Positions 1-64,000 of a stretch of DNA of 64,000 nt are shown in pieces. A model generated the notes under the pieces. The model had not been told where the DNA came from, ran no database searches, and was given only the letters and a program-made list of their open reading frames with translations. Both the position numbers and the translations under genes were made by a program. The stretch's first letter is position 1. Each line of letters opens with the position of its first letter. The stretch spans positions 288,780 to 352,779 of the forward strand of contig NC_061062.1 of NCBI RefSeq assembly GCF_021917145.1. Direction: 5' to 3'. The stretch is from Hypomesus transpacificus (taxonomy: Eukaryota; Chordata; Actinopteri; Osmeriformes; Osmeridae).

Positions 1-1639
1 ACAAGCTGACAGGCATGCTGACAGGCAGGTCCCACATGAGACAGCCAGAGATGCAACACCTGCAGCAGGAGGGAGATGCAGCACGGAGGTCCACACTGCT
101 GCTGAAGAGCAGCTGGGCAATTAGATGAGATAAATAGAACATTTCGCATATTTTTTTACATACAGATTACCTATACAGTACCATCATTCCTGTTTTCATA
201 TCCTGGAAAAAACATATATGTTCTATTAGGAGTTCCCTGCTCTGCACAAATGCAAGCCAAGTGTGTGTTTCTGCTAGGCAGTGCTTGTGCATGCTTATTA
301 AACAGTCTTTGGTGGGAAAAGAACAGTCAAAATCAAATCAGAATGTATTTGTATAGCCCTTTTTACAAGCAATGTCACAGAGGGATTCATGTACCAGAAT
401 CAGAATGGGTTTCATCACCATGAAAGTTTTCACAGACAAGGAATTTGCTTTGGCAGGAAGGTGCATACAATAAACATATAGGAATCTAAAATTTAAATAT
501 GAGGATTAACTATACTAAGGGTACATAACTAGCAATACGAAGTGGAATTAGAATTCAAATGAACTATACAATAAAATATAAGTACGCCCATAAAACTGCC
601 CCTCAACTAACCTAAACAGTGAGTTCTGGAGAGCAGTGTCACATCCCGGACTGGGGATGTTGGAAGGTGGACAGGTGTTCATGCTTCGTCTTCTCATCAT
701 CAATCTTTCTGTAAAGCAGCTTATAAAGATTCTCTTTGGTCTATAATAATTTTGCTGCCGTGACAACAGTGTGTGAAGGCTATAAGAAGCTACTGTAACA
801 TATCTATGTCCCGTGACAAAAAACTGAGATATGATTTTCTAAATAATCCCAGTTGTTGATTGCAACTAGGCTTGGCCCAGGAAAAACTGATGCGGAGCAT
901 TCAAACACTTCAGGGCCAAGATGACTTTCATGAAATTCAACATCAAGAACAATCCCAACAGATCCTTCAGGGTAGCTGGCTTTGGCTTCATGTACCTGGA
1001 GTCCCTTTATACACATCTGATCAATACCAGGGGGTGTTGACTAAAATGTCACACATTCAACTTAAAAATCTCATCAACTGGTATGGAAGACCCATCTGCA
1101 GGAGGATGAGACTGGGTTTGGATGAAGGACATCTTCAGCTGTCTGGAATACAAACAGTTAATCAACCCTGTCCCACAGAGGAACCGCAATTACTCCTTCG
1201 CTCACATGGTAACATGTTTTAGGTGTGTGTGTGTGTGGTTCCTGACAGACTGGTGTTAGTCAAAAATATTTCCCACCCTGCAGTGAGGCAGAGGTCCTGG
1301 CCTCCCTGTTACCTTCCCTCTTCCACTTCCTGACACAGGAAGTCCTGTTCAGCTCCTGGGGCAGTCTGGGTAAGTCAGAACAATCCTCCCAGGGTGGAGT
1401 GTTTGATTGCTTCCCGCCATGAGACGCGGAAAGTGAAACAGTATCCAGCTTCTCAAACCTGTTCTCCGGCCCCCGCCGGTCTTTGTCAGATCATTCAGGC
1501 ATCAACAAAGTTGATCCAAAGAGCGACCCACCCACACACGCAAACACACACTACACACACACACACACCGGCACACTGTAGACAGACACACTCACATGCA
1601 ACTGATAGTGTGGAGGTACAGGTACAACTAACAACTTAA
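1..1639. other. Left-edge region with no recognised gene
   Basis: AT-rich fish DNA without a gene I can name. If the NHSL3-like exon at 4123-4354 is correctly called, this is probably its first intron, since that gene runs leftward. Three short stretches look slightly exon-like: 660-722 on the minus strand (open after a possible acceptor, then a stop), 922-1040 on the plus strand, and 1283-1369 on the plus strand (AG before, GTAAGT after). None matches a family I know. A short CA-rich microsatellite lies near 1535-1570. Confidence 0.5.
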
Positions 1640-1644
1640 CAATA

Positions 1645-2012
1645 GACTTCACACAGTAGACCAGCCCTCACACAATAGACCAGCCCTCACACAATAGACC
1701 AGCCCTAACACAATAGACCAGCCCTAACACACAGTAGACCAGCCCTCACACAGTAGACCAGCCCTAACACACAGTAGACCAGCCCTAACACACAGTAGAC
1801 CAGCCCTCACACAGTAGACCAGCCCTAACACACAATAGACCAGCCCTAACACACAATAGACCAGCCCTAACACAATAGACCAGCCCTAACACAGTAGACC
1901 AGCCCTAACACACAGTAGACCAGCCCTAACACACGGTAGACCAGCCCTCACACACAGTAGACCAGCCCTCACACAATAGACCAGCCCTCACACAATAGAC
2001 CAGCCCTAACAC
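1645..2012. repeat. Minisatellite, about 20-22-bp unit
   Basis: Tandem array of a unit resembling ACACAGTAGACCAGCCCTAA, about 17 copies. Copies differ by CAGTAG versus CAATAG, by CCCTCA versus CCCTAA, and by presence of an extra CA. The mixed variants suggest expansion by unequal exchange or slippage. No coding frame is maintained. Confidence 0.9.
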
Positions 2013-3074
2013 ACTTCCTCAGGGAAATCAGCGCCATTCTCCGCCCACTATACCGGACATTGCAAGGATTTAAACGCGCAATTGAATGGGCCTCCTTCTC
2101 TCTTTCTATCATGGATCAGCCACCAAAGTTGAAACAGCGATGACTGTTTGAAATGATCCTGATGCCAATATTTGTAATGTAGCAAGGAGTTTAACAACTG
2201 CTGGAATGGAATGTGAACGCTGAGTCGGAGATTTAATGTAATCTTTGATTTCTTCCAGTAACTGTAATATTGCATGGCTGCTTAATCTGAATGCGTAATG
2301 ATTTAGTGTTCACTCAATTCAAAAAGTGTGATCCTTGTTGCAAAAATCCTTTGGCCTTTGTCTTCGTCTTGCTCGGGTTACGGCTGCCATTTCACCAGGA
2401 GGCATATGCACATCCTGATTTACGCATGCTGTTAAAAAGCGTAGAATTTTCAAATGCAAAAGAGATGCGCTTTCACAGGTGGTTTTTGTGCATACCGCGG
2501 AACACATAATTAGGCGCACTTAACGCATCCCCTCCTATCTTTTTATGGGAAACTCCCACTTTCCCCTTGACCCTCCCGTGAATGCATATGCATGACACAG
2601 AAAGCGCAATTTGCCATTTTGAGAGAGAGAGAGAGACACAGAGAGACACAGAGAGACACAGAGAGACAGGACAGGACAGGCTACTCAACATGACAGCCTG
2701 GTGAGAACTCCATGGTCCAATATACAGAGGTGCAAAAGTCAGGTGAACTGAGAGGTAACACTGGACCAGGAGTCTAGATAACCTCCAAAGTTCGCAACCT
2801 GAGAGGAACACCACTCCTCTCTCTCCCCACCCTCACAACAGGCTTCTGTTCATTATCCATCTGATGATGAAGACTGCAGCATTAGCAGTGGTTGAACACA
2901 CACACACAGACACACACAACCACTCTCAGTCTTTTGTTGATCTCTCCTGACATCAGTTTCCCCAGGCAGCCCATGGGCAGGGCAGTCAGGAGAAACACCC
3001 CTGGTTCTTATGCTCTGGCATCAGCTGGCAGGGCTTCATGAACTGGGCATGTATCAACCCCGAGACCTGAACCC
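2013..3074. other. Intergenic or intronic DNA with simple repeats
   Basis: No gene recognised. A GAGA/GACACA purine-rich microsatellite lies at about 2621-2672 and a short CA run at about 2897-2920. Short open frames here overlap simple repeats and lack splice signals or family similarity. Confidence 0.5.
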
Positions 3075-3190
3075 TAGCCCTGAGCCCTGACCAGGAGCCC
3101 TGACCCAGAGCCCTGACCCGGAGCCCTGACCCGGAGCCCTGACCCGGAGCCCTGACCCAGAGCCCTGACCCGGAGCCCTGACCCGGAGCA
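3075..3190. repeat. Short minisatellite, 13-bp unit
   Basis: About eight to nine tandem copies of GAGCCCTGACCCG with G/A variation at the last position. The array is GC-rich and ends before position 3200. Confidence 0.85.
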
Positions 3191-3715
3191 AGGGGGCAGG
3201 AGGTTCTGGGCTGCTGTTACAGACTCTGTTCACAACTCTGCAGGCATTCAGCCCTCAGGAAGGTGTTCAGGAAGTGAATATGCTTTCCACCATGCCATCA
3301 TTGTATCTGCCAGCAACTCTGGCATACTGTCTCAAAATGCCTCAGTATGTCTGTGTGTGTCTCCATGTGTCTGTGCGTGTCTCCATGTGTGTATACATCT
3401 CTGATTTCTGTACTACATGTTAAAAGTATCTCCTGTGTGAAACGCGACAACAGAATCAGGTCGAGTGCATCCCAGAACAGGACGGACAGAGATTTCTTCA
3501 CGGCAAACAAAGGCTCCAGGGGTCAAAGGACAGGTTCATGAGTCACATGTTGTTCAAACAGTCCTCCTCCAGAGAGCAAACATGCCTGTTAGCCCAGCAC
3601 GAGGATATTGAACTGTTACCAAACACCAAACTAACCCTAACCCAAACACCAAACTCCCAACAAGCCACTGCTCAGAGACTACAGCCACCGAGATCCACTT
3701 CATATCCAAACAATA
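3191..3715. other. No gene seen
   Basis: About 500 bases with no recognisable gene. A GT/CA-rich stretch at 3345-3400 gives short open frames on both strands, which I treat as chance. Confidence 0.5.
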
Positions 3716-3908
3716 CCATATTTAGGGTTAGGGTTAGTATACAATACCATGTTTAGGGTTAGGGTTAGTATACAATACCATATTTAGGGTTAGGGTTAGT
3801 ATACAATACCATATTTAGGGTTAGGGTTAGTATACAATACCATATTTAGGGTTAGGGTTAGTATACAATACCATATTTAGGGTTAGGGTTAGTATACAAT
3901 ACCATATT
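3716..3908. repeat. Minisatellite carrying telomere-like hexamers, 31-bp unit
   Basis: About six near-identical copies of a 31-bp unit. Each contains TTAGGGTTAGGGTTA, two full vertebrate telomere hexamers plus a partial one, followed by GTATACAATACCATAT. Only one position differs between copies (CATGTT versus CATATT). It is an interstitial telomere-like minisatellite, not a run of pure telomeric repeat. Confidence 0.92.
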
Positions 3909-4122
3909 TCACTCAGGTAAAAAGGTCACTGGCACTCTTTATATTTACAGATCTGTAGAGACGGTTTATCAGTGTTTGAATGTATAAAACGTAGGCCAGC
4001 CAACAGCAGAAGCACTGTGTGACATACAGCGAATCTGAGAACACTGGCCAGGCTACCTGCACATTACTGAAAGCCAAACAATCACATGGTGTAGAGGGGT
4101 GTTTTCTCCTCCTGGCTCTCAC

Positions 4123-4354
4123 CGTGGCCAAGGGGCAGTGTGGGCGGTGGCCTGGCTGCGTTGGTCCCTCCCGGATGTGTGTCCAGGCTGTTGCATCCCA
4201 GTTCCTTCTTCTTCTTGCCTTTGAGCCAGCTGAAGGCCCGCCCCAAGGAGCCCCGACGCTTCTTCCTCCGGCCCCCTCTGGTGCTCCGCTCTTGGGCAAA
4301 CACTTCCGCCATGTCCTGGGGAATCAGCTCCCCCACTGAGCCCCGGGCCGACAT
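4123..4354 (-). CDS. nhsl3: NHSL3 (KIAA1522)-like protein, first coding exon only
   Basis: First coding exon of a Nance-Horan-syndrome-like protein, a family linked to actin and cell-shape control. The exon encodes 77 residues plus one base. It starts MSARGSVGELIPQDMAEVFA and continues with a basic Arg/Lys-rich stretch, then SLGRAFSWLKGKKKK. I recognise this as the alternative N-terminus of KIAA1522-type proteins in fish. The exon ends at a good donor (GTGAGAG on the minus strand, ending at 4123). The rest of the gene should lie to the left, and I found no further exon before position 1. The divergent neighbour is SYNC, as in human 1p35, which supports the identification. The name is from recalled similarity; gene identity is moderately certain. 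Confidence 0.65.
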
Positions 4355-4976
4355 CCCACACTGGAGCTAAACACGGAAGGGAGGGAGGGCAAAGAAAAAA
4401 GGCTAAATTGATTAAGCACAAATACTATTAATTGCCTTCATTCAATGAGAATAATTACATTTCTGGATGCTTTATCACTGTTGTTGATTCATGTTTCTGT
4501 TGACATTACATAGGAGTTTCCCCTCACTGACTTCCATTCAGAGTAAGTGAAGCAGACTAGTTGTGTTCAGGCCCCTCTGTCCATGTTGAGGGTTGAGAAC
4601 CCAGCATGTTCTACCCCCCTCTCGCCTCTCAACCAAACTTGACTGTTCTGTGGAGATGTGGCACCACTCCCTTCATTCCTAAACATGGAGTCATGGTTCA
4701 GAGCCCCACCCGTAACCATACACACACCAGTCACACACACAAAGATTTACACAAATCCAGATAAGTAAACACACGCTCGGTCCACCACAATGTTGGTCTC
4801 TTTGCTTCATTTATACAAGTTCTTCTTGACAGCGTCCTCCATTATTACTACTAATACTTCCTGTGTTCTTCCTGTGTTCTCGATGTCGAATGCGATGACT
4901 TCATCTCCTCGGCCTCCCTGCCAAAACCGCTCGCCTCCAAGGCAGGTTTCTGAACCTTGCTGTTGGGGAGCTATAG
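4355..4976. other. Upstream region of the NHSL3-like exon
   Basis: About 620 bases with no coding sequence recognised. Because the first coding exon ends at 4354, this stretch may hold its 5' untranslated sequence and promoter, but no TATA box or other clear core element was identified. Confidence 0.4.
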
Positions 4977-5325
4977 AGCTGTAGAGCAGTAGAGCTACAG
5001 AGCAGTAGAGCTGTAGAGCAGTGGGGCTGTAGAGCAGTAGAGCAGTAGAGAAGTAGGGCAGTAGAGCAGTAAGGCTGTAGAGCAGTAGGGCTATAGAGCT
5101 GTAGAGCAGTAGGGCAGTAGAGCAGTAGGGTTGTAAAGCAGTAGGGCTATAGAGCTGTAGAGCAGTAGGGCAGTAGAGCAGTAGAGCTGTAGAGCAGTAG
5201 GGCTATAGAGCTGTAGAGCAGTAAGGCAGTAAAGCAGTAGAGCTGTAGAGCAGTGGGGCTGCAGAGCAGTAGGGCTATAGAGCTGTAGAGCAGTAGGGCA
5301 GTAGGGCAGTAGGGCTATACAGCAG
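4977..5325. repeat. Minisatellite, 12-bp-based unit
   Basis: A long array built from 12-mers such as GTAGAGCAGTAG and GGCTATAGAGCT. Larger blocks near 5085-5160, 5140-5210 and 5250-5310 repeat as higher-order units. The sequence is purine-rich on the plus strand and frequently hits stop codons (TAG), so it is not coding. Confidence 0.88.
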
Positions 5326-5719
5326 TAGGACCCCCTCCTCCCCCCCAGACCCGGGGCAGGAGGGGGTAATCAGAATCAGAATGGATTTTAATCGCCATGA
5401 AAGTTTGCACAGACAAGGAATGTACTTTGTCATGAGAGGAAGCCGCTGCAGGCGTGCCGACAGACAGGAGGGTTAGGGTTAGGGAGGACTCAAGGAATCC
5501 TGTATAGAGGAGAAGCTGGGGAAGCTTCTCTAAATGTCCACTGTGTCCAGGACTGAGGAACGCAGTCAAGTCAGGAGCTCATGCGAAACCCAGACACCTG
5601 AGATAATGGGCAGGCTGGAGACATGTGCAACCAACTAAAATAAAGTTCCTATTACACTGTGCCTAGGTATATAGGGCAGAAGATCCATGTTCTACTCATA
5701 CTGGCAAGCTGTCCAAGAC

Positions 5720-5990
5720 ACGAGTGTCCCAGTGCCAGACGACACCAGCACTGAAGCATATAACCCTGCCGTCCTCCAGAACTACAGACCGGTATCATTG
5801 TTACCCTTCGTTTCAAAAACAATTGAACGTGCTGTATCTAACCAACTGTCAAACTTTCTCTCGCAGAACTACCTGCTTGACCCCAGCCAATCAGGCTTCA
5901 AGACTGGCCACTCCACAGAGACTGCCCTGCTTTCAGTCACCACTGCCCTCCAGTCTGCCAGAGCGGCTTCCAGGTCATCCGTCATCGCCG
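5720..5990 (+). mobile_element. LINE fragment, L2-like reverse transcriptase remnant
   Basis: The translation contains NYRPVSLLPF, then a block with SKTIERAV, LLDPSQSGF and GHSTETALLSV. These are the early conserved motifs of the reverse transcriptase of fish L2/CR1-clade non-LTR retrotransposons. Only about 90 residues remain. The catalytic-core motifs that should follow are absent because the sequence switches near 5990 into an unrelated foldback repeat. No endonuclease domain is seen upstream. It is a dead fragment. Confidence 0.85.
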
Positions 5991-6560
5991 CTGTGAAATA
6001 TTTTACTGTTGATTATTCTTCTACAGGTACAGTCTTGCACTTTTTGGGGTTCATGTTGTTTTAATTTGTAACTTACATAACTTCATGCTCTTATGGGTCT
6101 TCCCTTTGGCACTTGTTTAGTTTTTCACAATGTATGCTTCGTGTTTTGGCTGCTTGCAATGTTTGGGACTACCTCGTTGTTATGATCAGTGACCTATGCT
6201 CTTTTGTAAAGCTCTCTCTTGGAAGTTGCTTCACATTTACATTTACATTTATGCATTTAGCAGACGCTTTTATCCAAAGGGACTTCCAAGAGAGAGCTTT
6301 ACAATAGGTCACTGATCATAACAACGAGGTAGTCCCAAACATTGCAAGCAGCCAAAACATGAAGCATTCATTGTAAAAAGACTAAACAAGTGCCAAAGGG
6401 AAGACCCATAAGAGCATGCAGTTATACAAGTTACAAATTTAAACAACATGAACCACTAAAAGTGCAAGACTGTACCTGTAGAAGAACAATCAACAGTAAC
6501 ATATTTCACAGCGAGTTTGGATAAAAGCGTCTGCTAAATGCATAAATGTAAATGTAAGAT
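5990..6560. mobile_element. Foldback/MITE-like element with interleaved inverted repeats
   Basis: The left arm (about 5990-6232) is repeated in inverted, slightly diverged form at about 6280-6514. The roughly 48-bp spacer between them carries the fish motif GCATTTAGCAGACGCTTTTA, and its inverse follows the right arm at about 6515-6558. The order is therefore arm, motif, inverted arm, inverted motif. The segment 6236-6560 alone looks like a MITE with the motif as terminal inverted repeats, next to half of a second copy in the opposite orientation. No coding sequence. Confidence 0.8.
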
Positions 6561-6892
6561 AACCCTGGCCTTTCTCTCACAGCCTTTCTGTGTCGATACT
6601 CTGTGTAAATGTGTAAACGTGTCGGGGATGTGGGGATGAGGAATGAGACGGCCCTGGCTCTGTTTCAGGTTGAAGCTGCGAGGCAGACTGCGTTGCCAGA
6701 CTCTCCTCACCCTGGTCATAAACCAACCCTTCAACGCTCCAGTCTCCCCCAGGAATGTCAGCATCAGAACTGCTGGAGTTTGTGTTTGCTTACAGCAGAG
6801 TCTACAGGAGACAAAGGGGTTAAACTGTCTGGCCGTCTAAAGCTGAGGTTCACAACATTTTTTACTGTCAGATTATTTTGAAATAATCTTCT

Positions 6893-7170
6893 AATCTCGT
6901 CTGTGAGAGAAAGTGAACCCAGGGTGATACTGAGAGGGTAAGTGAACCCAGGGTGATACTGAGAGGGTAAGTGAACCCAGGGTGATACTGAGAGGGTGAG
7001 TGAACCCAGGGTGATACTGAGAGGGTAAGTGAACCCAGGGTGATACTGAGAGGGTAAGTAAACCCAGGGTGATACTGAGAGGGTGAGTGACCCCAGTGTG
7101 ATACTGAGAGGGTAAGTGAACCCAGGATGATACTGAGAGGGTAAGTGAACCCAGGGTGATACTGAGAAGT
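6893..7170. repeat. Minisatellite, 29-bp unit
   Basis: About nine to ten copies of a 29-bp unit beginning GTGAACCCAGGGTGATACTG. The period is not a multiple of three and the unit lacks minus-strand stops, so all three minus frames stay open across it. These open frames are a property of the repeat and not evidence of a gene. Confidence 0.92.
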
Positions 7171-9570
7171 GAAAGGCATCCAGCATGTTCAACCTTTTTA
7201 AGGAAGTCGAGTCCCTTCTCATCCAGCTCCAGTAAGGCCTGTGTTTCCACCCAGAAAATGACAGTAATTTGGACATGACTAATGTTTGTAACTGGGGCAG
7301 TGCAGACCCAGTCCTTGGGGTCTGGGTCAGGGGCTTCTAGGAGAGAAGGTAGGAGACCAGCAGTGACGCTAAGCACCCTGGGAATCATCAGAGCCCACTG
7401 GGTCTGACTCATAAAAGCATCGTCATGGTTACCTTAATTAAAAAACGATATATTTCTAGAGTACAAGACAAAAAACACAGATTTTAAAATCTGGAACATT
7501 GTCATGTTGGTCATATATGGTGCACAAGAGTACCTTAAATCTTACTAATTATATTAAAGCAAGTAGAAAAGTAAGTACAACAATGCTTTTCATAGAATAA
7601 ATGTGTCGCTTTATCCATCAATATTTTTCTCCTTTCAATATTATGCATTGAAAATGCTTGTCTGATGGAATATCTTCCTGAAGATATATTTTTTTGCTTG
7701 AGTAAATAAAAGTACTTAGGGCCTCTGCTGACATGCACATCACCACGGTGGCCCCCGTTTAGAAACACACCAAAGCAAAGAAAGAAACACACACTTCAAG
7801 AAACACACAAAGCTCTCTCAAACAAAGTACCATGCCAACATTCAAATGACAGAGTTGCTTCATTGGCACAGTCATTCCAGACCTCAGGACCACACCTCTC
7901 TCTGGTGGATGTTGATATACACACACAATACACCTAGAAAACAAACAAAATGAGGGATAATGGAATCTTTCATCACACCACCTTTTTTGTGGACTAAGGA
8001 AACTTGGACTTCCCTTCAGGCTGCTTGGGGCGCTACACTATCAGGGTAGCATTGATGGGAGTCACAATAGGATGTCAACAGGAACATCAAGCCTCACTCA
8101 AACATACAAACAAACACACAAGTTTAAACACACACACACACACACCACCGGCCGCGGTTTACAGCTTGGTCCTATTGGAACACACTATTTACCTTCCATT
8201 CACACAGACAACACAGGCAGCACAACAGGTCCACCTAAACAAGTTCCATACATCACAACATAATCATTTTTTCATACAGCTCTATACCATACATACTCTA
8301 CTTACCATGTAACAGAGGTATATATGAGTTATGGTCCTGGTGTTAACAGATACACCCAACATTCATTCATGATCTGACAGCCTTGCACAGCACCACGTCA
8401 TCAAGCTGGAGGGGCTGGAGGAGGTTAAGCCCTGCTGAAACAGACGCTTCTGCCTGTGGAGCTCCAGGTTTCACTGTCCAAGTGGGAACCATGCAGAATT
8501 CATTCAACTCAAGCTATGTATGTTTTGGGACAAATAATGAGGTGATTGAGAAAAACTAGCATGTATCACTTGAGTCTGGCGCTAGCTGATATCCCAGAGG
8601 CAGATTTGGTGGCACATGCTGTCATTTCAACATCCACGCCTGCAGCTCGCTCGGCCAAGCTCTTATCTTATCTGACATGAACAGTGTGACTTGCAGTAGA
8701 AGTGGTGGCTGGCTGAGGTGAGTCAGAGCGGAGCAGAGCGGAGCGACTCAACTGCTGAGCGCTCATGGGGACAGGGCAAGGGCAGGAGGGTGTAGCAGGA
8801 AACAGACGCCTTTGTTTGAACAGTGAGTGTCCTGGGCCGAGGCGCGAGCCTCAGTCACCTTCACCCCCTCGCTGCGGTGGCTAAACATGACCGTGCTGCA
8901 GCTACAAAGGTTACAAAAGAAATTCCTGAAAGCATTCAATCAAACTCAACGAATCCCCAGTATGAAGTTCTGTAAACTGTGTTGGGGTTGTGAAAACTCA
9001 TCTGGAGAGTGAAACTGAGGTAAATGTGTCCATGTTTCAGGTGTGAACTGTGTTATAATCAGGCCAGGGCGTGTCTCTATTCTCTAGGCAGAATCAAACA
9101 AAGGACAGCCCTTCCTTCTCTCTATACACCCCAGTCCTCTTCCACTTAAGGCCTTCCTTCAGAGAAGGGATCGAGCCAGAGACACATTGTACGCATTCTG
9201 AACCAGACATAATGTACTTGCTTTATGAAGGTGAAGCTGTCAAGGGGGATACTGGTGTTACCCAATTCCATGTCTCAAGTAGGACTCACTAGCACAAGCA
9301 CTGACAGAGGCTGCGTCTGTGAAGAGGAATGTCTTTCCTCACACTGGTGATTACATCAACCATGGTTTCCCTTTCTTCTGGCAGTTTCTAAGAAACCCCA
9401 CCGTCACTTGATCAACAGTCACCTGGAAGGAAGTTTACTCTGTGCTTCTACTGCTAAGATGACTCCCCAACAGACTATCAGTCAATGTGTCTTGTACATC
9501 ATGATCAATGGGTAAAGGTGGGGTTTTCTTGAATCACACTTTGTTAAACTGGTTTGTTTCACTGAAGCTT
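7171..9570. other. 2.4 kb with no recognised gene
   Basis: AT-rich intergenic DNA between the NHSL3-like exon and SYNC. A CA microsatellite occurs at about 8119-8146. Short open frames around 8004-8312 and 8827-9292 have no splice context or family similarity I can support. Regulatory elements shared by the two divergent flanking genes could lie here but nothing specific is visible. Confidence 0.4.
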
Positions 9571-9571
9571 C

Positions 9572-10100
9572 TCTTACGGTGCATCCAAAAAGTAGCGCCT
9601 CACTTTTTCCATGTTATGTTCCAGCCATATTCCAAAATTGATTAAATAAAATATTTTCCAAAAAATTCGACACACGCCCATAAAGATAACGTGAAAAATG
9701 AAAAAGATTTTTGCAAATCTTTTAAAATAAAAACGGAAAAAAATCACATGTATAGTATTCACAGCCTTTACCACGATACTCAAAATTCAGCTCAGGTTCA
9801 TCCTGTTTCCACTGATCATCCTTGAGATGTTTCTATAACGTCATTAGAGTCCACTTGTGGTCAATTCAGTTGATTGGATATGCTTTGGAAAGGCACACAC
9901 CTGTCTATAAAAGGTTCCACTGTTGACACTGTGCATGTCAGAGCACAAACCAAGCCATGAAGTCCAAGGAATTGTCTGTAGACCTCCGAGACAGGATTGT
10001 TTCGAGGCACAGATCTGAGGAAGGGTACAGAAACATGTCTGCAGCATTGAAAGTACCGTCAGCACAGTGGCCTTCATCATTCGTAAATGGAAGAAGTAAC
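9572..10100 (+). mobile_element. Truncated Tc1-like DNA transposon
   Basis: The start of a Tc1/mariner element of the kind common in fish. The leader is at 9880-9955, and the coding start at 9957 reads MKSKELSVDLRDRIVSRHRS followed by a degraded continuation. This is the N-terminal helix-turn-helix region of Tc1 transposase. The frame is corrupted after about 35 residues and the sequence leaves Tc1 near 10100. The DDE catalytic domain and the right terminal repeat are missing. A candidate left terminus begins near 9578 (GGTGCATCCAAAAAGTAG). Inactive. Confidence 0.85.
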
Positions 10101-10468
10101 TCCATGTACATGTTATATTTCATTCTTAATTGTTACAGATCTATTAAAAATAGGAAACAAACGTTTTCACTTTTTCTTTAAGGGGTATTGTGTGTAGAAT
10201 TGAAGAAACATGATCAGATGGCTGTGGAATCGACCACAGGTTGAACGCTAGCATGTCCAAAGAAGTAGTCAGAAGCCAAACATTTTGGTTAAAATACCAC
10301 ACAGGGTAAAATGCTCAACAGCTATAGTACAGCTATGGTACAGCAGGCCTGCAGAGCTGCCTGTGTTTGTGTGCTGTTAAGCCAGGGTAGCCATGCAGCA
10401 GCATGTCTGCTAAGAGCAGGGGCTGCATTCCTGAGAGATTGATAATTACTGTGGAACTCACAAAATCT

Positions 10469-10566
10469 CTCTCCCTCTCTCCCTCTCCCTCTCCCTCTCC
10501 CTCTCCCTCTCCCTCTCCCTCTCCCTCTCCCTCTCCCTCTCCCTCTCCCCCTCCCCCTCTCCCTCA
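10469..10566. repeat. Hexanucleotide microsatellite (CTCCCT)n
   Basis: About 16 copies of CTCCCT with minor CCCCCT variants near the right end. Strand asymmetry is complete (pyrimidines only), so the tract could form a triplex or other non-B structure. Open frames encoding alternating RG or PS runs across it are artefacts of the repeat. Confidence 0.95.
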
Positions 10567-11277
10567 CTCTGAAAGACAGTGGCCTGGGAAAAAGACATAA
10601 AAACATTGTAGCCTGGCTGTGAGGGAGAGAAAGAAAGAGAAAGAGCTATTGAACAGTGGCTTAATACAAGCTAGCTAAGGTTCATTGTGACTGTTCATTG
10701 TGTATCCATTTCAGAAGTGAGTGACTTGACGCTGCAGAAGCTAGGGCCATTAAAACACCCTTGTTTTCAGAGATCCGTTGCCATGGACCTAAGCCTGGGC
10801 TTCTATCTAACCCATTAAGAACAGACCCTGGCCCACAGACATAGTACGCTGTTTACAACTAGAGGAAGGTCTTTAACAGTGGTGACTTGGGGACTGTGGA
10901 GATAAACACAGCTGTGGGCTTAAAAATACACCCTCTCCTGCTGCTGGCATCTCTGCAGTCAAAACAGAAGCTCTGGGACCAGCCCACAACCCCACCCTCA
11001 CCAGCTTCACCCCCAGCAGCTCTCAGAGATCAGCTTCACCCCCAGCAGCCCTCAGATATCAGATTCACCTCCCAGCAGCCCTCAGAGATCAGAGTAGGGA
11101 AGAGGATGGAGAGAGCCGTACAGTAACATGAAGCACCTGGACCGACACACACACACGCACACACACACACACTGATCTGATTGAATGATTGCTGATCAAG
11201 GGCTCAGTGGATATAAATGAGTATTGATCACTCAACTCCACTGATCAAATTCCATTGTTATCCAATCAGCAAACCAG
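10567..11277. other. No gene seen
   Basis: About 700 bases without a recognised gene. A short imperfect direct repeat of CAGCTTCACCCCCAGCAGC-like units occurs at about 11000-11095, and a CA microsatellite at about 11143-11172. Confidence 0.45.
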
Positions 11278-11595
11278 AGATGGAGGTAACGAAGTACAAA
11301 TACTTTGTTACTGTACTTAAGTTGATTTTTAGTAGTACTTCACTTCACTATTTACCATCAACGTAATACTTTCATTCCTTACATTTTTTACACACATATC
11401 TCTACTTTCTACTTCTTGCATTTTAAAGCCAGGCTTGTTACTTTAGTTTTAATCTATATTTGGTTGCATGATCAATATTATTAATTGTCATTGCGCGCGC
11501 CTCATCATTTCCTGGCTATTACGCACAACAGACATAAGTTAGTCTACGAAGCTACCATGGAGCAAGGCAGAAGGCAATAAGAACAATATTTAAAA
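11278..11595 (+). repeat. Dispersed repeat, copy 1
   Basis: Starts near GAGATGGAGGTAACGAAGTA and continues ACAAATACTTTGTTACTGTA; ends near CTACCATGGAGCAAGGCAGA. The same start and end blocks recur in the same order and orientation at 41862-43010, showing that this is a dispersed fish repeat. No coding sequence remains. The family could not be named with certainty. Confidence 0.75.
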
Positions 11596-11629
11596 AAGCT
11601 CTGTCTCTCATTAATCCCTCCTGCGGCTG

Positions 11630-11775
11630 TCCGACCTGTCCAATCCCAGCACAGCTACATGTCCTGTCCAATCCCTGCCCAACTACAGTCTGACCTGTCC
11701 AATCCCTGCCCAGCTACAGTCTGACCTGTCCAATCCCTGCCCAGCTACAGTCTGACCTGTCCAATCCCTGCCAGT
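11630..11775. repeat. Short minisatellite, about 32-bp unit
   Basis: About four to five copies of a unit containing CTGACCTGTCCAATCCCTGC followed by CCAGCTACAGT. The first copies are more diverged than the last three. Confidence 0.85.
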
Positions 11776-11835
11776 ATCACAAGTTTTCATCTGGTTCTGC
11801 CACATATCCAGCAGTTGCATAACCAATCAGTGATC

Positions 11836-12303
11836 TCCTGATGGGAGATAAGACTTCCCCAGATCCCCCAGATCCTCAGGGAAGTCTCCCCCTCAGGGCA
11901 CAAGCCCTGGCATGGCAGGCTGGCAGGGAGGAATAAACAGCAGAACATGACACACCCTGCCCAAACTACCAAACAACCAGCCTCCCCAGCTTCTTGGCTT
12001 GAGCTAGGAGAGAGAGGAGGCTAGTCACACCGCCAGGCCAGCATGTTATGGGCTGACCCCGACACTGATCTTCTAAATGACCGATGTTCCACACATCCAG
12101 AACTGATCAGTGTTGGCTGTGAGATGTTAGGAGCTGGATATAAGTCTGGGAAACATCCACCCAGCTGCACCACATTGTCTGGAAAATTCAAGATTTTGAA
12201 CCAGCTTTCAGTGCAGTTTAAAGTCCATCTCGATTGGCCTAAAGTGCACACAGAGGGGGGAGACTTCCCTGAGGATCTGGGGAAGTCTTATCTCCCATCA
12301 GGT
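11836..12303. mobile_element. Inverted-repeat element with about 47-bp termini
   Basis: The left end begins CCTGATGGGAGATAAGACTT and continues through CCCCAGATC and CTCAGGGAAGTCTCC. The right end (about 12253-12303) is the inverse of this sequence, essentially perfect apart from a 10-bp internal duplication in the left arm. The inner 350 bp are unrelated to the ends and have no preserved gene. I found no matching flanking target duplication. This looks like a MITE, or an inverted duplication, of unknown family. Confidence 0.75.
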
Positions 12304-14040
12304 TAATGAACAGTCAGTCTCTAACGATAAAAATGTATGCCAGATAAACTGCATCGGTCAAATTGTTGATGCGTCTTGCTAGACTAAATGCCCTTGGACA
12401 ATTGAAATTATACATAGTTTGGTACAAATGACTTGCTAAACTGGTAGGGCCAAACACCCCACACTTCGTTTATTTATTGCCAGTGCAAGACATCTTACTG
12501 GATCCTTCGTTTTCTGACATCTCAACTGGAAGTTTACTAGTAAAACGAATACCCTCCGAATAGATGCAAGATGGCATCTTTATCTCGTGAGAAAGTATTA
12601 GGTTTAGTAGGCCTAGATTCTAAACTTTCTTTCTTGAAATTGAACAACTATTTCACAAATGGAACAGCTGGATTAACAAAATTGTACGAGTTTAAAATTA
12701 TAAAAGTGCAAACGATGACCATATTTAAAAATGTTCTAATTAATCGTGTCTTACCTCTGTATAAACTTGATAAAATCCCGATTTGATGGGTTGAATTCCC
12801 TTATCCGCTCTCCATTTCTACCGTCGCCAGTGCGTACTTCTCCAAAGTATTTCACTGTCCGAACTGAAACTTCAGGTGAACCATTTCCGCGAAACAGCAC
12901 TTCAGGAAGAGACAAGAATAAGCTTGCAGAAGTTAAACCGTGGCTTTCTGCAGTAATTTATGGACACGCTGTTGATTTGCTTGTGGACTCTCAAGTAATA
13001 CACCAAAATGCGAAAACGTGCGTTGCTGTTGTCCTGTCCCACCTGAGGCTGCTCAGCGCACAGGTGAGGACCGCCAGAGATTTGAAAATGTTTCATTCAT
13101 TGTTTTTACAGAGCCATCTAGTGGCGATTTGTTGGTATGAAACATGGTAGTTCATTCGTTGATGAGTTTAACTATTTGAGATAGTGATTCAGGAAAGAAA
13201 AAGACACGTTCCTATAAAAACATCACCACAAGCTCCACAAGTTAATTCGTACCATCCGAATGTAAGGGCTCATCAAGTATTCAAGATCAAGGGTGATCAA
13301 AGTGACTCTAGATTGCCTTGTCTGCTCAGTTGAAATACACGTTAGATGGACTTGCAGGCCATAACACGCCTAAATATAACCCCTCTCTGGTACACTGACA
13401 TGTTCAGACATGCGTCAGCGAGTACAGCTATAACATCCAGACCGTTTCAGCGTCCCAGTTACCCCATGTGGGGGTGAGATGGTCCACCACATGGCTAGGG
13501 GATCGCATTTCCTTACTCCATCACAGTTATTAATAAACACGAACAGAAGCACTGTTTTCGAGGAGACATAACAACACAGCTGTCTTGGGGAGTCTCAGGA
13601 TTACCATCTGCTTGTTTTATGTTTTTTTTGTTTTTTTACAGAAATTGATAGAAAAGGTTTAATTTCTTCTTCTGTTGGGTAGGTTTGTGGGCTGCAGTGT
13701 AAACAAAAATACTTTTGCATGTAGTGTTCATCTTATCCAGAGTACTTTTACTAATATGTAATATGTATGTCAACATATATGTAGCTATATGATCTCATAT
13801 AATATAATGGCAACACCTTTGTGTATTGGTATATCCCAGAATTGCACAGAAATATTTTCAACATTAACTTTTTTGCAGTCTGTAGTAGTGTTAGACCAAG
13901 CTAAACTTGATAGGATTTCTGTTAGTCATAAAGTATTGTCCTTTGGTGTTGGACATGTCATGATGTAATAGTCTGGATCCTGTCTGCCTGGTGTGTCAGT
14001 GTGGAACGTTCTTCTTCTGTGTTTTGCTGTCCCTGCTCGC
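12304..14040. other. No recognised gene upstream of SYNC
   Basis: AT-rich DNA. The stretch 12570-13150 contains two overlapping open frames on the plus strand and one on the minus strand, none with family similarity or convincing splice signals. The SYNC promoter should lie just upstream of 14041, but no core element is obvious. Confidence 0.4.
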
Positions 14041-15674
14041 ATGTCTGCTGAGGGTTCCTGGAAGGGGGGAGAGGTTGATTTCCCAGAGGACTCTCACCCA
14101 GAGGGGATACTGGAGGGTGCTGGGACAGACTGTGTGTGCAGCCCCCTCAGCGATGGGGTCAGCCTGATCCAGGGGACCATCACAGAGATGGTGCAGTCAG
14201 CGGAGAGACAGGCTGAGGAGGCCTGGGCTTGGGCAGCAGGGGGTTTGGACAGTGTGGGACACCTGTTTGAGGAGTGCATCAAGGCGGTCTCCCTCCTGGA
14301 GGCAGAGAGGGAGATGTTGGTGCAGGAGTGGCTCCGACCGCAGCAGCAGAGGCTGCAGGCTGTGGAGGCCCTGAGGGCAGAGCGAGGCAGGGGGAAGCAG
14401 CAGCTCTCACTGGTGCAGCTCAGCCACGCCAGCCTGCAGGAGCAGGTGGCACAGGTGAAGAGGAAGCTGTTTGTCACGACCAGGGACTGCATTCAGAGTC
14501 AGGTGACTCTGGCTACCCTGCAGTATGATGTGGCCGAGTTCACGCTCACACAGGTGTGGCAGAGTCCAACAATGCAATGAATGATCAAACAGATCAAACC
14601 TTAAAAGACAAAAAATGTTATGCTGTGTTTTTGTTTTGTATTTATTTACATTGTTCCACAAATGTCCTGAATTGGTTTTGATAAATATCTGTCATCCACA
14701 GTTAATGATCATGAAGAGACAGTGTTCAACAGGACAGTCAACTCTGCTGTGGAACTCTGTCCTGCCACTAGGAGGAGCTGCAGTCTCAGGTCCAGAGCCT
14801 GGCGGAGGAGGCAGCCCAGCTGTGGGAGGCCCAGCGACAGCAGCTGATCTTCCTGAGGGACCAGGCCAGGAGGCCCAGCCGGCCCCGCGCCTCCAGCGAC
14901 CTGACACACGTCCGCAGGGCCTCGCTGGCCCTGCAGCGGCGCCTGAGTGGCAGCATGCGGGCACTGGAGGGCTGGTACGAGCCCCGTCTGCTGGCTCTGC
15001 TGCGGAGGAGGCAGGCTGGGGAGGAGGCCTTGAGGAGGACCAGGGAGGCGGGGGAGGACCTGGAGGCCCGGCTGGGGCCGCTTAGGGAGGAGACATGGAG
15101 TCTGCAGCTGCAGAGGGCGTGTCTGGAGGAGAGGATGGCCCTGAGGGAGGGGGAGAGGGAGGAGAGTGTGGCACAGCAGAAGGTAGGGGAGGTGAAACTG
15201 GAGGGGACCAAGCATGTTTTATTACCAGCAGTGTTAACTGCTGATAAGTATTTTTATCAATATGTCTGTTTGGAATATTGATCTTGTACATTTATTTTAT
15301 ATTGTTATATCACGACACCAATTCAGCCTTCGGGCTGTGACTTTAGTGATACAAATTTCTCAATAAATAAACCATTACTAAACTCATTCTATTACATCAG
15401 GAGATTGTGGAGACATTGGAGGACACCATGAGAGATTTAAAACTGGAGCTTGAGGTTTTGAAAAAGTCCAAAACAGACATGGAGAAAGTGACCAATGACC
15501 TTTTAAGAGAGGTGGACTTTCAAAGGTAAGGTGTTGTGTGGGTTATCATCTCCCATGTCTACATGAGCGTGGTGGTGGTGGAGGTGGATCATTCAGGGAT
15601 ATTCTTAATATGACATCCTTCATTACAGACGCTCTGGTGACGTGTGTGAGACCACAGAAGAACAGGATGCATGA
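14041..15674 (+). CDS. sync: Syncoilin, intermediate filament protein
   Basis: Syncoilin is a type III-like intermediate filament protein of striated muscle that binds desmin and alpha-dystrobrevin at the sarcolemma and neuromuscular junction (known for the family). Four coding exons join in phase: 14041-14553, 14772-15182, 15401-15525 and 15629-15674, giving 364 residues (human about 480, with a longer head). The acidic head (about residues 1-40) is followed by a long alpha-helical rod rich in Leu, Glu, Gln and Arg. Recognisable blocks are QLWEAQRQQLIFLRDQARRP and ALEGWYEPRLLALLRRRQA. The ATG at 14041 was chosen because the frame upstream opens only with GTG. The neighbours, NHSL3-like (divergent) and ZBTB8OS (same strand), match the human 1p35 arrangement. 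A polyadenylation signal AATAAA lies at 15853-15858. Confidence 0.85.
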
Positions 15675-16700
15675 TTATCACTACAAACGATGACCTTGCC
15701 TATGATCACCATTATCTGCTCATCCTCAAATGGAAATACCACAATCTTGCCAATATATTTTATTATGAACACATAACAACAGAGGACATCAGAACACAAC
15801 ATAGTTGTGAAACAATACAGTAACAGACATGGTAGATAATCTATCCCAAGAAAATAAAGGGAATGAAAAGGACAAATCTATGTAAAATGTCTTTAAAAAC
15901 GTAACTGTGTGGTGTACTGTACTGTTTTGATTATCGTTTGTACCTACTCAGTAAAAAGATGACACACATGCCAAAAAGTATTTTTTTCACCCTTTCAGAT
16001 CTTTTTTTTTTTGAAACTCTTTTTCACTCAAAAAGAAAGGAGAGGAAGGAGAGAGGAGGAGAGAGAACAGAGACATCTAAAACAGAGTAGAGTACAGTAG
16101 AGTATATTAGAGTCCTCATCAAGTACTTATGAATGATGTGAAACTTTGTTTTTTACTTTTTTTAAATAATATTTTTTAAACCTTTCGAAACGTATATCGT
16201 ATATCATCGTATTTCTTGTATTAGTACTTTTCCCCAAATATATCTTTTTTAACCTTTAGAAACATTTTTTTAGTTTTTGTTTTAACTTTTTGTCCAAAAT
16301 ATTTTATAACAGTAAATATACTTAAAAAATGTTTTATTCATTTTTCATATTTTAGTTTTCATTGATTTGTCGATCCTCGCCGATCACTCGTGGGGCCACT
16401 ATGTGCATTTAGACGTGCAGTTAGAACCAAGCCTAAACCGTGACCGCTTACTTGATTGAACCTTCAGTAGTATTTATCATGATGCATACTATATGGATAA
16501 ATATCCTATTCTGTTAGACATATGCATTTCAAGTGCGCATGTACAACCGATTTGGAATTGGGTGGATGTTTTTAGCCTCTGATTGGTCACCCGATACTTC
16601 CTGGTCCTGGAGCGTGTTGTTGAAACAGCAAGTTGATTAAGAATAATCGTTCGTTAATTTGAATCACATTTCTATCTTGTGAGAAGTAAATACATCGATC
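15675..16700. other. SYNC 3' untranslated region and gap to ZBTB8OS
   Basis: Very AT-rich. AATAAA at 15853-15858 is a plausible SYNC polyadenylation signal. Position 16700 is immediately upstream of the ZBTB8OS start codon. In human, RBBP4 lies between these two genes; no part of it was found here. Confidence 0.5.
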
Positions 16701-19075
16701 ATGAATGATCGTGAACTTGATCTAACCGCGTCTCAGAAAGAAATCAAGGCTAAATATCCGGCGATCAACAAGAAGTATGAATGTGAGTCTGTAGCAAGAG
16801 CTTTTAGAGTTGTATGTAGCTATCTGTCACATAGTCCTCTCATATCATGCCGTTACTCTCCACTGCGTTTAACAACGTGCTACACAAATGTTTATCTTAT
16901 ATGACAGCAATGCCATCATGCCCAAGTACATCATTTGTATACTTAACCTGTACAGAGAACCAACCAAAGGTAAAGATCTCAATCCACGAGTCAATATTGC
17001 GATTTTTCTTTAGATTTGGACCACACCGCGGATGTACAGTGAGTATACCCTGAATCACAACAAAGGTTGAAGTCTAGTCTGAGATGTACTTTGTGTATTC
17101 TATCTGATGATGTTTTCAGATGGCTGTTTCTGATCCCACCCCAGAATCCACTCCTGGGGCGCGTCTCTGGAGGAGGCTTTTGAGCAGTGTGCTATGGGCA
17201 TGTTTGGGTACATGACAGACACAGAGACGGTGGAACCCATTGATACAGTTGAAGTAGAATCAGAAGGTGAGCTACCAGTTCTTGTTGGTCCATGGCAAAA
17301 GAAACACTCAATCATAGAGGGAATGGGGGATCCAAATAAGCCACTTTGACATGTTATGTCTAATACTACAGCACACATGTAAACCCACCTCTCTCTCTCT
17401 ACCTCTTCTAACAGGTGATGATATGGAATCACTTCTATTCCATTTTTTAGATGATTGGCTGTTCAAATTCAGTGCTGATCTCTTCTTCATTCCCAGAGTA
17501 AGAGCCCTCTTCATGCACCACTGTTGTTGTTGCCCCCTCTGGTGGCCAAGCTAGGGATTCCCTCGTTGTAAACCTGAACGTTCATCCCTGTACTGAGACT
17601 AAACAGCAGTTAAATAAGAGGCTCTTGCAAACGTTTTTGAAAATATGTATTTAAATGCAAGCCAAACTGTGCCAAAGACTTTTCAGAAAAAAACTTTCAT
17701 AACGGCTTGTGTGTACAGATGACAATTCCAAACTGAAACGCAGGGGGTAAACTAAACAACTGACCCTTTCATTATACATTTCGTCCAAAAGGGTGTGCAG
17801 GTGGCCAATGGGTTCAGACCAGAACCAGGCCTCCTTATCTCCTTATTCATGAAACTGTGTTTTAAACATGAAACTGTTTTAAATATGAGGACAACTGGCA
17901 CATAACATTAGTATGTCTGTAACCCTTCTACCATCACTTTCGTTAATAATCGGCCCATTGTTCTTCTCCAGTATGTTATACTCATGATAACGCTAGCAAA
18001 AGAAATCTCATCCTGATTTATGTTTCCAGGAGGTGAAGGTGTTGCACATTGACAGAATGCAGTTCAGGATCCGGTCCATTGGGTAAGGCCATCTGAAGTT
18101 ACCTCACTGTTTAGTTGTAACTACAGGGAAGAGTTGAAACACGTCTCCAGAGACAGCTGATTCCAGGAGTTCTCACACTCTTTAAGGGACAATTCACCCC
18201 AAAAAGCATATATTTTTCACTCAACAGCAATTTCTCTTTCCAGAAATCCTCACCTGGTTACTAAAGATTATCTCTAGACTTTGTTGTGAGCAGTTTAATG
18301 TAGGAACAATTTTCTTTCTTGCAAATTTCCTATTTGAAACTGCTTGCAACTAAGTGTGTGGATTATCTTAAACGGGTCATGATTTCTGGAAAGAGACGTT
18401 GCTGTGGAGTTTCTGCACCAGGTACCCATAGGGGGAAACATATAAATCAAACGTGTATAAGTGATTACAAATCAAATACAAAAAATTGCTGTAACACTGT
18501 TTTAAGCAACTCAAACAGTCACTTGATTATTGGGTACATTGGAGGGTTACACATCATTCTTGTGACATTCTATGGCATAAAAACACTCCACCTTAAATAA
18601 TGGGCTTCCAAAGCTCCCACATCCTAGACAGTATACTCCCTTTCATGTGTATTTTGACCACAGTGACTCAGGTATTAATGGATGTTTTTGTCTTGTAGTT
18701 GGGGAGAAGAGTTCAGTCTACTAAAACACCCTCAGGTGAGTTTAGCACTGTCTGATTGACTATTTCTAACTGTCTGTACACAACTGGAAAACAAATCCGT
18801 TCTCAGACTGTCTCTCTCCACCCAAGTGATTATTGCAGTTGATGCAATGATCAAAAACAAGTGTTGTTCACCCACATACTACTTAATGCATCACCCCTTT
18901 CAAAGACAGCTATACATACCAATATCCTTTTTCTCATAATTCTGTTTCATGTTTTTTGACATTGTTTCTAAATATGGTGTCATTTCAGGGGACTGAGGTA
19001 AAAGCAATAACTTACTCAGCCATGCAGATCCATGATAAGGAAAAGGCAGAGATCTTTACCATTATTGACATCTGA
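16701..19075 (+). CDS. zbtb8os: Archease (ZBTB8OS), tRNA-ligase activating factor
   Basis: Archease promotes guanylylation and turnover of the RTCB tRNA-splicing ligase complex and is needed for tRNA and XBP1 splicing (known for the family). Seven exons join in phase: 16701-16782, 17014-17038, 17145-17266, 17415-17497, 18030-18082, 18699-18735 and 18989-19075, giving 162 residues (human 167). Conserved blocks include DHTADVQ (about residues 30-36), whose Asp residues bind metal in the family. SWGASLEEAFEQCAMGMFGY, the LLFHFLDDWL helix, FFIPR and the C-terminal IIDI also match. The second exon is only 25 bp; its donor splits a Gln codon that exon 3 completes. All expected conserved residues are present, so the gene looks functional. 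AATAAA at 19530-19535 may be its polyadenylation signal. Confidence 0.95.
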
Positions 19076-19830
19076 GGACATTTCATCAGATAATCACTGC
19101 CCTGAGGACGTGTGGGTGTGTTGAAACATAATACATTGTGGTGTGTGGAAACTTGATAAGTTAGATCTGAGGGAATTGAGAACTTGTGATGAACAGTTGG
19201 TCATATTTTTACAGAAGTTGAGCTAACTTAATTTTAATTGTCAAAGAGGCATCTATGAACACCAAGCAAACAAAGGTTTGGGAGAGTAATTGTGTGCACA
19301 AGTTTTCTGGAATGGTTATGAAAGTGAAGACCCAAGGGGATCATTATACTCCCACCCCTGTAATCTTTTGTCAGATGGAAACACTAAACCAATCAATTGT
19401 AAAACCTATCCAGGATATTGGTACCCATCATATTTTCTAAATAGTCTCAAGAAAGGTATTTTCAGGTGGTAGTTAATTTATTATTTAAATAATCTAGGCC
19501 GTGCTTATCATTTTTTTTAATCAAATGTAAATAAATTACATATTTGATTCAAATGCATTTTACCCATTTCATCATTTTAGTGCAGTGTCAGTTTGTTTGA
19601 TTATTGAAACATGTAGATAAACATACTGTTCAGTCATTCCCTGGGTTTGGTTATGTCATGGGAAAGGGCACTTTGTCTACAGGTTTGCACCTTGTCTAGT
19701 TTCATCTGTATAGGTTTTGGATTACTTCACCTTTCACTGATTTTATCTGTATTCTTGGAACATGGGCTGAACATCAGTTAGCCGTAGTCTGGCTGCTGGA
19801 CCTTTGTTGAAGAGGGCCTGACAGGATCAG
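19076..19830. other. Tail-to-tail gap between ZBTB8OS and the B7-like gene
   Basis: No coding sequence. Candidate polyadenylation signals face each other: AATAAA on the plus strand at 19530-19535 and AATAAA on the minus strand at 19478-19483. If both are used, the two 3' untranslated regions overlap slightly. Confidence 0.45.
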
Positions 19831-22318
19831 TCAGGTTAGATTGCGAACGGTTCTTTTCTTCTGTATGCACATTCCAAGGACCACCACACAGAGGACTGCA
19901 CATCCAACAGACAGTGTTATGACTGCCTTCTTGTGGCTTCCTCTTTCTGGGCAAGGTGCTAGGACAGAGAATGAAAGAAAAAAAATGATGTAATGCTTAA
20001 CTGATAAAGTAAAACATTACTAAATGTTTTGAAACATTCCAGCAGTAGGGCCAGCCAGCCAACATTACTTGGAAGATGGTAACTAAACATCGTCATCTTC
20101 TTTGTGCTTTGTTACTGCCCTTGGTTCGTAACCAAACACTATTGAGGACAAAGAAAGTGTTTCATGTCTCAATAAGGAAACTGTATATAGGCTAATACTC
20201 AATGACTCACCATGGTTTAAGATTACTACTCGTTTCAGGATTTGCTTGATATTCTGGTTTTTCAGAATGAAGGTGAGGTTGAATGTGTTTTTGCTATTGT
20301 CCAGTGGCACAATCTGTGTCCTCAGGAAGACAAGCCCCTCCTGCAGGGTAGACACCTGGGTCTGGTGGACAAGCTGCTGGCCTGCAGAATCCTCCCACTG
20401 CACTTGTGCCTCTGGATAGCCTTCCGTCTCATACACAACACTGACGCTGGTCCAGTTCACCTGGATACTCAATCTAGGCTCGGAGTACAATGCTGGTGAA
20501 ATAAAAACACAAACACTGAAAATCATAATGGTTATATTTACAAAAACAGGGTTATGGTAAAGTTTTGAACTATTGTAGTCCTGATGTCCATGTTGTGTCC
20601 TTCTGTTTCATAAGAGCTTAATTAACATCATTGTTATCCTGCAGCTTCTAGTGAGCCGAGTCAGTGCATGGAAGTTCAAGTTCCCAGTGCATGTTCACAT
20701 ATTAAGATATTAAGGATATAAAAGGATGGAACATTAGTGTCCTCCCAAACAATGTGAGTGAAATGTGGGAATTTGTGTCATCATAATCACATTATTAATT
20801 CTGCTTCTACTTGACCGAAATACAACTACTCCAGTTTCACAAACTCTCTCCAGTATATAATGCCTCTCCTTGTGTTAGAAGGTTTACCTGCATAATCCAC
20901 CTGGACCGTAGCGCTGTGTGCTCCCTGCAGGGTGCTCACAGCACACAGGTAGAGCCCTGCATCCCCCAGTCTCACTCCAGATATCATCAGGGACGCGTTC
21001 CCAGCCTCCAGCTCCGACACAAAAAGGACCGTCCTGTTCCTGTACTGATGGCTCTGCTTGTCCAGCTGGTCTGCACCATAGTAGAAGCTGTGAACCACCT
21101 GGGAGTCTTCAGCCCTCTGCCATGCGATGACCAGGTGCTTCAGCCCAGAGGAGCGGTCCGGGGAGAAGCTGCATCCCAGCATCACGGCTCTCTCCCGAAT
21201 GGCCACCACATGCCTGGAGGGTGTGGTCACTTCAAAACTATCTGAAAACATCAGAACCAGTTTTGTTCAGAAAAAAGATCTAAAAAGGTTTAGGGCCACA
21301 CAGACACCTAAACTTGTCAGGGGCGGATGTAGAAAAATATTCATGTGTGGCAAGAGGGTGGCAGGAGATTTTGAGGGGCGGCACCCTGTTGCAGAAGTGT
21401 GTGAGATAAAAAAAATAAAGGCTGTGCCATTGATTTATATATAGTCATTTAGCAGACTCTCTTATCCAGAGCGACTTACAGTAACAGGGATATTCCCCCA
21501 AGGCAAGTTGGGTGAAGTGCCTTGCCCAATGACACAACGTCATTTAGCACAGCCGAGAATCGAACTGGCAACCTTCCGATTCCCTAACCGCTCAGCCACC
21601 TGACTCCCTAATGATGAGAGAACCAGTTATTTTTTACTAAAATATGTATATCTGACAACTACCAGGAAATTGTCTCATATGCAAAAGATTGTCATTGCTT
21701 CAGACTGATTAAAAATGACGTTTATGGAATGAGCAAAAGGAGTGTAATTCGATTGAAAACGTGGTTATTCCAGCTATACTGAATTAAAGTAAGCTATCCA
21801 ATTTATATTGTATTTCTGTTGGTTAGCTACCCCCCCCCCACGCACACACACAGACAAAAAGTTTATCCATCCAAATTAGGTTATTTATCTTCTGTTTTTC
21901 ATATATTCTCATAGCCTACTACCCTCCAGTCATGTTAATTAAAACAGTCCAAAATACACCATCTTACGATGATTAGTTTAAAAAAATATTTCTGATTCAC
22001 TGGCTGACAAGACTGAAAACATTATTCGTTTTCCTTAAAAAAAAAATATATATATATAGAGGGGTTGAACTTTAGGCGAAATTGTGTGGTGGGCGAAATT
22101 GAAAAGCAGCTTCTTTTGTTCGCTTGACGATGTTTCTCACTTGTTCCCAAGACAATTACAGTCATAGCCTAACTTAAAATCTTGCCCGTCATCAAGTTTC
22201 CAGTTTCAGAACATTATCGTTAAAATTCACAAACGATGAAATGCATCAATTCAAACCAATAGCTTAATGTCTTACCTGTACAACTGGGTAGTGTCCAAAA
22301 GAAAGTTAGAAACAGCAT
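19831..22318 (-). CDS. B7-family immunoglobulin membrane protein (HHLA2/CD276/VTCN1-like)
   Basis: A cell-surface protein with the layout of B7 co-signalling ligands, presumably modulating T cells (inference). Coding exons on the minus strand are 22276-22318, 20888-21241, 20211-20492 and 19831-19958, all split in phase 1 as in B7 genes, giving 268 residues. Order: short signal peptide (MLFLTFFWTLPSCT), IgV domain (about 15-132) with both cysteines (VMLGCSF and GLYLCAV) and the B7-like block VHSFYYGADQL plus YRNRTVLF and GNASL. Then an IgC-like domain (about 133-226, with EGYPEAQVQWED), a transmembrane helix (about 235-256) and a short basic tail ending RNLT. Remarkably, the second Ig domain has no cysteine: Tyr replaces the first, and the usual YxC motif is absent. 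A 5' untranslated exon upstream of 22331 is likely. The exact ortholog is uncertain. Confidence 0.82.
21443..21609 (-). mobile_element. tRNA-derived SINE, minus orientation
   Basis: Lies in the first coding-region intron of the B7-like gene. On the minus strand it begins with a tRNA-like head: GGTGGCTGAGCGGTTAGGG resembles an A box and AGTTCGATTCTC a B box. It ends in the tail motif containing CATTTAGCAGACTCTCTTAT (plus-strand reading). A second copy lies at 52844-53031. This is an RNA polymerase III-type retroposon, not a functional tRNA gene. Confidence 0.8.
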
Positions 22319-22673
22319 TTCTGGTATCACTGAAGAAAAAAGAAGAAAAAAAACGCAGGGCTGGCAGCCAGGCATCTTCATAAGCTTGATGAAGACGAAC
22401 CATACTCAAGTTGTCTAGGCCGCTAGGCGGCGTTAATGCAACTTTTAATAAACACCTCACCGAAGAAGATATCTGCTCATGCGCTGTTACAGCCACTGTG
22501 AATCTACGGCCCTTTCTCTTTGTCCAAGAAGCGCTGGTCAGGGAGGAATCTTATTGAGCATTTCTGCCACATTTAGCATCATTACTGACGACGTTTAGCA
22601 AACTCTGCACCCTAAAGGGTTGACCTGGATGCGTTGTTAGCCGAAGTACGTTAGCTACCTGTAACTGAACACC
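22319..22673. promoter_or_regulatory. Shared head-to-head promoter region, B7-like gene and KHDRBS1
   Basis: Only 355 bases separate the start codons of two divergent genes. On the minus strand a pyrimidine tract and CAG at about 22332-22350 look like the acceptor of a 5' untranslated exon of the B7-like gene. Its first exon should then sit near 22380-22500, leaving less than 300 bp for both transcription starts. No TATA box is visible. That the two genes share a promoter is inferred from spacing alone. Confidence 0.5.
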
Positions 22674-25600
22674 ATGATGAGCCCGTCAGAAATAAAACCC
22701 GAGACTGGTGTCGTTGCTAAAAAAGGCAAAGTTGATGAAAGCAAGTATCTACCAGAGCTTCTTGCCGAAAAAGACAGCCTTGATTCGTCGTTCACACATG
22801 CGATGAAACTCATATCTGCAGGTAATGTTAATACTATTACGTTTAATTATTTTACTAGCGTTACAAGTCAAAATTCTCTCATTCATATTAGCTTACCAGC
22901 TAAGTACGCCACTCAAACATCCCATGTGCAGGCTAACCAGGTAGGCTAGCTAGCTACTGTAGCTAGTTAGCCAGCAAAAAAAGCAGCAAGCCCCGGGCGG
23001 CTCACTTGAAAATGATAGCAAACCATTGTCAGTGTATTGTGTTTTTGTTCGTCTAGCACGCTCGTAAGACAACGCCTGTTTAGCTTTCAACGATAGATTG
23101 AAATTCGCTTAATTAAGATGCTACATTTGTGAGTGATATGGATACCGGTGAGTTGGTCTAGCCTGCTTCATCGCCAGCAGGGCCGCGGGATGGCTGTGAG
23201 CGCGTGTTCACTGGCGCGAAGTGTGCTGAGCAAACCTTTTCATTCTTACGCGTTTTTATTGCTATACTTTTTAGTTATTTATAGCTACATGTTAGTGTAT
23301 GACTTAAAATGTATTTCTTGTCCATTGTTTAGAGATTGAAAGGATTCAGAAAGGAGAGACCAAGAAAGAGGCAGACAAAGAAACATACCTCGACCTGTTC
23401 ACGACGAGGAATATCAAGGTTAAGGAGCGGGTGCTCATTCCTGTCAAGCAGTACCCACGGGTTAGTAGAGCGGTTTACTGTCTGATCTAGTCATTACTAA
23501 TCCATACATCTCTGTCTGTCATGTTCCTGAGACAAGGACTAGTGATATCGGAGGCATGGTAGTGACATGCAGCAATATTCCTAAAACCAGAAGTTAATCA
23601 ATTACATTTGAAAACCGTTTCCACTTTCTCCCCATAGTTCAATTTTGTAGGTAAAATCCTGGGACCCCAGGGCAACACCATCAAGCGTCTTCAGGAGGAG
23701 ACTGGAGCAAAGATCTCCGTGCTGGGCAAGGGCTCCATGAGGGACAAGGCCAAGGTAGGAGTCGGGGCCTGGGATCAGTGCTATCCATGTCAATCTGGTG
23801 ACTTAAGAAGAATAGTTTTTTGCTAATTGTGCGGTGTCTCGTAGGAGGAGGAGCTTCGTAAAGGTGGGGAGGCCAAGTACGCTCACCTGGGGATGGAGCT
23901 GCATGTGTTCATTGAGGTGATGGCTCCCATCCCCGAGGCCTATGTGCGCATGGCGCATGCCATGGATGAGGTCAAGAAGTTCCTGATCCCTGTATGTATA
24001 CTACCCTCACTCCCACTGCTACCCTCATGCCCACTTCACACACCCAACACAGTCCAGCTCTACCCTCTCCAGACTAAGCCCCTGTTCCTGTCTGCAGGAG
24101 ACCCTGGAACATGAACAGTTCATGGACCCTAACTACCTGAATGGAGCTCAAGATGGATCAGGCAGGGGCCGGGGAGCCCCAAGCAGAGGCAGGGGCGGGC
24201 CCCCACACAGCTCAGCTGGATCCAGGTAGGCCCCCAGACAAGGTAGACCCCACACCGGAACCAGGAAGAATAGATTAAATCTAGTGACTTGATTCTGTCT
24301 CCGAGGATTAGTTTAAATGAAGGTATTTCCAAGTAGCAGTGTAGGGATTGGTTTCTCTTGGTATTGTCTTGAGTACTGGTGTACTACATATATCAGTAAT
24401 ACCATACATGGTGCTAGTGTACTACATCTATCAGTAATACCATACATGGTAGTTCCTTCAGTGGCTCCTGCTGTATGCTGCGATGCATTTGTGTCCAACA
24501 GTGTATCGAGAGATGCGCACTTCTCTACATGATCTACTGTAACTCGCTTAATTATGAACCAATTTTCATGACGTTTGTTTTGTAATTAACATGATAGCTT
24601 GAAAATGATACATGTAACCAGTAACATAATTAATTCCATGAAGTGACCAGTATCATGTTAAATTCCCATGTTCACATAAAACCATATTTCATGAAAATTA
24701 GGGCTGCAACTAACGATAATTTTTATAATCGATTAATCTGTTGATTATTTTTTCGATGAATCGGATAAAATAAACAAATAAACATTCATTTCCAACCCTT
24801 TATTCTAAAACGGAACTGACAGTGCAAAAATAATCTTCAGTGGGCACAAACAGGCACACAATTTTGAAAAAATTATTAATTAAATGAATTAAAAAGTTAT
24901 TAATATTAGCGTAGATTTAATGCTATTGTCTATGATTAGCAATTTATTTGAGTTTTGTTTACATTTATTCATTTAGCAGACACTTTTATCCAAAGCGACT
25001 GCCAAGAGAAGTTTTGTTTAAAACTTTATTGAAAATTGAAAGGTTGTGGAAGTTGGCCAGACTTTATTTGAATAATCTAGTGTATATTTAAGATTTGTTT
25101 ACACAATTTGGAAAAAAGTTAATATTTGCGAGGATTAAGCAATTTTCAAAGATTGGTCAGTGTTTCCCACAGATTAGAAATCTAATTGTGGCGGGGAGGG
25201 GTGGGGGTTGTCAGACGGGGGGGGGGGGGGGGGGGGGGGGGGGGGTCGTAATAATTCCTTCGTTAATAATACTTTACAGTTAATTTGTTAGTCATTTGTT
25301 ACATTAAATATTAATCCAAAATGATTCACACCTTCACAAAATTAACAACAACTAACATATCATTTCTGCATTATGCATGTAGCAACGCTAGTGCTAAACA
25401 ACTATTTAACTGGTCGGCTCCATGACGCCGGGTAAGTAGCTAGCTCTTGAGACTTCTCACCAAAAGAACGAAGGGGAAACTTCGAGTACTGTAAGTCGCT
25501 CTGGATAAGAGCGTCTGCTAAATGACTAAATGTAAATGTGAGTAAGCTACCTAGCGAAAAGTAGCCTCAACTTTCCTCGACTTTTAGCTACGGCACTAAT

Positions 25601-28145
25601 GCTGAAGGCTCGCTGATATAGCTGTCGGTCTTACTAGAACGGCATATGTATGCATTGTTGCCAACGTGTGCTGACGTTGTGACTGCGTGCAAATGTGAGA
25701 AAGACGCATGAGTGACAGAGAGACGGAGGGAGAACAGGGGAAAGGAAATGCAGCTGAACGAATACGCTGCGTGTTTTAACCTAAATAGCGTTAAAAAATT
25801 TTTTTTAACGAAACGCAATGTGTGGCGGCCGGTGTTGATTCTGTGGCGCACCGCCACAAATAAGTCTGTGTGGGAAACACTGTTAATGATTTTCTATAAC
25901 TTTATTTGAAACTTCGTTGAAAAAGTAAAGGCTGTGGAAGCATAGCATTGTTAAGATGCTCTGGTGTCTGAGGTTTTATATTCCCAAAAATATTATAAAA
26001 GTATTTTTCAAAATGGTATGGGTTGTTTTCACCTGGTCCCTAACACGATGCTGCAAAGTAGTGTCTTCTGAATGATAGACGAATGTCGAATATGAAACTA
26101 ACTTCACCTCGGTCAATTAACACACTGTTTCTATGTATTTAGTGTGACATGCTCCCACACCTTGGATGACTTGGGTCATACTGATTTCTCCTTCTCCGCC
26201 ATGTGTTTCAGAACGACGTTACTCAACAACGTCTCTCCGATGGCCTTTCCTCTACCTTCGCTCCGTGCTCTACTAATTAAAAAAAAAAACTCAAACATCG
26301 CGACATTAAGTGGCGTAATAATCGCTTAACACAACGAATCGATAATTAAATTTGTTGCCAACACTTTGAATAATCGATTTAATCGATTGGTTGTTGCAGC
26401 CCTAATGAAAATGGTTTCAGAATTAAGCGAGTCACAATAGATCTTGTATAAAAAGTATGCATCTCTGAACTTCTTTCATATGTCGACTTGTAGATGTTGG
26501 CCGCTCCAACAGGGTGAGATGCAGTTGAGTGTGGTCTCTGACCTCCTGTGTGGTCTCTGACCTCCTGTGTGGTCTCTGACCTCCTGTGTCCTTCCTTCAG
26601 GGGCCGTGGGATGCCACCTCGTGGAGGGGCCCCTCGCGGAGGAGCCCAGCGCGGAGGAGCGCTACGAGGGGGCCCATCCAGAGGGGGGGCTGCTAGGGGA
26701 GCACCTGCGGGGCGGGGGGGACCCCCCTCATCGTCCTCCCGAGGGGGCTCGGCTCCTCGTTCCAGGCCCCCCACACCGGGGGCTCCTCGGATGCTGCCCC
26801 CTCCAGCCCACGCCCACCAGCAGCACCACCAGCCGCAGCAGCACCACCAGCACCCCCCTCCGCCCAAACCAGAACCCTATGAAGAATATGTATGTCACAT
26901 CTTATATCAAGTGGTTGTGTGTGTATACCGAGACTCACTGTGTATGTGTGTGTGTACCCTGAGACTCAATGTGTGTGTGTACCCTGAGACTCAGTGTGTG
27001 TGTGTGTGTGTGTGTACCCTGAGACTCAGTGTGTGTGTGTGTGCCCTGAGACTCAGTGTGTGTGCGTGTGTGTGTGTGTACCCTGAGACTCAGTGTCTGT
27101 GTGTGCCCTGAGACTCAGTGTGTGTGTGTACCCTGAGACTCACTGTGTGTGTGTGTGTACCCTGAGACTCACTGTGTGTGTGTGTGTACCCTGAGACTCA
27201 CTGTGTGTGTGTGTGCCCTGAGACTCAGTGTGTGTGTGTGCCCTGAGACTCAGTGTGTGTGTGTGCCCTGAGACTCAGTGTGTGTGTGTGCCCTGAGACT
27301 CAGTGTGTGTGCGTGTGTGCCCTGAGACTCAGTGTGTGTGTGTGTGTGTACCCTGAGACTCAGTGTGTGTGTGTGCCCTGAGACTCAGTGTGTGTGTGTG
27401 TGTGTGCCCTGAGACTCAGTGTGTGTGTGTGCCCTGAGACTCAGTGTGTGTGTGTGTGCCCTGAGACTCAGTGTGTGTGCGTGTGTGCCCTGAGACTCAG
27501 TGTGTGTGCGTGTGCCCTGAGACTCAGTGTGTGTGCCCTGAGACTCAATGTGTGTGTGTGTGTACCCTGAGACTCAGTGTGCGTGCCCTGAGACTCAGTG
27601 TGTGTGTGTACCCTGAGACTCAGTGTGTGTGTGTACCCTGAGACTCACTGTGCGTGTGTGCCTTGTCCCCAGCCTGCTTATGAAGAGGCGTACGCTGAGC
27701 CTTCTTACGAGGCGTACGATGCTTACTACAGCCAGCAGGCTCCTCAGGCGTAAGTACACAACCCAGAACGTGCTGAGATCAGTTTGCTGTGCGTGTGCTG
27801 ACAGCTTCCTCTTTGTCCAGGGACACGGAGTACTACGACTACGGACATGGAGAAGCCCAGGAGGCCTGTGAGCCGTACGGTAGGAGGACTAACACTTTGA
27901 CTGATTGAATGATTTGCGCTTCTACTCAGTTTCACGTTAAAAAAACAATGTTACATATAGTTACTAGTTCAGCCACCAAGTAAATTACTAGTTAAGCCAA
28001 GTCATTGCCTGAATATGGAATTGTGTGTGTTTGTGTCTCAGCTCAGGATGACTGGGAGGGCTCCTGGCCCAGCACGGGGGGCAAGGCCCCGCCCCCCAGG
28101 CAGGCTAAAGGAGCTTATCGGGAGCACCCTTACGGCCGCTACTGA
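22674..28145 (+). CDS. khdrbs1: KHDRBS1 (Sam68), STAR-family RNA-binding protein
   Basis: Sam68 is a nuclear KH-domain protein that binds U/A-rich RNA, controls alternative splicing and is a substrate of Src-family kinases (known for the family). Nine coding exons join in phase: 22674-22821, 23333-23460, 23638-23754, 23845-23991, 24098-24225, 26601-26889, 27673-27749, 27821-27879 and 28042-28145, giving 398 residues (human 443). QUA1 starts at [18 protein letters not shown]. The KH domain (about 82-185) has the GPQG loop at about 101-104, followed by QUA2. An RG/RGG and Pro-rich region (about 205-300) and a Tyr-rich tail follow. The C-terminal [12 protein letters not shown] is the family nuclear-localisation signal. 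The long Pro-rich N-terminus of mammalian Sam68 is absent; translation could begin at either of the first two Met codons. Intron 5 contains a hAT-like insertion and intron 6 a TG-rich minisatellite. Confidence 0.95.
25158..25882. mobile_element. Nested element with CAGTGTTTCCCAC termini
   Basis: Inside the larger hAT-like insertion. The left end reads CAGTGTTTCCCACAGATTAG and the right end is the inverse of CAGTGTTTCCCACA. TTGTGGCGG occurs just inside both ends. This terminus is common among non-autonomous fish hAT-like elements. The 8-bp flanks do not match each other, so the target duplication is lost or the ends are misjudged. It contains a 29-base G run. Confidence 0.7.
25217..25245. repeat. 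Poly-G run of 29 bases
   Basis: Uninterrupted G homopolymer within the nested element in KHDRBS1 intron 5. Long G runs can form G-quadruplexes, and they are also places where assembly and base-calling errors are common. Confidence 0.95.
26530..26590. repeat. Short triplicate before KHDRBS1 exon 6
   Basis: Three copies of a 19-20-bp unit (TGTGGTCTCTGACCTCC) sit directly upstream of the exon 6 acceptor at 26600. The acceptor pyrimidine tract follows the last copy. The array supplies C/T-rich sequence next to the splice site. Confidence 0.85.
26890..27665. repeat. TG-rich minisatellite filling KHDRBS1 intron 6
   Basis: About 25 copies of CCTGAGACTCAGTGTGTG with a variable (TG)n tail of 2-10 dinucleotides. 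The array begins within about 50 bp of the exon 6 donor and runs almost to the exon 7 acceptor at 27672, so it makes up nearly the whole intron. Open frames across it are not coding. Confidence 0.92.
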
Positions 28146-29070
28146 CCCTCCCCCCGAGGGGGACCTGGCAACTGACTCCCATAGTAACCCACTTTTAACT
28201 CTTCAAAGTAATTTTTCTCCCTTTCCAGTTTTTATGTTTCAGGTCTTTTTCTTTTTTTTCTGGACCAGTAGAATTGGAGGGTCTCAGTGACCCCTAGTCT
28301 AGTCGAGAGCATGTGAAGGCGTTCAAATTCATTGTTTATGTTAACCGTCAATATTTTTTAAGCAGACAGTTTTAAATTCAAATTTAATGTAATTTACTAT
28401 ATAAAGAAAGGTGAGGAAGAAAGAAAAAAAAATATATATACTTTGTCGTTAAATGGTGTCCGCGTTTTTGAGGTTATTTCAGCTAGTTTTAAGTCATGAT
28501 TTCCTTTAACAATTACAGACTCTAACCTGTATTTCCAAAGTATTTAGTGTATGGGGGAAAAATCATTCAACACCGCGTTAATGTTTAGTCTGCAACTAGA
28601 ATTAGACTTGATGGAAGAGAACTGAACAAAAAGATGTAGAGAAAAAAAAAAAAAAGTAATTTTTCTTGGATTTAGCTTAGTCATGAAATCTAGTCCTGTT
28701 TTACACTGCTGAGGAGCCTGTCCTAATATCATCTAAATCATTTCAATTCAACGTATTCTCTAGACACCTTTTGCGTTTGTCTTATTTTGATCCATCTTTC
28801 ATTGAGCTGACAAGTCTGATCAGAAGTGATCTGTATGTTTGTCTAAAGAACAGGAGCAGGGTCCTCCCAGGGGCAGGTCTGGAGAGACACATGTCAAACA
28901 CAATATTATGTATATAGGCTTAGCACAATATTGTATATTGCTTTAAATCTGTGCCGTCTCCAAAATGCATAACGCTTGTGTTCTCTTGCCTAAATAGGAT
29001 ACTAAATATATATCCAAAAATGTTTTGCTGCAGTGCGTTGTATCAATAAAGCCTAATTTGTCTTTTTAGT
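28146..29070 (+). other. KHDRBS1 3' untranslated region
   Basis: AT-rich sequence after the stop codon. AATAAA at 29045-29050 is the first well-placed polyadenylation signal, and a further AATAAA occurs near 29274. AT-rich UTRs of this length are usual for this gene. Confidence 0.6.
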
Positions 29071-30020
29071 GAAACCTAAGATGGTATTTTTGCTTTTGTG
29101 GTATAAGATTGCTCTTATTTCTGAAAAACGTTAGATTTGAGATTTTCAACCATATTTAAAAGGCTTTAGGATACTGTATGTTTGTAGCTAAACGATGTGT
29201 GCTCCAATGAGGCTTCCTCTTCATCCCACTCTGTATTCAAAACACATCTAGAAGAAACCTGTCACCCTCAAAAATAAAGATACCGTTCTTAATCAAGGTA
29301 ACGTATCGACAAATACTTGTTTGACTCTTGAGAAATATATTACAAAGTCGACTGCTTGGACATGTTTTATTTGACTAGTCGGTATATAGCACATTTCCAC
29401 TAGCTCCTGGAGCCATGTATTTCAAGACGTTTGAAATGACTGGTTTTCAACAGTATTTCAAGTCAAGCTTACAGGGATCTTACTTGGCTTTGATGCAAAG
29501 TCATGCGGACTGTTTTTTTATAAAAGAATATCGCAGAGGAGAGGAAGCTAAAAGCCTAAAGATCGCCACAAGGTAAAACTAACCCCAACCTCACTTGTTA
29601 GATGTTTATTGTCTGATGCACAAAATCAGGGAAACTGCGAGCCAAAAACCTGTTATCGGAAAATTCACAAGTGCAAAATGTTATGAAAAAGATAACTCAA
29701 ACAAAATGGCTGTACAAAAAAATGTTTGTGGTTGTAATGCAACTCATGCTCAAATGAGCACATTAATGGTCCAATCATTTCACTTATGAATATCATAATT
29801 ACAATTACTCTTTTCTTTTGATTCATTTAGAATGATGCTAAAATTAAAATCTTACAAGTTACTTGCACAAAACCAACAACTTCAGCTTGAGTTGCATGAC
29901 CCTTGTAGTGTTAAGTAATAATTGCATGAATGGATAGCAGCCTAGATGCTCCTCCAGAGTGTGAGCTCAGAGGGCCTGCTTTCTGCCTTCAGGTGCTGAG
30001 GGGAGCGCCTGCTGTAGCCA

Positions 30021-30985
30021 TGGAGACCTGGACTGGCCCCAACTTAACTCTGGTAAGTTGTGGTAGAAGGTTGATGTCACCGACACGCCTAACTATATAT
30101 TTCTAACATGGCTGGGTAAGTTGTTAGGCCTCTCCCCTAGACGGATGAACTAGAAGAGGGCTGTAACAGCTGTTCAAATTGTCTTCACTTTGAGTGAGGT
30201 CATGGTAACATGCACTTAGAAGCAAGGCTGCCATCTCTTACAACAGGATTTCTTTCATTCCCCCTTTTATAGCCAACTGTAAGGTGGTAAAAAGTTTGAG
30301 TGCTAAGTGTTTCCTTTTCTCCATGTCCACAGGTAGTGATTACAGAAAGACAGCTCAAAGCCTTGGTGGCCTGCAGACTGGTGTTTTGGGGCCAACAGAG
30401 CTGGTAGACCCTAACTGGTAGAAAGCCTTCAGACTGGGGTGTGATTCTGTCTGGTGGATGACTCGGTCACCTGTATGTCTCGCTCAGGGAATGTCTTAGA
30501 TGCCAGTTGGCCAACCAACCCAACAATGTACTTTACTACAGAAATAGTAGAAAACATAGGCTGGCCAACTGGCATCTGTGACAGGAACACGTCGACCAGA
30601 GGCCCGGGTCACCTGTGTCTCGCTCAGGGAACATGTCGACCAGAGGCCCGGGTCACCTGTGTCTCGCTCAGGGAACATGTCGACCAGAGGCCCGGGTCAC
30701 CTGTGTCTCGCTCAGGGAACATGTCGACCAGAGGCCCGGGTCACCTGTGTCTATCTCTGGGAACATGTCGACCAGAGGCCCGGGTCACAGACACCTTGCT
30801 GGGGGGGATGCTGTACAAGTTTTCAGCTGCAGTTTTTGACCAAATTTGCAGTTGCGACCAAGCAAGACATAGATGGCATGAAACATTTTATACTTTTTTT
30901 AATAGCAACCTATTTAACTTTCTGATTTTGTTGTTAATAGTACTGAATTAAGTAATGTGTCTAACTTGGATAATAAAGTTTTGTA
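30021..30985 (+). ncRNA. Possible small spliced transcript of unknown function
   Basis: A possible exon ends at a good donor (GTAAGTTG at 30053). A pyrimidine tract plus CAG at 30332 makes a fitting acceptor, and AATAAA occurs near 30973. Joining 30021-30052 to 30333 onward gives a frame of only about 30 codons that begins METWTGPNLTL and then stops, so it is more likely non-coding than a gene. The 44-bp tandem array at 30583-30790 would lie in the last exon. The evidence is weak: splice-like signals and a polyadenylation signal only. Confidence 0.25.
30583..30790. repeat. Minisatellite, 44-bp unit
   Basis: Five copies, four nearly identical, of a 44-bp unit containing ACATGTCGACCAGAGGCCCG followed by GGTCACCTGTGTC. 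The GC content is much higher than the flanks. All three plus frames are open across it, which explains the overlapping open frames there. Confidence 0.92.
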
Positions 30986-31317
30986 GTTTTGAAGACCTTG
31001 TCCAATGTATTTGTAAACTGTTCTGTTACTCAAAATGTCAATGGTTGTCACAGCATGCGGCATCACGCTGTCGGTAGTTGTTAATGTTGGCCAGTTTTCA
31101 TGTGAATCAGACCAGGCTGCCCTCCGTCTGCTCATGGAGGACGAGGGGCCAGTCTGCCATGACTACGTCAATATGGGGTTGAAGACAGACAGGCTGCTGA
31201 GTAGGCAAACCATGTACTTCCTCACAAGGAGGCAATTTCATCAGTTCACTTGCTCATGGCAGCACAGCGATGGCTCCAAGTTTGGTCCTCACATAAGAAA
31301 TGGTATCTAAACCAGGG

Positions 31318-31515
31318 ATGTCTAATCCTGGTCCTCGGGGGGCTGCTGTCCTGTACTTTTTAGACGTTTCCCTGATCCAGCACACCTGATTGAAATTAAT
31401 GATCGTTATCAGGCTTCTGCTGAGCTTGATCAACATCCATTCATTTGAATCCGGTGTTTTGGAGCAGGGAAACATCTAAAACACAGGACAGCGGCCCTTG
31501 AGGACCAGGATTTGA
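31318..31515. mobile_element. MITE with about 55-bp inverted ends
   Basis: The left part contains AATCCTGGTCCTCGGGGGGC and TGCTGTCCTGTA. The right part is its inverse, with CAGGACAGCGGCCCTTGAGG followed by ACCAGGATT. The roughly 200-bp length and near-palindromic structure fit a small non-autonomous DNA element widespread in fish. No coding sequence. Confidence 0.75.
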
Positions 31516-32034
31516 AACCTGATCTAAACAGTTGGTTGGAAAGTGGGTCACCAACTGTTGCATGTGATTTGTGAGATTATGCTAATATGACAAGTTTACT
31601 GAGCAGTCTCCAATGTTGCTGGAGCTGCAAGTCTTCAGCTGGAAAACAACCATTACAGGAAGGATGATGTGCATGCTTCTATGGGTAGATTAGTTTTTAA
31701 ATAAAGATGAGCCATCACTATATTTCATAAGTTTAACCAGCTGTAAATACTATTTACTTACATGATTTAACAAGATGTCCATAATTTGTCGGTCTTGCAC
31801 ATTGTGCAAGCCGGACGTCTGCCACGTTGAATCAGGACATTCAAAAACCTCTCAAGAGCATGTCCGTTATTTACAACAAGCGTACCGTGTTTATTACCTT
31901 TTCAGTATCGTCTTAAAAAATCCCCTTCGTGATATTATCCTTTACCGTTATATACTGCTCAAGCTGTAAACTAACTAGTTAATTACGTGGGTTCATCACA
32001 CTTAAACGGCTGTTCATTATTATTTCGCAATTAA

Positions 32035-32240
32035 TGAGTCACACTGTACTCTGCTTAATGAAAGTCTCACTCCACGCTGCTTAAATGAGTCACACTGTAC
32101 ACTGCTTAATGAGTCACATTGTACACTGCTTAATGAGTCACACTGTACACTGCTTAATGAGTCACACTGTACGCTGCTTAATAAGTCAAACTACGCTGCT
32201 TAATAAAATTCAAACTACGCTGCCTAATGAAAGTCACATT
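32035..32240. repeat. Tandem repeat, about 26-bp unit
   Basis: About eight copies of a unit around CTGCTTAATGAGTCACACTG with increasing divergence at both ends. TGAGTCA within each copy matches the AP-1 consensus, so the array holds several potential AP-1 sites. Whether they function is unknown. Confidence 0.8.
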
Positions 32241-32649
32241 CAACGCTGCTGTGGAGAAATCCGTTTTACGAATTGCCATCTCACTATGCTACCCATTGCT
32301 GAGAAATTCACAACGACACTAGTTACATACATTTTTATTAGCCTTGACAATAACTTTTCTCAGGACAATTGTGCCATGTGCATTGATGTAAATGCACGAC
32401 CAGGTAATGAAGATTTGTTCAAGAATATACCACACGATTAGTTGCTTTGAGCATCTCTGATGTGAGGACATTTGCTAACATAAATCATTTCCCACGATTA
32501 ATATAACATTTCACTGTGTTTCTGTTTCTATAAATATCTGGAAGAGATGTAATATGTGAAGATTAGAGGAATGTTTCTTTAAAAAATGAATCCCTCCCAC
32601 ATGCTCACGTCCGCGGCGCGCCCCCTACCTACTGCACAGCTACTCTCAC

Positions 32650-32787
32650 ATCAACAATGAGTATCTTCGCTTACCATTATGAACAATTTGGAACTATTTC
32701 ATCAAAGACTCAGACATTCTGGATTGTGTGACTTCATATTGTATGTACAGCAGTACCATTTCGACTAAATTCATTGCCCAGTCTCCG
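32650..32787 (+). other. tmem39b: Probable 5' untranslated exon of TMEM39B
   Basis: A strong donor (G|GTAAGC at 32788) ends a non-coding stretch. The matching acceptor is TTACAG ending at 33513, 66 bases before the TMEM39B start codon. The exon's 5' limit is not determinable from sequence; 32650 is only a guess. Confidence 0.4.
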
Positions 32788-33531
32788 GTAAGCTTACATT
32801 TTCTTTTAATGGGTGGCTCATCTTGGGTGTTTATCTGCTAGCTAGCTAAGCTTTGCTAGGCCGCAGTCTTTTGTATTTTGTCGAGCATGCATTTTGCCAT
32901 CTTGGCGGAACGATTGGGGTCTCAAGCTCGTGGGCAGAGGTTCTACTGCATGCATACTCTTAATGAAAACATGCATAGTCCTTGGAAAATATATTTAGTC
33001 ATCCGTCAATTCGCGATGAGAGATGCAGCTAACTGTGAAGTCAGCTTCCGCAAAACCTGTTGATCCTAGAATTGCTAGCTAAAACAGGTCTGAAAGTGAG
33101 GTTTGTTATTGGTTAACTACATCAAGCATACACTTATGTTGAATTACATAATGGTGTTGCCAATCATTCAAATGTAACGCACTCTTATGCTCAATAGAGA
33201 ATAGTATAATATTTAGAAACTAACAACTGGTATTTAATAATTGACACAGCGGAAAGCAGAACATTGTGGTCAGATCTAACATCAGATTTTCCCTCCCTGC
33301 ATGTCATTAATAGACTAGTCAGATAGTTTGCTTTGGTGTGTCAGAAAAGGAGATTGCTGCTTTGTATAAAAACCAAAACGACACCATTCATTACAATATC
33401 ATGTCGCTCAGATGTATTAAGTGTTGTCAGTTTGATCAGTGTTGCAACTGAGGGTGCACCCCCCATCACTGTCCAAAAATATATATATTTTTAACGTGAC
33501 TTCTCTGTTACAGGAGGTGTGTTTATTGTGA

Positions 33532-38396
<4,865 letters not shown>

Positions 38397-40318
38397 AAGA
38401 CATAAGTTATTATTGGTCATTCATCATGGAACAAGAAAAACATGCATGAGAGCTTTGTATTTTTTCTACAACTGCATTTTGTGTCACTGTTGTGTTTGTT
38501 CTGATCTGCCATAAGAAAAAGAAACATATTTTTGTATTCCATTAAACGAATGCCCTGCCTTCATTAGGAGGAGTGGTCCTGGTTTCTTATGATTATTATG
38601 AATATAATATTTTCTTGCCCACAAGTGACTGTTCTTCTGCACTCTGTGAACCTAAGAATTTCCACAAGTGAAGGTGATCAGTTTGCCAAAACTTAAACAC
38701 AAGATCTACTCCTATGCTAAAGCTATGACTAGTATTACTGAAAATTATTAAATTGCACAACTTTATTTGTATGCCTAAGGCCTGCAATAAATTGTAGTAA
38801 CTTGTTCTGAATAGATTATATTGATTTTATAAAAGCACTTGTCGTGTCCATTTAAGTGGTTTCCAATTGTAGCCTACCTGCTTTCGATACTTAACCCATT
38901 AAAATGATGAGAGCTACACACTTGTGCAACATGACGGAGACGGAGACGTCAGTGCTGGTTTCCGCTGTTATCCTGGAACAGCTCGTCCTACTGGCCCTTT
39001 AAGACGAGGACAACAGTTCATTTAGCAGGACAACCAGAGACGAGCGCACAAACACCGCGCTTGGGAATTAATTCATCTTATTTTCTCAGGGGATATTGAG
39101 CATAAAACCATCAGATGGATGGTTTTTTAATCAATTTATGCAATACGAGTGGAGGTGTTCATGTAAATCTAAAGAAAAGAAAATCGACGCTGTGTTCCTT
39201 GCTCTGATTTTGGTGCGTATCCCACGTTTGGTAAGTGAAGAGCGTATTGTCTATCGATGAACGTATTTTTTATTTCACGGAATATTTGAAGTGCATCAAG
39301 ACGAAAAAACGAGTTACATATGAAATTCTTAATTACATACATTAGACAAGTAGCCTACTGTGCCAGAAGGCATTGATTGCGGTAACATGGATGGTTTAAT
39401 CTGTTAGCTTACAATTAAATTCGCTTTGTGGTTAGAGGCCATCTTTGGACAGTGTCTCATTGATTGAAGTTTAATGTGCATACCCTAATCGTCTTCATGC
39501 TTGCAAGAGTTACATGATTACCACATATAGCCCAATGTAGCATGCAAAAGTAGGGTACACGGTTGGTGAGTAAGCTACGGTGAGTAGGATATTCTAGTAC
39601 TGTATTGATCCTTAAAGGGAAACTGCGGAATCAGAATTATTTTAATATTACATTCAACCATCTGTGTCGAATCACAGTAGTTGTAACGTGTAAAGTGGTT
39701 CACAGATAAAACTGACCTCTTAATGCGACTTAATGTAGTGCTAACATTCTCGATCAGATGATCATAAAATTCAAACTAAAATTGTAGAGCTAGGTCATTA
39801 AAGTGTTGCTTAGAAACGCCACAGATTCAATTGCAGCTTTTTATCAGACCAACAAGGAAAGAAAATCCATAAATCGCTTTGTGTCTACTGTTTCATACAG
39901 GAGTATTTACACAGGTGGAAACAGTCTGAAATTAATACATTTTTGTAAACATTTTATAGAGAAACATGAGAACCGGGAATTAAGGTTGGTTATGTAACAT
40001 CAAAGATGTTATAATGTTGGATGGAAGTGGAATCAGCTTCCATTACCAATGTTAATATCTCCTCTTTAGTTGTCACTTATTAACCCTCTCCAGAGTATAC
40101 ATCATTCATCATGGTTGCTTGTCCAAATCTCAGCAAACTTGAATAAATATTAGACTACACTGTCAGTTGTTGGATACAGCTTCATTATTTTACCTGCAAT
40201 GCACCTAACCGTGAACATTTGATTTTGTGAAGGAACAAGGAAGTTGCTGCCTTGGTATTTTCCAGACATCTGGAGAACAGGCTCCTCGTCTGGCAGAGAG
40301 CTGCACTCTTACAGCTTC
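38397..40318. other. TMEM39B 3' end and CCDC28B upstream region
   Basis: AATAAA at 38786-38791 is the likely TMEM39B polyadenylation signal. A strong donor, TTTG|GTAAGTG at 39231, suggests that a CCDC28B 5' untranslated exon ends at 39230. Human has KPNA6 and TXLNA between these two genes; neither is present. Confidence 0.5.
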
Positions 40319-43462
<3,144 letters not shown>

Positions 43463-44924
43463 ACAGGGACATCTGAACCAGGACATCCCCATCTGGTCCC
43501 CGGCAAGGGGCATCATTGAGGAATGTGTTACCTCATCTCCACAGAGCTACAAAAGAAGTTACTACCACACTGACCGGCAGTTAGCAGCACATTTGATTGG
43601 TCCAGTGGTTGAATGGTTAGTTTACATGGATCATTGAAGGAGGTGGAGCCACAGAGCACTTGATCTGAGAACTGGAGCCAGATGAAAGCACACTCGTTAA
43701 CAGCCGGTCATGTGACTGGTGCTGGAGTCCAAAAAGTCACATTAGTTGTATTTGACTTCATGCAGCGCTGGCGAGTGCTTCAAGTCAATCGGCTGTCAGC
43801 GTCACCAGCACTGCATGAAGTCGAATACACCTATTTGCTGCTGCATCCTGTCATGCGACAGAACCACACTTGTGTCTGAATGGTCATAGTTTTACATGCT
43901 CTCTTGTTCATTCTAATGTCAATAGTAAACATGCTGTCCCCCAGCAGTGATGTAGTCCCCCTTGGGTCAGTCAGTGACCCGACCGCTCGCTAGTAGCACA
44001 AAGTCAGCAACTAACGAACGAACGCACACACAGAGACCCAACCCTAACCCAGAGGACAATAACAACATTTGGGAATATTTCCCTCCGGCCCGATCAGATG
44101 AACATATTCTGCCTTAGAAACACATGAGATGTACTTTGTGTTCTTTCATAGCTACCAAGTCAGCTCAGGTCTATGGGGGTTGTCCTTAGCTACAAGGACT
44201 CTCTTGTTTTGATATGTTTTGCTAAGCATAAACTATTATGGGAAACATCCTGGATATAGATATATATAACAGGGAGAAACATCCTGCATATGGATATATA
44301 CACTGGATGGCACTTCCACTGTGTTACATGGAAATTGTATATTTAGATGATACTGAATGTGTGAATTTCCTTTTATTTGATTAACTTTCAATTGGCTGTA
44401 CAAACTGTGTCAACGTTTTGGCATCTAAAACTGGAGTGTTGTGCTTCTGCGTAGATGGTTAGTCTGAGACATCTGGGTGAGAGCTGCAGCTAGACGTGTT
44501 CCAGTGTTGTGGAAGCACCCAGTGTGACATCTAGGTCACGGTTCCCTGACCCGACCAAGGTGATGTGTTCCAATAAGACCTACCGTATGGTGTGTGTGGA
44601 TGACAACAGGTTGGCCTGAGTCACAGAGCCTGCAGGTGTGGTCTAGATCTTTTTAATGAGAAAATTAGTGGGTGGAATGTGGGTGGAATGATTTTAAATG
44701 TACAGTTTGACAAGGCAGCTATTGAAACATTTTCTAATTACAGCATTGGAAACCAAGCCGTGGTTATTTCTCTTGTCCCAGAAGGGGAAATAAACCAGAC
44801 CTTGATCAGGCTTCAGCATGTTGTTCATAAGAACAGAACCAAAGTAACGTTCTCTGGTTCATTATACAAATGCAAAAGAAACAGACTCCATGATGAAAGC
44901 CTCCATGGTACCTGCTGGACATGC
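43463..44924. other. Downstream of CCDC28B, no recognised gene
   Basis: A hairpin-like inverted repeat occurs at about 43748-43829 (GTATTTGACTTCATGCAG and its inverse CTGCATGAAGTCGAATAC). AATAAA occurs at 44789-44794. No coding exon recognised. Confidence 0.45.
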
Positions 44925-45215
44925 CTACCTCCTCCTGCCCCGAGGCGGGGCACTGTGACAGCTGTTACCCTCCTCCTGCCTCGAGGCGGGGCACTGTGAC
45001 AGCTGTTACCCTCCTCCTGCCCCGAGGCAGGGCACTGTGACAGCTGTTACCCTCCTCCTGCCTCGAGGCAGGGCACTGTGACAGCTGTTACCCTCCTCCT
45101 GCCCCGAGGCGGGGCACTCTGACAGCTGTTACCCTCCTCCTGCCTCGAGGCAGGGCACTGTGACAGCTGTTACCCTCCTCCTGCCTCGAGGCGGGGCACT
45201 GTGACAGCTGTAACC
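44925..45215. repeat. Minisatellite, 41-bp unit
   Basis: About seven copies of a 41-bp unit: CTCCTGCCTCGAGGCGGGGC, then ACTGTGACAGCTGTTACC. CTCGAG/CCCGAG and GGCGGG/GGCAGG variants alternate. It lies in the gap between the two syntenic blocks. Confidence 0.93.
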
Positions 45216-47182
45216 CTCTCGAGGAACCTCTGCTTTGATTTCAGACAGCCTTGTCCTTAGCTTTGCTGTTGTGAAGGGATAGTTCACTCATAGACAAAAG
45301 TGCTGCACGTGAACACCAGGATTGGTGTAAACACTCACACCTGCGGAAGAACAAGAATACTAGAAAACAGGTGGTATGTTTTGGGTGAACTTCACCTTCA
45401 ACCAACTGTGTATTTATATACTGTACTTTTAAATAAAAGCAAATCCTGTACTGTAAATGTTTTTATGATGCCTTGTTATGTAGCACACTGCCTCTCTGCA
45501 AGATTCCCTGTGTACCAAATAGCATACCATCTCTTCTTAGTTTTAGTAAGGTACTGCAGCTGCCTTTGCAAAGTACATACTGTTGCATGCAGTCTGCATA
45601 CAGGTGGGACGTACCATTTCATAACATTGTGCCTTGAACTTCATCAAACTAAAGATCCTGTAAAGTGGAATTGAAAATGCGTTTGAAGTTCATCACACCA
45701 CAGAAGAATGTGTTGTTAACTACCCATCCAAACACCAAAAAGTATGTTAATTTAGGCTTTGAAATCTTGAGAAAATCAGCAATCTTCTATGCTTGAGACT
45801 GGGGGGGGGCTGTCGCCTGAAGGAGCTGAATCTGCCCCATCGAATTTATTGAATTTAGCAACAACAGCAACACCAGCTAAATCAATTGCAGAAATCAGAA
45901 CAGACCTACCTTAAAAAAAAATGTATGTATTAATTTGTCTTTGCATCGCACCAGCTGAGTAACAGAATGCAACTGTCTGTGATCTGACGTAGATAGGTCG
46001 CTGTAAGGTAGATGGGTCGGGTTTTGGCTCCGCCTACACACAACCTGAGCTGAACACGGGAGACAATGTTCAACTGTCTAACTCCACATTTCAGTGCGAC
46101 AGTTTTCAGGCACTCATTTCACACAATGTACTGAGAAGCAAATCATGGAATTTGCTTTACAGGATCTTTAATATAAATAAGCCAACTGGAAACATGTTTA
46201 CAGAAATAAAACAATTTATTTATATAGCAATATGTCTTGTTAACTCATTAACAAACAAGTTAATATAATTTAACAATAGAATAGTGAAAGGCTACTTTGA
46301 AGACTGGCACTATACTGAAACCAAAGGGAGAGATGTGGGCTTGTGGTCCTGTATCGATGGTTAGTGTAAAGCTGAACATGTCTAACCCACCCACGACTGG
46401 TTTAAACCCCAAAGCTGGTTTAGGCATCTTAGTACATATAGATTTCTTAAAAAATATAAATATTGTTTTTTGATCCTGTCAGTACCCTTTGGTCATGCAA
46501 AAGAAAACAACTAGGACAATAGTAACTCACCACACCAACACATGATACAGTAGAAATGTCCAAAAATACACAATATATACATTATATACTGTAACATTTC
46601 ACAGTACAGCACACCGATAACATTAGGGTAATACTGGGAAATTACACTTGATACCTGTGTTTTGTAGAATCGTCACTAATCTTCACTCTTACAAATCTCA
46701 AAAACAAGCGTAGATAAGACATTTAGAAGTAGCAGATGACATAAAACAGCGTATCTCAGGTTGTTTACGTCTTTTTGTGCATTTAAATATTACATTCTGC
46801 AAGGTTTTCTCTGATTGGTCTACAGTACGTGTGAGATTACTCAACGAAAAGGAACGGTGCCAGTCATAGGACGACACATCCAGCATCATCAGGCTGTCAT
46901 GATGGTGAGCAACGCGTTCAAAGTGCAAAGAGAGCAGGTGGAGTGGGATGGTGAGACCTGATGCTAACAGCTGTTTCTGTGAGAGGTGCTTCATTAGAAA
47001 ACATATATATGAGAGAGATGAGAGATGATTTAAGGGCTCTCATCTTTAAGGACGTAACATTTTCTGTAACGATAAAAGTGCAGGCACTAGTAGAAATGTC
47101 GTACATCTCTGTCTTCAAGTAAGGTCAATGTTGTTGTCCAGGTTTGGTTTGTGTGTTGGATCTAAAGCAGGAAGCGGGCGGG
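45216..47182. other. TOGARAM1 downstream region
   Basis: AT-rich. The minus-strand polyadenylation signal AATAAA at 46215-46220 would give TOGARAM1 a 3' untranslated region of about 970 bases. No other gene recognised. Confidence 0.45.
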
Positions 47183-50100
47183 TCATGGAAGGCTCCGGAG
47201 CAGCTCGTTGAGGCTGGTGTGGATGTTGGCAGGCTGAGCGGCAGCCAGGTCCACCAGGCTGGGCCCCATGTGGGTGTGGAGAGCCAGACACAGGCTGGCA
47301 CTGGCCCCCCGCAGGCCCCCCCGGCCCTGGACGCTCCCGCTACCTCCAGGTGAACCCAGGAGGTGCCAGAGCAGAGGCAGCACTCTCTGCTCCACCATCT
47401 GGGGCCTGCGGGGATACAGCTCTGCCACCAGGTCTGGGCAGGGGGAAATGGGAACAAAGATGCTGAGGTCAAATAGTAGAATACAGGATGCCATTGTGGC
47501 AATAACAGACTGAATGGTGTAAAACAGAGTGGTTGTAAACATACCAGCAACCTTCTCTACAAGATCCACCTTGGCTTTTCCGCTGAGAAACTGGGCCTTG
47601 CTGCAGAGCGGCTGCAGCAGAAGACTAGTGTCTGGTAAACATAGGTCAAACGGGGTTAAAGGTCAAAGCTAGTTCTCCATTCAGGCACAGATGAACCCTG
47701 ACCTTGGTGGAGGAGAGGAACCTACCCAGGTTGAGGGTGAGGGCATGGAGGGCCTCCATGGCAGCGCTGTAGATGGAGCTGTTCCTGGAGTTCAGGTGGT
47801 TGTCCACCACGGCTGGGACCAGCAGGTACACCAGGGGGCCCAGGTGCTCCTTCATCAGGGACGAGATCCTGGGTAGAGCCTCCAGAGCATGCAGACACAC
47901 CTTACTGTTGGACTCCTGTAGGCGAGCCTTGAAGGCATCAAACACCTGGTGGGGAGGGAGGGAGGGTGGGATGGAGAGATGGAGGGGTGGAAGAAGGGAA
48001 GGGTATAAGAAAAGAGAGAGGGACTATGCTTGGCCACAGTGAGCTTCAGTTTATACTTGAGTCCTGGTAATAGTCCCTAAACAACATGCAGGCAGGCAGG
48101 CCTGGTGGAGGAGCATACTGGGAACATGCTGCTGATGACCAGGGTGGGGTTATGCTCGCAGTCGGACACCAGCTGGTTGATGCCCTTGATGCGTTCTCTG
48201 AAGTCCTTGGAAGCCATCAGAGCAGAGATGTTCTTCACGTACTCCATCTTATCTGCTACACTCTGGACCTGGCCTCTCCCGCTGGACTGGCAGTCCCTGA
48301 AGGGTAAGGGGGAGGGTTAGGGGCCCCACAGGGTGAGGGGCCCTGCATGGGCCCCAGAGATGAGACAACAGATCAAGACAACAGAGAGCAGGGGGACAGG
48401 GCGGAGGGCAGGGTTGGGGTTTTCCTACCGTGTGAGCAGGGGTTCCCTGGTGAGAGACGAGGCTCTGACCGTCCCACTGCCCGGTAGCGAGCGCCGGCCC
48501 CTGGCTGAGGGCGTGTCCTGGGGCATCTCTCCCAGACCCTGCACAGACCACAACACCCAGATAACTCCTCCATGCCTGGAAACCACCTCTCTATTCCTCC
48601 TTATAGTGATACGACCATCTCCAAAACCCAGCAGTAACATCCAGGTATCAATATGACTAGGTGCGCAGCCTGGCCCTCCTTACCTTGGTCTTGAGAGTGA
48701 ACACGGTGTCTCTAACAGCAGCCAAGTCCTTGGCAGGGATGTGTTTCTCCAGCATCTTGTCAAAGTCTCGGTGCGACGACAGGAACAGCAGCATCCGCCG
48801 GCCGTAGAACCTGAACACAGCATGCCAGAGACTAAACACAGCATGCCACACAGGCAACATGAACCTGATCACAGCATGCCACACAGGCAACATGCCAGAG
48901 ACGAGCATGTCAGCACTGGTTTTGAGTAGCTTCCTCTCCTCCTCCCCCGCCCCCTCACCTCCATCGCCCCCTCACCTCCCCCGTCCCCTCACCTAGCCTC
49001 CTGAGAGGAGTCCTGGGCCAGCCTGGTGATGGCTGGGAGGACCCGCTCGGTGAGGGACTCGCTCGGCTTCCCTCCAGACAGGATGCGTGTGGCCCCCATC
49101 TTCTCCACCAGACTGGTCAGGTGACGGGCGGTGCGGTTCCTCACCACGCCACTCAGGTGCCTGCAGGTCAGAACATCTGTTAGGGAAGAACAGCTCACAC
49201 AGTCCAGCCCCCTCACACACACACACACACACACCTCACTACAGGTGTTCTCTCTCATCACTCAGCAGGGCTTGATTGAGCTCGCCTGGTGTACTGGAGA
49301 TGATGCATTAAGCCCAACAATACAAATCCTGTCATTGCCAGAAGCCACATCAGGAAGTCTATTGTCTAGTGACAGTGGTTACTGTAACACTGACATGGAG
49401 TTCATGATTGTTGATGGAGTGTGTTCAAATAAACACTGGCCTGTGTGTGTGTGTGTGTGTGAGGTACATACATGGTGTGGTAGCTCTGTGTGTGTGTGTG
49501 TGTGTGTGGTCCTGACCCCAGCCCCCCAGCGATCAGGGCGCAGGTACAGCGTGCGGGGGTGCAGTGCTGCACCATGCTGTCCAGGGCAGCGTCCACGTCC
49601 TGCCTGATGAAGGCGTTACTCTCCCCGGCCTTCAGCAGCAGCGCCCGGGCCAGCCCCTCCAGCTCCTGGTCCATGCCCCGCTGCAGCTGACACAACAGCT
49701 CCCCCACCGCGCCCACCGCCACCCTGGACACCCCTGAACGCAGGTTCTTCACCTGGGGGGGAGGAGGAGAGCAGTATTCACAACATCAGGCCTGGGTTAG
49801 GAGGCTCGTTCAGGCCCCTGGGGGGAAGCTAGGGGACAGGGATCTACTGGGGAACATTCTCTTCATGAGCAGAAATCAGGACATAACCACAGGAGTGTGA
49901 GGAGCACTGGAGAACAGACAGGAAGTGGGGTCGTACTTCCTGGATGAGGGCCACACAGACGTCGTGGAGATGCCCCAGCAGCACGCCAGGATGGAACAGT
50001 GCCAGGCTCCTCACCATGGCCACACCCTCAATCTTCTTCTCCCTGTTACAAGACATCAACACATGGATATGAAGGATCCAGCCATCCTGATCTCTCTGCT

Positions 50101-53100
50101 GACTGGTGCAGGGTGTCTCTGCTGACTGCTGCAGGGTGTGTCTCTGTGCTGACTGGTGCAGGCTGTGTCTCTGCTGACTGGTGCAGGCTGTGTCTCTGCT
50201 GACTGGTGCAGGCTGTGTCTCTGTGCTGACTGGTGCAGGCTGTGTCTCTGTGCTGACTGGTGCAGGCTGTGTCTCTGTGCTGACTGGTGCAGTGTCTCTG
50301 TGCTGACTGGTGCAGGCTGTGTCTCTGTACTGACTGGTGCAGGCTGTGTCTCTGCTGACTGGTGCAGTGTGTCTCTGTGCTGACTGGTGCAGTGTGTCTC
50401 TGTGCTGACTGGTGCAGTGTGTCTCTGTGCTGACTGGTGCAGGCTGTGTCTCTGCTGACTGGTGCAGTGTGTCTCTGTGCTGACTGGTGCAGGCTGTGTC
50501 TCTGCTGACTGGTGCAGGCTGTGTCTCTGCTGACTGGTGCAGTGTGTCTCTGTGCTGACTGGTGCAGGCTGTGTCTGTGCTGACTGGTGCAGGCTGTGTC
50601 TCTGTGCTGACTGGTGCAGTGTGTCTCTGTGCTGACTGGTGCAGAGTGTGTGTCTCTGTGCTGACTGGTGCAGGGTGTGTGTCTCTGTGCTGACTGGTGC
50701 AGTGTGTCTCTGCTGACTGGTGCAGGCTGTGTCTCTGCTGACTGGTGCAGGCTGTATCTCACCAGTCCTCCAGGTTCAGCAGTCTGAAGCTCTGGGCCAG
50801 AGCCTGCTCAGGCTTGGAGAAGGGACGTGGCTGCTGAACTGCATCTCTCTTCTGCCCCAAGCTGCCTGCAGAGAGCTCGTCTGGAGACGTCATACACACA
50901 CACACACACACACACACCTCTATTAGTTAAGTGAAAATAAAAAGCTAGAAAATACAGAAAGCTGTTTATGTGTGGGTGGAGGCGAATTAAACCCACGCTG
51001 TCATAACAGGAGAGACGCAGATTAGCCCTGGAGAATACCTCATTTAACCAGGCTCCGCTGGCTGTAATGGACTAATGACTGAAGCCGAGTGCTTTAAAAA
51101 CAGCCTGTCTGGTCTATTCTATTCAAACTGCAGGGCAGCATGGTTAGACTTAAGAGAAACAGGGAGGGTGAGTAGAGGGTGGAGGAGGGAGAGAGGGTGG
51201 AAGAAGGGGTGGAGGAGGGAGATGGTAGCTCTACTGACCAGAGCTGTGTGACAGAGAGGGGCGTGTAGTGCTGAGGCTGGGGCCTCTTCTCAGGCGAGGC
51301 AGGGCTCGGGGGTTAGGTGGTGCCTCGGGGGGGCTGGGCTTGAGGGGGGGGCTCTGGGACCCCCGGGGGCTGGTGGGGGGGGAATCAGGGGACGAATCTG
51401 TCTGGATGGGGGCCAGCGTTTCATCGTTCAGCTGCAGATCTATGGAGACAGGAAGGTTACTGCTGGGGAGACGAGCACACTGCTGGCCAGAGAACACCAG
51501 GAGGCACCAGGCTGAGATGGTACCTGTGCTTAGGGCTGAGTCCAGGGCCTCCGTGGCCCCTGGCTGGGCCTGAGGCAGGGCATCCCTGGAGGCCCCCGTC
51601 TTCTCCTGAACAGTAAAACACACACAGACCAGAACAGTCTACTCAGACTGAGCCCTGTACAAACACTAGCTGATGAGGACTGTGTGACGTGCAAGGCCTG
51701 AGGGGATGTTTCAGAGAGGATGTTCCTCTGGCTGACCTTGGTGTCCTCTGTGTCTAGGTGACTCCCAGACACCACCAGGCCATGCATCCCATCGTGAGGC
51801 ACCCCAACAGGGAGCTGGCCAGGGAGCCGGTCTCCCTGCGCTGCTGTCACAGCCACAGCTGGCTGGCTGCCGCCTGAAGGCCCAAACACACCTGGGGACG
51901 AGACACAGACACGGCTAGCCCAACACTCTCACTCCCCTAGCCAGCAGGCCTGGTGATCTGTCCTGGATGGGTGCTGTGTGTTGACACAAGGCCACAGTGT
52001 TATCTGAGCACTGGTCCACACTCTGACATGACCATGTCTTTACTCAGCCAGGTCATGGGTGGTTAAACCAGAGCAAAGTGACCAGAGCACTGTGACCAGA
52101 ACACAGTGACCAGAGCACAGTGACCAGAACACAGTGACCAGAGCACAGTGACCAGAACACAGTGACCAGAGCACAGTGACCAGAGCACAGTGACCAGAAC
52201 ACAGTCACCAGAGCACAGTGACCAGAGCACAGTGACCAGAACACAGTGACCAGAGCACAGTGACCAGAACACAGTGACCAGAGCACAGTGACCAGAGCAC
52301 AGTGACCAGAGGACAGTGACCAGAACACAGGGCAGCATGGATCCCAGCACAGAGACACCCTGTTGAGGAGCGCTCCTAACTGAGCAGCAGGAACTAACCT
52401 CGACCCACCACACCTTCACACATGTCAGAAGCAGGGGACGTTCTGGAGCTGAAGCTCTGGGAACCTGAGGAAGAACAACTGCAGGTGAACGAGGAAGCAG
52501 AGTCCATCTGAGAGAAAGACACACACAAAGAGAGAGAGAGACAGAGAAAGAGACAGAGAGACACACAGAAAGAAGGACAGGGAAAACTCAATGAAAACTG
52601 CAGTTCTGAGGGTGCAGACTCACCTTTGGCTGGCCGCAAAGCTCTGATTGGCTCTCTGCCGGTGGGTCTGTGAGGAGGGGGGGAGGGCTCTTCTCCTGAG
52701 TATGGAACTCTCTGACCAATCACACTGACCGCAGCTGAGACTCTATCTTGGGGTGGCAAGGCTGCAACAACAGCAGGACTGAGTGGCCCTGAGCACGTAC
52801 CAGGGTCAAACCTTGTCCAACCACAGTGGTCAGACTCACACATTTACATTTAGTCATTTAGCAGACGCTCTTATCCAGAGCAACTTACAGTGAGTACAGG
52901 GACATTCTCCCCAAGGCAAGTAGGGTGAAGTGCCTTGCCCAAGGACACAACATCATTTGGCATGGCCGGGAATCGAACCAACAACATTCTGATTAATAGC
53001 CCGACTCCCTAACCGCTCAGCCATCTGACACAGTACTTTACACTGGAAGTGTGTACAAGTGTACCTTGAAGGCAGCTGAAGTCCATTGACACGGAAGACC

Positions 53101-56100
53101 TCAGTTTTGCAGAAGGCACTCTGGCCATGCGCGGCTTGGAGGAGGCAGAGTTCCCAGGGCTGGGGAGATGGGAGGGAGAATGAGCCTCCTGCTTCTCTCT
53201 CAGGGAGAGCCCAAGTACTCTCTAGCCAAGTGACTCGAGCTTTATTAGTCATGACACCATCTTAGCATGAATTTGTGGAAAAGTACAAACCACCCCCCAG
53301 ATAAAAACACCCCCCACTGTCACAAGATGATTATAACTTGAACTCTTGAGAAAAGATCCGATGTGGTTGAAGCGGGCGTGTGGGTGACCGACCTGGTCCT
53401 GCTGCCTCCGAGGCTGGAGAGGGGCGGTGAGTAGAGGCTGGAGAGACTACTCTCGCTGGCGGGGCTGGCCCCTGTGGGGGAGGCCCGGGGCGGGGACTCC
53501 ACTCCCAGGTCCAGCCTCATGGCCGAGTCAGGGCTGTCTGGGTCAGAGCTGCTCACGCTCACCTTGGCCCGCTTCTTAGCTGCGCTGCAGCGCAGGGAGC
53601 GTAATGAGTTCAGCATCTGAAACACATCCACATGAGACAGAAGAGTCAGGGTAGAAAGAGACACTGAGGGAGAGACAGAGGGAGAGAAGGGGGGGGGGGG
53701 AGAGAGAAAGAGGGAGGCCCTGCATGTGGGGGCACTGTATCAACAACATCACTAATGGCAGCTGGATCTAAGGATGTTTTAAATGTGGAATCAGAACAGT
53801 CCTGACCTCCTGTCTGTCCAGGGACTCATCCTCTGGCTCCTGCAGGCCCAGCTGGGACAGCTCCTGCAGCAGGCTTCTCTCCTGCTGGCCCCCCGGGGGA
53901 GGGTGGGGAATCTGGCCGTTCTGGGGCTGGAGCGGGTCTCTCTGGGGCTGGAGCAGGTCTCTCTGGGGCTGGAGCGGGTCTCTCTGGGGCTGGAGTGGGT
54001 CTCTCTGGGGCTGGAGTGGGTCTCTCTGGGGCTGGAGCGGGTCTCTCTGGGGCTGGAGCAGGTCTCTCTGGGGCTGGAGGGGGTCTCTCTGGGGCTGGAG
54101 TGGGTCTCTCTGGGGCTGGAGTGGGTCTCTCTGGGGCTGGAGTGGGTCTCTTTGGGGCTGGAGTGGGTCTCTTTGGGGCTGGAGGGGGTCTCTCTGGGGC
54201 TGGAGTGGGTCTCTGAGGGGCTGGAGTGGGTCTCTGAGGGGCTGGAGTGGGTCTCTGAGGGGCTGGAGTGGGTCTCTCTGGGGCTGGAGTGGGTCTCTGA
54301 GGGGCTGGAGTGGGTCTCTCTGGGGCTGGAGTGGGTCTCTTTGGGGCTGGAGCAGGTCTCTCTGGGGCTGGAGTGGGTCTCTTTGGGGCTGGAGGGGGTC
54401 TCTGAGGGGCTGGAGTGGGTCTCTCTGGGGCTGGAGCAGGTCTCTGAGGGGCTGGAGTGGGTCTCTGAGGGGCTGGAGTGGGTCTCTGAGGGGCTGGAGG
54501 GGGTCTCTTTGGGGCTGGAGTGGGTCTCTGAGGGGCTGGAGTGGGTCTCTGAGGGGCTGGAGTGGGTCTCTGAGGGGCTGGAGTGGGTCTCTGAGGGGCT
54601 GGAGTGGGTCTCTTTGGGGCTGGAGTGGGTCTCTTTGGGGCTGGAGTGGGTCTCTCTGGGGCTGGAGTGGGTCTCTGAGGGCGGGGCTGGCTGGAGTCAC
54701 AGGCAGAGCAAGCCGTGTGCTGCTGAGTGCCCGGCGGAAGCAGGAAGTGCTGGAAGAGGAGCTCACCAGAGACGCACGCAGCGGGCAGGGAGAGCTGCTG
54801 GAGCTGGCTTCAGCTGGAACACATGCACAGGTTCAGCACACACACACACACACCTCCTCACACATACACACCTCCTCAGAGCGCTAGGCTAGCGGGCCGA
54901 GGGCCCATGCTAACCTGAGGAGTGTGTCCACGAGCTGGGCTCTCTGCAGAGCGGGCTACTGTCCCTCTTGTTAGGCCAGGTGTTGGACATGGACACAGAG
55001 GACTCCACCCTGCGGGGCGGGGTGGGGGAGGAGCCCCCTGCGGTGAGGTACGCCAGCGGGTAGCAGGGCAGCAAGAAGGAGCCCTGGGCAGGGGGGTTGG
55101 AGGGCAGCGAGAAGGTTCGCTCCACACTAGGGTTTCCCGACAGGAGACGGCCTCTGGTGGCCACTACAACACAACAGCAGTCACCTTCACAAGCTCCATC
55201 AAGATGCACAGAAGCAGGTGTGTTTGAAGTGGGTTTAAACCCAGTCACACCCTCATACTAAGCCTCCAACACAGGTCATTCCCATGTTAGTTACATGTTC
55301 TAACTGGACTACTCACCTCCATCTGTGGCAGAGAAGTTTGTAGATTTAAAAATGTCCGTATCAGAATCCAAGCTTCCACTCCTCCTCAGTCTGGTCACCG
55401 GCTCTCGTCTCCTGGAGGACGGGGGCTCTGCAGAACCTGAACACACCACACCTCCTGAACACCTCCTGCACACCTCCTGAACACCTCCTGAACACCCCAC
55501 ACCTTCTGAACACCTCCTGCACACCTCCTGAACACCCCACACCTCCTGAACACCTCCTGAACAACTCCTGAACACCTCCTGAACACCTCCTGAACACCTC
55601 CTGCACACCTCCTGAACACCTCCTGAACACCCCACACCTTCTGAACACCTCCTGCACACCTCCTGAACACCCCACACCTCCTGAACACCTCCTGCACACC
55701 TCCTGAACACCTCCTGAACACCTCCTGAACACCTCCTGCACACCTCCTGAACACCTCCTGAACACCTCCTGCACACCTCCTGAACACCTCCTGAACACCT
55801 CCTGCACACCTCCTGAACACCTCCTGAACACCTCCTGAACAACTCCTGAACACCCCACACTTCCTGAACACCTCCTGAACACCTCCTGCACACCTCCTGA
55901 ACACCTCCTGAACACCCCACACCTCCTGCACACCTCCTGAACACCCCACACCTCCTGAACACCTCCTGAACACCTCCTGAACACCCCACACCTCCTGAAC
56001 ACCTCCTGAACACCTCCTGAACACCCCACACCTCCTGCACACCTCCTGAACACCCCACACCTCCTGAACACCTCCTGAACACCTCCTGAACACCCCACAC

Positions 56101-59100
56101 CTCCTGCACACCTCCTGAACACCCCACACCTCCTGAACACCTCCTGAACACCTCCTGAACACCCCACACCTTCTGAACACCTCCTGAACACCCCACACCT
56201 CCTGAACACCTCCTGAACACCCCACACCTCCTGAACACCTCTGCACACCTCCTGCACACCTCCTGAACACCCCACACCTCCTGAACACCTCCTGAACACC
56301 TCCTGAACACCTCCCGAACACCTCCTGAACACCTCCTGCACAGCTTGGCTGACCACCCGCAGTGGACTTGGTAACAGTCATACGTCCCATTAGGCTGACT
56401 GAACACACAGGTCAGGCTGGTTAACCTGATATAAGACGTTTACTGTAAGCTACTCCAAGTTTGCTGACAATTGTTCTGGTCTAGATACCTTTGACAAGTT
56501 TCCATTTACAAATCAGAGTTCAATCACAAGGGAAAATTAGAATTTGTGTACAACTTGTGCAGCCGTTTTTTGTTCGTACTGGGGAGTAAACTTATCTGGC
56601 AAATTCTACAGGCTGCTGTCGCGAAAAAACAAGAAAAAACAAGTCAAGTTCAGTCTTGCCTTATCTTGCATGGGGGGAGGGGGGGGGGGGGTTCCTCATA
56701 CTCAGTTTGTGCATGGTTGCTACTTTACATGATTCAACAAAGCAGCCCACCTTGTTACCATGACTACTATAGTAGCATTAAACTATTAATACACCTGTTA
56801 AAATAAAATTGTTACAGAGACTATTAGCGTGGGACTAAAAAGGCAGCAGGCCAGAGAGAGGCAGCAGGCCAAAGAGAGAGGCAGCAGGCCAGAGAGAGGC
56901 AGCAGGCCAGAGAGAGAGGCAGCAGGCCAGAGAGAGAGAGGCAGCAGCTCATCTGGAGTCTGTGCGTGCAGAGCAGTAGCATGGCTTGACAGAGGCATGC
57001 TAATCCAATTCAGCAGATCTTATTTAGCACCTGGCTAACTCGATGGTTTGTGTGCTCCTGATGCATCCATGTAAAGAGCAGAGAGAGGAGGGTCACCTAC
57101 CAAAGCTGGGAACATAAGTCTCTGGGCTCAGCTTTCTGGTCAGGGACAGCCCATCTTCACGGATGACCTGAGAGGGGAGAGGAGGTCACGGCAGGATGAT
57201 TAGCATCTTAGAATACAAAAAGAAAAGGTTGAGTTCAAATGACAAAACGTGACCAACAGGAGAACTGAGGAAGAGTTTAATATGGATCTACTGAGGTAGT
57301 TTCAGCAGGATTCTATCATACTCAGGTAGTTTCAGCAGGATTTTATCATACTCAGGTAGTTTCAGCAGGATTCTATCATACTCAGGAAGTTTCAGCAGGA
57401 TTCTATCATATTCAGGTAGTTTTAGTAGGATTCTATCATACTCAGGTAGTTTTAGTAGGATTCTATCATATTCAGGTAGTTTTAGCAGGATTCTATCATA
57501 TTCAGGTAGTTTTAGTAGGATTCTATCATACTCAGGTAGTTTTAGCAGGATTCTATCATACTCAGGTAGTTTTAGTAGGATTCTATCATACTCAGGTAGT
57601 TTTAGTAGGATTCTATCATACTCAGGTAGTTTTCTACCAGCGTAGGCAGACACACCTCAGGCAGGTGCAGCCTACATGTTTTCCTGTAAAAATGTAACCA
57701 TGGCACCAATGCACTGTACAATCAATAAGTGACAAACATCTTTCCAACCCTCAGTTTCTCTGGCAGCTTCCATTGTGATACACCAGGGGTTGTAATCAAC
57801 ACAAGAGCATTAAATAGTTCCAATCGTTTCCAGCTGTATTAGGCCTTATGATGTGATCTGTTCTCCGATTATGTTTCACGCCCTCAGAGTACAAGTGTGT
57901 GGACGTGGGGTTGCTGGGATACAGGGCACTGGTGTAAACAGAACCATTCACTAGAAGATTCATACACTCTTTTACATACGCACCTTTTATTGTGTTCCTC
58001 CTAAACATGTTGCATTGCTTATTTCCTGGGAGATTAATCAAATATGCCTCCTCCATGAACAGCTGTGTTTGAAGTCAGACTTTTTATTCTAAGGTCTTAA
58101 GGGTAGAGAATTAGTATTATTACTTAATTACATCTGGGCACCTGAAGGTTTGCGCTGATTGATAATCCCCAACATGAGTTAGGAAATGTTTAACTAATGG
58201 GGGCTTGGTTAACGAGCTTTCCATCAAACGAAGCCCAAATGATTCTTACAAATGTGACAAGCCTGCTAGTTTCAAACCTTCTGCAATCGGGACACTGACG
58301 ACTCCTGGTTGTGGAACAACAAATCAATGGAAAGACACAGTCCTTGATGTGGTATACTAGGTGAATTCAAAGTCAATAGGATACATTTTCAGACCACAAG
58401 CCAAGTCAATCAGTGACTGACAAAGCGTTGATAGTTGCTTCATACTTGCATTTCAAAGTCAACTAAAGGGCAAAATCTGCATTAGCTTCCTGAGGCTGTG
58501 GCTCTTCTCTATCTGTGCCCTCCTATATGAAGCATTACAACAGGGGCAGTTTAGGCACGGGCCGACCGGGCAGCCGCCCGGGGCGCCACCAAGTCAGGGG
58601 CGGCAATTTAAGCCGAGAGGGGCAGTTTTTTCTGCAATTTGTGTTTTTGGCCCTCTGCCCTCGCCCTCTGCTGGCCCCAAAAAAGTTTTGCGATTCTGTT
58701 TGTGCCATTCGTTTCAGGCGGCCGGCGGGGTAGGGGGTTTAAGTGAAAAACTCGCCAAGGGGCACCAAAAGTGCTAGGACCACCACTGCATTAAAACACA
58801 AACATTCAATCAAAAATAAGTGACTCATAGGACATTTCTTCGCATCTCAATCACATGCTTTCTGTTATAAAATAGGCTTCTTATTAGGAAACTTAAATAC
58901 TTCCTGTTTGGCAACTAGAAATACTCGTGGATGACCCACCTGCTCCTCGTTCGTCTGGAGGCCCCGGGCTGGCTGGGCGTCCTCTGAGTAGGGGAGACTC
59001 GACCTCTCCCAGGGCAGCTTGTTCTTCCCCTTCCCAGCGCTGACGATCCTCCTCTGCAGGGGCAGGTCGTCTGTGAGGGAGCCCAGGCTCCCGTAGCCAC

Positions 59101-59965
59101 ACAGCCTGTCAGGGTCTGGCTGCTGTCGGGCACTGCGGGCACTGCCTCCCCGCCCTCCGCTCAGCACCCACTCCAGGTCTGCCCCCGAGCCGCACTGCTG
59201 GGACCGTCGTCCAGACCTGGGGACCACAAGGCCGTATTCTACCATCCCTTCAGAGGACAGCTTGGGAAGCAGGTGTCTGGCCCTTCTGGCATGTACAGCG
59301 GCCATGAGGCCCTCCACGTCTCCACTGAGCTCAACTCTGTCCACAGCCTTTATCAGGGGCTGCTTTTTCCCTGGGTCAAGGCAACAGTCAAAAACAGCAA
59401 ACAGCTCGAGGGCTGCATGACGGACCTTCATCTTACTGTCAGCCAGGGAAGGTGCAACTTCAAGACAAAGACTGGGGATATTGAACTCCTTTCTGGGGTG
59501 GGTGAGCATAGCAGCCGTGATGATATTGATGACATCTTCTCTGACTCTGGAGTTCTTATGCCTCAAGTGTCCCAGAACAAGGTCCAACACTTTTTGTGGT
59601 CCAACACTTCTCATCAACTGGAGAAATACATTCATGTACTCATTCCTGGTGACAGTGCGAGTATCTCCAAGGGTTTTCAGTGCCGCACAAGCTATATGCT
59701 TGGAATACTTTTCTACATTGTAATCCAATTTCTTGATAAGAAGGTTTATGACCTGTAAAGTCCCATACAAGACTTTAAAGTTGCTGTCGTCCAGTAGTCT
59801 GCGGAGGAAATTGATAAACTCTATAATATTGTCCGAGGGGATTTGCTTCAGGTCCAAGTCCAAGAGAATATGTTTCAGCTCTTCCACCCCATTTGTTCGA
59901 TTCTGATAGTTTTTTGAGTCCAGGAGCTGTTTGTGTAGCTCCTGGGGTAATAATCCAAATATCAT
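47183..59965 (-). CDS. togaram1: TOGARAM1 (crescerin/FAM179B), ciliary microtubule regulator
   Basis: A TOG-domain protein that binds tubulin and regulates axonemal microtubules and cilium length (known; a Joubert-syndrome gene in humans). Twenty-two coding exons keep phase, 1676 residues: 58940-59965, 57101-57167, 55317-55436, 54915-55163, 53807-54813, 53393-53616, 53065-53159, 52624-52761, 52399-52464, 51737-51891, 51524-51605, 51239-51439, 50763-50880, 49937-50042, 49517-49752, 48993-49160, 48684-48810, 48429-48538, 48119-48296, 47726-47945, 47545-47631, 47183-47433. Residues 1-230 form the TOG that starts FGLLPQELHKQLLD (human TOG2); no TOG1 was found upstream. The linker has SAAKKRAKVSVSSSDPDSPD. 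C-terminal TOGs span about 1165-1395 and 1435-1676. Exon 5 contains 36 in-frame heptapeptides RDPLQP(Q/L), residues about 534-785. The first ATG in frame is at 59965. Confidence 0.93.
50060..50755. repeat. Minisatellite in TOGARAM1 intron 13
   Basis: About 27 copies of TGCTGACTGGTGCAG followed by GCTGTGTCTC- or TGTGTCTC-type linkers, so the period varies from 22 to 30 bp. It ends a few bases before the exon 13 donor at 50762. The 238-residue minus-strand open frame here reflects the repeat. Confidence 0.93.
52068..52335. repeat. Minisatellite, 14-bp unit, TOGARAM1 intron 9
   Basis: About 18-19 copies of ACCAGAGCACAGTG and the variant ACCAGAACACAGTG, arranged as near-alternating pairs (a 28-bp higher-order unit). 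Non-coding. Confidence 0.93.
52844..53031 (-). mobile_element. tRNA-derived SINE, TOGARAM1 intron 7
   Basis: The same family as 21443-21609 and the same orientation. The tail CATTTAGCAGACGCTCTTAT is at its left end. The B-box-like GGTTCGATTCCC (minus strand) and a degraded A-box region are at its right end. Inserted in the same transcriptional direction as TOGARAM1. Confidence 0.8.
53921..54676 (-). repeat. togaram1: Translated minisatellite, 21-bp unit, in TOGARAM1 exon 5
   Basis: Thirty-six complete 21-bp units with no interruption, encoding the heptad RDPLQPQ. Variants are RDPLQPL and RDLLQPQ. The exon is open from acceptor to donor, its length (1007 nt) restores the phase of both neighbouring exons, and the sequence after the array (LLQELSQLGLQEPEDESLDR) matches the conserved TOGARAM1 segment that precedes exon 6. 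The array is therefore translated unless it is spliced out. Confidence 0.92.
55440..56345. repeat. Minisatellite, 11-12-bp units, TOGARAM1 intron 2
   Basis: More than 70 copies of ACACCTCCTGA or its relatives (ACACCTCCTGC, ACACCCCACACC), about 900 bp. It starts about four bases from the exon 3 acceptor (55436/55437), so on the minus strand the array runs straight into the splice acceptor. Three overlapping minus-strand open frames of over 330 residues result from the repeat only. Confidence 0.95.
56840..56950. repeat. Short purine-rich repeat
   Basis: Five to six copies of GGCAGCAGGCCAGAGAGA with variable GA length, in TOGARAM1 intron 2. Confidence 0.85.
57290..57635. repeat. Minisatellite, 30-bp unit, TOGARAM1 intron 1
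   Basis: About 11-12 copies of a 30-bp unit with TCAGGTAGTTTTAGCAGGAT, then TCTATCATAC. The period is a multiple of three and the minus strand lacks stops, so it can be read as a decapeptide LPEYDRILLK repeated 11 times. It lies about 120 bp from exon 2 in the sense direction of TOGARAM1. I treat it as intronic because no acceptor/donor pair that keeps the frame was found. Confidence 0.9.
58541..58788. mobile_element. Small hAT-like element, TOGARAM1 intron 1
   Basis: The insertion is 248 bp, GC-rich, and has imperfect inverted ends (CAGGGGCAGTTTAGGCAC versus the inverse of GTGCTAGGACCACCACTG). The flanks CATTACAA (58533-58540) and CATTAAAA (58789-58796) match at 7 of 8 bases, consistent with a hAT target duplication. 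No coding sequence. Confidence 0.8.
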
Positions 59966-62962
59966 TATTGATTGTTCTTGGGATGTGGTCAAAATCGAGA
60001 AATAAAAAATGAAATCCCATTTCTATGAGGGTATTGCTCGTTGCTTAGGCTTCTCATCTTCTATTGGTGGACAGAGGATGCTTTCAAGCACGTTCTATAC
60101 ACTCGATTTGACTGTCACTGCTGGAAAATCAGCACGCAAGAAACCTGGAAGTCTCCTTTAAACGCATTAAACAAGGCTTTGTATATATTCTTCGATTCTT
60201 GGCATAAGTGAATGGCGCTCTGCTCACCACCTGAAAGTGTTGAAACAGAAAATAACCATTCGTCATCTTGAACATGCATTGTCTCAATACAATATATAGC
60301 TATTCAGATTATACAGCTGCAATAAAAACCGTACTGTGGTTTAGATAGGTCTAGGGGGAAATAACTGCAACCAAACTGCGCAATCTGTAAAACACTTGTA
60401 GCTCGCGTCCCTGTACATACCGAAAAAGCAGCGTCATTGGAATGAAGATCAAGCTACCCACAGTATATGTTTAAGTTAGCTCGCTAGCAGTAGGTCAAAC
60501 ATCTTCTATAATTATTCCAAATTGACACGATCACGACAGTGCCAATATAGATGAGTTGTCATAAAACCTGATTGTAACACAACAAACTATGAGCCATCTA
60601 TGCAATGTTATACGGATCCCAGATATCACCATTCGTAATCTAGCTAGACCGCTAGTCTATTGCTAACGTAATAGAAGATACGATACTTACAGTAGCTAAC
60701 CAACAACACACGCAACAAGAAGTTAGTTAAAGGACAAATCAGCATAAGGACATTTCTCAAGTGTGATTTTCATGATCTGAAGAGATTACCTTGTTCAGTG
60801 CTCTGTGATATGTCGCATGTTTTTTACGACATAAACCTTTAGAAATTCACATCTGTTATATTGAGTGATTGCAAGCGAGTCCTTATCCGTCCAGTAGGTT
60901 GCTAACTGGCTTGCTGGAGACTTCTTGCTGCTATAGCTATACTGCAAGTGGCGTCAAAATGGCGAATACATGTCACAAACGGACTGCTTCCATGGTGACG
61001 CGAATAATAGACATGGTAGCAGGAAAAGTTGATGGTAAACACATGAAAAGAGATTGTATAAATATTTTTGGAATTAATTATACAATGTTATTTCTTGGTG
61101 AACAATAATTACAATGACACACAAAAAAAACACAAAAGAATGAAGCCTAAAACTTTTCGTAAAAGTTACCGAAGCAGCCTACGTTTAAGAAGTTTGTGTT
61201 CACTTGTCACACCAGCTTTAGACCAGCAGTTTACATGTAATTGTTTTACGCTCTCCTCCTCTCCTCTTCCTCTTTTCACTATGTGAAAAAAAAGTTGTAA
61301 AATTGTGAGAAAAAAATTACACGGTTTGGAAAAATAAGTTTTGAAAGGTTGAATAAATAAATGAAAATAGTGTACTTTTTGGTCGTGTTGTGAACGGAGC
61401 CCCCGACGGGACCTGTGAATGTTTTTTAAAGACACTTTCTCGTCTGCACGAGAAACATTCACGTCAGCAAGCGCTGCAGTTTCCGATTAAAAAAGGAACG
61501 TGCCACATGCATGAAACTTACTCTGGTTACTCCTAGTTATATAGTTTGCAGCATTGATGAGGGCAATACTATGCTCTACTGTCCTCAATTGTACTTTGCT
61601 CTCTATTACTCTGTTTTATGCTTCTCTGTTCTCCTCTCCCTTCTCCACCCTCTCCTTACACTGTGTGTGTGGAAAATAACGTTTCGAAAAAATAAAAAAG
61701 TTTCTAAAGGTTGAACAAATATTTTAGAAAAAGTTTGACAACGTTTTTAAAGGTTGAAAATGTATTTTATTTAAAAAGTTTTGCAAAAATACGTTCTCTC
61801 CTTTTACTGTGCGTGTGGATTTTTTTTTCAAAGGTTGAATACATATTTTTGAAAATAAATTGTAATAAAAATTTTTTTTCTCAAAAATAATCTCAATCTG
61901 AAACACAATGTATGAACCATAGAGTTAGGTATGAACGTCCGTGTTTAAATGGTTAATAGCCTAACCCCGCCCCGGAAGTTGCGCGTTCTCTGTTTTGCTG
62001 TTTGTTTTCTTGACAGCCGCTCGGGTTCTGCTGCTGGGCTGAACTTGGCCGCTGCTAAAACCCATCTTCAGAGCGGCACATCGGACGCGCAAGACAGGTC
62101 TGTACATTTCTTTATCTGCATATTTTCTTGGATTGTCGGTAGTTTACTCACGTATGCCTATCCATGGCGATATTTATAGCTGAATGTAATTCTATAAGGT
62201 ATATCTGTCGCTTATTGTGTTTATTTTTAGCAAATTGAACTGGCTCCATTCTGCAGCAGTACTAGTAATGCACTAGGTTACTACAATACATTAGAAAGCT
62301 AACCTACCTAGCAAACATGTCCTTGTAATGCAATTTCTTGTTCGGGGCCTGTAGCAAAGCTAGCTAGCTAGCTAACGAAACCTTCGTCAAGAGGTACTAT
62401 AACGTTTTGCATTTCAGAATGTAAATGTGGAATTAAAAGGTGTGGTTTATGCCGAATAACAAATGTCGTTAGCAAGGCTAGCTAGCTAGGTAATATTAAG
62501 TAGCTTGCTAGTAACATAGTAGACTAGCTAGCTACACAACGTCAGCATTCTACTAGTTATCTAGGCTTTCGTTTGGGTTCACCAGTTAATTTCTACGTAA
62601 AAACGATTTAAGAAATCTACATAACCTTAATAATTTGTAATACACCGTTCTAGTTAGGTAGATACTTAGCTACACACTAGCATGTAACGTCGTTATTTAG
62701 CTAGAGCTACGTTAGCTATCAAAACGAGGCAGCTATGGCTGTTAAGGAGCTGTGTGGTTGCAGATGGTATGCTACCAATAACATGATGAGCCTACTTGTT
62801 ACAAACCTACAAACTATACAACTTTACTTCAGACAGTAGTTAAGTTGCCGTTATATGCCTAGGTGTTGTCTGAAAGTCTTCGAAACAAGCTTACAACTTA
62901 CATCATCTGGTTGTGCATTCTTGGATGGCGGTACACCCCTTAACTCGCCTTAACGTTTTCAG
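59966..62962. promoter_or_regulatory. Head-to-head intergenic region, TOGARAM1 and KLHL28
   Basis: Three kilobases between the two divergent start codons, an arrangement also seen in human 14q21. On the right, a KLHL28 5' untranslated exon probably ends at 62097 (AAGACAG|GTCTGT) in a locally GC-rich patch (about 61965-62097). On the left, an acceptor-like CCCAAG at about 59975 may begin the first coding exon of TOGARAM1. No TOG1-encoding exon was seen. The middle (61080-61900) is very AT-rich. Confidence 0.5.
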
Positions 62963-63984
62963 ATGGACCCGCAGGCTCAGTCCTACATGCTCGCGAGCCT
63001 GACGCGGCCCCACTCCGAACAGCTGCTGCAGGGCCTCCAGCTGCTGCGACAGGACCATGAGCTGTGTGACATTGTGCTGCGCGTGGGCGACGCCAAGATC
63101 CATGCCCACAAAGTGGTGCTGGCCAGCATCAGCCCCTACTTCAAGGCCATGTTCACAGGCAACCTGTCCGAGAAGGAGACCTCCGAAGTGGAGTTTCAGT
63201 GCATTGACGAGGCTGCGCTACAGGTATGGGATGCTAGCAGAGAAATCTTTGTGGTATGTTATGTTTGTGTTGTTGGCTGATCTATGAATCAGATGTAATC
63301 CACAAGCTAAGACACACATGCAAAGCCCCTTCTCTTTCTCCCATAGGCCATAGTGGAGTATGCCTACACTGGGACAGTGTTTATCTCCCAGGAGACAGTA
63401 GAGTCCCTGTTGCCAGCTGCCAACCTGCTCCAGGTCAAGCTGGTGCTGAAGGAGTGCTGCTCCTTCCTAGAAAGCCAGCTGGACGCTGGGAACTGTATCG
63501 GCATCTCCCGCTTTGCAGAGACCTACGGCTGCCATGACCTGTGCCTGGCAGCAACCAAATTCATCTGCCAGAATTTTGAGGAGGTATGCCAGACTGAGGA
63601 GTTTTTTGAGCTGACCAGAGCAGAACTGGATGAAATAGTGTCGAACGACTGTCTGAAGGTGGTGACAGAGGAGACTGTGTTTTACGCCCTCGAGTCGTGG
63701 ATCAAGTATGACGTGACTGAGCGGCAGCAGTACCTGGCTCAGCTGCTGCACTGTGTGCGTCTCCCTCTGCTCAGCGTCAAGTTCCTCACCCGCCTTTATG
63801 AGGCTAACCACCTCATCCGTGATGACCACGCGTGCAAGCACCTGCTCAACGAGGCCCTCAAATACCATTTCATGCCTGAACACCGTCTATCCTACCAGAC
63901 TGTGCTGTCCACTCAGCCGCGCTGCGCCCCCAAAGTGCTCCTTGCCGTAGGAGGCAAGGCTGGACTCTTCGCCACGTTGGAGAG
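62963..63984 (+). CDS. klhl28: KLHL28, BTB-BACK-Kelch protein, N-terminal part
   Basis: Kelch-like proteins bring substrates to CUL3 ubiquitin ligases: BTB and BACK bind the cullin, Kelch repeats bind the target (known for the family). Two coding exons, 62963-63223 and 63347-63984, encode the first 299 residues plus two bases; the remaining exons lie beyond the right edge. The start codon directly follows the acceptor (TTTTCAG|ATG). The BTB domain (about 35-130) has HELCDIVLRVGDAKIHAHKV and SPYFKAMFTGNLSEKETSEV. BACK (about 140-240) has SRFAETYGC and EETVFYALESWIKYDV. The first Kelch repeat begins around VLLAVGGKAGLFATL and is cut by a donor (GAGAG|GTATTT). It reads almost residue-for-residue like vertebrate KLHL28, and its head-to-head neighbour is TOGARAM1 as in human. 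Confidence 0.95.
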
Positions 63985-64000
63985 GTATTTAAAATGATCT

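Follow-up and report, generated by a model that had tools for sequence, protein, structure and literature searches.

A 64,000-nucleotide stretch of the Hypomesus transpacificus genome (positions 288,780 to 352,779 of contig NC_061062.1), referred to here as the window, carries on its minus strand a gene that sequence comparison identifies as TOGARAM1, with a long minisatellite in the linker between the second and third TOG domains (TOG2 and TOG3). TOGARAM1, a protein of the cilium tip, has been linked to Joubert syndrome. PDB chain 5dn7_A, 'Protein FAM179B', matches the open frame at 58865-60022 (minus strand) with E=2.3e-80; FAM179B is an older name of TOGARAM1. This match scores 273.6 bits, where the next chain, a CLASP, has 42.4; a TOGARAM2 chain is absent among the chains listed. 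Pfam also places a TOG domain here (PF21041, E=2.2e-11). The TOG2 exon was assigned to 59006..59962 from these two matches and tblastn, and runs to LPWE; its 3' limit is approximate.

All comparisons with human TOGARAM1 used an approximate reference sequence. In tblastn, this reference aligns to a collinear series of blocks on the minus strand that spans 59959 to 47198, the linker blocks, TOG3 and TOG4 following TOG2 in the human order. The TOG3 and TOG4 exon blocks lie at 47186..50893, and linker blocks flank the array on either side (55092-54967, E=0.007; 53631-53437, E=2.5e-12). The only match to the TOG2 exon in the species' own genome (437 Mb, 376 contigs) is the present locus. A partial gene model has a positive-score donor for seven of its 13 pieces within the offsets searched. 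Gene, strand, frame and position between TOG2 and TOG3 agree with a preliminary description of the locus, and are backed by the 5dn7_A match, the collinear blocks, the exon phases and the flanks of the array.

No exons were mapped by tblastn for residues ~663-807 of the human reference. Upstream of 59962 there is no tblastn block for reference residues before 348, which is where TOG1 was sought; PF21041 has no match upstream of the TOG2 exon either, but the profile may be too general, or the exons too short. No TOG1 is seen between the TOG2 exon and the next gene (59962-62954); it may have been lost, have diverged or have been split into short exons in H. transpacificus. The next gene, at 62954-63997 on the plus strand, has BTB and BACK domains (Pfam) and is arranged head to head with TOGARAM1; it is probably KLHL28.

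The array and its exon

The array occupies 53921..54676 on the minus strand. It measures 756 bp, or exactly 36 abutting units of 21 bp with no indels, at the coordinates given previously; TRF reports 53920-54676, with period 21, 36.0 copies, 93% matches, 0% indels and a score of 1192. Unit parsing in the TOGARAM1 frame gives RDPLQPQ or RDPLQPL for 32 of the 36 units. The preliminary description had listed only this RDPLQP(Q/L) pattern; the other four units read RDLLQPQ. All variation between units falls in four of the 21 columns (8, 9, 20 and 21), leaving 17 invariant. The predicted 252-residue product comprises 68 P, 60 Q, 52 L, 36 R and 36 D, and contains no S, T or Y. It had been described as charged; charged residues are indeed present, but the 36 R and 36 D give a net charge of zero.

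Variants had also been said to occur in blocks, and this has moderate support. Like neighbours number 25 in the Q/L column, where shuffled orders average 19.0 and attain 25 in 220 of 10,000 cases; for full unit types the figures are 10, 6.3 and 670 of 10,000. There is no clear lag indicating higher-order structure within the array, and no string of more than three units recurs. Singleton variants are absent from the 756 bp, where 5.5 would be expected from eight other arrays. Selection was considered as a cause and rejected, since the measure cannot be separated from the age and copy number of an array; singletons are missing from one of the eight comparison arrays too, so their absence may reflect youth and not constraint.

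The array is contained in a predicted exon of 1007 nt (53807..54813, minus strand), delimited by the acceptor TTCCAG/CTGAAG and the donor GAG/GTCAGG and supported by phases, splice sites and flanks. This exon would encode 46 linker residues before the array and 38 after it. The preceding linker exon, of which the 3' part was placed at 54916..55098 (minus strand; tblastn E=0.007), ends in the donor CAG/GTTAGC (TCA G/GTTAGC), with 54915 as last exon base. The next linker exon (53344..53616, minus strand; tblastn E=2.5e-12; 3' limit approximate) begins MLNSLRSLRCSAAKKRAK after the acceptor TTTCAG/ATG at 53616. The introns on the two sides measure 101 nt and 190 nt, and phases agree with both neighbours; length and phase of the exon match as first stated, and skipping it leads to a stop after 14 codons. 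Donor scores given here come from an approximate human matrix. Within the conserved linker exon 53616-53344 there is a strong donor-like AAG/GTGAGC at 53562 (score 7.07).

Origin in a minisatellite-rich window

The window contains 20 arrays (period of at least 7, TRF score of at least 150), which together make up 11.4% of it. On other contigs, ten 10-kb stretches taken at 310-320 kb contain 25 arrays (8.0%) and ten at 6 Mb contain 10 (2.5%); these stretches are few and very uneven, and three of the ten at 310-320 kb contain N. Enrichment of arrays near contig ends is possible. TOGARAM1 itself has arrays with units of 11, 14, 25 and 30 bp between its mapped blocks. The simplest account is that the 21-bp array is one of the many minisatellites of the window, born in an exon and with a period divisible by three.

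Several of the other arrays have features of their own. A 25-bp array of 26 copies (50093-50762) starts two bases from the GT of a TOG3-exon donor (CTG/GTGAGA, 50762), which places an intronic array right against one of the splice sites of TOGARAM1. The 11-bp array at 55448-56342 (about 87 copies), between mapped TOGARAM1 blocks, has minus-strand open frames of 338-376 aa and illustrates how long a frame can be in a repeat presumed to be non-coding. The 30-bp array at 57289-57633 (11.5 copies), with the TOG2 exon on one side and the next mapped linker exon on the other, has a unit divisible by three; its minus frame reads LPEYDRILLK, with a stop right after the array, and the array is unlikely to be coding. 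Elsewhere in the window, a 31-bp array (3710-3909) has a unit containing the telomere-like TTAGGGTTAGGG, and an RGG- and proline-rich frame at 26542-27111, which resembles a KHDRBS1-type exon, lies beside a minisatellite at 26916-27660.

The probable origin is the birth of an ordinary GC-rich minisatellite within the togaram1 exon for the poorly conserved, disordered TOG2-TOG3 linker, followed by growth to 36 units through gain and loss of whole units. A minisatellite could be tolerated in an exon because 21 is divisible by three, and since the unit also lacks a stop in the gene's frame, changes in copy number would keep that frame. The 5' flank of the array ends GCCCTC before AGAGACC, like the junction that follows units of the CTC type; this resemblance hints at native exon sequence as the seed of the repeat.

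The G-rich strand of the array (plus strand, the TOGARAM1 template; 53921..54676) has 14 non-overlapping matches to the G4 consensus in a pattern search. Of 15 arrays examined, no other contains any, although the rest of the window has a further 25 (12 on the plus strand and 13 on the minus strand); only 42 of 2000 sets of shuffled units gave a match. The array has 68 G-tracts, and the loops between them are 7 nt (59 of 67), 17 nt (4) or 5 nt (4) long. In yeast, it was short G4 loops that drove minisatellite instability (PMC5491262). Short-loop motifs of the unstable CEB1/CEB25 kind were not found in the array, and its long loops disfavour strong instability. Expansion driven by G4 structures was accordingly demoted and survives only as a weak idea.

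Translation of the array and the role of the insert

The array is open in all three frames of the coding strand, and in five of six overall. Openness as proof of coding was rejected: six of 13 other arrays, presumed non-coding, also have at least one frame that is open from end to end, and with shuffled units two or three frames of the coding strand stayed open in all 5000 cases. Absence of indels is likewise common to several other arrays of the window. Openness of the frame being uninformative, the case for coding rests on phase and flanks.

In the RDPLQP frame, the 46 upstream residues resemble the collinear human reference sequence, with only 8 of 2000 shuffles reaching the score (3 of 2000 in a repeat). 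The 38 downstream residues are less distinctive in a free local alignment (225 of 2000), but when anchored at the exon end their score is reached by only 15 of 5000 and, separately, 8 of 2000 shuffles; the exon end is also the best position when this flank is slid along the whole human reference protein. The other two frames are unlike the human reference (1349 and 1642 of 2000 shuffles reach their upstream scores, 301 and 156 of 2000 their downstream ones), and both carry stops in the flanks of the array. Conserved TOGARAM1 sequence had been said to resume directly after the array; the 38 residues there are weakly similar to human, but conservation is clear only from 53616 (E=2.5e-12). Without the array, the stretch amounts to 109 residues against 122 in the human reference linker, which argues that the array is an insertion. 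With filters off, tblastn also paired the human linker, which is of low complexity, with a different frame of the array (ETHSSPR; best E=0.026), so composition alone can give weak matches. On phase and flanks, the main mRNA probably keeps the 1007-nt exon whole, and the protein would gain 252 residues.

In human TOGARAM1, according to PMC12170345, the linker interacts with CEP104 and increases affinity for microtubules, ARMC9 is bound by TOG2, and rescue comes from TOG3-TOG4; the same source ties microtubule recruitment to positively charged disordered regions. If translated, (RDPLQPQ/L)36 would be a passive, net-neutral, proline-rich disordered spacer. It would lengthen the tether between the N-terminal TOG part, to which ARMC9 binding belongs in human, and the C-terminal TOG3-TOG4 part with its rescue activity. 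A longer spacer might alter the reach between the TOG pairs; reach may however matter little, since human TOGARAM1 retains rescue when TOG1-TOG2 are deleted (PMC12170345). Most likely the spacer is tolerated and not needed. AlphaFold2 on the exon alone gives a mean pLDDT of 43.8, with low confidence throughout, which is compatible with disorder, a single-sequence fold being weak evidence. We infer that the array is kept in mRNA and protein, is disordered in cells and tolerated, and varies in copy number.

Translation had been considered the simplest reading. It is still the best one by phase and flanks, but the preliminary description overlooked a donor-like site in the exon, CTG/GTGAGC (54759..54768, minus strand; GT at 54766), from which the array could be spliced out in frame. 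Acting as an exitron or an alternative 5' splice site, it would have as its splice partner either a CAG of the array at a codon boundary or the 53616 acceptor; most mature mRNA would then lack all or part of the array, which would be effectively intronic. Such a bypass is possible because the site falls between two codons, after 47 nt of the exon, where joins to codon-boundary acceptors keep the frame, and because the coding strand of the array has 65 CAG and no GT. With the human matrix the site reaches 5.13, where the exon's own donor has 2.36 and that of the previous exon 3.32, and only 11 of 887 GTs in the region score as high. Comparable scores do, however, occur within clearly coding TOGARAM1 exons, at 53562 (7.07), 47900 (5.51) and 50014 (5.04); the exon's own GTCAGG donor fits at 53806, and GTCAGG may serve other exons too (49516, 47702). 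Moreover, bypass would remove residues on both sides of the array that resemble the human linker in the RDPLQP frame only. We regard it as unlikely. Far less likely still is an assembly artefact, in which the array would be absent, collapsed or expanded, or its true length would break the frame. Tandem repeats do cause assembly errors (PMC6868369), but this one consists of 36 units of mixed types without an indel, and elsewhere the assembly has weak matches to it only (the best-scoring at 72% identity; the highest identity, 80%, over ~63 query bases). An incorrect number of units alone would leave the frame unchanged. No second haplotype or locus copy of another length was found in the one assembly searched.

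A more active role for the insert can also be envisaged, in which copy number varies within the species and sets tether length or valency of TOGARAM1 under selection. Each 7-residue unit gained or lost would change the tether and the number of weak docking sites, and hence produce heritable variation in cilium length or dynamics. The gain or loss of whole units would preserve the frame, and like units are moderately clustered. The exon product has 31 loose matches to PxxPx[KR], an SH3-type pattern, and it is speculated that the array acts as a multivalent proline-rich ligand; the usual hydrophobic positions are, however, missing from the loose motif. In Atlantic cod, heterozygosity is frequent among tandem repeats in coding sequence (12%; PMC5241972), which fits variable copy number. 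Against a selected role stands the dispensability of human TOG1-TOG2 for rescue (PMC12170345), and we consider this proposal improbable; a tolerated, translated spacer is preferred.

Comparison with known repeats

If translated, the array is of the exonic VNTR type. This is an already known class in vertebrates, reviewed in PMC12776774, with MUC7 as one example (PMC4997351); the TOGARAM1 example would be new. As in such VNTRs, the array lies in a predicted coding exon and has a proline-rich product, a unit length divisible by three and a frame free of stops (36 x 21 bp), although openness alone is uninformative. It differs from mucins of the MUC7 type in that its host is an intracellular ciliary microtubule regulator and its units lack S and T. 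Atlantic cod is another fish whose genome has many tandem repeats, some of them coding; PMC5241972 describes such coding repeats as frequent, with 17,800 coding regions in 7,372 genes, but its counts span unit sizes of 1-50 bp and most units are short. Like CEB1 and CEB25 (PMC5491262, PMC2673046), the array is a GC-rich minisatellite with a G4 consensus on its G-rich strand, but 59 of its 67 loops are 7 nt long, whereas short loops drove instability in yeast (PMC5491262). Human TOGARAM1 likewise has a long linker between TOG pairs (PMC12170345), and the flanks of the array resemble it; the 252-residue insertion is absent from the human reference sequence used here. In the open-licence literature, judged by title and start of abstract, no such array is reported for TOGARAM1, and a search of that literature found no fam179b minisatellite and no coding repeats serving as disordered linkers.

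Should the array prove to be spliced out, the locus would be a case of an exon that retains a large minisatellite through bypass. If the array is translated, as preferred here, the linker of a Joubert-linked ciliary-tip protein tolerates an insertion of 252 residues. The array would then be a simple length marker for population typing, and the species would offer a natural experiment on the importance of linker length between the TOG pairs.
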